A stretch of 64,000 bases of DNA from an uncultured Alphaproteobacteria bacterium (lineage in GTDB: Bacteria > Pseudomonadota > Alphaproteobacteria > HIMB59 > GCA-002718135), in assembly GCA_902521315.1 (NCBI GenBank), contig CABYRH010000003.1:149452-213451 (forward strand), in the 5' to 3' direction. Within the stretch, counting starts at the first letter, position 1. Each line of letters opens with the position of its first letter. The notes beneath the pieces are model-generated. The model was given only the letters and a program-made list of their open reading frames with translations, did not search any database and was not told where the DNA came from. Positions 1 through 64,000 of this stretch are shown here, piece by piece. The translations under genes and the position numbers were made by a program.

Positions 1-906
1 ATGCCAACCTCCAGTCATTGAATAATTACCATCACCAATTTCAATATAATGTCCAATTTTCCAATAATCCCTTTCTTTAAATGTAAGTCTAAATGGAAGT
101 TGATGATATTCTACATATCCTTTTAAACCTCTTGCAGTTCCTATTCCTGCAGGTCCGTGCCACATCATTTTTGGATGCCAATAATTTTTTTGAGGATGAT
201 TAAGTAATTTATCTCTTATATAATCTTTGTTTGAGTTTGGATCACTTTCGGGCTTAATATTTAAACTTCGCTGCATGGTTAATGCTTGATTTAAAGATTC
301 TAAAGATAATTCGTTGTCAAAATTTTCATTATTTTCTCCATCTCCAGTAATAGGCGCTGACCACATACCTTCTGCTCCTAAAGATTTATTAATTGGCCAG
401 TGTCCAGCTTGTCTAATAAAATCAACTGTATCAATTAAAACATATGATTTTATAATTTTACCATTAGAGATTTGATGAGCTTCGCAAGTTCTAAGATAAA
501 TATTTTTTTTTGTGGGTGTAACACCGAGCCATTCGTTGACAAATGTTCCAGTTAGATAGCTAACAAACGATACAAATACTTTGTCTCTATAAGATCCTCC
601 AATTACAATTATATTTCTTCTTTCGAGATCTGGAAAAGCTTCTTTTAGAGGTATCCAAAGTTTATTTTTTATATTCTCAACACCACTTATTTCATTTATC
701 GGATGAAAAGCATTTAATTCAGCTTCTTCATGGTATAAGTTTTTTAAATTAACTCCTAATTCATCTAAAGGAGATTCAGCAACTTTATTTAATAAATATT
801 TAAATTTTTTTTTATTTTCTAAATTTTCACTTGTACTTAAATCTACAAAAATTATTTTCTTGTTTTCTTTTTCCCCTGTTTCAAAATCTTCAATTTTATT
901 TGTCAT
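1..906 (-). CDS. SnoaL/NTF2-like (ester cyclase-like) protein, partial at window edge
   Basis: Manual reverse-strand translation from ATG at 906 is open to position 1 (MTNKIEDFETGEKENKKIIFVD...YWHPKMMWHGPAGIGTARGLKGYVEYHQLPF); clearly paralogous to the 10090-11163 product (YWHPNLNWYGPAGIGTGRGIAGFRHWHQIPF). Confidence 0.8.
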   Translation of the reverse strand, partial: MTNKIEDFETGEKENKKIIFVDLSTSENLENKKKFKYLLNKVAESPLDELGVNLKNLYHEEAELNAFHPINEISGVENIKNKLWIPLKEAFPDLERRNIIVIGGSYRDKVFVSFVSYLTGTFVNEWLGVTPTKKNIYLRTCEAHQISNGKIIKSYVLIDTVDFIRQAGHWPINKSLGAEGMWSAPITGDGENNENFDNELSLESLNQALTMQRSLNIKPESDPNSNKDYIRDKLLNHPQKNYWHPKMMWHGPAGIGTARGLKGYVEYHQLPFRLTFKERDYWKIGHYIEIGDGNYSMTGGWH

Positions 907-942
907 AAAAATTATTTACATACTAATAAATATTAATTGATT

Positions 943-968
943 TATTCAATAATTTGAATAATATTCAA
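943..968. promoter_or_regulatory. candidate LacI-family operator(s) in divergent promoter
   Basis: TATTCAA-taat-TTGAATA-a-TATTCAA; 954-968 is a perfect palindrome TTGAATA(A)TATTCAA; same half-site as the palindrome at 5116-5131. Confidence 0.5.
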
Positions 969-995
969 AAAAAATGAATAAAATATCATAAAGAT

Positions 996-1967
996 ATGTC
1001 AATTAATATTACTACAAGATTAGCAAAATTTGAGGAACTTATTCCAAGTACTATTCCTTTTGTAGAAGGAAAATTAAAGGGACATCAAGATAGGAAAAAT
1101 TATTCTGTAATAGGCCCAGGTGTTAGTGAAGATGCTAAACAAAATGTTAAAATAGCTGAAGCGCATGGCTTCAATATTGGAGCTGTAAGTGCTGCTCCAA
1201 TGAACGGTTCTGGATTACATAGCCATACAACTGCTGAAGTATTTATAATTCATTCTGGTGCTTGGCGTTTCTATTGGGGAGTTGATGGCACAGAAGGAGA
1301 GGTAATACTTAAAAAAGGTGATATTGCTTCTTTCCCTACAAATATGTTTAGAGGTTTTCAAAATGTAAGCAAAGAAGAAGCGTTAATGTTTGTAGTTTTA
1401 GGTGAAAATGATCCAGGTGTAATCACTTGGACTCCAAAACTTTTAAAAGATGCAAAAGATTCTGGTATGGTATTAATGAATGATAATTCTTTAGTAGATA
1501 CAGAAAAACAGAAAATTACTGATGAAACTAAAATTATTCAACCATTAAAAGAAGATGAATTAAAGAGTTTTGATCATTATTCCTCAGAAGATATAGAAAA
1601 GTTTGTCATTCGATTTGATGAAAAAGATAAATACTTTGTTGATGATGAACACTATCAATCCAATAAAATTATTAATTACCTTGATCAATTTAATATTCAT
1701 AATAAATCATTTATTCCAAACATACCGCATTTAACAGGATTTAGCCTTTCACTTCTCCATGGAAAAAATGCCCATATACATGAATACAAATTTGAGAAAT
1801 CAGAAGTATATCATTGTTTATCTGGTGAATGGGAAATAGATTGTGATGGAGAGAAAGTAGTAATTAAGGACAAGGATACTTTTTCAGTACCAAAAAACTC
1901 ATCACGATCAATTAAGCAGATAAGTGATGAGGATGGAAATTTATTTATTATAAGACAAACAAATTAA
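996..1967 (+). CDS. two-domain cupin (bicupin) protein
   Basis: Two cupin motif-1 signatures: HSHTTAEVFIIHSG and HIHEYKFEKSEVYHCLSG. Confidence 0.75.
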   Translation: MSINITTRLAKFEELIPSTIPFVEGKLKGHQDRKNYSVIGPGVSEDAKQNVKIAEAHGFNIGAVSAAPMNGSGLHSHTTAEVFIIHSGAWRFYWGVDGTEGEVILKKGDIASFPTNMFRGFQNVSKEEALMFVVLGENDPGVITWTPKLLKDAKDSGMVLMNDNSLVDTEKQKITDETKIIQPLKEDELKSFDHYSSEDIEKFVIRFDEKDKYFVDDEHYQSNKIINYLDQFNIHNKSFIPNIPHLTGFSLSLLHGKNAHIHEYKFEKSEVYHCLSGEWEIDCDGEKVVIKDKDTFSVPKNSSRSIKQISDEDGNLFIIRQTN

Positions 1968-1979
1968 GAATTCAGTTAT

Positions 1980-2954
1980 ATGAAAGGTTTTAATAACAAG
2001 TTTGAAAATCTTCCAGATTATATTCTAAAAATAACTCATCAGATATGGGAAGAAAAAGATGTTAACTCAATTATGGAATATTATGCTGAAAATATTCCTG
2101 TTAGATCACCTATGGGAATCATTTATGGACCTAATACAGTAGTTGATGCAACTAATGCAACTTTAGACGAATTTCCAGATAGGCAATTATTAGGTGAAGA
2201 TGTAATTTGGATTGGTAACGAAGATGAAGGGTTTTTATCTTCTCATAGAATTCTTAGTAAAGCCACTCATGTAAAAGATGGTTTATATGGGAAAGCAACA
2301 AATAAAAAACTTGTATACAGAGTCATTGCTGACTGCGCTTGTAAGAATAATCAAGTTTATGATGAATGGTTAGTTAGAGATCAAGGAGCAATTGTTAGAC
2401 AGCTAGAAATAGATCCAAAAAAATATGCAGCAATTTTAATAAAACAAGAAGGTGGAATAAAGAATTGCATTAAACCATTTGATAATAATTCATCTCAAGA
2501 ATCAAGTTATACACCACCAATTTTATCAAAAAATAATATAGCTGATCAATATGCAGAAAATTTAGAAAACATTCTTAATATTAATTCTAAATCTACAATT
2601 GAAAAAAATTATGACAGATCAGTTCAACAATTTCAACCAGGAGGTTTTGTTTGTTATGGTATCGATGATGTAACAAATTTCTGGCTAAATTTAAGACAAT
2701 CTTTCCCAGATGCTCTTTTTAGAATAGAACATAAAAGTTTTACTGTAGAAGAAAATCAACCAAAAAAAGTTGCTATACGCTGGTCTTTAGTTGGGAAGCA
2801 CAGTGGGAATGGTATATTTGGGCAAGCTTCTAATTCTGAGATTTATATTATGGGAATTAATCATGCCGAAATAGGACCAAGAGGTATAAAGAACGAATGG
2901 GTTTTATTTGATGAAACTGCAATTTGGAAACAAATCTTGATAAAAACAGGTTAA
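1980..2954 (+). CDS. double-domain SnoaL/NTF2-like (ester cyclase-like) protein
   Basis: Two NTF2-like halves (MEYYAENIPVRSPMGIIYGPNTVVDA.. / ..FVCYGIDDVTNFWLNLRQSFPDALFRIEHKS..). Confidence 0.65.
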   Translation: MKGFNNKFENLPDYILKITHQIWEEKDVNSIMEYYAENIPVRSPMGIIYGPNTVVDATNATLDEFPDRQLLGEDVIWIGNEDEGFLSSHRILSKATHVKDGLYGKATNKKLVYRVIADCACKNNQVYDEWLVRDQGAIVRQLEIDPKKYAAILIKQEGGIKNCIKPFDNNSSQESSYTPPILSKNNIADQYAENLENILNINSKSTIEKNYDRSVQQFQPGGFVCYGIDDVTNFWLNLRQSFPDALFRIEHKSFTVEENQPKKVAIRWSLVGKHSGNGIFGQASNSEIYIMGINHAEIGPRGIKNEWVLFDETAIWKQILIKTG

Positions 2955-2961
2955 TTAAAAA

Positions 2962-4089
2962 ATGTCTAAAATATTAACTACACATGTAGGCAGCTTGCCT
3001 AGATCAAAAGGACTTTCAGAAATTTTATTTTCTAAAGATCGGGGTGAAAAATTTATTAAAGAAGATTTCAATAATATATTGAAAAAAAATGTTGAGACAA
3101 TTGTTAAAAAACAGATCGAAGTTGGTATTGATTATATAAGTGACGGTGAAATGAGTAAAATAAGTTATGCCACTTATATAAAAGATAGGATAGATGGTTT
3201 TTCTGGAGAAAGTGAAAGAAGAGCACCAGCTGATTTAGATGATTTTCCAGAGTATAAAGAAAAAATAGCTAAAAGTGGGGGTACACCAACGTATAGCAGA
3301 CCGTGTTGTACTAATGCATTAAAAATCAAAGATAAAGATTTATTAAATAAAGACTTAGAGAATTTTAAAAATTCATTAGATAAAAACAATCATCAAAAAG
3401 CATTTATGAATGCTGCATCACCAGGTGTCATAAATGTATTTATGCCAAATAGGTTTTATAAAACAGATGATGAATATTTACATAAACTTTCAGAAATTAT
3501 GGCTATTGAGTATGAGACAATTACTAAATCAAATATACAAGTGCAATTAGATTGTCCTGATCTTGCATTAGCTAGACATATGAATTTTAAGGAATTATCC
3601 GAACAAGAATTTTTAAAACGTGCGGAAATTCAAATTGAGTGTTTGAATGAAGCTTTAACTAATGTAGATGTTAATATGACTAGAATGCATATTTGTTGGG
3701 GAAACTATGAAGGACCTCATACACATGATATCCCACTAGAAAAAATATTACCAATAATTTTAAAATCTAAAATTAAATATTTTTTAATTGAGTCATCAAA
3801 TCCCAGACACGCACATGAGTGGAAAGTTTTTCAAGATATTAAATTACCAAAAGATAAAGTTTTAGTTCCTGGTGTTATCGATTCAACATCAAATTTTGTT
3901 GAGCACCCTGAGGTTGTAGCAGATAGATTAATTCAGTTTTCAACGGTAATTCCAAAAGACCAACTAATGGCTGGAACTGATTGCGGATTTAGTACTTTTG
4001 CAGGATTTGGCAAAATTGATGAAAATATTTGTTATGAAAAACTTCATTCTTTAGTTGAAGGAACTAAATTAGCAAACAAAGTTATATAA
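2962..4089 (+). CDS. cobalamin-independent methionine synthase C-terminal-type (core-MetE / epoxyalkane:CoM transferase-like) methyltransferase
   Basis: TTHVGSLPR start, DGEMSK, zinc-ligand-like HICWG and TDCGF; no MetE N-terminal domain. Confidence 0.75.
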   Translation: MSKILTTHVGSLPRSKGLSEILFSKDRGEKFIKEDFNNILKKNVETIVKKQIEVGIDYISDGEMSKISYATYIKDRIDGFSGESERRAPADLDDFPEYKEKIAKSGGTPTYSRPCCTNALKIKDKDLLNKDLENFKNSLDKNNHQKAFMNAASPGVINVFMPNRFYKTDDEYLHKLSEIMAIEYETITKSNIQVQLDCPDLALARHMNFKELSEQEFLKRAEIQIECLNEALTNVDVNMTRMHICWGNYEGPHTHDIPLEKILPIILKSKIKYFLIESSNPRHAHEWKVFQDIKLPKDKVLVPGVIDSTSNFVEHPEVVADRLIQFSTVIPKDQLMAGTDCGFSTFAGFGKIDENICYEKLHSLVEGTKLANKVI

Positions 4090-4090
4090 T

Positions 4091-5089
4091 TTATCTAGAT
4101 GTTTTTCTTTTTATTAACGTTCCTTGGATTAAATGACTAACGGCCTCATAATCTGGATCTTTAATATTATCATTAATAAGTTGAGTTACTAATTTTGACA
4201 TTTGTCTCAAGGGCTGTTTTACAGTACTTAAATTGTAAGATGACCAGTTTGCCATTGAGATATCGTCATATCCAAATATTTCAATATCGTTAGGTATTTC
4301 AATTTTTGTATTTTTTTTAATGTAATCTAAACATCCAAATGCCATCGTATCATCTGCACAAAAAATAGCTGAGATTTTTTTATTCGTTAAGATTTTTGCT
4401 GTTGCAGCATATCCACCTTCATATGTAAAATTTCCTTTTTGAGAGTATAATTTTAATTTTTTTGATTTTTTTAATTTATTTTTAAATCCTTTACATCTTT
4501 CATTACTTACATAAGATCCTGTGGGACCTTCAATTAAACCAACTTCCTGATGGTTATTTTTGATTATTTGATCTGCAATTAATTCACCACCAAATCTATG
4601 ATTACATGCAACTGAACTTATAGTAGGGATATCCCAAGCTCTATTATAGGCTATAATTTGAATCTTTTTATTTAAGCAATTTTCAACAAATTGATCTGTT
4701 GGTTTAGTTGCTGAAATTATTGCAACTAATCTTTCTTTCAAATATGGCTGAATGAGCTTATCGTCTAATTCTTCACCATCATCAGTTGTTATCAATAAAA
4801 TTCTAAAACCCGATAAACGTAGCGCTTCATGCAATTCAGTTAATACCTCTGGATAAAATCGATTGGTTATATAAGGTAAAATAACTCCCACTAGTCCACT
4901 ATCTTCAATATTTTGAGAATCTTGTAAAAAAGTTTGAGGTTTATATTTTAGTTTTTTGGCAGCTTCAAGAACCCTTAGTTTTGTCCTGCTTGAGATGCTT
5001 GCACCTTTAGTAAAACATCTTGAAACAGCTGATTGAGATACTCCTGCTAATTTTGCGACATCTTGGGATGTGGCATTTTTATTCATCAT
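4091..5089 (-). CDS. LacI-family transcriptional regulator
   Basis: N-terminal HTH NATSQDVAKLAGVSQSAVSRCFTKGASISSRTKLRVLEAAKKLKYKPQ plus periplasmic-binding-like domain. Track ORF starts at 5131; ATG at 5089/5086 fits the LacI N-terminus better. Confidence 0.93.
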   Translation of the reverse strand: MMNKNATSQDVAKLAGVSQSAVSRCFTKGASISSRTKLRVLEAAKKLKYKPQTFLQDSQNIEDSGLVGVILPYITNRFYPEVLTELHEALRLSGFRILLITTDDGEELDDKLIQPYLKERLVAIISATKPTDQFVENCLNKKIQIIAYNRAWDIPTISSVACNHRFGGELIADQIIKNNHQEVGLIEGPTGSYVSNERCKGFKNKLKKSKKLKLYSQKGNFTYEGGYAATAKILTNKKISAIFCADDTMAFGCLDYIKKNTKIEIPNDIEIFGYDDISMANWSSYNLSTVKQPLRQMSKLVTQLINDNIKDPDYEAVSHLIQGTLIKRKTSR

Positions 5090-5115
5090 TTTTCCTTTTT
5101 TATGTATGCAAATGC

Positions 5116-5131
5116 TTGAATAATTATTCAA
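5116..5131. promoter_or_regulatory. candidate LacI-family operator
   Basis: Perfect 16-bp palindrome TTGAATAATTATTCAA between the LacI gene and the ABC operon. Confidence 0.55.
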
Positions 5132-5189
5132 ACTGTTGCATTAATAAAATATTATAAATTAATATATTAATAAATTATAGGGGAAACAA

Positions 5190-6404
5190 ATGAAAAAAAT
5201 ACTAGTATTATTTGCGATTTTCACATCATTTTTTTTCTTAGCCGGTACTAATGCAAAAGCTTGCGAGCTAAACAATTCTGTACCAGTAACTTCTTTATCT
5301 GCAGGATTTGATGCCTGGAAAGTTGTTACTTCTGCTATGGAAGAGTGTGGAAATTTTACACCTACACTTGATCAAGAATACAGAGATAAGCTTGTTGCAT
5401 CATTAGAAAGCAACCCATCTCAATTTACAATGGCAGGTGTTTCAGCTTCTACAAATGTATCGGTTCTTGATGCTGGTGTAACTAGACCACTTGACGATCT
5501 AGTTGCTAAATATGGAGACTCTCTACAAGATAATCAAAAAATTGTAATTGATGGAAAAATTATGGCAATTGCAATGATGACAAATGCTCAACATTTATTT
5601 TACAGAGAAGATATTTTGAGTGATCTTGGTATAGATATTCCAACAACTTATGACGAGCTTTTGAAAGCTGCTAAAGTTATTAAAGATGCTGGAGTTGTAG
5701 ATTATCCACTTGGCGGAACATTCAAGTCAGGTTGGAATTTAGGAGAAGAATTTGTAAATATGTATTTGGGTTTTGCTGATTCTTTTTTTGATGGAAATAT
5801 GCCAGCAGTTAATAATAACGATGGCTATGAAACACTTAAGATGATGAAAAAACTAACAGAATATATGGATCCTGAGTATTTAACTTCAGATTCTACATAT
5901 GTTCAACAACAATTCCAACAGGGTAAGATTGCTCTTGCAAACCTTTGGGCGTCTCGAGCTGGTGCTATGGACAATGCAGAGGAGTCAACAGTTGTTGGAT
6001 TAGTAAAGTTTGCATCAGCGCCTAAAGCAAAAAAGAATGGTAAACCAGCATCTACATTATGGTGGGATGGTGTTGTTATAGCTAAAAATGTTACTGATGA
6101 AGAAGCAGAAGCAGCATTTAAACTAGCTATGGTTGGATTAGATCCAGCAAACTTAGGAGCAAACCCTGAAGCTGCTCCTTGGCTGTCTAATGCGTTTGAT
6201 CCAGCTCCATCAAATATTGGTGCAATTTTAACTGCAAAATCTGGAGCAGCTCCTTATCCTGCATCAGCAAAAATGAGCACACTCCATGGAGTCTTAGGTG
6301 CTGCAATTGGTGATTATTTGACTGGCGCAGCTACTGCAAAAGCTACTCTAGAAAAAATTGAGGCTGATTATATTACTGCAGCAACAGAAAAAGGTCTCTT
6401 ATAA
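5190..6404 (+). CDS. sugar ABC transporter substrate-binding protein
   Basis: Signal peptide MKKILVLFAIFTSFFFLAGTNAKA; extracellular solute-binding family 1 features; followed by two MalF/MalG-type permeases. Confidence 0.88.
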   Translation: MKKILVLFAIFTSFFFLAGTNAKACELNNSVPVTSLSAGFDAWKVVTSAMEECGNFTPTLDQEYRDKLVASLESNPSQFTMAGVSASTNVSVLDAGVTRPLDDLVAKYGDSLQDNQKIVIDGKIMAIAMMTNAQHLFYREDILSDLGIDIPTTYDELLKAAKVIKDAGVVDYPLGGTFKSGWNLGEEFVNMYLGFADSFFDGNMPAVNNNDGYETLKMMKKLTEYMDPEYLTSDSTYVQQQFQQGKIALANLWASRAGAMDNAEESTVVGLVKFASAPKAKKNGKPASTLWWDGVVIAKNVTDEEAEAAFKLAMVGLDPANLGANPEAAPWLSNAFDPAPSNIGAILTAKSGAAPYPASAKMSTLHGVLGAAIGDYLTGAATAKATLEKIEADYITAATEKGLL

Positions 6405-6420
6405 TTTTATATAATTGTAT

Positions 6421-6454
6421 ATTACTCCCCTTTTAAAATCTTAAGGGGGGTAAT
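6421..6454 (+). terminator. intergenic hairpin between SBP and permease genes
   Basis: ATTACTCCCCTT-TTAAAATCTT-AAGGGGGGTAAT, 12-bp stem with one T:G pair. Confidence 0.7.
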
Positions 6455-6462
6455 ATTAGTAA

Positions 6463-7482
6463 ATGAAAAAATCTACTTTTTTAGTTTTTACAATGCCATC
6501 ATTTATAATGATGACATTATTTATTGCCTTACCTCTTCTAATAGTTTTAATTCAAAGTTTTCAATTCAACCAAGATGTATTAGAAACGATTGAAAGAGAA
6601 AATTGCGATCCTTTTGGATGTAAAACAGAAACAATTACCGTTCCTGTATTAGATGAAAATGGAAATAAAATAAAAAATAATATTTGGGTAGGCTTTCAAA
6701 ATTATAAAAATATTTTGAAATTTGAACAATTATCATCTGTTATTTCAAATGATGGTTTTGAATGGAGTAAAATAAGATCTATTGATTTTTATAAAGCTCT
6801 AAGGTTTACACTAACATTTACATTTATTACTTTACCATTTGTAATAATCTTAGGTTTAATATTAGCTCTATGCGTTAATGTTTTAATTAATAGATTGAAA
6901 GGTCCAATAATTTTTATAACCTTGCTCCCATTTATAATTACACCTGTAATAGGTGCTTTATCAATAAAATGGTTATTTATAGGAGATGGTATATTAACTT
7001 TATTTTTAGAAAATATTTTAGATAAAGATATTGCCCTATTTTCTCAAGGCTGGACGATAGAGATTCTAATGCTTTTTTATAGAGTTTGGCACACTATACC
7101 TTTTGCCTTTGTTATTTTTTATGCAGGACTACAAACTGTCGATAAAGAAAAAATTGAGGCAGCATTTGTAGATGGGGCAAATAGACTTCAGCGTTTAAGA
7201 TTTATTATAATTCCGCATATCATGCCATTAATAGTATTTGTTGCTTTAATTCATTTAATGGATTCATATCGAGTTTTTGATGAAATTGTTGGTTTTAGTG
7301 CTTCTGGATTTAGGATTTCATTACAATGGATGACTTATGATTTCTTGAGAATTGATGATTCTGGAACAAGATCTATTGGAAGAGCATCAGCTACTTCTGT
7401 TCTTACAATGATAGGAATTATAATAATATTAATTCCAGTTTTAAGAAGAACTTTTAAAGAGCAAAAAGAAAAAAGATTATAA
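6463..7482 (+). CDS. sugar ABC transporter permease (MalF type)
   Basis: Polytopic; EAA-type loop EKIEAAFVDGANRLQRLRFIIIPHIMP. Confidence 0.88.
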   Translation: MKKSTFLVFTMPSFIMMTLFIALPLLIVLIQSFQFNQDVLETIERENCDPFGCKTETITVPVLDENGNKIKNNIWVGFQNYKNILKFEQLSSVISNDGFEWSKIRSIDFYKALRFTLTFTFITLPFVIILGLILALCVNVLINRLKGPIIFITLLPFIITPVIGALSIKWLFIGDGILTLFLENILDKDIALFSQGWTIEILMLFYRVWHTIPFAFVIFYAGLQTVDKEKIEAAFVDGANRLQRLRFIIIPHIMPLIVFVALIHLMDSYRVFDEIVGFSASGFRISLQWMTYDFLRIDDSGTRSIGRASATSVLTMIGIIIILIPVLRRTFKEQKEKRL

Positions 7483-8615
7483 TGGAAAGTAAACTTTTTA
7501 ACTTAACCACGCCTCTTAAAATTATTGTTTCAATTACAATAATTACGTGGTGTATAATTGCTTTATTCCCTCTCTTATGGATTGTTGTAATGTCAATAAA
7601 ACTTCCTGTTGATTCTTTTGCTTCCAATCCTTTAAAGGTAATAATTGGTCCAAGCACAAAAGAACAGGTTGGAGGTCTATCTTTTGTTAACTTTATTTTT
7701 CTTTTTCTATCAATTTATTTGTTTTATAAATTATACCAAATAAGAAAAATTTTATTTGATTTAATTAATCCTATTTTAAAATTTTCTTTAATTACTTTTT
7801 TCATTTTATTCATTTTATATATAACTATTTCCTTCATATTATTTTTTTTAATTCAAAATAATTTATCTGAATTCGTAAATATATTATTTTCAAATTTAGA
7901 ATTCTTAAAAATTTTTTCTTACCCAATCATAGGTTTTACTCCTCAGCATTATTTGTCTGTTTGGGTTGGTAATGAATTTTATAAACAATTCTTAAATACT
8001 ATGATTGTAACAGGTGGGGTTGTTACAATTTCATTAACTGTTGGAACACTAGCTGGTTATGGATTAGCAAGAAGTAATTCTATGATTGCCTTTTGGCTTT
8101 TAATTTTTGCTTTAATTTTTAGAGCCTTACCTCATTCTGTTTTGGTTACTGGTTATTTAGAACCTTTTATAAATTATGGATTATATGGAAAAAAAATTGC
8201 TGTTATTGTTTTGTTAGTAGCTATTAACCAACCTTTTACAATATGGATGCTGAGATCATTTTTTATGAATATACCTCAAGATTTAGATGAAGCTGCTCAA
8301 ATTGATGGATGTAATCCTTTTCAAGCTTTCTGGAAAGTTGTGATGCCTTTAATGTGGCCAGGTGTAATTACAACAGGATTATTTTCTTTCTTGTTAGCTT
8401 ATAATGATTATCTTGTTGCAGCATTATTATTAGATGGACAATCACAAACTATGGTTCCAGCAATTATGCAATATTTTAATATGGAAACTAAAATGACAGA
8501 TTTAGTTGAGTCAATTGCTGCTGCTGCATCAATTACTGCACCATTGTTTTTGTTAGTGATGTTTTTCCAAAAACAAATAGTGTCTGGTTTAACTCAAGGT
8601 GCAGTAAAGGGTTAA
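7482..8615 (+). CDS. sugar ABC transporter permease (MalG type) with hydrophobic insertion
   Basis: EAA-type loop DLDEAAQIDGCNPFQAFWKVVMPLMWPG; C-terminal ..VSGLTQGAVKG. Confidence 0.88.
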   Translation: MESKLFNLTTPLKIIVSITIITWCIIALFPLLWIVVMSIKLPVDSFASNPLKVIIGPSTKEQVGGLSFVNFIFLFLSIYLFYKLYQIRKILFDLINPILKFSLITFFILFILYITISFILFFLIQNNLSEFVNILFSNLEFLKIFSYPIIGFTPQHYLSVWVGNEFYKQFLNTMIVTGGVVTISLTVGTLAGYGLARSNSMIAFWLLIFALIFRALPHSVLVTGYLEPFINYGLYGKKIAVIVLLVAINQPFTIWMLRSFFMNIPQDLDEAAQIDGCNPFQAFWKVVMPLMWPGVITTGLFSFLLAYNDYLVAALLLDGQSQTMVPAIMQYFNMETKMTDLVESIAAAASITAPLFLLVMFFQKQIVSGLTQGAVKG

Positions 8616-8649
8616 CAATAATATGATAATTATTTATTAAAATTATAAG

Positions 8650-9309
8650 ATGAAATACAAAGCATTACTTTTTGGATCAATTGGAACACTGATTGAATCT
8701 TCTAATATCCAACGTAATTCATTTAACGAAGCCTTTAAAGAGGCTGGTTTAGATTGGTATTGGGACGAGCAAGATTATAGAATTTTATTAAAAAAATCAG
8801 GTGGCACTAAGAGAGTAGAAGATTTTGCAGAAAAAAATAATATCAATGTTAATGCATCACAAATTAGAGATAGAAAAACAGAATTATTTAGTTCATTCAT
8901 TATTCAAAACAAACAAAAATTAAGAGAAAGTGTTTATGAAATGATTAGATATACTAAAGATAATAATATTAAGCTTGCATTCTCAACTTCTACAACTGTA
9001 AATAATGTAGAAGCTGTATTTGAAAGTCTTTCTAATCAAATTTCAAAAGCGGATTTTGATTTTATTGGAAATAGATCATTTGTTAACAATGAAAAACCTC
9101 ATCCAGAGATATATAAAGTAACACTAGAAAAATTAAATTTAAAACCTGAAGAATGTCTTGCAATTGAAGATACAGAGGAAAGTAGTAATGCCGCTGTTAA
9201 TGCAAGTGTTAAATGTATTGCATTTCCAGGTGATTTTCACAAAGAAGATAAATTTGATATGTGCATCAAAAAAATGAATTTATTAGATCAAACCATTTTT
9301 TCATTGTAA
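8650..9309 (+). CDS. HAD-superfamily (CbbY/beta-PGM-like) protein with degenerate motif I
   Basis: KPHPEIYKVTLEKLNLKPEECLAIEDTEESSNAA typical of HAD subclass IA; motif I reads FGSIGTL instead of FDxDGTL. Confidence 0.8.
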   Translation: MKYKALLFGSIGTLIESSNIQRNSFNEAFKEAGLDWYWDEQDYRILLKKSGGTKRVEDFAEKNNINVNASQIRDRKTELFSSFIIQNKQKLRESVYEMIRYTKDNNIKLAFSTSTTVNNVEAVFESLSNQISKADFDFIGNRSFVNNEKPHPEIYKVTLEKLNLKPEECLAIEDTEESSNAAVNASVKCIAFPGDFHKEDKFDMCIKKMNLLDQTIFSL

Positions 9310-9322
9310 ATTATACGCATAA

Positions 9323-10090
9323 ATGTTTCTAAAAAAATTCGAAGTAAAAGATAAGACTGCGCTTGTTACAGGTGCAGGTAAAGGGATTGGTAAAGCATCT
9401 GCAATCGCACTGGCAGAAGCTGGAGCAAATTTAATAATTATAAGTAGAACAGAAAAAGATCTTATAGCTGTTAAAAACCAAATTAAAAAAATTAAAAGAA
9501 AATGCAACTACTTTGTTTGTGATGTAACAAATTTAAAAGAAATAAAAAAAATATTTTCTAAAATTCCAAAATTAGACATATTAGTAAATAACGCTGGAAC
9601 AAATAGGCCAGAATATTTTACTAAAATTAAAAGAAAAGATATGAGTGAAGTGGTTGATCTTAATATTAAAGCATCATTTGATATTGCTCAATTAGCAACA
9701 AAAATTATGCTAAAATCAACAAATAGAAAAAAAAGTGGTGGATCAATTATAAATATTTCATCTCAGTTAGGTAAAGTTGGAGCTCCTCTTAGAAGTGTTT
9801 ACAATATGACCAAGTTTGGCGTTGAAGGTCTAACTAAAGGAATGGCTATCGATTTAGCAAAACACAACATTAGAGTTAATTCAGTTTGCCCTACATTTGT
9901 TGAAACTCCTATGGTTAAAAAATTTTTCAAAGATAAAAATTTTAAAAAATCTGTTATTGAAAATATACCTTTAGGAAAAGTAGCAACAGAAAGTGATATT
10001 GCTAGTGCAGTAGTGTATCTTGCTTCTGATGCTGCATCGATGATAACTGGCTCTTCATTAGTAATTGATGGAGGATGGACTGCTAAATAA
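9323..10090 (+). CDS. short-chain dehydrogenase/reductase (SDR)
   Basis: TGAGKGIGKASA, NNAG, YNMTKFG, VNSVCPTFVETPM, ITGSSLVIDGGW. Confidence 0.93.
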   Translation: MFLKKFEVKDKTALVTGAGKGIGKASAIALAEAGANLIIISRTEKDLIAVKNQIKKIKRKCNYFVCDVTNLKEIKKIFSKIPKLDILVNNAGTNRPEYFTKIKRKDMSEVVDLNIKASFDIAQLATKIMLKSTNRKKSGGSIINISSQLGKVGAPLRSVYNMTKFGVEGLTKGMAIDLAKHNIRVNSVCPTFVETPMVKKFFKDKNFKKSVIENIPLGKVATESDIASAVVYLASDAASMITGSSLVIDGGWTAK

Positions 10091-11163
10091 TGATTTCTAG
10101 AGAATTAAAAAATTTTTTTGCCAACTATCAGATTGCAACTCAAACATTTAACAAAAAGACAATTGAAAAATCATTAAGCAATTATTTTACAAAAGAATCT
10201 TTATTTAATTTTTGCCATCCTTTTGGAACTTTTAAAGGTTTAAATAATTTTCTTTCTAAATGTATTTTGCCATTATTGGATAGTATCCCTGATCTAGAAA
10301 GAAGAGATATGATTATTATGGCGGGAAAAACCCCTGAAGGGCAAAAATGGATAGGTACAATGGGTAATTATATGGGAACTTTTATAAAACCATACTTAGA
10401 TATTCCACCAACAGGCAATTTAATTCATATGCGCTATCATGAGTTTTTTAAAATAGAGGAAAATAAAATTACTGAAGTACAATCTATTTGGGACTTACCT
10501 GAAATTATGATGCAAGCAAATGCATGGCCAATGTCTCCTCAACTTGGTGCATTTCTGTGTACCCCAGCTCCTATGACTGGAGATGGCTTGTCAATAAATG
10601 GAGAAAAGAAAGAAAATTTTGATCATGTTATAGATATGTTAAATGATTTATCCTTACATCCTAAAAATCCAGATCCAAAAATTATGAATCTAGAAAAATA
10701 TTGGCACCCAAATCTTAATTGGTACGGACCAGCCGGAATTGGAACAGGTAGAGGTATAGCAGGTTTCAGACATTGGCATCAAATCCCATTTTTAAGAGCA
10801 ATGCCAGATAGAAAAGGTGGATCATCAAATGAAAAATTAGCCACCGATGGCATGGAAGATTTGCAAACACACTGGATACATGAAGGAAATTATGTGTGTG
10901 AAACAGGTTGGCCTAATATGAGATTAACAATAACCAATGATGGCTGGATGGGTATTGCTCCATCAAATCAAGCACTAGAAATGAGAAGTCTAGATTTCTG
11001 GAGGCTAGAAAATGGTTTGATTAGAGAAAATTGGGTCTTAATTGATTTACTTGATATTTATAGACAAATTGGAATCAATATATTTGACAGAATTAAAGAG
11101 TTTAATAAAGCTCGTCAAACAGGACATATCAATTTATCTGATGGATTAGATGTTTTAAAGTAG
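10090..11163 (+). CDS. double-domain SnoaL/NTF2-like (ester cyclase-like) protein
   Basis: Paralog of the partial gene at 1-906; two NTF2-like halves. Confidence 0.75.
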   Translation: MISRELKNFFANYQIATQTFNKKTIEKSLSNYFTKESLFNFCHPFGTFKGLNNFLSKCILPLLDSIPDLERRDMIIMAGKTPEGQKWIGTMGNYMGTFIKPYLDIPPTGNLIHMRYHEFFKIEENKITEVQSIWDLPEIMMQANAWPMSPQLGAFLCTPAPMTGDGLSINGEKKENFDHVIDMLNDLSLHPKNPDPKIMNLEKYWHPNLNWYGPAGIGTGRGIAGFRHWHQIPFLRAMPDRKGGSSNEKLATDGMEDLQTHWIHEGNYVCETGWPNMRLTITNDGWMGIAPSNQALEMRSLDFWRLENGLIRENWVLIDLLDIYRQIGINIFDRIKEFNKARQTGHINLSDGLDVLK

Positions 11164-12021
11164 CTAATTTTCCTTATTAATAAAATAAGTTGCTACGATT
11201 ACAATTATACCACCAATAAAAGTAATTAAAGTTGGTATTTCATGAAAAATTATAAACGTTAACAACACACCAAATACAGGAAATAGAGCATAAAATGGAA
11301 ATACTCTATTTACAGGATACATCCTATATAAATAGAACATCGACATGTGTGCAGCAATTGAAACAAAGATACCTGAATGAAATATTAATAACCATGACTG
11401 AAAACTAATAGTTTTTATTTCGTTTATTGTTTGTCCTTCAAATATTGATGATGAAATAATTAATAACATAAATCCTACTAATCCCATTACTGCATTTGTG
11501 AGAGTGACCTCTAAATCTTTAAGGTATCTGGAAAATACCTGTGCACTAGCATAAAAGAATGCCATTAACGTTATTAAGATTAATGCAAAAATTTCATTTC
11601 TTATTAAAGGATCAAAGCCTAACAAAATAATTCCAAAAAAAGAAATAAATATAAGCACCCATTTTTTAATACTTACTTTCTCTTTTAAAAAAAATGAGCT
11701 TAATAATATTGCAAATGGTACAGCCAATTGAGAACCAATAATTATCGGAGAAACTATGTTTGCTTCATTTAAAGACAATGTCATAAAAACATTTGCTAAA
11801 AAACCCATAGAAATTGAAAAAAAGAGAAGTGGTAACCAGTATTTTTTTTCAGGAATTCTAAATCTCCAAAAAGGCAAAAGACATATGAAAACCACTAACA
11901 TTCTTAAACTTCCCATTAATAATGGGGGTACATTTTCATTAAAAATAACTTTCTGAACAGGGTAGGCACTTCCAAATAAAAAAGTGATTATTAAAATTAA
12001 AAAGTAATGTCTTAAAAGCAT
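11164..12021 (-). CDS. DMT/EamA-family transporter
   Basis: ~10 TM, EamA-like duplicated fold. Confidence 0.85.
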   Translation of the reverse strand: MLLRHYFLILIITFLFGSAYPVQKVIFNENVPPLLMGSLRMLVVFICLLPFWRFRIPEKKYWLPLLFFSISMGFLANVFMTLSLNEANIVSPIIIGSQLAVPFAILLSSFFLKEKVSIKKWVLIFISFFGIILLGFDPLIRNEIFALILITLMAFFYASAQVFSRYLKDLEVTLTNAVMGLVGFMLLIISSSIFEGQTINEIKTISFQSWLLIFHSGIFVSIAAHMSMFYLYRMYPVNRVFPFYALFPVFGVLLTFIIFHEIPTLITFIGGIIVIVATYFINKEN

Positions 12022-12044
12022 TAGAGCTAAAATTTATTTTCTAA

Positions 12045-12944
12045 TTAGTTATTTGCAGCAACTACAGCTGCCATAATTGACGCAAGTTTAGAATTTTTAC
12101 TATCTGCTCTGCTAGGGACTACAACTGGTACTTTACCGCCAATTACAATTCCTGCCGCACAAGCATTCATAAAATAAACCATTATTTTGGACAAAGAATT
12201 TCCAGTTTCTAAATTAGGTACTAATAATAAATCAGCATCACCAGCAACATCATTATTTATTCCTTTTATTTTAGCTGCTTCCTTAGAAACAGCATTATCA
12301 AAAGCAAGCGGTCCATGAACAAAAGCATTAATTTTTTCTTCTAACGCAAGTTCCATAACTTTTTTGGCATCAACTGAACTTGGCATACTGTCAATTGGAT
12401 CTTCTGTACCTGATAAAATTGCAACTTTTGGTTTAGTAATATTTAATTTATTACAAAATTGAACAGCATTTTTAAGAATTTGTAATTTTATATCAACTCT
12501 TGGTAAAACATTTAAGGCGCCATCAGTAATAAAAAGGGGTTTTTTAAGCTGCGTTGTAGTCATATGCCAAATATGACTTAATCTTCTGCCATCAAGTAAA
12601 TTAAATTCTTTTTTTAAATAAGAGCGCATTAAAATATCAGTATGAAGATTCCCTTTAATTATGATTTTACTTTTATTTTCATTAGAAATTTGACAAGCAA
12701 TTAATGCACTATCCTCTTCATCTTTAGCCTCTACAATATTAAAATTAGAAATATCCAAACTTAATTTCTTCGCTGTTTCAGTAATTAAACTTTTATTTCC
12801 AATTAAAGTTGGATCGATGAGGTTCATATTCTTACCTTCAATTACAGCTGATAATATGCTTTCTTGATTGGGGCACACAACTGCTGCTGGTATGTTAGGA
12901 GTCTCTAAAGCTTTACTTTTAAGATCTTCTGGTAATGTGCTCAT
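12045..12944 (-). CDS. phosphate acetyl/butyryltransferase family protein (Pta-like)
   Basis: NDVAGDADLLLVPNLETGNSLSKIMVYF...GGKVPVVVPSRADSKNSKLASI typical PTA_PTB. Confidence 0.85.
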   Translation of the reverse strand: MSTLPEDLKSKALETPNIPAAVVCPNQESILSAVIEGKNMNLIDPTLIGNKSLITETAKKLSLDISNFNIVEAKDEEDSALIACQISNENKSKIIIKGNLHTDILMRSYLKKEFNLLDGRRLSHIWHMTTTQLKKPLFITDGALNVLPRVDIKLQILKNAVQFCNKLNITKPKVAILSGTEDPIDSMPSSVDAKKVMELALEEKINAFVHGPLAFDNAVSKEAAKIKGINNDVAGDADLLLVPNLETGNSLSKIMVYFMNACAAGIVIGGKVPVVVPSRADSKNSKLASIMAAVVAANN

Positions 12945-12986
12945 ATTTGGTATTCTCTCTATACCACTGCTACAATTTTTCCTATG

Positions 12987-13012
12987 ATATTTCTTTATTG
13001 TGTAAGAAATAT
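12987..13012. promoter_or_regulatory. inverted repeat in divergent promoter, possible operator
   Basis: ATATTTCTT-tattgtgt-AAGAAATAT, perfect 9-bp arms, 8-bp spacer. Confidence 0.3.
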
Positions 13013-13062
13013 TCTTTGATTTATCGATAATTTCATATACTCAATCTCTATTAAGGAAAAAA

Positions 13063-14403
13063 ATGGACTTAGAAAAAAGAACTGAAATACCTAATTCATT
13101 AGAAGAACATTGGATGCCATTTACATCTAATAGAGATTATAAAAATAGTCCAAGATTAATGGTTAAGGCAGAAGGTGTTTATTATACTGATCATTATGGA
13201 AATAAATTAATTGATGCTAGCTCAGGGCTATTTTGTAGTCCAGCGGGTCATTCAAGACCAGAAATAAGAGAAGCAGTATCAAAACAATTAGAACAATTAG
13301 ATTATGTTCAACCATTCCAACAAGGTTTTGGCGGTTCATTTGATTTAGCTAGAAAAGTTTCAAAACATACACCAGAAGATTTAAATAAAATATTTTTTAC
13401 TATTTGTGGTTCATCAGCTGTTGAAACAGCAATTAAAACAGCCATAGCATATTTTAAAGCAAAAGGAGAAGGCCATAGATCTCACATAGTAGGAAGAGAA
13501 AGAGGTTATCATGGAATGAATATTGGGGGAATTTCTGTTGGCGGAATGATTGCTAATAGAAAAACTTTCTCAAATATTCTAATGCCAAATGTACATCATC
13601 TAAGACATACTCATTTAACTGAAAATTTATTTGTAAAAGGCGAACCTGAAACAGGTGCTGATCTAGCAGACGATCTTGAAAGAATTGCTGGTAATATTGG
13701 TGCAGAAAATATTGCTGCATGTATTGTTGAGCCAGTAGCAGGATCAACAGGAACTTTAGTTCCGCCAAAAGGATATTTAAAAAGACTAAGAGAAATTTGT
13801 GACAAACATGGAATTCTTTTAATTTTTGATGAAGTTATTACTGGCTGGGGAAGAATGGGCGCTCCATTTGCAGCTCAAGCTTTTGATGTTTGTCCTGATA
13901 TCATGACAATGGCTAAAGCAATTACTAATGGTGTTGTACCTTTAGGAGCAGTAGCTTCACGTGATCATATCTATGATACTATTGTTGATGCTTCACCTAC
14001 AGGAGCTATAGAATTTTTTCATGGTTATACTTACTCTGCTATCCCTGTTTCAATGGCAGCAGGTTTAGCAATGCAAGATATAATCGAGAAAGAAGATTTA
14101 TTTAATAGAGCAAAAGATATGTCTCCATATTTCTTAGATGGTTTGTTTACCTTGAAAGACTTAGATATCATTACTGATATAAGAGGATATGGAATGATGG
14201 GAGGAATTGATATTAAAATGGATGAGCGTTTAGGCAAAGCTGGATATGCTTGTTTTAAAAAATTATTTGAAGCAGGCTTAAGCTTGAAAGCAACAGGTGA
14301 TTGTTTAATTGTTGCACCTCCATTTACTTGTGAAAAAAAACATATTGATGAGATAATTGAAAAATTAAGAACAGGTATCTCAAACTATATGCATGACAGA
14401 TAA
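13063..14403 (+). CDS. class III aminotransferase, omega-amino acid:pyruvate type (beta-alanine/taurine-like)
   Basis: SLEEHWMPFTSNRDYK, GSSAVETAIKTA, LLIFDEVITGWGRMG, MAKAITNGVVPLGAV. Confidence 0.88.
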   Translation: MDLEKRTEIPNSLEEHWMPFTSNRDYKNSPRLMVKAEGVYYTDHYGNKLIDASSGLFCSPAGHSRPEIREAVSKQLEQLDYVQPFQQGFGGSFDLARKVSKHTPEDLNKIFFTICGSSAVETAIKTAIAYFKAKGEGHRSHIVGRERGYHGMNIGGISVGGMIANRKTFSNILMPNVHHLRHTHLTENLFVKGEPETGADLADDLERIAGNIGAENIAACIVEPVAGSTGTLVPPKGYLKRLREICDKHGILLIFDEVITGWGRMGAPFAAQAFDVCPDIMTMAKAITNGVVPLGAVASRDHIYDTIVDASPTGAIEFFHGYTYSAIPVSMAAGLAMQDIIEKEDLFNRAKDMSPYFLDGLFTLKDLDIITDIRGYGMMGGIDIKMDERLGKAGYACFKKLFEAGLSLKATGDCLIVAPPFTCEKKHIDEIIEKLRTGISNYMHDR

Positions 14404-15518
14404 TGAAAATAGGTGTTCCCTCTGAGATTAAAGCTCAGGAGTCTAGGGTTGGGCTTACTCCGCAAAGTGTTAAAGAATTAGTAAAGAATAAACATACAGT
14501 TCTAATTCAAAAAGATGCCGGTATTGGTGCCGGATTTTCCAATAGTGATTATGAATTATCAGGTGCAAAAATTGTAAATTCAGCAGAGGATATTTTCAAT
14601 GATTCTGAAATGATTGTAAAAGTTAAAGAACCTCTAATGAATGAAGTAGCAATGATAAGAGAAAACCAAATTTTATTTACTTATTTACATCTTTCAGCAG
14701 CTCCAGAATTGACTAAGGGTTTAATTGATTCAAATTCGATTTGTATAGCCTATGAAACAGTAAGTGATCATAATAATAAGTTACCACTTCTTGCACCTAT
14801 GAGTGCTGTAGCCGGCAGAATGTCGATTCAAGCTGGCGCTTATTCACTTGAAAAACATAAGGGTGGAAGCGGTTTACTTTTAGGTGGTGCTCCTGGGGTT
14901 CAACCTGGAAATGTCTTAATTTTAGGTGGAGGTGTTGTAGGTGAAAATGCAGCGATAATTGCTACCGGAATGCAAGCAAAAGTTTTCATCGTTGATAAAT
15001 CAGAAAAAAGATTAGAAGAATTACAAGAAAAATTTGGTGATAAAATAGAACCACTACACAGTGATAAAATAAATCTAAAAGATTATATTTCTGAATGTGA
15101 TTTACTAATTGGTGGCGTACTTGTTCCAGGCTCTAATGCTCCAAAGATTATAACTAAGGACATGATAAAAGAGATGAAAAGTGGATCTGTAATTGTTGAT
15201 GTTGCAATTGATCAAGGTGGTTGTGTTGAAACTAGTAAACCAACAACTCATGCAAACCCTACATATGTTGTTGATGATGTTGTTCATTATTGTGTTGCAA
15301 ATATGCCAGGGGGAGTTCCTAGAACTTCCACACTTGCTTTAAATGCAGTCACTTTACCATTTATTCAAAAATTAGCCTCTAACGGTTTTAAAGATGCATT
15401 AAAAAATGATAAAAATTTTATGAATGGTTTAAATATTTTTAAAGGGGCCGTTACATATAAAGCTATTGCTGATGATTTAAATTATGATTATGCTAATCCA
15501 GAAACTTTAGTACACTAG
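14403..15518 (+). CDS. ald: alanine dehydrogenase
   Basis: MKIGVPSEIKAQESRVGLTPQSVKEL, GVQPGNVLILGGGVVGENAA, VDVAIDQGGCVETSKPTTH, MPGGVPRTSTLALN. Confidence 0.95.
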   Translation: MKIGVPSEIKAQESRVGLTPQSVKELVKNKHTVLIQKDAGIGAGFSNSDYELSGAKIVNSAEDIFNDSEMIVKVKEPLMNEVAMIRENQILFTYLHLSAAPELTKGLIDSNSICIAYETVSDHNNKLPLLAPMSAVAGRMSIQAGAYSLEKHKGGSGLLLGGAPGVQPGNVLILGGGVVGENAAIIATGMQAKVFIVDKSEKRLEELQEKFGDKIEPLHSDKINLKDYISECDLLIGGVLVPGSNAPKIITKDMIKEMKSGSVIVDVAIDQGGCVETSKPTTHANPTYVVDDVVHYCVANMPGGVPRTSTLALNAVTLPFIQKLASNGFKDALKNDKNFMNGLNIFKGAVTYKAIADDLNYDYANPETLVH

Positions 15519-16564
15519 AAACTATTAGAAGCTTCTACCATTATCTTTAATTTTATTTTTGCCAAATCTCGAGGTAAGTGACCAAGACCGCAATCAGGAG
15601 CAACAATTAATTGTTTCTTATCAATAAACTTTAATGCATCATTTATTCTTGAGACAATTTCTTCTTTTGTCTCAACTTGAGAGCTTGCTATTTTTATTAA
15701 ACCAAAAATAACTTTTGTTTGTTTAAAATCTTTTAAAAAATTTAAATCATTATATCGATGAGCATCTTCTATAGAAACTGTATCTATAATTGATTCATCT
15801 AAAGCTTTACTAATTTTAATGTAAGAATCTAAAGGCGCTTTTGGATAATCTACTGCATCTAATTTATCAGGATAGCCACAACAAATATGAGTAATTTTTT
15901 CAATACTTTGATTATTAATATCCTTAAAACATCTCTCTAAATTTTTGATTCCAAAATTAAGAGCATTTTCTGGTTTTCTAGCAAACAATGGTTCATCGAC
16001 TTGAATATATTTACATCCTGCATCAACCAATCTTTTAATTTCTACATTAATAGCATCAGCTAAGTCTTCACCCATATGTTCATCTGAGTCATAAAATGTA
16101 TTTGCTATGGTGTCTGTTATAGTCATTGGTCCAGGAATAGTAATTTTTAAATCTTTATTGGTTAAACTCTGATTTTTTTTCCACTCTTCAACTAAAAAAG
16201 ATTCTTTTGCTTTAACTTTTGAAGTTATTGTTGGTAACCAGCATTTATAATTCCCTGTCCTAGCAACTTTTTCTGTGAGATTTGTAAAATCAATTCCTTC
16301 TAAATATCTACAATGATAGTGAATATAATTTTCTCTTCTAACTTCACCATCGGTTAAGATATCAATACCGCATTCTTCCTGATCACTAATTATTTCTTTG
16401 GTAGCTTTATTAAATAACTCTTCAACATTATCGCCCATTTTTTTTATTTCATCTTCATAAAATTTTGTTGGGTATTCGGTATCTGTACCACCAGAAGCAT
16501 TAAACCAATCAGTTATTCTTAAATAACTTGGTTTTGGATAGGCGCCTATAACAGTCGTTAACAT
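15515..16564 (-). CDS. cobalamin-independent methionine synthase C-terminal-type (core-MetE) protein
   Basis: IGAYPKPS, LTDGEVRRENY, PGPMTI, QVDEPLF, THICCGYPD, PDCGLGHL. Confidence 0.82.
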   Translation of the reverse strand: MLTTVIGAYPKPSYLRITDWFNASGGTDTEYPTKFYEDEIKKMGDNVEELFNKATKEIISDQEECGIDILTDGEVRRENYIHYHCRYLEGIDFTNLTEKVARTGNYKCWLPTITSKVKAKESFLVEEWKKNQSLTNKDLKITIPGPMTITDTIANTFYDSDEHMGEDLADAINVEIKRLVDAGCKYIQVDEPLFARKPENALNFGIKNLERCFKDINNQSIEKITHICCGYPDKLDAVDYPKAPLDSYIKISKALDESIIDTVSIEDAHRYNDLNFLKDFKQTKVIFGLIKIASSQVETKEEIVSRINDALKFIDKKQLIVAPDCGLGHLPRDLAKIKLKIMVEASNSF

Positions 16565-16571
16565 ATGTTTA

Positions 16572-18107
16572 TTATTCCATTCTTCTGCTAAATGGTCCAG
16601 ATTTTATTTTAACTCCTGAGCTAGAAAGTTTTGTATTCGATAACTGTCTTTCCTGATGAATCATTCGGTGGCTTAATAGTTTTGATACTAAATCATTTTT
16701 AATGTCTTGAAATTCTTTTACTCTAGATAAATCATTAATTTCATTAGGATCATTTTCTAAATCAAACAATAAACATGGTAATGAAGGGAAATGAACATAT
16801 TTCCATTTATTATTTCTAATGACTGATAGATTGCATTGCTCGGGAGCTAATTTTTTATCTTTAACAAATTCAGTGCTTTCTCTAAAATCATAATCAAAAA
16901 CAACAAATTCTTTATTAGGTGATTTTTCATATTGATCGTAAATATTATGCATTAGTGACTGACCATTCCAATCAATGGGGATTTCACCACCAAGCCATTC
17001 TAAAATTGTAGGAGCAACATCTACAGATTCTGTTAAGTGGTTAATTTTTTTTGGATTGTTTTGAGGGACATATATGAATAATGGAATTCTATAAGAGGAG
17101 TCCCACCAACCTAATTTTCCCCATAAATTATTTTCATTTAACATTTCTCCATGATCACTGGTAAAAATTATCATTGTATTCTCTTCTTGCCCTGATTCTT
17201 TAAGAGCATTTAAAATTTTACCAATATTAAAATCAACCTCTGCACACATGGCAAAATAGACACTCATAATATTTTTGATATCTTGATCTTTTAAAAGATC
17301 ATAATTAATTTCAGAGAAATTTTCTTTTAATAAAAATTTTTTGCATAACTCTTCAAGTAGAGGATGTTTTTTTGATAATTCTTTAAGTGAAATATCATTT
17401 TTAGATAAATTAATATTATCTGGATTAAATTTACTAAACCATGGATCAGATATATGAAAGGGCGGGTGTGGTTTTAAAAAAGATACATGCATAAAAAATG
17501 AATCTTTGACTTTTTTTAAATCGTTAACAACTTTGTCTGCTAAAAATGCGGTGTCTGAAAATTCAGTTGGAATATAATATGGTTCATAAATATAGGCTTG
17601 ATCATCTTTAGGCTTTCTTCCTTTGTACAAATCTTCTGCTTTACTAATTTCAAAACCATTTTGATTAAGATGGTTAGCCCAAGGCTCCGGTTTTCCTCCT
17701 GGTAAAACACAACCATCATCAAACCCTTCCATTGGTGATTCATAAGTAAAATTTTTTTTATCTTTTGGATCCAAGTATCTTGGATCCCAAGAAGTATCCG
17801 TATATCCATAAAGACTTGGATTATAATTTAGTTTACGAACCTCTTTAGCGATATTTGTAAATCTTTTATCAAGAGGAGCACCATTATATACTGAACGATG
17901 TATAAATGGATATAAACCTGTAAGCATAGTAGTTCTAGATGGACCACAAGGGACAATTCCAGCAAAATGTGATTTAAAAACTACACTTTGTTTTGCAAGT
18001 TTGTCTAAGTTTGGTGTTAGAGCATATGGATGATTTAGGAAGCTAAAGCAGTCAAAACGCCATTGATCAGCGCATATAAAAAGAACAGATTTTTTGGATT
18101 TTCCCAT
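16572..18107 (-). CDS. alkaline-phosphatase superfamily hydrolase, phosphonate monoester hydrolase (PMH)/arylsulfatase-like, Cys-type
   Basis: ADQWRFDCF; nucleophile motif CGPSRTTMLTGLYPFIHR followed by PLDKRFTNIAKEVRKLNYNPSLYGYTDTSWDPR, the layout I recall for rhizobial PMH. Confidence 0.8.
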   Translation of the reverse strand: MGKSKKSVLFICADQWRFDCFSFLNHPYALTPNLDKLAKQSVVFKSHFAGIVPCGPSRTTMLTGLYPFIHRSVYNGAPLDKRFTNIAKEVRKLNYNPSLYGYTDTSWDPRYLDPKDKKNFTYESPMEGFDDGCVLPGGKPEPWANHLNQNGFEISKAEDLYKGRKPKDDQAYIYEPYYIPTEFSDTAFLADKVVNDLKKVKDSFFMHVSFLKPHPPFHISDPWFSKFNPDNINLSKNDISLKELSKKHPLLEELCKKFLLKENFSEINYDLLKDQDIKNIMSVYFAMCAEVDFNIGKILNALKESGQEENTMIIFTSDHGEMLNENNLWGKLGWWDSSYRIPLFIYVPQNNPKKINHLTESVDVAPTILEWLGGEIPIDWNGQSLMHNIYDQYEKSPNKEFVVFDYDFRESTEFVKDKKLAPEQCNLSVIRNNKWKYVHFPSLPCLLFDLENDPNEINDLSRVKEFQDIKNDLVSKLLSHRMIHQERQLSNTKLSSSGVKIKSGPFSRRME

Positions 18108-18258
18108 ATTTACTAATGATTATTAAAGTAATTAATTAAGAAGAAATACACAATTTTTTTAAAAAAATTGTAATAAAAGCGTCAAAAATTTTTGCTAAAA
18201 AGTCAAAATTGTTTACAAACAAAATCATACGATAAATTTATCTTATAGGAGAAAATAT

Positions 18259-20313
18259 ATGTTTAAAAAATTATTCATAGCGTTAGTATTTTCTGCCGCA
18301 ACCTTTGTTTGGAGTGGAAGCTCTTTTGCAGGTGGTCATTGTGTAGGTACAACAATGAACGATGCACAGACAGGCGGAAAATATCCTCAGCAATATGAGT
18401 TATCAGAATATGAAAGTGCAGCCGGCTGTACTATGAAGTTTTCAGATAATCCTAATATTGCTAGCATAAACGCTACAATACAAGGTAACCCAGGAAGTCT
18501 ACCTCCAGTCGAAGATAGATTACCTGATGAGCCGCTTGTTGTAGTACCATATGAATCTATTGGTAAATATGGAAATACAATAAACTTCTTATCAAACGCA
18601 ACTGAAGCTGGAACCTCTGATATGTTATCTACAAGACACGTAAACTTATTACGTTTTGCTGATGACTTAACTACAATTGTTCCAAACGTTGCTAAAGATT
18701 ATGAGTGGAATGATGATTTTACTACTTTAACATTTATGTTACGTAAAGGTCACAAGTGGTCAAATGGTGAACCTTTTGTAGCTAGAGATGTTGAGTTTTG
18801 GTACGAAGATTTGATGATGAATCCAAAGATTCGTGAAAAACCATATCCATATCTATTAGTTGGTGGTGAACCAATGACTGTTGATGTAATTGATGATCAA
18901 ACAGTAAGATTTAATTTGCCATCTCCATTCCCTGGTTTAACTGCAACTATTGCATGGTCATATAATCAGTTCTTTATGCCTTCACATTTCCTAGAACAAT
19001 TCCATCCGGAGATTGATTCAAATGCTGATGCAAATGCTCAGGCATTAGGATTTGCAGATGGTTATGATGCTTTAGCAGCATATTATGGTAACTCAGGTTG
19101 GACTGATACTCCAACTCCTTTACTAGCTAAACCAGATCTAGTTGCTGGATTACCTTATGCAGCTTATCCTTCTTTAGAAGCTTACATGACTATTGAAGAT
19201 ACTACTGAAGGTAGAGTCTATGCAGCTAACCCATACTTTTTCCAAGTTGATACAGCTGGAAATCAATTACCATACATTGATTATCAAAATGAAAGATACA
19301 TCAATGAAAATGAAATAAGATTGTTAAAACTTGTTAATGGTGAAGTTGATTATAAATCACAGTCTGTTCAATTAGAGTCTGCTCCTCAATTACTTGATGG
19401 CGCTGAGTCTGGTGGATATCAAGTTCAAATCAATCCAGGTTGTGGTGCTGCATTATTTAGTTTTAATGTAACACATCCGGATCCTGAAAAACGTAAAGTA
19501 TATGGGGATATTCGTTTCCGTCAAGCAATGTCAATTGCAATGAATAGAGACGAGATCAACGAAGTTGCATATTACGGCTTAGGTAAAGTTGAGCAGTTTG
19601 TAGGATTTTCACCTGCACCTGACTTCGTTCCTGAAAGTATAAAAATGCATATGACTCAATACGATCCAGATGGAGCAAATGCTCTTCTTGATGAAGTAGG
19701 ATTAAAAGACGTTGATGGTGATGGATTTAGAGAATTACCAAATGGTGATGCTCTAGCTATTAACATTGACTACGCTACTCAAGGTATTGGTGGTGTTGAA
19801 GTTGAACTTGTTGCAAGATACTTCAATGAAGTAGGAGTAAAAACTACTTTTAAAGAGGTAACTCCAGATGAATATCGTGGTTCGCAAGCTGCTAACCAAC
19901 TTGACGTTCATGTTTGGGATAAAGGTCAACCATTAGCAATTGTTGCTGGTAACCCAGAAACATTTAAACCTCCGTTTGGTAACTACTTTAACCATACACA
20001 AGGTTTAGATTGGGCAGCATACATTGATAGTAATGGTGACGAAGGTACTAAACCTCCTCAGTGGGTATATGACTTAAGTGATGGAATTGATAAATTCCAA
20101 TCTTATGCTCTTGGTACTGCTGAGTCTAATGAGTGGGGTGAAAAAATTGCAACAATGTTAACGGAGCAAAGTCTATTGATTGGTACAGTGAAAGCACCTT
20201 TCCCAACTTATCATAGAAACGCGTTGAAAAACTTTACGCAATTTAAAACTACTTCGTATGAGTATTATAGAACATACCCATACCTAGCTACTCAATGGTG
20301 GTTAGACGAGTAA
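18259..20313 (+). CDS. ABC transporter substrate-binding protein, family 5 (Opp/alpha-galactoside AgpA-like large type)
   Basis: Signal peptide; DDLTTIVPNVAKDYEWNDDFTTLTFMLRKGHKWSNGEPFVARDVEFWYED; RFRQAMSIAMNRDEIN; strong SD AGGAG. Confidence 0.85.
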   Translation: MFKKLFIALVFSAATFVWSGSSFAGGHCVGTTMNDAQTGGKYPQQYELSEYESAAGCTMKFSDNPNIASINATIQGNPGSLPPVEDRLPDEPLVVVPYESIGKYGNTINFLSNATEAGTSDMLSTRHVNLLRFADDLTTIVPNVAKDYEWNDDFTTLTFMLRKGHKWSNGEPFVARDVEFWYEDLMMNPKIREKPYPYLLVGGEPMTVDVIDDQTVRFNLPSPFPGLTATIAWSYNQFFMPSHFLEQFHPEIDSNADANAQALGFADGYDALAAYYGNSGWTDTPTPLLAKPDLVAGLPYAAYPSLEAYMTIEDTTEGRVYAANPYFFQVDTAGNQLPYIDYQNERYINENEIRLLKLVNGEVDYKSQSVQLESAPQLLDGAESGGYQVQINPGCGAALFSFNVTHPDPEKRKVYGDIRFRQAMSIAMNRDEINEVAYYGLGKVEQFVGFSPAPDFVPESIKMHMTQYDPDGANALLDEVGLKDVDGDGFRELPNGDALAINIDYATQGIGGVEVELVARYFNEVGVKTTFKEVTPDEYRGSQAANQLDVHVWDKGQPLAIVAGNPETFKPPFGNYFNHTQGLDWAAYIDSNGDEGTKPPQWVYDLSDGIDKFQSYALGTAESNEWGEKIATMLTEQSLLIGTVKAPFPTYHRNALKNFTQFKTTSYEYYRTYPYLATQWWLDE

Positions 20314-20334
20314 TTTAACTCAATAAATAATAAA

Positions 20335-20363
20335 AAAAGCGGCAATTATATATTGCCGCTTTT
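20335..20363 (+). terminator. rho-independent-like hairpin between SBP and permease genes
   Basis: AAAAGCGGCAAT-tatat-ATTGCCGCTTTT followed by ctttttttt-type tract. Confidence 0.8.
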
Positions 20364-20399
20364 CTTTTTTTAATTATTCTTGTCTCCTAATTATTAAAT

Positions 20400-21413
20400 A
20401 TGATTAATTTTATACAATTTACTCTTACAAGAGCAGGACTTGCAGTTATAACTTTGTTACTTGTTTGCTTTATTGTTTTTTCATTAATGGAATTAGTTCC
20501 TGGAACTTGTGCTGAAAGATATTTAGCATTTAAAAATACACAAGGATCACAAATAACTTATGAAGATATAGAAAAAGAAAAAATTCGTTTAGGTCTAGAT
20601 AAACCTTTTTTGTATAGATATGGCAAATGGGTTTCCAATATAGTTTTTAATGGAGATTTTGGTGACAGTTGTATTTTAAGAATGAATATTAATGAATTAT
20701 TAAGTGGAAGATTTACTTTATCTCTAACGATATGTTTGGTTGCTCTAATATTTTCATATTTAATTGCCATACCGGTTGGTATCATATCGGCCACGACAAG
20801 ATATGCTTCATTAGATAATACTCTTAAATTCATTAGTTATCTTGGAATAGCACTTCCCAATTTTTTAGTAGCACTCTGTATTATGCTTTTTATGACTGTT
20901 TACTATGGAGATACGATGACAGGTTTATTTTCTCAAGAATATGAAAATGAACCCTGGTCATCAGCAAAACTATTTGATTTTTTAAGCAGAGCTTGGCTTC
21001 CAATATTCGTTTTAGGTTGGAATGCAACTGCCTTTGCTCTTCAAACAGTTAGAGCACTAATGCTAGATGAAAATGATAAACTATATGTAATGGCTGCAAG
21101 AGCTAGAGGAATATCAGGAATGAGTTTGTTGTGGAGATATCCCGCAAAACATTCTTTAGGCCCAGTAATCAATTCTATAGGTTTTGACCTCAATCGAATA
21201 TTTAGTGCATTACCAATTGTAGCGTTAATTTTAATTCTTACTGAAGCTGGTGCACTATTGATTGAAGCTTTAGCAAGATCAAATGATCAACAATTAGCAG
21301 GCGCAATTATTTTTCTTTTAACAGCAACAATTGTTTTTGTTAATTTTATAACGGATATTATTTTAGCTATAATTGATCCAAGAATAAGAAAAGGAGTTAT
21401 GGGTGGAGGTTAG
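20400..21413 (+). CDS. Opp/Dpp-type ABC transporter permease (DppB type)
   Basis: DKLYVMAARARGISGMSLLWRYPAKHSLGPVI; downstream of SBP. Confidence 0.87.
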   Translation: MINFIQFTLTRAGLAVITLLLVCFIVFSLMELVPGTCAERYLAFKNTQGSQITYEDIEKEKIRLGLDKPFLYRYGKWVSNIVFNGDFGDSCILRMNINELLSGRFTLSLTICLVALIFSYLIAIPVGIISATTRYASLDNTLKFISYLGIALPNFLVALCIMLFMTVYYGDTMTGLFSQEYENEPWSSAKLFDFLSRAWLPIFVLGWNATAFALQTVRALMLDENDKLYVMAARARGISGMSLLWRYPAKHSLGPVINSIGFDLNRIFSALPIVALILILTEAGALLIEALARSNDQQLAGAIIFLLTATIVFVNFITDIILAIIDPRIRKGVMGGG

Positions 21414-22563
21414 TAATCAAAAAAAAGAAGCTTATTATACTGCAACACAGATGCAGTTAGTAAGAACACGCTTTTTTGGAAATAGATCTGCTATGATAGC
21501 TGGCTCTATTCTACTGTTTATGATTATTTGTAGTCTCTTTGCAGATTTTTTATCTCCGTACGATCCAACAATTAAAGGAAGAGATAAAGATTATGAAAAT
21601 GGAGCACCTCAAATTCCAATGTTTTGGGATGATAATGGATTTTCAGCTAGACCATTTCTACACACATTAGAAAAGTATAGAGGAGCAGATACAAATTTCA
21701 GATGGGTTTATAAAGTTGATACAGAAAAAAGAAGATACGTTTATTTTTTTGTTGAAGGATGGGAATATAAAGTTTTTGATTTTAATATAAATCTTCCAGG
21801 AAAAATTTTAGATTTTAAAATTCCAGGTTTTACATTTAATACTCATTTATTTGGAGTTGAAGAGGGTGGTATTCATATATTTGGAACAGATAAGGCTGGA
21901 AAAGATTTATTTAGTAGAACCTTAAGTGCAATTTATATTTCTCTAGCCGTAGGCACACTTGGTGTGTTTATATCTTTTGTTCTATCACTAATTATAGGCG
22001 GGATCTCAGGTTACTATGGTGGATGGATTGATAGCGTATTACAAATGTTTACTGATGCAATTCGAACGGTACCACCAATACCTTTATTTATGTGTCTTGC
22101 TGCCTTTGCGCCATTAGAATGGAGTTCTGAATTGCGTTTCTTTTTTATATCATGTTTACTTGGGTTAATTTCATGGCCAACACTTGCAAGAAGAGTAAGA
22201 ACTCATCTACTTAGTGAAAGAAGCCAAGAATATATTCTTGCTGCAAAACTTTGTGGTGCGTCATCTACCCATATTATTGTAAGACACTTGTTACCAAGTT
22301 TTACGAGTTACATTATTGTCGATTTAGTAATTAGTTTTCCATACATGTTATTATCTGAAACTGCTTTAAGTTTTATAGGATTAGGTTTGAGGGAACCCGT
22401 AAATTCTCTTGGTGTTCTTTTGCAAAATGCAACGAAGGCTGATGTACTTTTAAATTATCAATGGTATTTTATCCCTGTATTTTTCTTAGTCGTATTAATT
22501 TTAACATTTGTTTATGTAGGAGATGGATTACGTGATGCAGCAGATCCTCATAAGGTAAAGTAA
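21403..22563 (+). CDS. Opp/Dpp-type ABC transporter permease (DppC type)
   Basis: GTDKAGKDLFSRTLSAIYISLAVG; RSQEYILAAKLCGASSTHIIVRHLLPS. Confidence 0.88.
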   Translation: MEVSNQKKEAYYTATQMQLVRTRFFGNRSAMIAGSILLFMIICSLFADFLSPYDPTIKGRDKDYENGAPQIPMFWDDNGFSARPFLHTLEKYRGADTNFRWVYKVDTEKRRYVYFFVEGWEYKVFDFNINLPGKILDFKIPGFTFNTHLFGVEEGGIHIFGTDKAGKDLFSRTLSAIYISLAVGTLGVFISFVLSLIIGGISGYYGGWIDSVLQMFTDAIRTVPPIPLFMCLAAFAPLEWSSELRFFFISCLLGLISWPTLARRVRTHLLSERSQEYILAAKLCGASSTHIIVRHLLPSFTSYIIVDLVISFPYMLLSETALSFIGLGLREPVNSLGVLLQNATKADVLLNYQWYFIPVFFLVVLILTFVYVGDGLRDAADPHKVK

Positions 22564-22564
22564 T

Positions 22565-23554
22565 ATGAGTCACTTATTAGAAGTAAAAAACTTAGATGTA
22601 AAATTTGATACTGATGAAGGTAGAATAACAGCAGTTGAAAATATTTCTCTTTCTGTAGATCAAGGAGAGGTACTTGGTATAGTTGGCGAATCTGGATCAG
22701 GTAAATCTGTTACAGCTAAATCGATTATGAAGTTAAACCCAGGCAATACCTCTTACAATGAAGACGCAGAAATAATTTTAGATAACGAAAACGTTCTTCA
22801 ATTTACTTCTAAGCAAGATTTAAAGAAAATTAGAGGTGGAAAAGTATCAATGATTTTTCAAGAACCTATGGCAAGCTTTGCTCCAGCAATAAAAATTGGA
22901 GCACAAATGGTTGAGCAATTACTAATTCATAAAAATATTAATAAAGATGAAGCAAAATCAATATCTATAAACATGCTTAAAAGAGTAGGTATAGCAGATG
23001 CAGAAAAACGGTTTAATCAATATGCATTTGAACTATCTGGAGGAATGCGTCAAAGAGCTATGATAGCTATGGCATTATCAACTATGCCTAAACTTTTATT
23101 AGCAGATGAGCCTACAACTGCTTTAGATGTAACAATTCAAGCTCAAGTAATAAACTTAATTAAAGATATTATTAAAGAATATCAAATGGGCGTAATATTT
23201 ATTACTCATGATCTAGGTGTTATTGCTCAGGTCGCTGATCATGTAGCAGTAATGTATTTAGGAAGTGTAGTGGAAAAAGGTCCAGTAAATGAGATTCTTA
23301 AAAATCCTAAACATCCTTATACAAAAGGTCTATTACAAGCCTTGCCTGATATTAATAACTTAGATGCACCATTATCTCCTATACCTGGGAATATTCCAAG
23401 TCCATTAGATAGACCTACAGGCTGTGTATTTAGAACTCGATGCCCTCATCATAATCCTGAGGGTAAAGATGGTAAAATAGAAATGAAATTAATTGAAGTT
23501 GAACCAGGTCACTGGGTTGACCAGTGTGGAATTCAGTGTGGTCAAAATGGGTGA
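22565..23554 (+). CDS. Opp/Dpp-type ABC transporter ATP-binding protein (DppD type)
   Basis: Walker A GESGSGKS, LSGGMRQR, LLADEPTTALD; C-terminal CVFRTRCPHH. Confidence 0.94.
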   Translation: MSHLLEVKNLDVKFDTDEGRITAVENISLSVDQGEVLGIVGESGSGKSVTAKSIMKLNPGNTSYNEDAEIILDNENVLQFTSKQDLKKIRGGKVSMIFQEPMASFAPAIKIGAQMVEQLLIHKNINKDEAKSISINMLKRVGIADAEKRFNQYAFELSGGMRQRAMIAMALSTMPKLLLADEPTTALDVTIQAQVINLIKDIIKEYQMGVIFITHDLGVIAQVADHVAVMYLGSVVEKGPVNEILKNPKHPYTKGLLQALPDINNLDAPLSPIPGNIPSPLDRPTGCVFRTRCPHHNPEGKDGKIEMKLIEVEPGHWVDQCGIQCGQNG

Positions 23555-24533
23555 TAATTTAATTTCAGTTAATAATGTTTCAGTAAATTTTGATTATCAA
23601 GAAAATTTTATTTCAAAAAAACAAAAAATACATGCAGTTAACAATATTAATATTAAAATAAAAAAAGGATCTTTTTTTGGTTTAGTTGGCGAGTCAGGTT
23701 CAGGAAAAACTACTCTCGGTAGAGCAATACTTGGGGCTAATAAAATTAGTTCAGGAAATGTTATTTTTCATGATGATGAAAGAGATTATGATTTAACTAA
23801 TATGAACAAACAAGATTTAAAAGAATATAGAAAAAAAGCTCAACTAATTTTTCAAGACCCTTATGCTGCTTTAAGCCCAAGAATGACTGTTAGGGATATT
23901 ATTGCAGAACCTTTAGAAGTAATGAAAATAACAAACTCAAGACAAGAGACTGATGAAAGAGTAAGAGATATCGCAGCTAAATGTAGACTAAATATTGAGC
24001 ATTTACGACGATTTCCTCATGCTTTTTCCGGAGGACAAAGACAAAGAATATCAATCGCAAGAGCCTTAGTAAGTAATCCAAAATTTATTGTAGCAGACGA
24101 AAGTGTTGCTGCTTTAGATGTATCAATACAAGCAGATATATTAAATCTTTTAAAACAACTTCAAACTGAACTTAACCTTACTTACTTATTTATTAGTCAT
24201 GATTTAAGTGTTGTAGCCCATGTATGTGATGTTGTTGCAGTTATGTATTTAGGGCATATAGTTGAAATGGGCCCCTCAAGAGAATTATTTAAGAACCCTA
24301 AACACTCCTATACTAAAGCATTATTATCTTCTATTCCTTCAATTGATCCAGAGAAAAGATCTGAAGCTATTGAACTAAAAGGAGAAATACCTAGTGCATT
24401 AAATCCACCACCAGGTTGTGTATTTAGAACAAGATGTCCTAACCCTGGATTAGATTGCAAAGGTGGCGAGATAACGATGGGCCTTACTGAAGTTGAACCA
24501 GGTCACTGGGTAGACCAGTGTTGTGTTTTATAA
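23547..24533 (+). CDS. Opp/Dpp-type ABC transporter ATP-binding protein (DppF type)
   Basis: GESGSGKTT, FSGGQRQRISIARAL, ADESVAALDVS; ATG at 23547 overlaps preceding stop (track start 23493 is probably too early). Confidence 0.94.
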   Translation: MGDNLISVNNVSVNFDYQENFISKKQKIHAVNNINIKIKKGSFFGLVGESGSGKTTLGRAILGANKISSGNVIFHDDERDYDLTNMNKQDLKEYRKKAQLIFQDPYAALSPRMTVRDIIAEPLEVMKITNSRQETDERVRDIAAKCRLNIEHLRRFPHAFSGGQRQRISIARALVSNPKFIVADESVAALDVSIQADILNLLKQLQTELNLTYLFISHDLSVVAHVCDVVAVMYLGHIVEMGPSRELFKNPKHSYTKALLSSIPSIDPEKRSEAIELKGEIPSALNPPPGCVFRTRCPNPGLDCKGGEITMGLTEVEPGHWVDQCCVL

Positions 24534-24564
24534 AAAAGTATCTTTTAAAAACATATAACATTTT

Positions 24565-25464
24565 ATGAAAAGTAATTTATTTTTAGCTGTTATTCTATCA
24601 CTTTCAGGATTGTTCTTATTAGATTGTATGGGCATTGCGATAAAGTTTTTGCGAAACGATTATCCAGCTGCTCAACTATCTGTTTTTCGAAATTTATTTG
24701 GGATGATCCCATGTGTTATTGCTCTATATTTTTCAAAAGATTGGCACCGAAACGGTAGACAAATAAAAATAACACAATGGAAACTAGGATTATTTCGAGG
24801 AGTTTTTGTAGCCTTGGCTCAATTGTGTCTCTACACTTCTTATGCTTACCTCCCGTTTGCTTTAGTTGCTACCATGGAATACACAGGACCTATGATGGTT
24901 ACTCTTCTTGCTATTCCTATACTAGGTGAAAAATTTGGTTGGTACAAAATGAGTGCAGTCATTTCTGGTTTTGCAGGTATTGTTTTAATTATGCAACCTT
25001 GGTCATCAGATTTTAATTATATGTTACTACTTCCAATACTTGCTGCTTTAGGATATTCGTTAGCAAGGGTAACTTCTTTAAGTTTTGAGGATCATGTTCC
25101 TTCACCACTTATTAACTTATATGGTCAAACAGGGACAATCATAGTTGCATGTATGTTGGTGATGCTTTTTGGTATGTGGGAAAATTTTAAAAGTATAAAT
25201 GATTTCTTAGTAGTTTGTGTTATGGGAATTGCAGGAGGATCTGGAACTTTATTATTAATCTACGGTGCTAGAAAAGCAGAACTTAGTAAAATTATGCCAT
25301 TTGATTACATTGAAATATTTTTTGCACTTATTTTAGGTTGGATATTTTTTGCAGAATGGCCAATTGATCAACTCTTTCCAGGTACTTTTTTCATAGTTTT
25401 AGGTGGATTAATCATTTATCTTCAACAAAGAAAAAATAATTTTCAAAGATTAAGAAAAACATAA
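24565..25464 (+). CDS. DMT/EamA-family transporter
   Basis: ~10 TM, EamA repeats. Confidence 0.87.
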   Translation: MKSNLFLAVILSLSGLFLLDCMGIAIKFLRNDYPAAQLSVFRNLFGMIPCVIALYFSKDWHRNGRQIKITQWKLGLFRGVFVALAQLCLYTSYAYLPFALVATMEYTGPMMVTLLAIPILGEKFGWYKMSAVISGFAGIVLIMQPWSSDFNYMLLLPILAALGYSLARVTSLSFEDHVPSPLINLYGQTGTIIVACMLVMLFGMWENFKSINDFLVVCVMGIAGGSGTLLLIYGARKAELSKIMPFDYIEIFFALILGWIFFAEWPIDQLFPGTFFIVLGGLIIYLQQRKNNFQRLRKT

Positions 25465-26516
25465 TGGAATATAAAATTACCAAACTTCAAAATGATAAAG
25501 GTTTAGATATTGATATAGTCAATATTATTAACTCAAATAATTACAGTTTTAGCTTTTATACATATGGTGGCTATATAAGTGAAGTATGTATTCCAACTTC
25601 TTCTAATGACTCTGAAACAGAGGACGTGTTATTAGGTTATGGCAATTTAGATGATTGCCTAGAAGCTCATGGATATTTCAATTCAATTATTGGAAGAGTT
25701 TGTAATAGAATAGGGCAAAGTAAATTTAGTCTTAATGGGGAGAATTATAATGTATATCCTAATACAGCTCCTGATCATCTTCATGGCGGAAAGGAAGGTT
25801 TCAATAAAAAGATTTGGCAAATAGCTGATATTAATAAAAAAAGTGACAGCATTAAAGTAGAGCTCACTTACTATTCTAATCATTTAGAAGAAAACTATCC
25901 TGGCAACTTAGATTGTAAAACTATTTACGAGTTAAATAATAACAATGAAATGTTAATTTCTTTTCATGCTACTACAGATCAAGATACTATTGTTAATATG
26001 ACTAATCATAATTATTGGAACTTTCATGGTCATAAAGATAATTACAAAAATATTACTGAACATGTTGTTAAAATATCATCTAATCAAATTTGTGAAACTG
26101 ATGAAAGCTCAATCCCTACAGGTAAGTTATTAGATATAGTTAATACAAAATATGATCTAAATAATTCGTTTGAAATAAATAATACTTTTTTAAAGAGTGG
26201 TGGTATTGATCACAATTATGTTCTTAAAAATCATTCAATTGATAAATCTATAGCTTCCATCTATAGTAAAATTACTGGCATGGGAGTAGAATACTCAACT
26301 GATCAACCTGGAATACAATTTTATACTGGTAACATGATGAAGGAGTCATACAACGGAAAACATGATAGAAATTATGGTTTACAATATGGAATGTGTTTAG
26401 AGACACAAATCTTCCCTGATGCAATTAATCAACCAAATTTTCCATCAACTATATTAAAAAAAGGTGAAAAATATACTTCAAATACTAAAATAAAATTAAG
26501 AAATGATTTTAAATAA
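25464..26516 (+). CDS. aldose 1-epimerase (mutarotase) family
   Basis: IIGRVCNRIGQSKFSLNGENY, DHLHGG, MTNHNYWNF, GIDHNYVL, GIQFYTGN. Confidence 0.92.
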   Translation: MEYKITKLQNDKGLDIDIVNIINSNNYSFSFYTYGGYISEVCIPTSSNDSETEDVLLGYGNLDDCLEAHGYFNSIIGRVCNRIGQSKFSLNGENYNVYPNTAPDHLHGGKEGFNKKIWQIADINKKSDSIKVELTYYSNHLEENYPGNLDCKTIYELNNNNEMLISFHATTDQDTIVNMTNHNYWNFHGHKDNYKNITEHVVKISSNQICETDESSIPTGKLLDIVNTKYDLNNSFEINNTFLKSGGIDHNYVLKNHSIDKSIASIYSKITGMGVEYSTDQPGIQFYTGNMMKESYNGKHDRNYGLQYGMCLETQIFPDAINQPNFPSTILKKGEKYTSNTKIKLRNDFK

Positions 26517-26562
26517 ATTAATTTATTGTTTAATCTTTTTATATCTATAGACATCAAAAAAA

Positions 26563-27063
26563 ATGAAAATCAGTAAAAAAATTATCGATAATCTAAAAAA
26601 GGGTGGAGTTGATTTTTACTTAAGTGTTCCATGTAAGTTATTAGCTAACATCATTGATATTCTTGAAAAAGATAAGGAAGTTTATTATTCGGCTGTACCA
26701 CGTGAGGAAGAAGGTATGGGTATCTGTGCTGGAGCTTATTTAGGAAATAAATTTCCTTGTATAATGATGCAGAATACAGGAATAGGAAATTCAGTGAATG
26801 CAATTGTTTCTTTATTACAATTATACCAAATGCCCGTTGTTTTTCTAATTAGTTACAGAGGTACACCAGGTGAACCAGTAGGAGCACAAGGTGGAATGGC
26901 TAAAATAACTGAAGATATTTTACAAACTTTAAGAATACCTCTGTTGCATTGTACTTCAGAAAATGATCTTGAGAAAATTTCAACATTTAGCAAACATGCA
27001 AAAGTTGTTGAGTCACCAGTTGCTATACTATGTGATTTCAATTTAATGAAAGATGATAAATGA
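26563..27063 (+). CDS. comD: TPP-dependent decarboxylase alpha subunit, sulfopyruvate decarboxylase ComD-like
   Basis: SVPCKLL, PREEEGMGICAGAYL, MMQNTGIGNSVNA..SL..LY, ISYRGTPGEPVGAQGGMAK; ComD-type split subunit. Substrate inferred. Confidence 0.75.
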   Translation: MKISKKIIDNLKKGGVDFYLSVPCKLLANIIDILEKDKEVYYSAVPREEEGMGICAGAYLGNKFPCIMMQNTGIGNSVNAIVSLLQLYQMPVVFLISYRGTPGEPVGAQGGMAKITEDILQTLRIPLLHCTSENDLEKISTFSKHAKVVESPVAILCDFNLMKDDK

Positions 27064-27629
27064 ACCGGTTTGACTTATTAAATAAAATACAAAATATTCT
27101 TAAAGATAACTTAGTAATTTGCAATATAGGTCTTCCATCACAAGAATTATATAAAATTAATGATCAACCAAACTTTTTTTATATGTTAGGCAGTATGGGT
27201 TTGTCTTCTTCTATTGGCTTAGGTTTGTCATTATCTCAAAATAAACATGTTATTAGTATAGATGGGGATGGATCTGTTTTAATGAATATGAATACACTAG
27301 CAACAATTGGTAATAGAGCACCATCAAATTATACTTTATTAGTAATTGATAATGGATCATATGGTTCAACTGGGGACCAAAGAACATTCACGGATGAAAA
27401 TACGTCTTTAAAAGATGTCGCACTTGGTGCTGGATGTAAAAAAGTCATCGAATGTTCAGGAGAAGAAACCTTAAATGAGTTATCAAAAGCAATTGAAGAC
27501 AAAAATAATTCTTATGTAATTATTTCAAAGATTAATTCGGGCAATGTTAAAATTGATCCTATACCTCTCAATCCTATAACCATAAGAGATAGGTTTAGAA
27601 AATTTATTGGTATTGTTAAATATCTATAA
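27060..27629 (+). CDS. comE: TPP-dependent decarboxylase beta subunit, sulfopyruvate decarboxylase ComE-like
   Basis: MLGSMGLSSSIGLGLSL, IDGDGSVLMNMNTLATI, VIDNGSYGSTGDQ (TPP-binding C-terminal domain); overlaps comD. Confidence 0.75.
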   Translation: MNRFDLLNKIQNILKDNLVICNIGLPSQELYKINDQPNFFYMLGSMGLSSSIGLGLSLSQNKHVISIDGDGSVLMNMNTLATIGNRAPSNYTLLVIDNGSYGSTGDQRTFTDENTSLKDVALGAGCKKVIECSGEETLNELSKAIEDKNNSYVIISKINSGNVKIDPIPLNPITIRDRFRKFIGIVKYL

Positions 27630-27638
27630 AAGCCTTTT

Positions 27639-28547
27639 ATGATCATTTGTGTAGGATCTATATTTGCAGACTATATAAGTAAAATAGACAAGTTTCCAAA
27701 AAAACCAATTAAGGTTTTATCAAGTGGTATTGATAGAAGACTAGGTGGATCAGCGGCGGTATCAGCATTTACTGCTAAAAAATTAGGATTTAACTCAAAG
27801 TTTATTGGTAAATTTGGTGATGACGATTCATCAATTTTCTTAAGAAATGAATTTAAAAAATTTTCTATAAATATCGATAAATCTATTATTATAAAAAATT
27901 GTCAATCATCTCAAAGTTTTGTAATCGAAGATACTAAAGGTGAAAGATTGCTGGCAGCTTACAATGATCCAAAGTTACTTAAATATAAAAAATTGCCGAC
28001 TTTAGAGTTTAGAAAAAAGGATATTTATTCAATAGATATGAGATGGATTGGTGTAGCTACTAAAATTGCTATCAGTGCTAAGGAAAAAAATATTAAATGT
28101 GTTGCTGATTTGGATAACTTTAAAAAATCTTCGAGTATTTCAAAGATCATAAAAAATGCTTCCCATCCTATATTCTCTGAAGAGGGTTTGAAAACATATA
28201 TAAAAAATAAGAATTTTGAATCAGCTCTTTTTCAAATATTTAATGAAACAAAAAAATTTGTAGCTGTTACTATGGGATCAAGAGGAGTTTATTGGGTAGA
28301 AAATAATTCATTATATCACTGTAAAGTTCCTAAAGTAAAAACTGTTGAAACAAATTGTGCAGGAGATGTTTTTCATGGTGCTTTTGCATCAGCTTTATCA
28401 CAACACAAATCAAATTCTGAAAGTATTTTATTTGCTGCTGCAACAGCAACATTAAAGTGTATGAAAACTGGTGGAATATACTCAATACCTAAAATGAGTA
28501 TAGTAAATAAATTTATAAAAAAATTGAAAATTACAAAAATTAAATGA
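27639..28547 (+). CDS. PfkB-family carbohydrate kinase
   Basis: LGGSAAVSAFTAKKLG, GKFGDD, VTMGSRGVYW, ETNCAGDVFHGAFASAL. Confidence 0.9.
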   Translation: MIICVGSIFADYISKIDKFPKKPIKVLSSGIDRRLGGSAAVSAFTAKKLGFNSKFIGKFGDDDSSIFLRNEFKKFSINIDKSIIIKNCQSSQSFVIEDTKGERLLAAYNDPKLLKYKKLPTLEFRKKDIYSIDMRWIGVATKIAISAKEKNIKCVADLDNFKKSSSISKIIKNASHPIFSEEGLKTYIKNKNFESALFQIFNETKKFVAVTMGSRGVYWVENNSLYHCKVPKVKTVETNCAGDVFHGAFASALSQHKSNSESILFAAATATLKCMKTGGIYSIPKMSIVNKFIKKLKITKIK

Positions 28548-29479
28548 TAAAAATATTAATTACAGAATTTTTAAATAAAGAGGCTTTAAAAAATTTACAT
28601 CAAGATTTTAACATTACATACAGATCTGAATCTTGGTCAGATAAAGATTATTTAGAAAATGAAATACACAACTTTGATGGAATCATTGTAAGAAATAAAA
28701 CAAAACTAGATAAGTTTCTTTTAGAAAGGGCTCTTAAATTAAAATTTATAGGAAGACTTGGTGTCGGTCTTGATAATATAGATACTGAATATTGCAAAAA
28801 TAATAATATATTTGTCCAACCTGCAACAGGCATGAATGCTGATTCTGTTGCTGAGTACGTAATTAATTCATCACTAACGCTTTTAAAAAAAACTACAATT
28901 GTAAATGCACAAACTCAAAATGGAAAATGGCCAAGGACTACAATTAATACAATGGAAATGAGTGGTAAAACATTAGGACTTATAGGATTTGGAAATATAT
29001 CAAAAAAAGTTCTAAAGCTTGCTAACGCTTTTGATGTTTCTACAATTACATTTGATCCATATGTGTCTCTAGAAGAAACAAATTCACATAATGTCAGAAG
29101 GGTATCTTTTGAAGAAATTCTTAATTTTGCAGATATCATATCTATTCATGTTCCTCTTAATAATGAAACAAAATACATGTTTAATAATGAGTCATTTATT
29201 AAAATGAAAAAAAAACCAATAATTATTAATTCTTCAAGAGGAGGTGTAATAAACGAAACAGACTTACTTAATGCTTATTTTAATAATAATATTTCTGGTT
29301 TTGCTTTAGATGTTTTTGAAAGCGAGCCTGTTAATGAAAAATTTTTATCAAAGATAACAAATGAAATGAATTGTATTCTAACACCACATAATGCAGGAGT
29401 AACTGAACAATCTAATGAAAGGGTTAGTAAATTTATTATAAAAAAAACAAATGAATTTCTTCAGAATTTTATAAATTAA
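28544..29479 (+). CDS. D-isomer-specific 2-hydroxyacid dehydrogenase (PGDH/SlcC-like)
   Basis: GRLGVGLDNID, GLIGFGNISKKVLKLA, NSSRGGVINETDL, ALDVFESEP, LTPHNAGVTEQS. Confidence 0.9.
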   Translation: MIKILITEFLNKEALKNLHQDFNITYRSESWSDKDYLENEIHNFDGIIVRNKTKLDKFLLERALKLKFIGRLGVGLDNIDTEYCKNNNIFVQPATGMNADSVAEYVINSSLTLLKKTTIVNAQTQNGKWPRTTINTMEMSGKTLGLIGFGNISKKVLKLANAFDVSTITFDPYVSLEETNSHNVRRVSFEEILNFADIISIHVPLNNETKYMFNNESFIKMKKKPIIINSSRGGVINETDLLNAYFNNNISGFALDVFESEPVNEKFLSKITNEMNCILTPHNAGVTEQSNERVSKFIIKKTNEFLQNFIN

Positions 29480-30557
29480 ATTCACTCATTTTAATAACAC
29501 GATTTTCTTTTATCGATAGTTCTGCTGCTTGACCTATAGCAACGGACATTAAACCATCTTCGAGAGAAACATCAGGTAGTGTATTATTTTTAATAGCATC
29601 ATAAAATGCCAAATGTTCAAAATATGTTGATCCATGATGGTGTCCTGCCATTAATATTTTTTTATCAACTTCCATATCATCAGTTATTATAGTAGAACTA
29701 TTCCTCATTCCCATTTTTACTTGAGATATATTTTTACCGGAATCGTGAGATGGAACAAATGCTTCAATTTTCCCTTTGTCTCCAACAGCTACTACTTCTT
29801 CCTGGTATTCAGAATTTTCTGCAAACATACATAAATCTAATAATCCTCTAACACCACTTTGAAAATCAATTATTACGAATCCATTATCAATAATATCTGG
29901 TACCTTACCACTGTATTTTTCATCAAGATGATTCACATCTTGACTGCCGCTTGCAAAAACTTGTTTAACTTCACTTTGAGTTATAAATCTCATCAAATCA
30001 AAAAAATGACAACATTTTTCAACCATTGTACCACCAGTGTTTGAATCAAATCTATTCCAATTATCAACTTTTTTAAGAAATGGAAAACGATGTTCACGAA
30101 TAGACACCATTTTTAATTTACCTAAAGTTTTATTATGAACTCTTTCAATTAATTTTTTAACAGGTGGCATATATCTGTATTCCATGCCTACCCAAATCAC
30201 TTTTGAATAATCTTTTGAAATTAATTGAAATTTTTTACAATCATCAATGGTTGTGCAAAGTGGCTTTTCTATTAAAAGATGTTTATTGGTTTTCAAAATT
30301 TTTTCTAAAACTTCAATATGAGTAAAATTTGGAGTGGCAATTATATATGCATCTGCATCATCGTTATTTATTAATTCATCTAAGTTCTTATATGAGTTAA
30401 AATCATTCGTAATAAGCGAAGAAGATTGGTTTAATGAACCCTCGTTAGGATCACATATTGAAGTGACTTTAGCGTTATCTAATAAATTAACATTTTTAAT
30501 ATGTTCCTGACCCATAGTTCCTGCGCCAATGATTCCATATTTAATAAAGCTACTCAT
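29469..30557 (-). CDS. Gfo/Idh/MocA-family oxidoreductase
   Basis: YGIIGAGTMGQEH, IIATPNFTHIEVLEKILKTNKHLLIEKPLCTT. Confidence 0.92.
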   Translation of the reverse strand: MSSFIKYGIIGAGTMGQEHIKNVNLLDNAKVTSICDPNEGSLNQSSSLITNDFNSYKNLDELINNDDADAYIIATPNFTHIEVLEKILKTNKHLLIEKPLCTTIDDCKKFQLISKDYSKVIWVGMEYRYMPPVKKLIERVHNKTLGKLKMVSIREHRFPFLKKVDNWNRFDSNTGGTMVEKCCHFFDLMRFITQSEVKQVFASGSQDVNHLDEKYSGKVPDIIDNGFVIIDFQSGVRGLLDLCMFAENSEYQEEVVAVGDKGKIEAFVPSHDSGKNISQVKMGMRNSSTIITDDMEVDKKILMAGHHHGSTYFEHLAFYDAIKNNTLPDVSLEDGLMSVAIGQAAELSIKENRVIKMSEFNL

Positions 30558-31927
30558 ATTGTATATGTTGGTATTTGTAATTTAGTTCCTAAATTTTGTA
30601 TATCTTTAAAAATATTTCCGTAAGTAAATGCTAAATGATGTTCCAATCCACTTAAGAATATTTTTTTTATTTTTTTATTTGTATTTTTTCCTAAACTTAC
30701 TACTCCGGAAGTACCAGAGAAAGATTTTTTTCTCTTAATAATTTCCCCTCTTGCTATAAAAAATTTTAATTTGTTTTCAGATTTTGAAACTCTGAAGATA
30801 GTTATTTTACCTGGTTTTAAAGCAAAGTCATGAAGTAAGGGTTTTTTTCGATTTGAATGTACAGTTACATTAGCCTTATTTTTTTCCGCCATACTTATAG
30901 GTGCAAGTCCACAATGCCAGAATACTGCAGTGTTGTCTTTTATATCTAAATCAACAATATCTACCAGAAGTGAGGGCTTATTATTTAATTGATTTAAAAT
31001 ATTACAACTTAGGCTTCCAAGAACATCTGCTTCACATGCAGAACTTATTTTTTTTTCGTTCATCATCGCCATTGGAGCACACGAAGCACAACCATATTCA
31101 GTAAACATTTCTGGCCAACATCTCACTGCAAAAGCATCAAACTTTTCTTTTTTTTGAATTTTTTCCAGTCCATGAAATAATGAAATACTTTTTTCAACTT
31201 CAATTTGATTAAGATTTTTTAAATCTTTGAAATTTTTTTCAAAAATTTTTTTAGTATTTATAATTTCATTTTTCTTTATTTTACTAGAAATTTTAAATAA
31301 TTTTTTTAAACTAATTTTAGAAACATTTGTATGAAGTTTATTTTTTAATTCACTCTCTTTATAGTCACATGTATCAAAACCATCTGGTCTTTTACCAACT
31401 AAAGCTATTTTAGGATTTGAGAAGGTAATCTGTTTAAAATTCTTTTCAGAGTTTTCAATTTTTTTTAAATAGCTTTTATTTAAAGTGTCTTTACTATTTA
31501 TAAACTCAATAATTTTTTTGTTGAAGTATTTAATTTCTTTATCAAAGATAACAAAATCAGAATAAATTTTGTTTTTTATCAATGAATGTAATCCTAAATT
31601 AACTCCACAAAGAGAATTTAGTCTTAATCTGCCTCCAGTTCTTTTTTCTTTAAAAGATATAAAAAAAATTGGTTTTTTAAAATGTTTAGTGAATTTTTTA
31701 ATAAATTTTGAGTCAGTAAAAGTTGACTGAATAATTAAATATTTTTTACATTTTTTTTGCTTAAAAAAAGACAATGCTTCTTCACTAATTTCATCATTTG
31801 TAACTAATTTTTCAAAAAAAATAATGTTATTACTTAATTTGTTTAATCTTTTTTCTACTAAGTTTATTTTTTCGTTTGCAAAATTTACATCAAATGTTTC
31901 TCTACCAAGTTTAAGACAACCAATCAT
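30554..31927 (-). CDS. L-fucose/L-arabinose isomerase-like (FucI-related) sugar isomerase
   Basis: AVRCWPEMF..GCASCAPMAMMNEKKISSACEADVLGSLS...FWHCGLAP...GLEHHLAFTYGN. Confidence 0.78.
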   Translation of the reverse strand: MIGCLKLGRETFDVNFANEKINLVEKRLNKLSNNIIFFEKLVTNDEISEEALSFFKQKKCKKYLIIQSTFTDSKFIKKFTKHFKKPIFFISFKEKRTGGRLRLNSLCGVNLGLHSLIKNKIYSDFVIFDKEIKYFNKKIIEFINSKDTLNKSYLKKIENSEKNFKQITFSNPKIALVGKRPDGFDTCDYKESELKNKLHTNVSKISLKKLFKISSKIKKNEIINTKKIFEKNFKDLKNLNQIEVEKSISLFHGLEKIQKKEKFDAFAVRCWPEMFTEYGCASCAPMAMMNEKKISSACEADVLGSLSCNILNQLNNKPSLLVDIVDLDIKDNTAVFWHCGLAPISMAEKNKANVTVHSNRKKPLLHDFALKPGKITIFRVSKSENKLKFFIARGEIIKRKKSFSGTSGVVSLGKNTNKKIKKIFLSGLEHHLAFTYGNIFKDIQNLGTKLQIPTYTI

Positions 31928-32096
31928 TTAAAGCTTCCTATTACGAAAATATCTTCTTTTTTTTGTGATTACAACTTTACCAAGTAAAAAACAAAAAAAC
32001 ACAATATTTTTCCATTCTATAGTGCCTTTTATTATCAATTTCACTTGTATAAATTTTTACTATATGTTTATGTTTGAACATTAAATTGGAGGAATA

Positions 32097-33353
32097 ATGA
32101 TAAAATTAATTCTAAAAAAACTTTCAATTACTTTTATTGCAATCTCTTTTACTGTAATTTCTTCTGTAGCTTCTGCAGAAATAACAATAACTTGGCCGTC
32201 TATTTGGGTTGGAAAAGATTCAAAAACTACAGTTATTGGAGAACTAATAGATGAATTTAATGCAGCAAATGCAGGTTCAATAAAAGTAGTGGTTGAAGAA
32301 CAAACTGACTATGACATTTATGCTCAAAAACTAACTGCTCAGATAGCGACAGGTGAATTACCTGACATAATGACAGTTGGTGCTCAGCTTTTAGATGTTT
32401 TACATAGAAGTGGGAAAGCAATGGATCTTGCTCCTCATATAAATTCAGATCCACATTGGAATAATGTATATCCAGAAAATGCACTTCAATCTGCTATGAC
32501 TGATGGAGTTCTTTCAGCATTGCCATACGAACTTTTCGTAACTCCTGTTACTTATAATAAAAAAATATTAAAGGAAGCAGGTTATGATGAGTTCCCTGAC
32601 AATTATGATGATTTTTTCAAAATGTGTGAAGCAATTACTGCTAATGGTAAAGTTTGTACATCTCAAATGACTGGTAAAAATGGTTGGACATCAATGTTAT
32701 GGTATTCACAAGCATTAGCTTCTGCTGGTGGACCTGATATCTATGAAAAAGGTCTCGATCATCCAGCCTATGTCAAAGCTTTTGAAGTTATGGAAAAAAT
32801 GTATCAATATACAACTAGTGATGCCATTGGTGCAGATGCAGGTGTTTCAGGAGGTCATTTCCTAAATGAAAGAACTGCAGTATTTATGAATGGTCCATGG
32901 TTTATTGCACGATACACTTCTGACGGTATACCTGGTCTACATGAAAATATAGGTGTCGCTGCTGCTCCCATGTTAATGGGTGGTGAAGGCTCGCCTGGAG
33001 GTTATGTAGGTGGTAGACAATCATCATTAGCTGCAGGTAAACAATCTGACCCTGCAAAAGAAGAAGCAATAGTTAAGTTTTTAAAGTGGCTAACTATTCC
33101 TGAAAATGTTGCAAGGCTATCTTATAGTTCAGGTGCGATGTTCATTGTTAATGCTGATTTACCTAATGATATGGATAGACTGTTCATAGAAATGAAACAG
33201 GGAATAAGTGACGCTCCTTATGTTGCTCCTATCTTTCAAAACGGAATTGGCTCTTTAGCGGTAGCTAGTGAATTTCCACAAGCATTGTCTGCTTTAGCCT
33301 TAGGTGATGTTACACCTGAAGGTGCAGTAGAAATGTTACAAGACGCTGAATAA
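32097..33353 (+). CDS. sugar ABC transporter substrate-binding protein
   Basis: Signal peptide; family 1 solute-binding motifs; SD GGAGG. Confidence 0.9.
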   Translation: MIKLILKKLSITFIAISFTVISSVASAEITITWPSIWVGKDSKTTVIGELIDEFNAANAGSIKVVVEEQTDYDIYAQKLTAQIATGELPDIMTVGAQLLDVLHRSGKAMDLAPHINSDPHWNNVYPENALQSAMTDGVLSALPYELFVTPVTYNKKILKEAGYDEFPDNYDDFFKMCEAITANGKVCTSQMTGKNGWTSMLWYSQALASAGGPDIYEKGLDHPAYVKAFEVMEKMYQYTTSDAIGADAGVSGGHFLNERTAVFMNGPWFIARYTSDGIPGLHENIGVAAAPMLMGGEGSPGGYVGGRQSSLAAGKQSDPAKEEAIVKFLKWLTIPENVARLSYSSGAMFIVNADLPNDMDRLFIEMKQGISDAPYVAPIFQNGIGSLAVASEFPQALSALALGDVTPEGAVEMLQDAE

Positions 33354-33362
33354 TAACTTAAT

Positions 33363-33392
33363 AACTATGAGGTATTTTTATACCTCATAGTT
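33363..33392 (+). terminator. intergenic hairpin between SBP and permease genes
   Basis: AACTATGAGGTAT-tttt-ATACCTCATAGTT, 13-bp perfect stem. Confidence 0.78.
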
Positions 33393-33401
33393 TATTTAAC
33401 T

Positions 33402-34274
33402 ATGAAAATAAAAAAAGATGAGGTTGGCTGGTTATTATTATTTATTGCACCTACCTTAATTCTTTTTACACTTTTTTTTATTTTACCAATTTTATTTCTT
33501 TTAGCGAGTAGCTTTACAAATTGGGATGGTATTGATGCAGAATTTGTTGGGTTTGAAAACTATATTAAATTATTTAATAAAAAAAGCTTTGTAAGGGCAA
33601 TTACAAATAACCTATATTGGTGCATCACTGCAGCACTTATTACTGTTCCGTTAGGTCTTATCATAGCATTACTCTTATCTCATCGATCAAGGGGATGGAA
33701 AGTTTTTAGAACAGTCCTATTTGTGCCACAAGTTGTATCATCAGCAGCCATAGCGATGCTTTGGGCAGCTGTTTTTAATGCTGAATATGGACTATTAAAT
33801 TTTATTTTAGATAACATTGGTTTATCTGATTATAAAAACCATAATTGGTTAGGAAATGTAAGAACTGCAAATGCTGCATTAATTGGGTTTTCTTTGTGCT
33901 ACGTTGGTTATTTTATGGTTATCATGTTAGCAAAAACAGCAAGCATTTCAGAAGATTATTACGATGCCGCAAAAATAGATGGAGCAAGTCAAATTCAAAA
34001 AGATTTTTATATTACAGCTCCTTTAATTAAGAGCACATTTTTTCTTTGTATCATTTTAGCTGTAATCTTTAATTTAAGACAATTTGAATATGTTTATCTT
34101 ATGACTGCTGGCGGTCCAGCAAATAAAACTCAAGTACTTGTAGTTTATATTTGGAATGAGTTAACTGTTCAAAGACTTGGAAGAGGAAGTGCGGCAGGAG
34201 TAATAATGATTGCATTAGGTGCTATGTTACTTCTTTTACTTCGTAGAATATTAAAAAGTGAGACTTATAACTAA
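33402..34274 (+). CDS. sugar ABC transporter permease (MalF type)
   Basis: EDYYDAAKIDGASQIQKDFYITAPLIK EAA loop. Confidence 0.92.
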   Translation: MKIKKDEVGWLLLFIAPTLILFTLFFILPILFLLASSFTNWDGIDAEFVGFENYIKLFNKKSFVRAITNNLYWCITAALITVPLGLIIALLLSHRSRGWKVFRTVLFVPQVVSSAAIAMLWAAVFNAEYGLLNFILDNIGLSDYKNHNWLGNVRTANAALIGFSLCYVGYFMVIMLAKTASISEDYYDAAKIDGASQIQKDFYITAPLIKSTFFLCIILAVIFNLRQFEYVYLMTAGGPANKTQVLVVYIWNELTVQRLGRGSAAGVIMIALGAMLLLLLRRILKSETYN

Positions 34275-35112
34275 TATGACTAATGACAATTCTTTAAATT
34301 TTTATTCTATTTTTAAGTGGGTAATAATAATTTCTTTTGTTGTATATGCAGTATTCCCATTTCTTTGGTTGGTGCTTGCTTCTTTAAAAACAAATGCAGA
34401 GTTACTTGATAATCCATTCAAGTTACCAAAAGTTTTCCAATTTCAAAACTATTCAAATGCAATTCAAGAAGCAGGTTTAATTCAACTAATAATAAATTCT
34501 TTAGTGATTAGCACTTGCGCTACTTTTTTAAATATCCTTTTTGCGTCCATGTGTGCTTTTGCTATAGCCAGACATATTTTTTGGTGGAAAAATGTATTAT
34601 TTTTAATGATAACAGCTGGTATTTTAGTTCCTTTAAATGCATTAATTATCCCATATTATGCAATTATCAATTTTTTAAATCTTTATGACACAAGGTTTGG
34701 TCTAATATTAGTTTACTGTGCAGTTGGATTACCTGTATCTACGTTTATCTTAACAGAATTTTTTAAAGGAATTCCAAAAGAAATAGAAGAAGCATCATAT
34801 CTAGATGGTTGTAATTTTGTCGCTCGCTATTTTAGAATTATGTTGCCTTTAGCTCTACCTGGGTTAGCCACTGCAGGGACATTTCAGTTCATTTTATGTT
34901 GGAATGAATTTATCTACGCAATGCTTTTAACTTCTTCAACTGAAATAAGAACAATCCAGTTTGGTATAAGTTATTTTACTAATGAATTTTTCTCTGATTA
35001 TGTTGGAATGTTTGCAGCAGTCGTAGTTAGTATTTTGCCGAGTATTACGGTGTTTATACTTTTTCAAGAGAGAGTGATAACTGGTTTAACAGCTGGGTCA
35101 GTTAAGGGATAG
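34258..35112 (+). CDS. sugar ABC transporter permease (MalG type)
   Basis: KEIEEASYLDGCNFVARYFRIMLPLALPGLATA; VITGLTAGSVKG end. Confidence 0.92.
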   Translation: MRLITNMTNDNSLNFYSIFKWVIIISFVVYAVFPFLWLVLASLKTNAELLDNPFKLPKVFQFQNYSNAIQEAGLIQLIINSLVISTCATFLNILFASMCAFAIARHIFWWKNVLFLMITAGILVPLNALIIPYYAIINFLNLYDTRFGLILVYCAVGLPVSTFILTEFFKGIPKEIEEASYLDGCNFVARYFRIMLPLALPGLATAGTFQFILCWNEFIYAMLLTSSTEIRTIQFGISYFTNEFFSDYVGMFAAVVVSILPSITVFILFQERVITGLTAGSVKG

Positions 35113-35119
35113 ATATTTT

Positions 35120-36394
35120 TTGAAACATCCAAATATTATAAAGATTATTTGCCATGATATAGGAAGACACCTGGGTTGTTATGGAGTAAAATCTATCAAT
35201 TCAAACGCTATAGATACATTAGCAAAAAATGGTATCTTATTTAAAAACTCTTTTGCAACAAGCCCTGGTTGTAGTCCAAGTAGAGCTGCGATAGCTACTG
35301 GGATGTATCCTCACAATACAGGTGTATTGGGTTTAGCACATGCACATTTTGGTTGGAGTCTTGATAAAAAAATTAATCACATTGCAAAATATTTTTCAAA
35401 AAATGGTTACACCTCAATTCTTTTTGGATTACAGCATGTTACTTATCATGAGAAAACACTTGGTTTTAATAAAATTTTTCCAGAGAGACCAGCTGATCAA
35501 GTGCTAAGAAATATTACGAAGATTATTGATAATAAAATTTTTAAGAAACCTTTTTATGCTGAAGTTAATTTCTTTGAACCGCATCGTCCTTTTGATTATG
35601 GAGGTATTAAACCAGATAAATCTAAAGGTGTGTATATCCCAAAATATATACCAAAAAATATTTATAGCCGAAGAGAATTTGCAGAAATGCAAGGGGCAAT
35701 TAAAAAAATGGATAATACAGTTTTGAAAATAATAAATCTTCTGAAGAAAAAAAATCTTTATGAAAATACTATTATAGTTTTTACAACAGATCATGGGATC
35801 CCATTTCCCAGAGCTAAAGGAACTCTATATGATTCTGGCATTGAAACTTGTCTTATAATTTCTTATCCAAAATTAAATATAAAAAATAAAAAATTTACTG
35901 AATTAATTACTAATATTGACATTCTACCAACTCTTTTAGATTTTGCAAAAATTAAAATTCCAAAAGAAATACAAGGTAAAAGTTTTTATCCACTAATATT
36001 AAATAAAAAATATTCTGAGAATAATGAAATTTTTGCTGAAAAAACTTATCATGATATGTTTGATCCGATGCGGTGTATTCGAAATAAAAATTTCAAATTA
36101 ATTATAAATTTTGATTCTGATAAAATTATAAGAGTCCCAGGAGATATTATGATGGGCGATACATATAAAACTATGTTGGGGCAAATTATTAATATTCGAG
36201 AACGTTATGAATTATACGATATAAATAGAGATAAATTTGAAAAAAAAAATTTAGCTAATAATAAAAAATATAAAAGTATTAAGCGTGAACTTTTGAGAAA
36301 AATTGTAAGATGGATGAAAAAAACTAAAGACCCATTATTGAAAAAGCAAATACAATCACCTTTTTTTCTTGATACACTAAAGCAACTAAAATAG
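35120..36394 (+). CDS. sulfatase, N-sulfoglucosamine sulfohydrolase (SGSH)-like, Cys-type
   Basis: CSPSRAAIATGMYPHNTGVLGL (C-x-P-S-R), TDHGIPFPRAKGTLYDSG, DPMRCIRNKNFKLIINF; TTG start. Confidence 0.85.
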   Translation: MKHPNIIKIICHDIGRHLGCYGVKSINSNAIDTLAKNGILFKNSFATSPGCSPSRAAIATGMYPHNTGVLGLAHAHFGWSLDKKINHIAKYFSKNGYTSILFGLQHVTYHEKTLGFNKIFPERPADQVLRNITKIIDNKIFKKPFYAEVNFFEPHRPFDYGGIKPDKSKGVYIPKYIPKNIYSRREFAEMQGAIKKMDNTVLKIINLLKKKNLYENTIIVFTTDHGIPFPRAKGTLYDSGIETCLIISYPKLNIKNKKFTELITNIDILPTLLDFAKIKIPKEIQGKSFYPLILNKKYSENNEIFAEKTYHDMFDPMRCIRNKNFKLIINFDSDKIIRVPGDIMMGDTYKTMLGQIINIRERYELYDINRDKFEKKNLANNKKYKSIKRELLRKIVRWMKKTKDPLLKKQIQSPFFLDTLKQLK

Positions 36395-36405
36395 ACTTTT
36401 AAAAT

Positions 36406-37098
36406 ATGGAATCATTTTTAAATAAAAAAATATTTATAGAATCAAATGAATATACTTATAGAGTTGAACATTTAACACTTGAGGGTACATGTTCAACAGA
36501 TCATGGCCCAAGAAATGTTAAAATTAAAAATTTGTTAGTTGATAAATATCCAGTAACTAATCAACAATATTATTTTTTTTTAAAAAAAACTGGTTATCAG
36601 CCAAGAGATTCTCAAAGATTTTTAGAGCACAAACCAAATAAAAAATTATTCAACCTACCAGTTGTATTTGTTTCTCAAAATGATGCAATTGCATATGCTA
36701 AATGGGTAGGTGGACGACTTCCAACTGATGAAGAATGGCAATATATTGCGGCTGGCCCAAAATATCTAGACTGGCCATGGGGGAACAAGTTTAATCCTTT
36801 ATTATGTAATCACGATGGCAATAAGCTTGAACCCGTAAACACACATAGAAAAGGAGAAAGTTGGTGTGGTTGCGTAGATATGGCTGGAAATTGTTGGGAG
36901 TGGACTGCTGGTATTCATGATGATGGCAATCACCAATTTGCTTTGTTAAGAGGTGGAAGTTATTTCTATGCACATGATCATTGGCACGTTGGAGGAGGTG
37001 CGAGAAAAAATAATTATCATTGGAAATTACAAATATTAAATGAAGGAATGAACAGAGCCGCTACTCTAGGCTTTCGATGTGTCTATGATGAAAAATAA
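36406..37098 (+). CDS. FGE/SUMF1-family (formylglycine-generating enzyme superfamily) protein lacking the catalytic Cys pair
   Basis: VDKYPVTNQQYYFFLKKTGY, YAKWVGGRLPTDEEWQYIA, VDMAGNCWEWTAG, RGGSYFYAHDHWHVGGGAR, TLGFRC. Confidence 0.82.
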   Translation: MESFLNKKIFIESNEYTYRVEHLTLEGTCSTDHGPRNVKIKNLLVDKYPVTNQQYYFFLKKTGYQPRDSQRFLEHKPNKKLFNLPVVFVSQNDAIAYAKWVGGRLPTDEEWQYIAAGPKYLDWPWGNKFNPLLCNHDGNKLEPVNTHRKGESWCGCVDMAGNCWEWTAGIHDDGNHQFALLRGGSYFYAHDHWHVGGGARKNNYHWKLQILNEGMNRAATLGFRCVYDEK

Positions 37099-38896
37099 AT
37101 TTACAGATAAAAAAAAATCTATAGATTTTTCATTAGGCAATTTAAATTTATCTATAGATTTAAATAAAAACATTTTCTTAAAAGAATTAAATTTTATAAA
37201 AAATATTAACAACGAAATCTTTGTTATTCGTGCTGAAAATAAGTTAATTCCAAAAAATAAGTATAAAATAGAAAAAGTCTTTAAAAATACCGATGTTAAC
37301 TTCACTGTCATATCAATAGATTTTTCTCAGAATTTTGAAAATGATTTCTTTAAAGGAAGAATATCTTTTGTTCAGAAGAAAAAAAATATTATTGATTTTA
37401 TTTTTCAATTATCTGCTAGATGGCATAAAGATATTCCTAAGAAAGTACTCCTAAAATTTCCTTTTATAATAAATCTCCATAAAAATAAAAATTTCTTAAA
37501 ACCAGGTGATATTTTTGATGGAAAAAAAAGAATTAAAAAAGGTGTTTGGAATTTACACGAATACCCACCCTCAATTATATCTGATAATTTAGGAATTGAA
37601 TCTTTAGGATTTGAATTTTACGATCAATTTCCCTGGCAGGCGAATTATAATCTTGGAATGAGTGAAGCTATATCGAGTGAAAATTTTGAAAAGTTTGAAA
37701 CTGAGGTTCAATTAACACAGGAATTAACAGATATTATTCTAATGAAAATTTATACAAGCTCTAAAGGAAGAGAAAAAATTTTTAGTCTTTGGAAAGAAAA
37801 TACCAGAAAAAGATACGATCTAAGAAAATACCACGATAGTAACAATAGATGGATAAAAAAAAATTATCTACAGCATTTTATGTTTGCTTATGGAGAAGAG
37901 GCATTTGATTATAAAAAAATTCAATTCAAAATTAATCAAATTATCAAAGAAGGAAAGCAATTTGGAGGTTATGATTCAATTTTATTTTGGCATCAATATC
38001 CCAGACTGGGTTTAGATGAAAGTAATCAATGGCAACTATATAAATATTTACCAAAAAATTATAAAACTATTAAAAAAATCGTTGATATATGTCATTCACA
38101 TAATATTAAATTTTTTATTCCTTTTAAACCATGGGACATTAGATCAAATGAAAGTTTAGATAGCCACGCTAAATCTTTAGAAAAGTTTATTAAAGAAACA
38201 AATATCGATGGTTTTTTTCTTGATACAATGTCATCTTTACCTGAGTCATTTCTAAAAATTCAAAAAAAATTTCCCTCATTTGAATTTTGTTCAGAAGGCA
38301 CACCAAGAGAACAAAGGCAAATTGAAACCTTAACAAGTTCATGGGATCAAATTGGTGATATCAGAAGAAATTTTAAAGTAGATATAAATTCAAATTTCTT
38401 TCGTTTTCTTTTTCCAGAACACCCTCTTAATCTTGTTTCTCGATGGAGTGTTGGATCTGACAAGGATGCATTAATTAAAAGAGCAGCTTTTAATGGAATG
38501 GGAATGGTTATTTGGCAAGATATTTTTGGTTGCTGGCTTCCATTTAGTATCGAGCAAAAAAAGAAGATAAAGTCTTTAAAAAATATCCTTAAAAAATATC
38601 ATAAATATTTTTATGGAGATAATTCAATTCCATTAATAAAAACTTTATCAAAAAAAATTATTTGTAATGAATTCTCAAATTCACAAGGAAAACAAAAAAT
38701 TTATTCCATTTATAATTTTGGTTCAAATAAAATTTATGGCAGAATTTTAAAACTTCCTTTAGCAGTAATGGAATTTAAACAAATTTATGGAAAAAAAGTA
38801 AATATCCAAATAGAAAAAAAACAAAATACTTTTTATTTGTTGGCAAATCTTGATGCAAATGATGTAATTCTAGTTAATATCATATTTAAAATTTGA
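37085..38896 (+). CDS. TIM-barrel glycoside-hydrolase-like protein, family unassigned
   Basis: N-terminal beta-rich region then barrel-like segments (..VDICHSHNIKFFIPFKPWD.., ETNIDGFFLDTM, FEFCSEGTPREQRQ); ATG at 37085 overlaps preceding gene. Confidence 0.5.
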   Translation: MMKNKFTDKKKSIDFSLGNLNLSIDLNKNIFLKELNFIKNINNEIFVIRAENKLIPKNKYKIEKVFKNTDVNFTVISIDFSQNFENDFFKGRISFVQKKKNIIDFIFQLSARWHKDIPKKVLLKFPFIINLHKNKNFLKPGDIFDGKKRIKKGVWNLHEYPPSIISDNLGIESLGFEFYDQFPWQANYNLGMSEAISSENFEKFETEVQLTQELTDIILMKIYTSSKGREKIFSLWKENTRKRYDLRKYHDSNNRWIKKNYLQHFMFAYGEEAFDYKKIQFKINQIIKEGKQFGGYDSILFWHQYPRLGLDESNQWQLYKYLPKNYKTIKKIVDICHSHNIKFFIPFKPWDIRSNESLDSHAKSLEKFIKETNIDGFFLDTMSSLPESFLKIQKKFPSFEFCSEGTPREQRQIETLTSSWDQIGDIRRNFKVDINSNFFRFLFPEHPLNLVSRWSVGSDKDALIKRAAFNGMGMVIWQDIFGCWLPFSIEQKKKIKSLKNILKKYHKYFYGDNSIPLIKTLSKKIICNEFSNSQGKQKIYSIYNFGSNKIYGRILKLPLAVMEFKQIYGKKVNIQIEKKQNTFYLLANLDANDVILVNIIFKI

Positions 38897-38902
38897 TAAG
38901 TA

Positions 38903-40087
38903 TTAACTTACTGCTTTTATAATACCTCTCAATTCCGATAGCCCCATCATTCTTCCTATTGCCGTATAACCAGGATTAATAGATTTCTTAAATTGATCAT
39001 CAAGTAAACAATGTCCATGATCTGGTCTCATTGGAATTTCAACTTTTTTATTTTTACTTCTTCTTTTTTCTTCTTTTAAAATTAGTTTTATTAATTTAAC
39101 AAAATCAACATCTCCACTTAGATGATTTGTTTCATAAAAGCTTTTTTTGTCTTTATCAATTTTTACGTTTCTTAGGTGAATAAAATTTATTTTCTTTTTG
39201 AACGTATCAAAAATTTTATAAATATTATTATTAATGTTTGATGCTAGAGAACCTGAGCAAAACGCCATACCATTTGATAATGAATCGTATGAATCTAAAA
39301 TAAACTTATAATCCTTTAAATTTGAGACAATTTTAGGTATTCCAAAAAGTGCGACTGGTGGATCATCTGGATGAAGGGTCATATTTACTTTACATTCCTC
39401 AGCAACAGGTACGATTTCTTTTACAAAATCAATTAAATTTTCTTGCAATTCTTTTTTTTGATAATTTCTGTAAGCGTAGATCATATTTTTAAATTCATTT
39501 ATAGAATATTTTTTTTCAGATGCCGGTAAACCACCCATTACTGCAATTTTCAAATTTTCAATATCTTTTTTATTCATTTTCTTAAATGTTTTTTCTGCAT
39601 TTCTAATTTCTTTAGATGAATATCTAGAATCAACATCATTTAATTTTAAAATAAAAGTTTCAAATATAATTATATGTTGATAATTAAATTTTAAAGCCAA
39701 ACCATCTGTTGGCAGTTGAAAATCTAATTGAGTTCTTGTCCAATCTACTATTGGCATAAAATTATAACAAATTGTTTGTATATTATTTTTAGAAACATTT
39801 AATATTGTATCTTTGTAATTATCAATGAATTTCCTAAAATTTTTATGTCTTAATTTAATGTCATTATGAACTGGAATACTTTCAACTACATTCCATTTTA
39901 AATTAACATTATTGGAATTATTATGCTTGTTGATAAAATCAATTCTCTTCTTCACATCAGTTTTAGACCATTTTTCACCATACGGTATTTGATGTAATGA
40001 AGTTACTATATATTCAGCATTTGATTGTCTTATATCTGATAAAGTAACTGGATCAGTAGGCCCATACCATCTAAAAGAATTTTGCAT
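38903..40087 (-). CDS. uxuA: D-mannonate dehydratase
   Basis: FRWYGPTDPVTLSDIRQSNAEYIVTSLHQIPYGEKW; CYNFMPIVDWTRT; HPDDPP; MRPDHGHCLLDD. Confidence 0.93.
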   Translation of the reverse strand: MQNSFRWYGPTDPVTLSDIRQSNAEYIVTSLHQIPYGEKWSKTDVKKRIDFINKHNNSNNVNLKWNVVESIPVHNDIKLRHKNFRKFIDNYKDTILNVSKNNIQTICYNFMPIVDWTRTQLDFQLPTDGLALKFNYQHIIIFETFILKLNDVDSRYSSKEIRNAEKTFKKMNKKDIENLKIAVMGGLPASEKKYSINEFKNMIYAYRNYQKKELQENLIDFVKEIVPVAEECKVNMTLHPDDPPVALFGIPKIVSNLKDYKFILDSYDSLSNGMAFCSGSLASNINNNIYKIFDTFKKKINFIHLRNVKIDKDKKSFYETNHLSGDVDFVKLIKLILKEEKRRSKNKKVEIPMRPDHGHCLLDDQFKKSINPGYTAIGRMMGLSELRGIIKAVS

Positions 40088-40137
40088 AAGACTTTTATAT
40101 CTGATAAATTTATATTTAAAATAATTTCTTTGAAACT

Positions 40138-41142
40138 ATGAAAAAAAGAAACCTTGGTAATACTGATATTAAACTTACATCAATTGGATTTGGTGGAGCC
40201 CCTCTTGGAAACTTATTTGAAGAACTTAAAGAAACTGACTGTTTTGATATTGTTAAAAAATCCTATGAAATGAATATAAATCTTTTTGATACCTCACCTT
40301 TATATGGATATGGCCTAAGTGAGCATAGGATTGGAAATTTTTTAAAAACAATTGATCCAAATAAATACTATATTTCAACAAAGGTAGGTAGATACCTTAC
40401 CCCAGAAAGAAATTATTATAAGGAGGGAAAATTTAAAGGTCATATAAATTTTATTCCACATTTTGATTATTCATATGATGGCGTTATGAGATCATTTGAT
40501 CAATCGATACACAGATTAGCAGTACCAGAAATTGATATTTGTTTGATTCATGATGTAGATAGATACACTTTCGGTAACGAAGTAGATCATTATTTTAAAA
40601 TTGCAATGAGTGGCGCATATAAAGCATTAAATGATCTTAAAGAACAAAAAGTAATTAAAGCAATTGGAGTAGGATTAAATGATGCTGATATCTGTACAAG
40701 ATTTGCAAACGAAGGTGATTTTGATTGTATGCTTCTTGCAGGAAGATATACACTCTTAGATCAAACCGCACTTGATGAATTTTTTCCAATTGCAAAAAAA
40801 AATAATATAGGAGTAATTTTAGGTGGTGTTTTTAACTCAGGAATTTTAGCAAAAGGTATTGGTGATCAAATAACTTATAGGTATGATAAAATACCAATTG
40901 ATATAAAAGAAAAATATCGAAGTATATCTAAAATTTGTTTACAATACAATGTTCCTGTACCTGCTGCAGCACTCCAATTTTCGTACTCTAATAAATTAAT
41001 ATCATCTATGATATTAGGCATTGATAGAATTGAACAAATTCAACAGAACTTAGAAAATTTAAATTATCCTATACCAAAAGAGTTATGGGATAATTTAAAA
41101 AAAGAAAAACTTCTTGATGAGAGAAGTATGATTGATGTATAG
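40138..41142 (+). CDS. aldo/keto reductase (L-fucose / D-threo-aldose 1-dehydrogenase-like)
   Basis: LTSIGFGGAPLGNL, FDTSPLYGYGLSEHRIG, STKVGR, LIHDVD. Confidence 0.87.
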   Translation: MKKRNLGNTDIKLTSIGFGGAPLGNLFEELKETDCFDIVKKSYEMNINLFDTSPLYGYGLSEHRIGNFLKTIDPNKYYISTKVGRYLTPERNYYKEGKFKGHINFIPHFDYSYDGVMRSFDQSIHRLAVPEIDICLIHDVDRYTFGNEVDHYFKIAMSGAYKALNDLKEQKVIKAIGVGLNDADICTRFANEGDFDCMLLAGRYTLLDQTALDEFFPIAKKNNIGVILGGVFNSGILAKGIGDQITYRYDKIPIDIKEKYRSISKICLQYNVPVPAAALQFSYSNKLISSMILGIDRIEQIQQNLENLNYPIPKELWDNLKKEKLLDERSMIDV

Positions 41143-41159
41143 TAAATTATTCCTATAAA

Positions 41160-42098
41160 TTAATTTACCTTAGTCATAGTACAAAGCATTTCAAATGCAA
41201 TTGTTGCTCCAACAAGTGAAGTCATATTATTTAAATCAAATGGTGGCGATACTTCTACAACATCACCGCCAACAAAATTTAATTTATTTAGAGCTCTAAT
41301 AATTGTTTGCGCTTCTCTCACATTAAAACCACCAACTTCTGGAGTACCAGTTCCTGGTGCAAAAGTAGGATCAATGCCATCTATATCAAAAGTAAAATAA
41401 GTATCCGTGTCACCTAAAACGGTATAGATTTTTTCAACACATTTACTAAAGCCCATTTCATAATATTCATCTATAGAAATGATCGTTACTCCTTGTTTTC
41501 TAGCCCATGTTAAATCATTTGGATCGTATAATGCACCCCTAACACCTAGTATTACATATTTTTCTGGATCAATAAGATTTTCTTCAATAGCTCGTCTAAA
41601 AGGTGTACCGTGAGTATATTTAAATCCTCCAAAATATGTATCCCAAGTATCAGAATGAGAATCAAACTGAAATAAACCTATTGGTTTTTCTTTCGCAATA
41701 GCTCTTAAAATAGGAAGGGAAACTAAATGATCACCTCCTATAGATAATGGAAGTGTTTTAGATGCAATAATATTTGCATAAAATTTTTCGATTTTCTCTA
41801 AACTATCTTGAAGATCTGCTGGGTTTACGGGACAATCACCAATATCTGCAATATTAAATTTATCATAAGGACTCTTAAGTGAAACAGGGTGATAAAGCCT
41901 TACAAGTGATGATGCATTTCTAATTTCTCTTGGCCCATGTCTAGCTCCAGGTCTATTAGTAGTTCCTCCATCCCATGGTACACCTGCAATACAATAGTCT
42001 AATTTATTTAAATCTTTCACAACAGGTAAACGAAAAAAAGTAGCAACATCAGCAAAGCGAGGAGTTTCCATACTAGATAGAGGTTTAATTTGAGTCAT
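41160..42098 (-). CDS. ureohydrolase (agmatinase/guanidino-acid hydrolase-like)
   Basis: GVPWDGGTTNRPGARHGPREIR, SIGGDHLVSLP, FQFDSHSDTWD, FDIDGIDPTFAPGTGTPE. Confidence 0.9.
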   Translation of the reverse strand: MTQIKPLSSMETPRFADVATFFRLPVVKDLNKLDYCIAGVPWDGGTTNRPGARHGPREIRNASSLVRLYHPVSLKSPYDKFNIADIGDCPVNPADLQDSLEKIEKFYANIIASKTLPLSIGGDHLVSLPILRAIAKEKPIGLFQFDSHSDTWDTYFGGFKYTHGTPFRRAIEENLIDPEKYVILGVRGALYDPNDLTWARKQGVTIISIDEYYEMGFSKCVEKIYTVLGDTDTYFTFDIDGIDPTFAPGTGTPEVGGFNVREAQTIIRALNKLNFVGGDVVEVSPPFDLNNMTSLVGATIAFEMLCTMTKVN

Positions 42099-42146
42099 AA
42101 ATGTATCTTATGGTATATAGAATTGGATTATACAAGACAAATTAGT

Positions 42147-42689
42147 ATGGATTATAGCAAATTTCCTAAACCGCAAAATGATGGAAAAGCTGATCATCTT
42201 TTAAATAAGTTTTTGCCCGATATTTCTCTTAAAAATCAACAGGGTAATCTATTAAAAATAAAAAGATCTGACACTTTTCGTTTAATTTTATATTTTTATC
42301 CTATGACAGGTAATCCAAATGAAAGTTTACCTAAAAATTGGAATCAAATTCCAGGAGCCATTGGCTGTACTGTGGAGACCTGTAGTTTTAGAGATAATTA
42401 TGAAGAATTAATCAAACTTAATGCGCTGCCTATAGGAATATCAACTCAAACAATAGATTATATTAAGGAAATGACAGATAGATTAGTAATTCCTTATGAT
42501 GTTTTAAGTGATTCAGAAAATATTTTGCTCAATTCATTAAAAATGCCACATTTTGAAATTGAAAACAAAATTTATTTTAAAAGATCAACTCTTATTGTGG
42601 AAAAAAATATTGTTAAAAAAGTATTCTACCCTATTTTTCCTCCTAACAAACATATAAATGAAGTTCTACAATGGCTAAAAGAAAACTAA
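42147..42689 (+). CDS. peroxiredoxin / Bcp-like redoxin
   Basis: PGAIGCTVETCSFRDNYEEL; ATG at 42147 preferred over track start 42090. Confidence 0.75.
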   Translation: MDYSKFPKPQNDGKADHLLNKFLPDISLKNQQGNLLKIKRSDTFRLILYFYPMTGNPNESLPKNWNQIPGAIGCTVETCSFRDNYEELIKLNALPIGISTQTIDYIKEMTDRLVIPYDVLSDSENILLNSLKMPHFEIENKIYFKRSTLIVEKNIVKKVFYPIFPPNKHINEVLQWLKEN

Positions 42690-43006
42690 CTATTTTTTTA
42701 TTTTCTGTATTTCTGTTATTTTCTAACCTTTCAATAGCTAATCCAAATATAGATCAATGGCTAGAGTCAGAGAAATCTTATAAAGATCTAATTAATGAAG
42801 GATTTGAAGTTAAAAGCTACGCTATAAGTGACATAGAGGTTGGAAATGATTTAACAATAATCTTATTTGTTACAGTTCTCCAAAAAGACAACGAAGTATA
42901 TGAGTGTCAGGAATATCAAACTATAGATAAAAATGTTGAGACTTTAGATATGAACTTGATATGTAAAGAATTGGTTCAACCTTATGAAAGAGGTATAGGA
43001 ACTTAA
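42671..43006 (+). CDS. small predicted secreted protein, unknown function
   Basis: Signal peptide MAKRKLTIFLFSVFLLFSNLSIA; overlaps preceding gene end. Confidence 0.65.
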   Translation: MAKRKLTIFLFSVFLLFSNLSIANPNIDQWLESEKSYKDLINEGFEVKSYAISDIEVGNDLTIILFVTVLQKDNEVYECQEYQTIDKNVETLDMNLICKELVQPYERGIGT

Positions 43007-43584
43007 GACCGTTCAATATTTAAAAAAAACCATTGTAATGCTATTAGTGTAAGTCCATTTAAAATTTCTTTTTTATTCATCTTTGTTTTTACTTCATCAA
43101 AACTATAACTTTTAACTAATATGTCCTCATTTTCATTCTCTAGACCTCTTATAATTTCTTTATCTGGAGCAATTACCTCGCCTAAAAAAAGATTGTAAAA
43201 AGATTCGGATGATCCTGGAGCAGGAAAGTAACCTTGTATAGATGTAAGATTGCTTATTTCACATCCAGTTTCTTCCAAGCATTCTCTTTTTGCGGTATCT
43301 TCTGGAGTTTCACCAAAGTCAATTATTCCAGCAACTATTTCATCTAGATAATTTTGATTATCTCTAGAAATTGTCCCTGGTCTGAACTGTTGAATTAAAA
43401 CAATTTTTTTATTTATAGGGTCATATGGTAAGACTGCAGATACTTGTGCGCCACCAAATAACTCCCTTTTTATTTCATTACTCCAATCTCCATTATATTT
43501 TTTGTATTTAAGAGTAACTTCGTTCATTTTAAAGAAACCGTCGTGAATATTCTTTTTATCTAAAATTTTAAATTTTGGACTCAT
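43003..43584 (-). CDS. NUDIX hydrolase (ADP-ribose pyrophosphatase-like)
   Basis: Nudix box GETPEDTAKRECLEETG. Confidence 0.9.
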   Translation of the reverse strand: MSPKFKILDKKNIHDGFFKMNEVTLKYKKYNGDWSNEIKRELFGGAQVSAVLPYDPINKKIVLIQQFRPGTISRDNQNYLDEIVAGIIDFGETPEDTAKRECLEETGCEISNLTSIQGYFPAPGSSESFYNLFLGEVIAPDKEIIRGLENENEDILVKSYSFDEVKTKMNKKEILNGLTLIALQWFFLNIERS

Positions 43585-43624
43585 AAAAATTGATATATTT
43601 TATATTACATATATATTTATAAAT

Positions 43625-44086
43625 ATGGAAAAAGCATTATTTGGTGCAGGTTGTTTCTGGGGTGTGGAAGAAACATTTTGTAAAACTCCAGGTGTAATAA
43701 ATACCCTAGTTGGTTATTCTGGAGGCGATACTATTAACCCTTCTTATGAAAGTGTTTGCCAAGGAAATACAAATCATACTGAGGTTGTTTTAGTTGAATT
43801 TGATAATTCTAAAATATCTTATGAAGATCTTTTGAAGGTTTTCTGGAAGTGTCATGATCCTACAACTTTAAATAGACAAGGTCCTGATATTGGAACACAA
43901 TATAGATCAGCGATATATTATTATAACGAAGATCAAAAAAATAAATCTATTCATTCAAAGAATGAATTTGCTAAAAGTGCAGGAATAAATATTGTCACTG
44001 AAATATCACAAGCTAAGGAATTCTATAAAGCAGAAGAATATCATCAAAAATATATCCAAAAAACAGGTTTACACTGCGCTATATAA
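43625..44086 (+). CDS. msrA: peptide-methionine (S)-S-oxide reductase
   Basis: ALFGAGCFWGVEETF, GYSGG, HTEVVLVEFD, QYRSAIYY. Confidence 0.95.
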   Translation: MEKALFGAGCFWGVEETFCKTPGVINTLVGYSGGDTINPSYESVCQGNTNHTEVVLVEFDNSKISYEDLLKVFWKCHDPTTLNRQGPDIGTQYRSAIYYYNEDQKNKSIHSKNEFAKSAGINIVTEISQAKEFYKAEEYHQKYIQKTGLHCAI

Positions 44087-44106
44087 ATTAATTCTTTAGG
44101 GAACTT

Positions 44107-44289
44107 ATGTCTGTCGATTTTTATTATGCATTTTTAACAGGCTGGGTAATACTTTTATTATTTTGGAGTACTATTGTTTTCTTTATATATTTGAGAAAAC
44201 CTCCTAAATCCAAATTAACTAAAAATTTTGTGATCAAATCCTATCTGTTTTTTTTGTTACTATTGTTTATAATTTTATTTTTTCGATAA
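44107..44289 (+). CDS. small membrane protein, unknown function
   Basis: 60 aa, two hydrophobic segments. Confidence 0.5.
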   Translation: MSVDFYYAFLTGWVILLLFWSTIVFFIYLRKPPKSKLTKNFVIKSYLFFLLLLFIILFFR

Positions 44290-44444
44290 ACCGATTCGTT
44301 TTTCTTATAAATTATGTATCAACATATAGTAGGTCAAAAACATTGAGATACTAACATATTGATAATTAACAACTTTTTTATATTTGATGTTGAATACTGG
44401 TTTTTTCGTAAATATAAACTACCTCGAAATTAATAAAAATAATT

Positions 44445-44669
44445 ATGTCTATATTAAAAAACTATTTTAAACAAAACAGTGTGATGCACAGTTTCTCAAG
44501 TTGCCAATGGCCAATAGGCGATCCTCAAGAGAAAGATTTTCATTTTTGTGAAGCTGATACCGTTGCTGGGAAGCCTTATTGTCAGAGTCACTGTGATGTT
44601 GCGTATATTGACGAAAAAGAGCTTAAAAAAGAAAAAGAAGCTCAAAAAAATCGTCGCATTGCTGCTTAA
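44445..44669 (+). CDS. GcrA C-terminal-domain-only protein
   Basis: CQWPIGDPQEKDFHFCEADTVAGKPYCQSHCDVAY resembles the GcrA C-terminal (sigma70-interacting) domain; no N-terminal HTH. Confidence 0.75.
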   Translation: MSILKNYFKQNSVMHSFSSCQWPIGDPQEKDFHFCEADTVAGKPYCQSHCDVAYIDEKELKKEKEAQKNRRIAA

Positions 44670-44756
44670 GTCAATCTCTACAAATTATTTTCTCATCAAA
44701 TGTGAATAATTTAGAGTTATTGACATAAGTAACGATTTTCTTAAAATAAATATATC

Positions 44757-45941
44757 ATGTTATTTAGTGTACTGAAAAAACTAAATTTTGACGGAACATT
44801 AGAGATAATCGACTCTAATGAGAAAATTTATAAATTCGGAAGCTCAAATCCTCATGTTCGTATTAGATTAAAAAATAAATCTATAGAGAGAAAACTTTTT
44901 TTCAATCCCAATTTACATATTGGTGAAGCTTATATGAATGAAGAGTTAATAATTGAAAAAGGCACTATAGAAGAATTTCTAAATCTAATTACTAATTGTT
45001 ACGATGATTTTATTTCAAACAATAAATTTTATAAATTTTACGAATATTTATCTTCTATTTTGATGCCACTTCAGCAAATTAATCAGCTTGTAAATTCAAA
45101 AAATAATGTTGCGCACCACTATGATATTAATGAAGATTTATACAAACTATTTTTAGACAAAGATATGCAGTATTCCTGTGCATATTTTCATAATCCTAAC
45201 ATTAGCTTGGAACAAGCTCAAAAAGATAAAAAAGATCATATAATCAGAAAACTGCAAATTGATAAAAATATGAGTGTTCTTGATATTGGATGTGGTTGGG
45301 GTGGTATGGCAATAGAAATAGCAAAATCTACTGGAGCTAAAGTCAAAGGAATTACACTTTCAGAAAATCAATTCAAAACAGCCTCTGAACGTGCACAAAA
45401 AGAGGGTTTAAGTGATAAAGTTACTTTTGCTTTACAAGATTACAGAAATGAAACAGAAAAATATGATCGTATAGTATCGGTTGGAATGTTTGAGCATGTT
45501 GGAGTTAAATATTTTAAAACATACCTTAGTAAAGCGAATGATATTTTAAATGAAAACGGAGTTTTTCTTTTACACACAATTGGTCAAAGAGGTAAACCAA
45601 CTGCCACAAGTCCCTGGATACGAAAATATATTTTTCCAGGTGGATATATTCCATCGTTATCTGAAGTTATGAAAGAAACACAAAAACTTAATATAAATGT
45701 TACTGATGTTGAAGTATTAAGACTACATTATGCTCATACTCTTACACGTTGGTATCAAAATGTTTTGGAAAATAAAGATAAAATTATAAAGATGTTCGAT
45801 CAACGTTTCTTTAGAATGTGGGAGTTTTATCTTCTGGCAAGTAAGTATTCTTTTGTAAATATGGGTAATGTAGTTTTTCAAATACAAATAGCAAAAAATA
45901 TTAACAATCTGCCTCTTACGAGAAATTATATCTACAACTAA
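44757..45941 (+). CDS. cfa: cyclopropane-fatty-acyl-phospholipid synthase family methyltransferase
   Basis: HYDINEDLYKLFLDKDMQYSCAYF, VLDIGCGWGGMAIEIA, EHVGVKYF, IFPGGYIPSLSE. Confidence 0.93.
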   Translation: MLFSVLKKLNFDGTLEIIDSNEKIYKFGSSNPHVRIRLKNKSIERKLFFNPNLHIGEAYMNEELIIEKGTIEEFLNLITNCYDDFISNNKFYKFYEYLSSILMPLQQINQLVNSKNNVAHHYDINEDLYKLFLDKDMQYSCAYFHNPNISLEQAQKDKKDHIIRKLQIDKNMSVLDIGCGWGGMAIEIAKSTGAKVKGITLSENQFKTASERAQKEGLSDKVTFALQDYRNETEKYDRIVSVGMFEHVGVKYFKTYLSKANDILNENGVFLLHTIGQRGKPTATSPWIRKYIFPGGYIPSLSEVMKETQKLNINVTDVEVLRLHYAHTLTRWYQNVLENKDKIIKMFDQRFFRMWEFYLLASKYSFVNMGNVVFQIQIAKNINNLPLTRNYIYN

Positions 45942-45991
45942 GTACTTTATATTTATTGAATTTCAAACACAGGTGATATAATCTTTTATTT

Positions 45992-47017
45992 ATGGCACAA
46001 TCACTTAACAATTATATTATTAGAGCATCAATATTTTTAGTCGCTACCTTTGTTATTGTTGTTTTATTATACCCAGTTTTACAAAATGCTTTTTTATCAA
46101 ATATCTTTATTAACATTATAATTTTATTAGCTTTATTAACTGGAATTGTATTTAATTTTTTTCATCTCATTAATTTAAATTATAAGTATATAGCTTATTC
46201 CAACTTCAATTTTACTAATTCTATAGAAGCATTTTCAACATTAAGAGGGCAGGATAAAAATATTTCTCTTGAATTAAAAAATCTTGATGGAAAATTTCTT
46301 TTTAAAAGTTCATCAATAAATAGATTGATAGAAAATTCAGACATGACTTTAATTAGCATAAGAGAAACTTCTCGTTACTTAGTTGGACTGCTAGTCTTTT
46401 TAGGGCTTCTTGGAACTTTTTGGGGTCTTCTAAAAACTATTGGATCTGTTGGTAATGTTATTAGTGGTTTAGGTATTGATGATACAAATGTTGCAGGTTT
46501 TTTTAATTCTCTTAAAGATGGTTTAAATGCTCCACTAGAAGGAATGAGTATCGCATTTAGTAGTTCATTGTTGGGTTTGGCTGGCTCTTTAATATTAGGA
46601 TTACTTGATCTAAATCTTGGTCAAGCGCAAAATAAATTTAGTCAATACTTTGAGAAAATACTCAATTCAAATTCATCGCCAGATTTTTCCAAAGTTGAAG
46701 ATAAACCAACTGGTGAAGCAATTCAAAAAATTTATGATAACTTAGAAAATCTTTTAAATGCTTTTAAAAAATCATCTGAAAATCAAACTAAAATTTCGAA
46801 AAATTTTGATAAATTTAATGAAATACTTAATAAAATAAATTCGAACTCATCCAATCTAGATAAACAATTATCAAACTTTTTATCGTCCCAATTAAATACA
46901 CAGTCTTCTCTTATGAACTTTACAGAATCGTTAAGTAAAAATGGAATATTAGAAGCAAAAAAAGTTAAAGAGTATTTTCAGAATATTGAAAAAGAATTAA
47001 AGAAAATTAAAAAATAA
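45992..47017 (+). CDS. MotA/TolQ/ExbB-family proton channel-like protein
   Basis: LLVFLGLLGTFWGLLKTIGSV...GLNAPLEGMSIAFSSSLLGLAGSLILG. Confidence 0.82.
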   Translation: MAQSLNNYIIRASIFLVATFVIVVLLYPVLQNAFLSNIFINIIILLALLTGIVFNFFHLINLNYKYIAYSNFNFTNSIEAFSTLRGQDKNISLELKNLDGKFLFKSSSINRLIENSDMTLISIRETSRYLVGLLVFLGLLGTFWGLLKTIGSVGNVISGLGIDDTNVAGFFNSLKDGLNAPLEGMSIAFSSSLLGLAGSLILGLLDLNLGQAQNKFSQYFEKILNSNSSPDFSKVEDKPTGEAIQKIYDNLENLLNAFKKSSENQTKISKNFDKFNEILNKINSNSSNLDKQLSNFLSSQLNTQSSLMNFTESLSKNGILEAKKVKEYFQNIEKELKKIKK

Positions 47018-47019
47018 TA

Positions 47020-48786
47020 ATGTCTACTAGGTCTTTAAGAAATAGACTTGCTGATACAACAAACATTTGGCCAGGTTTTGTCGATGTTTTAGCTACATTA
47101 TTAATTGTAATTATCTTTGTGTTAATGGTTTTTACAGTTTCACAAATATACTTAAGTGATGCTATATCAGGCAGAGATAAAGCACTCCAAGATTTAAGAT
47201 CACAAATTAATGAACTTTCAAAAATATTAGTTATTGAAACCAAAGACAAAGAAGAAGCTCTTTCAACCCTCTCAGAAACGGAGAAACAACTTGAAGATAC
47301 GCAATCAAATTTACAAAGTGAACAGTTATTAAGTGAACAATTACAAACAGATGTAGCAAAAAAACGATCAGAAATATTTGTTCAAGAGCAAAATATCATT
47401 GCTTTATCAGAGCAAATTAGCAGTCTTCTGAAAGAGTTAAGAATAGTTGCAAATGCTCTAGAAACATATGAAGGACAAGAAATTGCTATACTCGAAACCG
47501 AAGGTTTAGGTGAAAGGATTAATAAAGCGCTAGCATCAAGGATTGATCAACTTAAAATACTTAATCAAGAATTAGATAATGCTAATTTTAAATTAATAGA
47601 AAGTGAGAAATCTCTTAAAGCAACAATTTCAGAATTAAATGAAAAGAATAATAATTTAATAGCAATCAACGAAAGTTTAGGCTTAGAGGATGGAGGAATT
47701 GAAGAGCAATTGTTGGCAATAAAAAACAAAAATGAAGAACTACTAAGTTTAAATAACGAATTAGAGAAAACAAATATTGAATTATCTTTAAGAGATGAAG
47801 AATTACAAAATCAAATATCTCAATATCAACAATTAATGAATGATCTTTTAGAAATTAATGATAGTCTTGGCTTAAAAGATGCATCACTTAATGAGCAACT
47901 TGATGCAATTAGATTTAAAAATGAAGAACTAGCAAGATTAAATAAAGACTTATTACAGAAAGATAATACCATTTTCAATCTTCGTGGAAAAATTTCTGAA
48001 TTAAATAATGTACTGTCTTTGTCTGAAGAAAAACAAAAACAGCAACTTGAAAAACTTGAACTCCTTCAAAATCAAATTGTTTCATTAGAAGAAGAGAATC
48101 AAGCACAAAAGGAAACGTCACTTGAAGAGATTGAAAAAATGGAAATACAAGCTTCAAAAACGTTAGAACAGGTAGAAATTCTCTCTAATCAAATTGATAC
48201 TTTACAAAAAGAAATAGCTTTACTTAATAGTGCTTTAGAAGCTAGTGAAAGTCAGGCTTTAATTAAGGATTTAGAAATTGAAGTACTTGGTGAAAAATTA
48301 AACAAAGCTCTTACATCTAAAGTATTTGAGCTCCAAAAATATAGATCTGAGTTTTTTGGAAAATTACAATCTATTTTAGGTGATAGAAAAGACATTAAAA
48401 TTGTAGGAGATAGATTTATTTTTGAATCAGAGCTATTATTTGATTCTGCTTCAGCAGATTTACAACTATCTGGTAAAGAAAAGTTAAGTGAAATTGGCCT
48501 TACTTTAAAAGAGACTACTAATGATATCCCATCAGATATTGACTGGATTATAATGGTAGAAGGACATACTGACAAACGACCTATACAGACAATAAGATAT
48601 CCATCTAACTGGGAACTATCTTCAGCTAGAGCTAATACAGTTCTAAAACTTCTTCTTGATCTTGGTTTTCCGCCAAATAGATTAGCATCGGCAGGATATG
48701 GAGAGTTTTACCCTATCACTGAAGGAGAAACTGAGAGTGATCTGCAGCAAAATAGAAGGATTGAATTAAAACTCACTTCTCGCTAA
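47020..48786 (+). CDS. MotB-like OmpA-domain protein with long coiled coil
   Basis: N-terminal TM with Asp (WPGFVDVLATLLIVIIFVLMVF), coiled coil, C-terminal OmpA domain (EGHTDKRPIQ...NWELSSARANTV...GYGEFYP...NRRIELKL). Confidence 0.87.
   Translation: MSTRSLRNRLADTTNIWPGFVDVLATLLIVIIFVLMVFTVSQIYLSDAISGRDKALQDLRSQINELSKILVIETKDKEEALSTLSETEKQLEDTQSNLQSEQLLSEQLQTDVAKKRSEIFVQEQNIIALSEQISSLLKELRIVANALETYEGQEIAILETEGLGERINKALASRIDQLKILNQELDNANFKLIESEKSLKATISELNEKNNNLIAINESLGLEDGGIEEQLLAIKNKNEELLSLNNELEKTNIELSLRDEELQNQISQYQQLMNDLLEINDSLGLKDASLNEQLDAIRFKNEELARLNKDLLQKDNTIFNLRGKISELNNVLSLSEEKQKQQLEKLELLQNQIVSLEEENQAQKETSLEEIEKMEIQASKTLEQVEILSNQIDTLQKEIALLNSALEASESQALIKDLEIEVLGEKLNKALTSKVFELQKYRSEFFGKLQSILGDRKDIKIVGDRFIFESELLFDSASADLQLSGKEKLSEIGLTLKETTNDIPSDIDWIIMVEGHTDKRPIQTIRYPSNWELSSARANTVLKLLLDLGFPPNRLASAGYGEFYPITEGETESDLQQNRRIELKLTSR
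47665..48042 (+). repeat. in-frame tandem 63-codon coiled-coil repeat
   Basis: INESLGLEDGGIEEQLLAIKNKNEELLSLNNEL (from 47665) and INDSLGLKDASLNEQLDAIRFKNEELARLNKDL (from 47854), offset 189 nt. Confidence 0.75.
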
Positions 48787-48827
48787 TTTGCCTTAAATTT
48801 AACATAAACTGACCATAAAAAATCTAT

Positions 48828-49331
48828 ATGAGATTTTTAATTTTATTTGTATTTAGTTTGTTTAGCTCTTACTCTGTATTTGCTGCTTGTAGTGACCAAC
48901 CAGCAAATGAGGTTGATTGGACTAATTGTAATTTTGTAGAAAATCTAGATCTATCTGGTACCGGCTTGGCAAACTCTCAAATGTCAGGAGTTAATTTATC
49001 TTTATCTAATTTCGAAAAATCCCAGCTTAATAATTCAAATCTATCTATTGGTAATTTTATCTTCTCAAATTTTAGCAATTCAAATTTATATGCTTCAAAT
49101 TTACAAGGAGCAAATTGCAATAATGCTAATTTTGATAATGCAAATCTTGCTAAAGTAAACTTCGAAGGATCCAATCTTTTTGGAGCTACTTTTAAAGGAG
49201 CAAATTTATATGAGGCAAACTTACTTGGTGCTAATATATCAGGTGCAATTTTTGATGAAGCAAATTTGTCAAATGCAGTTTGGGTAGATGGTAAAAAATG
49301 TGCTCTTGGTTCTATAGGCAGTTGCCAATAA
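48828..49331 (+). CDS. secreted pentapeptide-repeat protein
   Basis: Signal peptide; ANFDNANLAKVNFEGSNLFGATFKGANLYEANLLGANISGA. Confidence 0.9.
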   Translation: MRFLILFVFSLFSSYSVFAACSDQPANEVDWTNCNFVENLDLSGTGLANSQMSGVNLSLSNFEKSQLNNSNLSIGNFIFSNFSNSNLYASNLQGANCNNANFDNANLAKVNFEGSNLFGATFKGANLYEANLLGANISGAIFDEANLSNAVWVDGKKCALGSIGSCQ

Positions 49332-49459
49332 TTTTTTTATTCCTTTTTATTTATAGTTGCAAAATGTCAACTGTATCTGAAATACAAAAAAATGATGATA
49401 ATAAAGTTAATTTTAAGATCTCAGGAAGTAAAGAAACTGGCATTCAAATAAATAACTAA
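49298..49459 (+). CDS. tiny predicted lipoprotein, overlapping the 3' end of the pentapeptide gene
   Basis: Manual translation MCSWFYRQLPIIFLFLFIYSCKMSTVSEIQKNDDNKVNFKISGSKETGIQINN*; hydrophobic signal plus lipobox-like IYSC; below ORF-track length cutoff. Confidence 0.5.
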   Translation: MCSWFYRQLPIIFLFLFIYSCKMSTVSEIQKNDDNKVNFKISGSKETGIQINN

Positions 49460-49505
49460 AATATTAATTTACTTTTATCAAATTTAATGATTTGACCTTT
49501 AAACA

Positions 49506-50408
49506 ATGAGTCAAAATTCTTATCTATATGCCTTTAGTGTAGTTTTTCTTGCTGGAATTTTTTGGAGTTTTGGAGCGTTGACCGTTAGATATATGGTCGA
49601 TGGTCATCAATATGTTTTTCAATATTTATTTTATAGAGGCTTAACTATTTCAATTATACTTCTTATATATTTATTTTTTCGGGAAGGATTTGGTTTTTAT
49701 AAAAATTTTCTCAAAATAGGAATACCATCTATACTTGGAGGTTTATTTCTAGCAACAGCTTTTACTGGATTCATTTTTTCTATTACTATGACTACGGCTG
49801 CCGTAACATTATTTATGTTAGCGGCGATGCCTTTTATTGCCGCCATTGTTGGTTATTTTGTTCTTGGTGAAATACTAAAAAGATCAACATTAATTGCAAT
49901 GGTTGTAGCATTTATAGGTGTGTGCGTAATGATTATAAATGACAGTATTTCTGGAACTGCTTTAGGTGCAATAATAGGATTTATTTCTGCAACTGGTTTT
50001 GCCTTATACACGGTAACAATAAGATGGAAACCTGAAACACCAAAATTCACAACAGTTGTTTTAGCTGGACTATTTTGTACAATATTTGCGTTCTTTATTT
50101 TAGGCTTCTCTTTTGAACCTTTTATTATGATGCCTGAAATAAATAGTTATTTGAGTATACTTCATGGAATAATTGTTGCAGCAGGCTTAATACTTTACAG
50201 TCTTGGAGCAAAATACTTACCCTCAGCTGAGCTAGCACTTTTATCGTTAATGGAAGTTGTTGGAGGAGTTTTGTGGGTTTGGCTTCCTATTTTTGGAATT
50301 AATGAAGTACCAAGTACAACTGTAATAATTGGAGGTTTCATAATAACTTTAGCTGTAGTTTATTATGGTTTTGCTGCAAGGCAGATTGATATCAATATTA
50401 AAACTTAG
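49506..50408 (+). CDS. DMT/EamA-family transporter
   Basis: ~10 TM, EamA repeats. Confidence 0.88.
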
Positions 50409-51640
50409 ATATTTGCTGTAACTTTATTAATATTTTTTCTTGGTAAATTATTTTTAGACCAAACTGTATCAAGAGCCTTAATCATTTTTTCGATATGCTC
50501 TTTTCTATGTTTTGGGGTAACAGTTATCCTTAGTCTTTCTAGACCTTTGGGCACAGTTGGATAAAAAATTGGTTGTGCATAGATACCATGATCATCAATT
50601 AAATCTTTAGACACTTTTTTGCATAAAAAAGGATCATTAATTAATACTGCTACAATATGAGAATTTGTATCCAAATAAGGGATTGCTAAGGAATCTAAAT
50701 TTTCCCTTATTAAAGCAGCATTTTCTTTTATTCTTATTCTTAGTTGTTCTGCCAGAGAAACAATATCTATTGCTTTAGCTGCTCCTGCAGCAATTGATGG
50801 GCAGATTGAAGTTGTAAAAATAAAACCTGGAGCGAAACTTCTAATATAATCAATTATTTCTGAACTAGCTGCAATATAACCTCCCATTTGACCATATGCT
50901 TTAGCTAAAGTTCCATTAATAATATCTATTTTATCTTCAACTCCCATTTCTACTGCAATACCTTTACCTTCTTCACCGTACAGTCCAACTGAATGAACTT
51001 CATCCAGATATGTCATACAGTTATATTTTTTTGCCAACTCTACAATTTTAACTATAGGCGATCTTATACCTTCCATAGAGTATAAACTTTCAAAAACGAT
51101 TAACTTAGGGTTATCTAAATTTGACTCTTTTAGTAACTGTTCTAAATGATCAATATCATTGTGTTTAAATATATGACACTTAGCTCCACTATTCTTAATA
51201 CCTTGTATTAAAGATGCGTGATTTAATTCATCAGAAAACATCTCAATATCTTTAATTTTTTTTCCTAAAGTCCATAAAGTAGATTGGTTTGCTGTATAAG
51301 CGGAGGCAAAAACTAATGCCGCCTCTTTATTATGAACATTTGCCAGTTTTTTTTCAAGTTCAGTATGATAGGTTGATGTACCAGAAATATTTCTTGTTCC
51401 GCCAGAACCTGACCCATATTCAAGTAGTGTTTTTACAATTTCATTTACGACTTCTGGGTGCTGACTCATGTTCAGATAGTCATTAGAACACCAAACCTCT
51501 ACTTCTCTTTCTTTATTTTTGAAACTTTCATCTGCATTTGGAAAACTTCTTATAGGTCTGTCTATGTTTCTAAAGTCCCTATAAAGACCCTGTTCTTTTA
51601 AATTTTTCAATTCAGATTTAAAGAAATTTTTGTATTGCAT
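50405..51640 (-). CDS. hemA: 5-aminolevulinate synthase
   Basis: [64 protein letters not shown]. Confidence 0.95.
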
Positions 51641-51695
51641 AAATGTTAGATATCTTACCCAATCTTTAATTGTAAGTGTTTAATTGAATGAATTG

Positions 51696-52259
51696 TCACA
51701 CCTTATTTCTACTAAAAGACATTCTCTTCCAGACACCATATTTATCTTTAATTATAAATCGATGATATAAAGCCGCTGCAATATGAAGTGAAAAAAGAGC
51801 TGTTAACATAAGTGCTGAGTAGTAGTGTATAACTAGAGCTTGAGGGTATAAAAAAAAATTCTCTTCGATTAAAGGTGGTATTTTAATTAATCCCAAGAGA
51901 TGAACATCTTCTCCTCCAAGCCATGTCATAAAGGTACCTTGAATAGGAATAAGAATAACTAAACCATAAAGAACGAAATGAACTAAATTCGAAACCAATT
52001 TATGAAATAATGGAATATTTTCATATTTAGGATGAGTGTTAAATATGTATTTCCACATTAATCTAAGCACAACTAAACTAAAGACTAAGGTGCCAAAAAA
52101 TTTATGAGTAATAATAAAACCCATTTTAAGAGGAGAAAATTCCATATTATGAAGGCTAATCCCTGTTGCAACTTGCCAAAAAAGAAGAAGTGCCAATGAC
52201 CAATGAAAAAGTTTTGCAACCAAACCCCATGAAGATTTTGTACCTTTAAATTCAACCAT
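51696..52259 (-). CDS. cytochrome b561-family protein
   Basis: 4-TM, FHWSLALLLFWQVATGISLH, THKFFGTLVFSL, HYYSALMLTALFSLHIAAALYH. Confidence 0.88.
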   Translation of the reverse strand: MVEFKGTKSSWGLVAKLFHWSLALLLFWQVATGISLHNMEFSPLKMGFIITHKFFGTLVFSLVVLRLMWKYIFNTHPKYENIPLFHKLVSNLVHFVLYGLVILIPIQGTFMTWLGGEDVHLLGLIKIPPLIEENFFLYPQALVIHYYSALMLTALFSLHIAAALYHRFIIKDKYGVWKRMSFSRNKV

Positions 52260-52301
52260 TACTAATTTTACAATATAGTGTTATTTATAGAAATATTAGT
52301 A

Positions 52302-53810
52302 ATGAAAATAAGAATTTTATCTAGAAAAAGTGACTTGGCAATAATTCAAGCACGTGAATTTTCCGATTATTTGCAATCTAAACATCCTTTTGTAGAAATA
52401 GAATTTTTAACAAGAAGTACTTCAGGAGATAAAGATCTAAAAACACCTCTTTCTGAAATGCCAACAGAAGGTGTTTTTACCAATGATTTAAGAGATGAAT
52501 TAATAAATAACAAATGTGATTTAATTGTCCACTCTTGGAAGGATCTTCCAATTGAAGTGGGTGATAAAACTAAAATTGCTGCTACATTAAAACGTGCTGA
52601 TAAACGAGATATATTATTTTTAAAAAGAAACATAAAATTAGATAGAAGGAAAATTACTATTCTTTGCTCATCACCAAGAAGACAATATAATTTAGAAAAT
52701 TTTATTGAAAATTATCTTCCACAAAAGTTTGATGAAGTTTGCTTTGAAAATATAAGAGGTAACATACCCACTAGATTTAAAAAATTTTTGGAAGATCCTA
52801 ATAGTGATGGTTTCATTGTCGCTAAGGCAGCAATTGATAGATTACTTTTAAATAATTATTCTGAATTCAATGAATTAAAAACAACTCTAAAAAAATATAT
52901 TAATGAATGTCTATGGTCTGTTTTACCATTGTCTATCAACCCTTGCTCTCCTGGACAAGGAGCTCTAGCGATTGAAACAAGAATTAAAGATAATAAACTT
53001 AACGAAATTTTAAATGATATTAATTTTTCCAAAGATTATTCGAATGTTATTCAAGAAAGAAATATTTTAAAAAATTATGGAGGAGGATGTCACCAAAAAA
53101 TAGGAGTATCTTACATATCACATAAATTAGGATTAGTTGTATCTAAAAGAGGTGAAGATGAAAATGGCAATCATTTTGAGAGCTGGGATTTTATTGATTC
53201 AAAAGATATAAGTTTTTCTATTAATACAACAGATGAAATTTATCCTGTAAATTTAAAAAATTATAAAATATTTTCTAGAAAACAATTAAATGAAAATGTC
53301 GATGATATAAATAATTTACAAAATAAATGTATTTATGTTTCACGAATTAGCTCAATCCCACATAAGTCAAAAATCCAATCAAATAATGTTATTTGGACTA
53401 GTGGTTTAAGAACATGGAAAAATTTATCTGAAAGAGGTATTTGGGTTAATGGAACTTCAGATGGTCTAGGTGAGGATTTTGATAAAGACATTAATGCGCT
53501 GACAAATAATCCTTGGGTTAAGTTAACTCATTCTCAATCTCCTGAAAGTTCGATAAAAAATAAAATTGAAACGTATCAATTGGAGTCTATTGATTTTGAA
53601 ATAGATATAGAAAAGAAAAAATACTTTTATTGGATGAGTAGTTCAGCTTTTAAGGTGAGTATTGATAAATATCCGAAAATTAAAGAAAAATATCATTTTT
53701 GTGGCCCAGGAAATACTTACAATGAGATTAGTAAAATATTAGGTAATGATAAAAATCTTTTTGTTGAGCTATCTTATGATAGTTGGAAGAAAAAATTACT
53801 AAAAGCCTAA
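52302..53810 (+). CDS. hemC: hydroxymethylbilane synthase with C-terminal extension (candidate HemD-like domain)
   Basis: RILSRKSDLAIIQA, VHSWKDLP, CSPGQGALAIE, GGGCHQKIGVS; ~200 extra C-terminal residues. ATG at 52302 preferred. Confidence 0.88.
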   Translation: MKIRILSRKSDLAIIQAREFSDYLQSKHPFVEIEFLTRSTSGDKDLKTPLSEMPTEGVFTNDLRDELINNKCDLIVHSWKDLPIEVGDKTKIAATLKRADKRDILFLKRNIKLDRRKITILCSSPRRQYNLENFIENYLPQKFDEVCFENIRGNIPTRFKKFLEDPNSDGFIVAKAAIDRLLLNNYSEFNELKTTLKKYINECLWSVLPLSINPCSPGQGALAIETRIKDNKLNEILNDINFSKDYSNVIQERNILKNYGGGCHQKIGVSYISHKLGLVVSKRGEDENGNHFESWDFIDSKDISFSINTTDEIYPVNLKNYKIFSRKQLNENVDDINNLQNKCIYVSRISSIPHKSKIQSNNVIWTSGLRTWKNLSERGIWVNGTSDGLGEDFDKDINALTNNPWVKLTHSQSPESSIKNKIETYQLESIDFEIDIEKKKYFYWMSSSAFKVSIDKYPKIKEKYHFCGPGNTYNEISKILGNDKNLFVELSYDSWKKKLLKA

Positions 53811-53812
53811 AA

Positions 53813-54811
53813 ATGACAAATATTTTATTCAAAAATGCTCTCAAAAGAAATATTCAAAAAACACCACCCATTTGGTTCATGAGACAGGCTGGGAGGTACC
53901 ATTCGCATTATCGCAATCTCAAAGAAAAATATACTTTTGAAGAACTTTGTAAAACTCCAGATCTAGCCGCAGAAGTCGCTTTTGGCCCAATACAAGAGTT
54001 TGATTACGATATTGCAATTTTATTCAGTGATATTTTATTTATCTTGGAGGGACTTGGTTTAGAATTAAAGTTTGACCCAGGACCTAAATTTAATTCTTAT
54101 ATAAATTCAGAAAACATTAATCATTATAGTAATATTGATCGTGGCATTGAGCATATGCAATTTCAATTTGAAGCTATAAAAATAACAAAAGAGAAATTGC
54201 CAAATAATAAAAGTTTAATCGGATTTGTTGGTGGACCTTGGACATTATCAAAATATGCATTTGGAAATAATAACTCTGATTTAATCGACACTAAAATGAA
54301 TTTAGAATTTATTTCAAAAATTCTTTTACCCCTTCTTAAGAAAAATATTCAATTACAATTAGATGCAGGTGTTGAACTTGTCATGATTTTTGATAGCTCC
54401 TTGTATGATTTAGATAAAATAAATTTTCATGAAATTTATTCAAAAATTTTGGAGGAGATTGCAATTTCTTTTCCAAATAAAGTTGGCTATTATTCAAGAG
54501 GTAAGAGTTTGTCAGATCTAAATTCTATCATCAGTTTTCCTTTTGCTGGTTTTGGTTATGATCACACAATTGATCTAAAATCTATGTTTGAAAATCAACA
54601 GCATGGATTTATTCAGGGAAATTTCAATGAACAATTAATGTTAAATGAAACAGATACATTTCTTAATGATTTAAAAGATTTTATTAAAAAAATGAAATCA
54701 ATTGAAAATCTTAATGGCTGGATTTGTGGCCTTGGACATGGAATTAACAAAAATACTCCAGAAAAAAATGTTCATTTATTTATAGAAAATATCAGAAAAG
54801 AATTTAGCTAA
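53813..54811 (+). CDS. hemE: uroporphyrinogen decarboxylase
   Basis: PPIWFMRQAGRYHSHYR, FSDILFILEGLGLELKFDPGP, FVGGPWTLSKY. Confidence 0.95.
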   Translation: MTNILFKNALKRNIQKTPPIWFMRQAGRYHSHYRNLKEKYTFEELCKTPDLAAEVAFGPIQEFDYDIAILFSDILFILEGLGLELKFDPGPKFNSYINSENINHYSNIDRGIEHMQFQFEAIKITKEKLPNNKSLIGFVGGPWTLSKYAFGNNNSDLIDTKMNLEFISKILLPLLKKNIQLQLDAGVELVMIFDSSLYDLDKINFHEIYSKILEEIAISFPNKVGYYSRGKSLSDLNSIISFPFAGFGYDHTIDLKSMFENQQHGFIQGNFNEQLMLNETDTFLNDLKDFIKKMKSIENLNGWICGLGHGINKNTPEKNVHLFIENIRKEFS

Positions 54812-54816
54812 TAGAT

Positions 54817-55842
54817 ATGGTTAAATATATAGGTGAAAAAGATTATGAGCACGGTAGTAAAGAAAGAATTGGTGTTTTAATTACTAACTTAGGGACCCCA
54901 GATGCTCCAAATAAAAAAGAACTAAAAGTTTATCTTAATCAATTTTTATCAGATCCGAGAGTAATCGAATTACCTAAAATCTTATGGCAAATTTTATTGA
55001 AGTTAGTAATTTTGCAGATAAGACCATCAAAGTCAGCGGAAGCATACAAACAAATTTGGACTGATAAGGGTTCTCCACTTTTAGATATCGCAAACAGACA
55101 ACTAAATAAAATCCAATCATCTTTTTCTTCAAAAAATGAAAATATAGTTTTTGAAATTGGGATGCGCTATGGCAATCCATCTATTCCAGATGCTTTGATA
55201 AAACTTCAAAAAAAACAAGTAAGAAGATTATTAGTTCTACCTATGTATCCGCAATATTGTGCTGCAACAACAGGTAGTACATTTGATGAAGTAACTAATG
55301 TATTGCAAAAATGGCGTTGGATACCTGAAATGCGTTTCATCAATCAATACTTTGAAGAAAAAAGTTATATTGAAGCATTGTCAAATTCTATAAAGTCATT
55401 TTGGAAAAAAACTCCAAAACCACAAAAAATTATTTTTAGTTATCATGGTATACCAAAACGGTATTTGACTAATGGTGATCCGTATCATTGCTTTTGTCTT
55501 AAAACCACAAGACTCGTCAAAGAGCATATGGGATTATCTGATGATGAGATAATGACTACTTTCCAAAGTAGATTTGGAAGAGAGGAATGGTTAAAGCCAT
55601 ATACAAGTGAAACATTAAAAGAATTACCAAAACAAGGGATTAAAAATATACATATAATATCTCCTGGTTTCAGTAGTGATTGTCTTGAAACACTTGAAGA
55701 ACTTGAGGAAGAAAATAAAGAATATTTTATGAAGTCAGGTGGAGAAAATTATCATTATATACCCTGCTTGAATGATCATGATGATCACATCGATGTTTTT
55801 GTAAATCTAATAAAAAAACATACTCAAGGTTGGCCATTATGA
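54817..55842 (+). CDS. hemH: ferrochelatase
   Basis: GVLITNLGTPDAP, FLSDPRVIELP, PMYPQYCAATTGSTFDEV, FSYHGIPKRYL, ISPGFSSDCLETLEE. Confidence 0.96.
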   Translation: MVKYIGEKDYEHGSKERIGVLITNLGTPDAPNKKELKVYLNQFLSDPRVIELPKILWQILLKLVILQIRPSKSAEAYKQIWTDKGSPLLDIANRQLNKIQSSFSSKNENIVFEIGMRYGNPSIPDALIKLQKKQVRRLLVLPMYPQYCAATTGSTFDEVTNVLQKWRWIPEMRFINQYFEEKSYIEALSNSIKSFWKKTPKPQKIIFSYHGIPKRYLTNGDPYHCFCLKTTRLVKEHMGLSDDEIMTTFQSRFGREEWLKPYTSETLKELPKQGIKNIHIISPGFSSDCLETLEELEEENKEYFMKSGGENYHYIPCLNDHDDHIDVFVNLIKKHTQGWPL

Positions 55843-56648
55843 TTGCTGATCCAAAATTTAATACTGCAAAAGAATGGTTTGAAAAATTACGAGATAACTT
55901 AATTGAAACTATTCAAAACATTGATGAAAATCAATTTGAAATAAGTAATTGGGATCACAAAGGTGATGGTGGTGGTAAAATGAGTAAAATTAAGGGTAAT
56001 ATTATTGAAAAAGGTGGAGTAAATATTTCTACCGTCTCTGGGACATTTAACGAAAACATGAGAGAAGCTATCCCGGGAGCTAAAGAAGATCCAAATTATA
56101 ATGCAACTGGCATCAGTGTTGTATTACATCCAGTTTCACCAAAAATTCCTTCTATGCATTTTAATACAAGATTTATTAAAACCACTCAGGAATGGTTTGG
56201 TGGAGGTATGGATATTACACCTTGTGTAATATTTGATGATGAAGAAAAATATCATCGAGGTTTAGAAGTTTTATGTAATAAATATGATAAATCATATTAT
56301 CCTAAATTTAAAAAATGGTGTGATGACTATTTTTTTCTTAAACATAGAAACGAACCAAGAGGTGTTGGAGGAATATTTTTTGATTACCTTCAAACTGGTG
56401 ATTGGGGAAAAGATTTTGAATTTGTCCAAGGCGTAGGTACTTATTTTCACCAGTTTATCAAAAAAACTTTAATTGCACTTAAGGATGAGAAGTGGAATCA
56501 AGAGGAAAAAAAGATACAATTAGTTAAGCGTAGTCGCTATGCTGAATTTAACTTATTATATGATAGAGGTACAAAATTTGGTCTAGAGACTGGTGGTAAT
56601 GTTGATGCTATATTAATGTCAATGCCTCCCCACGCGGTATGGGAATAA
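55839..56648 (+). CDS. hemF: oxygen-dependent coproporphyrinogen-III oxidase
   Basis: GGGKMSKIKGNIIEKGGVN, TGISVVLHPVSPKIPSMHFNTRFI, EPRGVGGIFFDYL, SRYAEFNLLYDRGTKFGLETGGNVDAILMSMPP. Confidence 0.96.
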   Translation: MIADPKFNTAKEWFEKLRDNLIETIQNIDENQFEISNWDHKGDGGGKMSKIKGNIIEKGGVNISTVSGTFNENMREAIPGAKEDPNYNATGISVVLHPVSPKIPSMHFNTRFIKTTQEWFGGGMDITPCVIFDDEEKYHRGLEVLCNKYDKSYYPKFKKWCDDYFFLKHRNEPRGVGGIFFDYLQTGDWGKDFEFVQGVGTYFHQFIKKTLIALKDEKWNQEEKKIQLVKRSRYAEFNLLYDRGTKFGLETGGNVDAILMSMPPHAVWE

Positions 56649-56651
56649 ATA

Positions 56652-57071
56652 ATGTTATTTAATACGCTTAAAGTTATTCATATTTTTAGTATCATAGCTT
56701 GGATGGCTGGACTTTTATATCTACCACGTTTGTTTGTAAATCATGCTAATCCTGAAATTACAAAAGAAACCTCAGAAACATTCAAAATAATGGAAGGAAA
56801 ATTGTACAGAATAATAATGTTTCCAGCTTTTATAGTGACGTGGATATCAGGTTTTACACTTACACATTATGTGGGTATTGATACATGGTTGCTTTTAAAA
56901 ATTTTATTTGTAATCTTATTATCTGGCTATCATTTTTTTTGTTTAAAATGTCTTAATGATTTTAAAAATGATAATAATAAATACTCCACTAAGTTTTTTA
57001 GAATTACAAATGAAGCACCAGCAGTAATATTGATTTTTATACTTATACTTGTTGTATTTCAGCCTTTTTAA
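56652..57071 (+). CDS. hemJ: HemJ-like protoporphyrinogen oxidase (UPF0093)
   Basis: KVIHIFSIIAWMAGLLYLPRLFVNH; RIIMFPAFIVTWISG; follows hemF. Confidence 0.85.
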   Translation: MLFNTLKVIHIFSIIAWMAGLLYLPRLFVNHANPEITKETSETFKIMEGKLYRIIMFPAFIVTWISGFTLTHYVGIDTWLLLKILFVILLSGYHFFCLKCLNDFKNDNNKYSTKFFRITNEAPAVILIFILILVVFQPF

Positions 57072-57074
57072 TTA

Positions 57075-57725
57075 CTACTTTTTTGTTTTAATAGGCGTTT
57101 TTCTCTTTGGATTACAAACCTTGCATATTTCACACTCCAAACCATAACAACTTCTTGCCTGACAAAATTCTCTTCCATAAAATATTATTTGTAAATGAAG
57201 TTTGTTCCAAGATTTTTTTGGAAAAAGATATTTTAAATCTTTTTCTGTTTGGACAACATTTTTACCATTTGTTAAACCCCAACGTTGAGCTAAACGATGA
57301 ATGTGCGTATCAACTGGAAATGCTGGATGACCAAATCCTTGAGACATAACAACACTTGCAGTTTTATGACCAACACCTGGTAATTTTTCCAATTCCTCAA
57401 AACTTTCTGGAACATTGCCTTTAAATTTTTTTACAAGAATTCTTGATAGTTCAAAAATTGCTTTTGATTTTTGAGGTGCCAAACCACAAGGGCGAATAAT
57501 ATTATAAATTGTTTTTTTTGCCACTTTTGTCATTTTTGTAGCTGTGTTAGCTTTTTTAAATAATATTGGTGTAACTTGATTAACTCTTTCATCTGTACAT
57601 TGAGCACTAAGAAGTACTGCTACAACTAATTCAAATTTATTTTTGTGGTTAAGAGGTATAGGTACTTTTCTATATATACGATTGAGTATTCTGGAGATCT
57701 CTTGAGCTTTCTCTATTCTTTTCAC
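57075..57725 (-). CDS. nth: endonuclease III
   Basis: LLSAQCTDERVN, LEKLPGVGHKTASVV, VDTHIHRLAQRWGL, C-x6-C-x2-C-x5-C cluster (CYGLECEICKVCNP). Confidence 0.95.
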   Translation of the reverse strand: MKRIEKAQEISRILNRIYRKVPIPLNHKNKFELVVAVLLSAQCTDERVNQVTPILFKKANTATKMTKVAKKTIYNIIRPCGLAPQKSKAIFELSRILVKKFKGNVPESFEELEKLPGVGHKTASVVMSQGFGHPAFPVDTHIHRLAQRWGLTNGKNVVQTEKDLKYLFPKKSWNKLHLQIIFYGREFCQARSCYGLECEICKVCNPKRKTPIKTKK

Positions 57726-57867
57726 TTTATAAAGCCTCCTCCAATGATTAGGTCTTAAGTATTACTGATAATTATGACAAAATATAGCACTTATTAATAC
57801 TAATAATATTGAATATTTCCATTGAAGTAGTATGGGTCTACCATCAAATTTCTATGGAGGAAATAAT

Positions 57868-59442
57868 ATGAAAAAAACTTTAAGCATTGTTTTGTCTTTG
57901 CTTTTCATGGGTATTTTTTCACCAGCATTTTCAAACACTATTAAATGGTCAATGCCTGGTGACTCTTTAACTCTTGACCCGCACGCACAAAACGAAGGAC
58001 CAACTCACATGGTTTCACGTCAAGTATATGAAGGTTTAGTAACTCCAGGTATTAATATGGAAATACTTCCTCAGCTTGCTGAGTCATGGGAAACAACTGC
58101 TGCTGATACTTGGGTATTTAACATTCGTAAGGGTGTAAAGTTCCATGATGGATCAGATTTAACTGCTAGTGACATTGCTTTTAGTGTCAATAGAGCAAAA
58201 ACTGCTCCATCTGATATGGTAGATTTAATTAAAAGTATTAAATCAGCATCAGCTTTAGATGATCATACAGTTCAAATTGTTACTGATGGACCAAATCCAA
58301 TTCTTTTAAACCAACTAACTCAGATATTTGTAATGTCTGAAGATTGGGCAAAAGCAAATGGTTGTGAAGTTTCATACAACTGGGACGCAGGTGAAACATC
58401 TTATTGTGCTTCTAATGCAAACGGAACTGGGCCTTTCAAAATTACTTTTAGAGAACAGGATGTAAGAACTGTTTTTGAAAAAAATAATGATTGGTGGGGT
58501 GATGATAGCACTTTCAATGTAGATACTATTGAATTACTTCCAATTGCAAATGATGCAACAAGAGTTGCAGCACTTCTATCTGGAGAAATTGACTACACAA
58601 ACGTTGTTCCAGTTCAAGATATTGAGAGAATCAAATCTTCTGCTGGACATGGTGTAAAAATGACTCCTCAAAATAGAACAATTTTTTTTGGTATGGATCA
58701 AGGTTCTGCTGAATTAAATTCATCTAATATCAAAGGTAAAAATCCTTTTGCAGATAAAAGAGTTCGTTTAGCTATGTACCATGCTTTAGATATGGAAGCT
58801 ATTAAGGATAAAGTAATGAGAGGACAAAGTGTTCCTGCAGGAATTATTACTGCTCCTGGTGTAAACGGTCATACGGCTGCACGTGATGAAAGATTACCTT
58901 ATGATCCAGAGCTATCAAAAAAACTATTAGCAGAAGCTGGTTATCCAGATGGATTTGAGGTTACACTAGATTGTCCAAATGATCGTTATATTAATGATGA
59001 AGCAATCTGTGTTGCTGCAATTGGTATGTTTGCTAAAATTGGAGTTGATGTAACTCTTGATGCAAAAACTAAAAGTCAACACTTCTCAGAAGTCAAAGAA
59101 GGTGACGCAAATGGTATGACAAGTGACATGTACATGTTAGGTTGGGGTGTTCCAACTTTTGATAGTCATTACGTTTACTCGTACTTATTTGATAGTGCTG
59201 GTAGCTGGAATAAAGTTAATTTCAGCAATGCTAGAGTTGATGAGTTAGTAGCGGCAATGGGTGTTGAAACAGATCAAGATAAAAGAAATGCTATGATTGC
59301 TGAAGCTTGGGATATTACTCAAGATGATGTAACATATCTTCCTTTACATCACCAAGTTGTCAACCAAGCATCAAAAAGTAATGTCGATGTTCCAATTAGA
59401 ATGAACAACGAGCCATTATTTAGATTTGCAAACGTAAACTAA
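57868..59442 (+). CDS. dipeptide/oligopeptide ABC transporter substrate-binding protein
   Basis: Signal peptide MKKTLSIVLSLLFMGIFSPAFS; FNIRKGVKFHDGSDLTASDIAFSVNRA; SD GGAGG before 57868 (track start 57832 is upstream of it). Confidence 0.92.
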   Translation: MKKTLSIVLSLLFMGIFSPAFSNTIKWSMPGDSLTLDPHAQNEGPTHMVSRQVYEGLVTPGINMEILPQLAESWETTAADTWVFNIRKGVKFHDGSDLTASDIAFSVNRAKTAPSDMVDLIKSIKSASALDDHTVQIVTDGPNPILLNQLTQIFVMSEDWAKANGCEVSYNWDAGETSYCASNANGTGPFKITFREQDVRTVFEKNNDWWGDDSTFNVDTIELLPIANDATRVAALLSGEIDYTNVVPVQDIERIKSSAGHGVKMTPQNRTIFFGMDQGSAELNSSNIKGKNPFADKRVRLAMYHALDMEAIKDKVMRGQSVPAGIITAPGVNGHTAARDERLPYDPELSKKLLAEAGYPDGFEVTLDCPNDRYINDEAICVAAIGMFAKIGVDVTLDAKTKSQHFSEVKEGDANGMTSDMYMLGWGVPTFDSHYVYSYLFDSAGSWNKVNFSNARVDELVAAMGVETDQDKRNAMIAEAWDITQDDVTYLPLHHQVVNQASKSNVDVPIRMNNEPLFRFANVN

Positions 59443-59454
59443 CAAATTCTATAT

Positions 59455-59480
59455 TTTCTGGCCAGTAATCTGGCCAGAAA
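59455..59480 (+). terminator. intergenic hairpin between SBP and permease genes
   Basis: TTTCTGGCCAG-taat-CTGGCCAGAAA, 11-bp perfect stem. Confidence 0.75.
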
Positions 59481-59487
59481 TTAAACC

Positions 59488-60465
59488 ATGTTTAGCTATT
59501 TCTTTAAAAGACTCTTTCAATCTATTCTTGTAATGATTGTTGTAGCTTTTGTTTCATTTTCCTTATTTAATTTTGTTGGTGATCCAGTAAATAGTATGAC
59601 TGGAGAAGATGCTTCAGATGAAAGACGAGCTGAGGTTAGAGAAGTATTGGGTTTAAATGATCCTGTTTACGTTCAATTTTCACGTTTTATAGGAAATGTA
59701 ATTCAAGGTGATTTTGGAATATCATACCAATTAAAAAGAGAAGTTTCAGACTTAATTGCAGAAAGAATGCCAGCAACTTTAGAATTAGTTTTTGTCTCCG
59801 CTTTAATTGCAATCATTAGCGGTGTTATCTTGGGTGTATATACTGGTATTCACAGAGATAGTTTTATTTCTAATATTATTCTTGTGATTTCTCTAGCAGG
59901 GGTTTCTTTACCAACATTCATTATAGGAATAATGTTAATTTATTTGTTTTCAGTAATTTTAGGAGTTCTTCCATCCTTTGGAAGAGGTGAAGTGACACAA
60001 TTAGGTTTTTGGACTACAGGATTTTTAACTACTTCTGGTTTAAAAGCACTGATACTCCCATCAGTTACGTTAAGTTTATTTCAAATGACCTATGTTATTA
60101 GATTAGTTCGCGCTGAAATGATGGAAATTTTACAAACAGATTATATTAAATTTGCAAAAGCAAGAGGTATAAAAAGGAGTGTTATTAACTACAAGCATGC
60201 GCTCAAAAATGGATTAATTCCAGTTATTACTATTACAGGTATCAACATCGGAACCTTAATTGCTTTTTCAATTATTACAGAAACAGTTTTTCAATGGCCA
60301 GGCATGGGGTCATTATTTATCAAAGCAGTATACTTTGTCGATATTCCTATAATGTCAGCATATATGATCATGGTAGCTTTTATATTTGTTATGATAAATT
60401 TTATTGTAGACATCACATATTATTTTATTGATCCTAGAATTAGGCTTAAGGAAGAGGGTAGTTAG
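59488..60465 (+). CDS. dipeptide ABC transporter permease (DppB type)
   Basis: LVRAEMMEILQTDYIKFAKARGIKRSVINYKHALKNGLIPVI. Confidence 0.93.
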   Translation: MFSYFFKRLFQSILVMIVVAFVSFSLFNFVGDPVNSMTGEDASDERRAEVREVLGLNDPVYVQFSRFIGNVIQGDFGISYQLKREVSDLIAERMPATLELVFVSALIAIISGVILGVYTGIHRDSFISNIILVISLAGVSLPTFIIGIMLIYLFSVILGVLPSFGRGEVTQLGFWTTGFLTTSGLKALILPSVTLSLFQMTYVIRLVRAEMMEILQTDYIKFAKARGIKRSVINYKHALKNGLIPVITITGINIGTLIAFSIITETVFQWPGMGSLFIKAVYFVDIPIMSAYMIMVAFIFVMINFIVDITYYFIDPRIRLKEEGS

Positions 60466-60467
60466 AA

Positions 60468-61391
60468 ATGCTACTTAAAACGTACAATAAAATATATGAT
60501 ACTGATATTGGATACAGTTTCTTTAATTCTAAATTAGCAGTAATTTCTTCAACAATATTTTTTATTATACTTTTTTGTTCTGTATTTGCTGGGATAGTTG
60601 CTCCTTACAATCCTTTTGATCCAGCATCAGTTTCTTTAATGGATGCCTTTACCCCACCAGTATGGTCGGAGGGAGGAAATTTTAGCTTCATTTTAGGAAC
60701 TGATCAGCAGGGAAGAGATATGTTTTCAACAATGATTTATGGTTCAAGAATTTCACTGATCGTTGGTTTTGCATCTATAATTTTTGCAATGATACTTGGA
60801 GTTTTTCTTGGAATAACAGCTGGATATATTGGTGGTAGGTATGAGATTATTGTAATGCGTCTTACAGATGTGCAGTTAACTATTCCAAGTATTTTAATGG
60901 CTTTACTTGTTGATGGTATTGCTAGAGCAATTATCTCACAATCAATGCATGACGAAATGGCAATTTATGTTTTGATTTTTGCCATTGGTATTTCAGAATG
61001 GCCTCAGTTTGCAAGAGTATCGAGAGCATCAACCTTAGTTGAAAAAAATAAAGAGTATGTCTCAGCTTCAAGAATTATTGGATTATCAAATATATTAATT
61101 ATGTTTAAGCATATTTTACCAAATATACTTCGACCTATCTTAGTAATTGCTACAATTGGATTAGCACTTGCAATTATTACTGAGTCTACCTTAAGTTTTT
61201 TAGGTGTTGGCGTTCCACCAACAACACCTTCTCTTGGGACTCTAATAAGGTTTGGAAATAATTTTTTATTTTCAGGTGAGTGGTGGATTACTTTTTTTCC
61301 AGCAATTTTCTTAATTGTTTTAGCATTATCAATTAATTTATTAGGAGATTGGATGAGAGATGCTTTAAATCCAAAATTAAAAAAGAGATGA
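60468..61391 (+). CDS. dipeptide ABC transporter permease (DppC type)
   Basis: LGTDQQGRDMFSTMIYGSRISLIVG; LSFLGVGVPPTTPSLGTLI. Confidence 0.93.
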   Translation: MLLKTYNKIYDTDIGYSFFNSKLAVISSTIFFIILFCSVFAGIVAPYNPFDPASVSLMDAFTPPVWSEGGNFSFILGTDQQGRDMFSTMIYGSRISLIVGFASIIFAMILGVFLGITAGYIGGRYEIIVMRLTDVQLTIPSILMALLVDGIARAIISQSMHDEMAIYVLIFAIGISEWPQFARVSRASTLVEKNKEYVSASRIIGLSNILIMFKHILPNILRPILVIATIGLALAIITESTLSFLGVGVPPTTPSLGTLIRFGNNFLFSGEWWITFFPAIFLIVLALSINLLGDWMRDALNPKLKKR

Positions 61392-63106
61392 GTTTTTTAG
61401 AAGTTAAAAATTTAAACATAAGTTATCCAACACGAAAGGAAACTATTGTTGCAAGCAAAAATGTAGAATTTTCTTTAGAAAGAGGTGAAATATTAGGAAT
61501 TGTCGGTGAGTCTGGATCTGGAAAATCTACAATTGCAAATGCGATAATTAACTTGATTGATCCTCCAGGTGAAATCACAGATGGCTCAATAAAAATAGAC
61601 AATATTGAATTAAGAAGTAATGAAGAAATAATTCAAAATATTAGAGGAAAAAAAATAGGATTTGTCTTTCAAGACCCTCAAACTTCATTAAACCCTCTAT
61701 TTAAAATAAAAGATCAATTAATTGAAACTATTCAGGCTCATTTAAATTTAAGTTATCAAGATTCACTTAACAAATCAATTCAACTACTTAAAGAGGTTGG
61801 AATAGAGAACGCTGAAAAAAGAATAGAGGACTATCCACACCAATTTAGTGGCGGTATGCGTCAAAGAGTTGTGATAGCTTTAGCGATAAGTTGTGAACCT
61901 GACTTAATAATTGCAGATGAACCAACAACAGCTTTAGATGTAAGTATTCAATATCAAATATTAGAACTTCTTAAAGATCTTACAAAGAAAAGAAATCTTG
62001 GTGTTATAATTATTACCCATGATATGGGAGTCATAGCAGAGACGACTGATAAAGTTATTGTCATGAGATACGGACATATTGTTGAACAAGGTGAGACTAA
62101 AGAATTATTAACAAATCCAAAATCAACAGAAGCAAGAAGCTTAGTAATTTCAGTGCCACCAACAAATAAGAAAATTGATAGATTTAAATTGATTAGCCCC
62201 GATGGTAAGGAAATAACATCTAGTTCCAAGGATTTGACTATAAATATTATCAAAACATGGGGCATAAGGGAAAATAAAAATCAAAAATTATTAAAACTTG
62301 AGGAAGTGACAAAAGTTTTTGATGATAATTCTTTAGGCAGTGGTTTTTCATTTATTTCTAATAAAAGTTCGAATGATAAAATAGTTAAAGCTGTCGACAA
62401 TGTATCTTTTGAATTATTCGAAGGTGAGACACTTGGATTAGTTGGAGAGTCTGGTTCAGGTAAATCAACTATTGCAAAAATTATTACTGGATTAATTAGT
62501 CCTAATAAAGGTAATTTAATTTATAATAATGAACCACTATATAATTCAAATAAAAAATATCAAATTCATAATAGTAGAGGTCAAATTCAAATGATTTTTC
62601 AAGATCCTTACTCATCTCTAAATCCTCGTTTCAAAGTTAAGGATATTATTGCAGAACCAATTAAATTTTTTCAAAAAAATATTAGCAATAATGATCTTTT
62701 ACAAAATGTTTATGACCTAATAGATATTGTGGGAATGACCAGACAATCTCTAGATCGATACCCGCACGAATTCTCAGGAGGGCAAAGGCAGAGAATATCT
62801 ATTGCTCGTGCCTTGGCAACAAGACCACGATTATTAATATGTGATGAACCAACTTCTGCATTAGACGTAAGTATACAAGCTCAAATATTGAATTTATTAA
62901 AAGATATACAAGATGAACTTCATCTCACTATGCTATTTATTAGCCATGATCTTCCTGTAATTCGTCAAATGTGTAACCGAATAATTGTACTAAAAAATGG
63001 TGCTGTTTGTGAAACAAAAGATACAGAGGAATTGTTTAATAATCCTGAGCATGAATATACGAAGGAATTAATTAGACTTATGCCTAAAATTGAATCAATT
63101 ATTTAA
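61388..63106 (+). CDS. fused dipeptide ABC transporter ATP-binding protein (DppD-DppF type)
   Basis: Two ATPase cassettes, each with GESGSGKS, FSGG(M/Q)RQR and DEPT(T/S)ALDVS. Confidence 0.95.
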   Translation: MSFLEVKNLNISYPTRKETIVASKNVEFSLERGEILGIVGESGSGKSTIANAIINLIDPPGEITDGSIKIDNIELRSNEEIIQNIRGKKIGFVFQDPQTSLNPLFKIKDQLIETIQAHLNLSYQDSLNKSIQLLKEVGIENAEKRIEDYPHQFSGGMRQRVVIALAISCEPDLIIADEPTTALDVSIQYQILELLKDLTKKRNLGVIIITHDMGVIAETTDKVIVMRYGHIVEQGETKELLTNPKSTEARSLVISVPPTNKKIDRFKLISPDGKEITSSSKDLTINIIKTWGIRENKNQKLLKLEEVTKVFDDNSLGSGFSFISNKSSNDKIVKAVDNVSFELFEGETLGLVGESGSGKSTIAKIITGLISPNKGNLIYNNEPLYNSNKKYQIHNSRGQIQMIFQDPYSSLNPRFKVKDIIAEPIKFFQKNISNNDLLQNVYDLIDIVGMTRQSLDRYPHEFSGGQRQRISIARALATRPRLLICDEPTSALDVSIQAQILNLLKDIQDELHLTMLFISHDLPVIRQMCNRIIVLKNGAVCETKDTEELFNNPEHEYTKELIRLMPKIESII

Positions 63107-64000
63107 CTAATTAATAATAGGTAAATTTTCAGGAGTTCTAGTACTTAAAAGTTTATAGGAACCTTTAGTTATCAATAAATTTTCTTCTTGTACTAATATT
63201 TTATTTTCGTCCATTTCAATTGACGGTTCAAGAGTTATAATCATATTTTCCTCAAGTAATGTTTTGTCATTTTTCATAATACTAGGCGGCTCAGTCAGTT
63301 GTAAGCCTAACCCATGACCCATCCTTCCAACTGATATGTTGTTAGTTGTTAAACTATAAGATAATTTAGAATATATTTCTGAACAACTAGTTCCAGGTTT
63401 TATAATTTCTAAAGTTCTCTCAGTTGCTTCCCACAATTTATTATATGCATCTAGAACTTGTTTGTTAATTCTTCCAAAGCCAAAATTTCTATCAAAATCT
63501 GAAAAATAACCATTTAAAGTTGCACCGGTATCAATAATTAGAATATCACCATCTTTAGTTACCCTTTCTGTTGGGTTACAGATAATCTGATTATAACCAT
63601 TAAGTCCCGAAGCACACGCCATATATTGAATATAATCTGCACCACCCTCAATTAATTCTTTTTTAAATATTGATGTAATTTGTTTTTCACTCATTCCTAA
63701 ATTAATTTTTTCAGAAAAATTATCAAACACCTTACTTGTAATAGAACAAATTTCTTTAATATTACTGATCTCTATTTCAGATTTTATTTTTCTTATACTC
63801 CAAAGTATTTTACTAGCATTAACAAAATTATATTCTGATAAATTTTTTTGAATATCCTGATAATCATTAATACTCATTCGCAAAAAAGTTTCATTTCCTA
63901 ATTCAAAACCAATATTTGAATTTTTAGGAAAACTTTTGATGTTTTTTTTCAATAAAGATATTCCTTCATCTTTCGGATTTGGAGACTCCCAAGTTTCGAT
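63107..64000 (-). CDS. M24-family metallopeptidase (Xaa-Pro dipeptidase/creatinase-like), partial at window edge
   Basis: IDTGATLNGYFSDFDRNFGFG, GRMGHGLGLQLTEPPS, ITLEPSIEM; frame stays open from TTG(63952) to 64000. Confidence 0.85.
   Translation of the reverse strand: METWESPNPKDEGISLLKKNIKSFPKNSNIGFELGNETFLRMSINDYQDIQKNLSEYNFVNASKILWSIRKIKSEIEISNIKEICSITSKVFDNFSEKINLGMSEKQITSIFKKELIEGGADYIQYMACASGLNGYNQIICNPTERVTKDGDILIIDTGATLNGYFSDFDRNFGFGRINKQVLDAYNKLWEATERTLEIIKPGTSCSEIYSKLSYSLTTNNISVGRMGHGLGLQLTEPPSIMKNDKTLLEENMIITLEPSIEMDENKILVQEENLLITKGSYKLLSTRTPENLPIIN

Follow-up and report, generated by a model that had tools for sequence, protein, structure and literature searches.

The window, a 64,000-nucleotide stretch of an uncultured alphaproteobacterial genome (1.54 Mb, 87% complete), carries a sugar-transport operon in which a gene of the formylglycine-generating enzyme (FGE) family lies between a sulfatase gene and the gene of a glycoside-hydrolase-like (GH-like) protein. 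The features are:

32097-33353, forward strand: ABC sugar-transporter substrate-binding protein (SBP_bac_8 / SBP_bac_1), by profile match; conserved upstream in orthologous loci
33402-34274, forward strand: ABC transporter permease, by sequence; conserved in orthologous loci
34258-35112, forward strand: ABC transporter permease, by sequence; immediately upstream of the FGE-like gene in loci without the sulfatase
35120-36394, forward strand: Cys-type sulfatase, 424 aa, TTG start, a facultative operon member, by PF00884 match, open reading frame and orthologous loci
36406-37098, forward strand: FGE-like (PF03781) protein without the catalytic Cys pair, 230 aa, ATG start, by profile match and orthologue alignment
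36865-36873, forward strand: C154-G-C156 of the FGE-like protein, invariant in stand-alone orthologues and absent from fused relatives
36952-37080, forward strand: rebuilt active-site segment GGSYFYA-H-DHWHVGGGARKNNYHWKLQILNEGMNRAATLGFRC, by alignment of stand-alone and fused relatives
37079-38896, forward strand: GH-like partner, 605 aa, whose C-terminal ~375 aa are homologous to the N-terminal TIM-barrel-like domain of the fusions
38903-40087, reverse strand: mannonate dehydratase UxuA (uronate catabolism), a variable neighbour, by profile match
40138-41142, forward strand: aldo/keto reductase, a variable neighbour, by profile match

Upstream of the operon, 30554-31927 encodes an L-fucose isomerase C-terminal domain (PF02952, 32.7 bits).

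The FGE-like protein scores 119.3 bits against PF03781 (cut-off 23.3) and is the sole copy of this domain in the window genome. Profile match, alignments and orthologues confirm the initial annotation of an FGE-family protein that lacks both cysteines beside a Cys-type sulfatase; the sulfatase part of that description applies to the window and most loci, and fails at locus L020 and at L023, which matches genome G034. Among 101 related genomes, PF03781 is present in just 11, where it is always this gene. Nearly all orthologues, at 75-97% identity, belong to genomes of marine uncultured Alphaproteobacteria that carry AG-... labels, which we take to be AEGEAN-169/HIMB59 from SAG accessions, genome size and base composition; one contig is in an archaeal bin. 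That contig (L027, NYXO01000081.1, assigned to a 'Euryarchaeota archaeon' MAG) carries the same alphaproteobacterial operon at ~75% identity and is probably mis-binned. A class-wide sample of 385 genomes had no orthologue, and a search of viral contigs returned no relatives. Distant PF03781 matches in Lamprocystis, Streptomyces, Rhizobium and Azospirillum belong to other subfamilies by alignment.

The active-site Cys pair of human FGE is C336/C341, and the Cys-type FGEs of our comparison set (L033 and L036-L039, from Rhizobium, Chelativorans and Ramlibacter) carry the motif GGS[YF]LCHxxYC. In the window protein, positions 36952-37005 encode GGSYFYAHDHWHVGGGAR. Alignment places an invariant tryptophan, W193, in the second Cys column and H192 at the preceding Tyr, and neither active-site Cys occurs in any orthologue or fused relative. 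The loop is ~8 residues longer than in Cys-type FGEs, with an insert that is common to the fused relatives. When stand-alone and fused proteins are aligned, W193, K207, R217 and C225 are found in 20 of 20 rows, and H192 and H205 in 19 of 20. The segment RGGS[YF][FY]YA[HQP]DHWH[VI]GGGARK[NT]..HWK[LM]Q is kept in all 13 aligned orthologues and all 28 listed loci, so the motif reflects neither error nor chance. A sequencing error or pseudogene was dropped for the same reason, together with dN/dS values of 0.11-0.20. The product of 36406-37098 is a genuine member of the FGE family that lacks the Cys pair, and it is conserved.

The loss of the cysteines and the rebuilt loop support the initial view that this is not a classical FGE. 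The His-rich metal site proposed with it is only weakly indicated, because H190 and H194 are not family-wide: H190 varies within the genus (H/Q/P) and H194 is Tyr in the fused relatives, while H192 and H205 are common to these. The C154-G-C156 element lies ~30 residues upstream of the GGS motif and may be a relocated Cys pair; the protein has other cysteines too. An AlphaFold model of the FGE-like protein, built on an alignment of 13 rows, reached a mean pLDDT of 38.

The start of the 605-aa reading frame overlaps the end of the FGE-like one, and the two are likely translationally coupled. No Pfam or NCBIfam family was found for the 605-aa protein. Within the genus, its gene is confined to genomes that have the FGE-like gene, 10 of 11; the exception, G026, has a contig end 80 bases away from the FGE-like gene. 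Outside the genus, the nearest relative of the FGE-like protein is the C-terminal domain of a 724-aa Spirosoma protein (P0001, WP_231780397.1; 39% identity, 1.5e-41), followed by that of a 711-aa Sphingopyxis protein (P0002, WP_120222584.1; 33% identity, 2e-33). The N-terminal domains of these proteins match the 605-aa protein with E values of 1.7e-29 and 2.9e-29, respectively. Three more full-length fusions were found in a Pseudomonadota sample of 399 genomes and nine in 301 genomes from the order of G679, a genome included in both samples. All 13 distinct homologues of the N-terminal domain found outside the genus carry a C-terminal FGE-like domain. The two domains of this family occur together, either fused or as adjacent genes. 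The FGE-like and 605-aa proteins are a gene-fusion ('Rosetta stone') case, in which both polypeptides are one in Bacteroidota and Pseudomonadota.

Three acidic residues of the partner, D377 and D382 (in DGxxxDT) and E406 in window numbering, are invariant in 14 sequences and have the spacing of TIM-barrel glycosidases. Profile matches are weak (alpha-amylase 0.039, GHL6 0.01). In PDB profile searches, the 605-aa family by itself matched nothing, and a wider alignment gave just sub-threshold matches of alpha-amylase type; an AlphaFold model built on an alignment of 10 rows had a mean pLDDT of 47. These motifs and weak matches point to a TIM-barrel, glycoside-hydrolase-like protein with putative glycosidase activity. 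The window protein has ~230 extra N-terminal residues that the fusions do not have. Genes at the fusion loci encode GH28, GH127, a PfkB-family sugar kinase, CoA-transferase and TonB receptors. A signal peptide is present at the start of the Spirosoma fusion, whereas none is apparent on the FGE-like and GH-like proteins of the window; the marine version probably acts on imported glycosides. Among the roles initially offered for the FGE-like protein, that of a lectin, scaffold or sugar enzyme was the right direction.

In the tree of FGE-like domains, stand-alone domains group with fused ones in a single 23-row clade (support 99/98), apart from the Cys-type FGEs and 29 other PF03781 rows, and they share the pattern HW[HY]...K...R...GFRC. 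With p 0.15, an AU test did not reject a tree in which the stand-alone proteins join canonical FGEs, and the separation from canonical FGEs therefore rests on branch support and shared features.

The sulfatase matches PF00884 at 123.5 bits, with its CSPSR motif at 35270-35284, and is predicted to be cytoplasmic as it has no apparent signal peptide. Of the 11 genomes with the FGE-like gene, 10 have a close orthologue (74-99% identity), and the other related genomes have none; the only further match at the cut-off used was a relative in G053 at 36% identity. At L020 and L023 the order is ABC permease, FGE-like gene and GH-like gene with no sulfatase between, and these genomes carry only other sulfatases of 505-514 aa. 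The dN/dS of the FGE-like gene is 0.17-0.20 for L020 and 0.11-0.12 for L023, compared with 0.11-0.12 between loci that keep the sulfatase. Thus, the gene is intact and under purifying selection in both sulfatase-less lineages. The emphasis originally placed on the sulfatase is unsupported, as the FGE-like gene persists without it in two lineages and is elsewhere fused to a homologue of its other neighbour. Collectively, the sulfatase link of the FGE-like protein is mostly misleading.

Sulfatase genes also appear in other settings around these loci. In another subclade, L021 (8499-10037) and L025 (8499-10004) have a second sulfatase in place of UxuA downstream of the GH-like gene, pointing to the same core with different substrates. 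An inverted sulfatase fragment at a contig end (L015, 3-563) looks like a single-cell amplification chimera. A conserved island of three tandem sulfatase genes, without the FGE-like gene, is found in G010 (C3, 51646-55654) and ~15 similar genomes.

A true maturase acting in trans, as first expected for the sulfatase, was not found. No canonical FGE was detected by PF03781 search, and no anSME (TIGR03942) above cut-off, in the window genome or 100 relatives. Matches to TIGR03942 in 46 relatives reached at best 75 bits against a cut-off of 349, and were taken as other SPASM/radical-SAM proteins. The window genome encodes four PF00884 proteins, all with Cys, and PF00884 sulfatases occur in 51 of the 61 genomes of the genus (G000-G060), with every locus inspected being Cys-type. 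Several are often present per genome, e.g., in G039, G027 and G054 (8 sulfatases, 90% complete). The chance of missing a recognisable maturase in all 51 through incompleteness is ~1e-32, a figure which treats the genomes as independent and the maturase gene as universal. The Cys-type sulfatases of the genus either have an unrecognised maturation route or are used unmodified. Each option has a precedent in PMC6189696: the machinery by which E. coli matures Cys sulfatases is unidentified, and a choline sulfatase left unmodified shows slow turnover. Genomes of AEGEAN169 are reported to have two to eight sulfatases each, in a study that does not mention maturation (PMC11366302). The lineage is abundant in the ocean, and its several Cys-type sulfatases per genome have no maturation enzyme that is known; this links it to the third, unidentified maturation system reported in E. 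coli and gives a second lineage in which the question can be tested.

We consider it likely that the FGE-like protein is a lectin-fold partner subunit of a GH-like enzyme for imported glycosides and not a sulfatase maturase. The partnership itself is well supported, and the physical complex and substrate-binding role are what we infer from it. The protein encoded at 36406-37098 would correspond to the C-terminal half of a two-domain enzyme, here detached, and would pair with the product of 37079-38896. The former copper/Cys loop would have been rebuilt into a conserved pocket of W193, H192, H205, K207, R217 and the ~8-residue insert, which most likely binds a sugar substrate or completes the active site of the partner, by analogy with the FGE-like domain of EgtB/OvoA serving its DinB partner. 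The lectin fold and the EgtB/OvoA precedent are the reasons for taking it as a substrate-binding or site-completing subunit. Such a complex would be cytoplasmic, and its substrates would be glycosides taken up through the ABC transporter. Judged by the neighbouring genes alone, a sulfated uronide glycoside is suggested as the substrate, and the sulfatase, where present, would desulfate the same substrate class and not be a client of the FGE-like protein. Against the partner model, linkage to the sulfatase within the genus is almost as tight (10 of 11 genomes) as that to the GH-like gene; arguments from co-occurrence within the genus are weakened by shared operon inheritance.

A bolder version, in which the two proteins form a composite active site and the rebuilt loop (W193/H192/H205/K207/R217) is itself catalytic, oxidative or hydrolytic, on the imported sugar, is conceivable and carries a minor share of our expectation. 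If true, this would give the FGE fold a new catalytic role, within a glycosidase.

We regard it as unlikely that the FGE-like protein is an oxidase in its own right, acting on a sugar or small molecule passed on by the GH-like partner. PvdO and CalU17, two members thought to be oxidases, give this reading some footing: CalU17 is among the best PDB profile matches, the fused relatives show weak PvdO profile similarity, and the strongly conserved loop holds His residues. However, H194 and H190 are not kept family-wide and no metal triad is recognisable, while the fused relatives score 25-27 bits against the cut-off of 500 of the PvdO model (NCBIfam NF051459, dihydropyoverdine dehydrogenase), which does not match the window FGE-like protein.

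The protein might also be a non-canonical formylglycine-generating enzyme for the adjoining sulfatase, using another metal site or C154-G-C156. This would agree with the Cys-type sulfatase next to it in most loci, the restriction of the sulfatase orthologue to genomes with the FGE-like gene, the invariance of C154 and C156 in orthologues and the lack of another recognised maturase in the genome. We nevertheless find it improbable, as two lineages keep the FGE-like gene without the sulfatase, and the GH-fused relatives have neither the CxC pair nor, in the stretches examined around them, a sulfatase. In addition, 40 genomes of the genus have PF00884 sulfatases without any PF03781, and the FGE-like gene is thus unneeded for other sulfatases. 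A Cys-less regulator or chaperone of the sulfatase similar to pFGE/SUMF2 is very improbable, because even though the protein is a Cys-less operon neighbour with SUMF2 (1y4j) as its best single PDB match (4.6e-18), its gene persists without the sulfatase, its relatives are GH-linked and the genome has no canonical FGE to regulate.

Returning to the partner-subunit reading, we found no description in the literature of the GH-like partner, of the split arrangement or of the maturase gap. PF03781 genes near sulfatases are routinely read as sulfatase-maturing, and this case shows that neighbourhood alone misleads. With FGE/SUMF1 the protein shares the domain family, the GN.WEW and GGS...GFR motifs and a Cys-type sulfatase in the operon; it differs in the absent Cys pair, the loop insert, the occurrence of the gene without a sulfatase and its place in the tree with GH-fused domains. 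SUMF2/pFGE is likewise a Cys-less FGE fold, but here there is no tie to a sulfatase outside the genus. In the sulfoxide and selenoxide synthases EgtB, OvoA and SenA, an FGE-like domain also works with a catalytic domain, there in the same chain, and the activity of DinB-FGE proteins needs DinB residues that contact the FGE domain (PMC5915273). The window protein has no such DinB-type iron domain, and a place among these enzymes was dropped given the lack of an N-terminal DinB domain and NCBIfam scores of 30-56 against cut-offs of 360-420. Absence of the Cys residues is reported for many bacterial FGE-domain proteins that have further domains (PMC5915273), and C-type lectins share the FGE domain fold (PMC8195603). 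In the OCTIN superfamily (PMC5915273) and the 'FGS' lectin-fold sensors (PMC8195603) the Cys pair is lost and the domain reused for binding or structure, as we propose here, whereas the partner in our case is a glycosidase-like TIM barrel in sugar operons, and the halves are separate genes in the genus. The Spirosoma and Sphingopyxis proteins, annotated as 'SUMF1/EgtB/PvdO family nonheme iron enzyme', are homologous across both domains; they differ in being single fused polypeptides without C154-G-C156 and in having GH28 and GH127, respectively, as neighbours. The case points towards a glycosidase-like enzyme that is not yet classified and has an obligate FGE-like partner.
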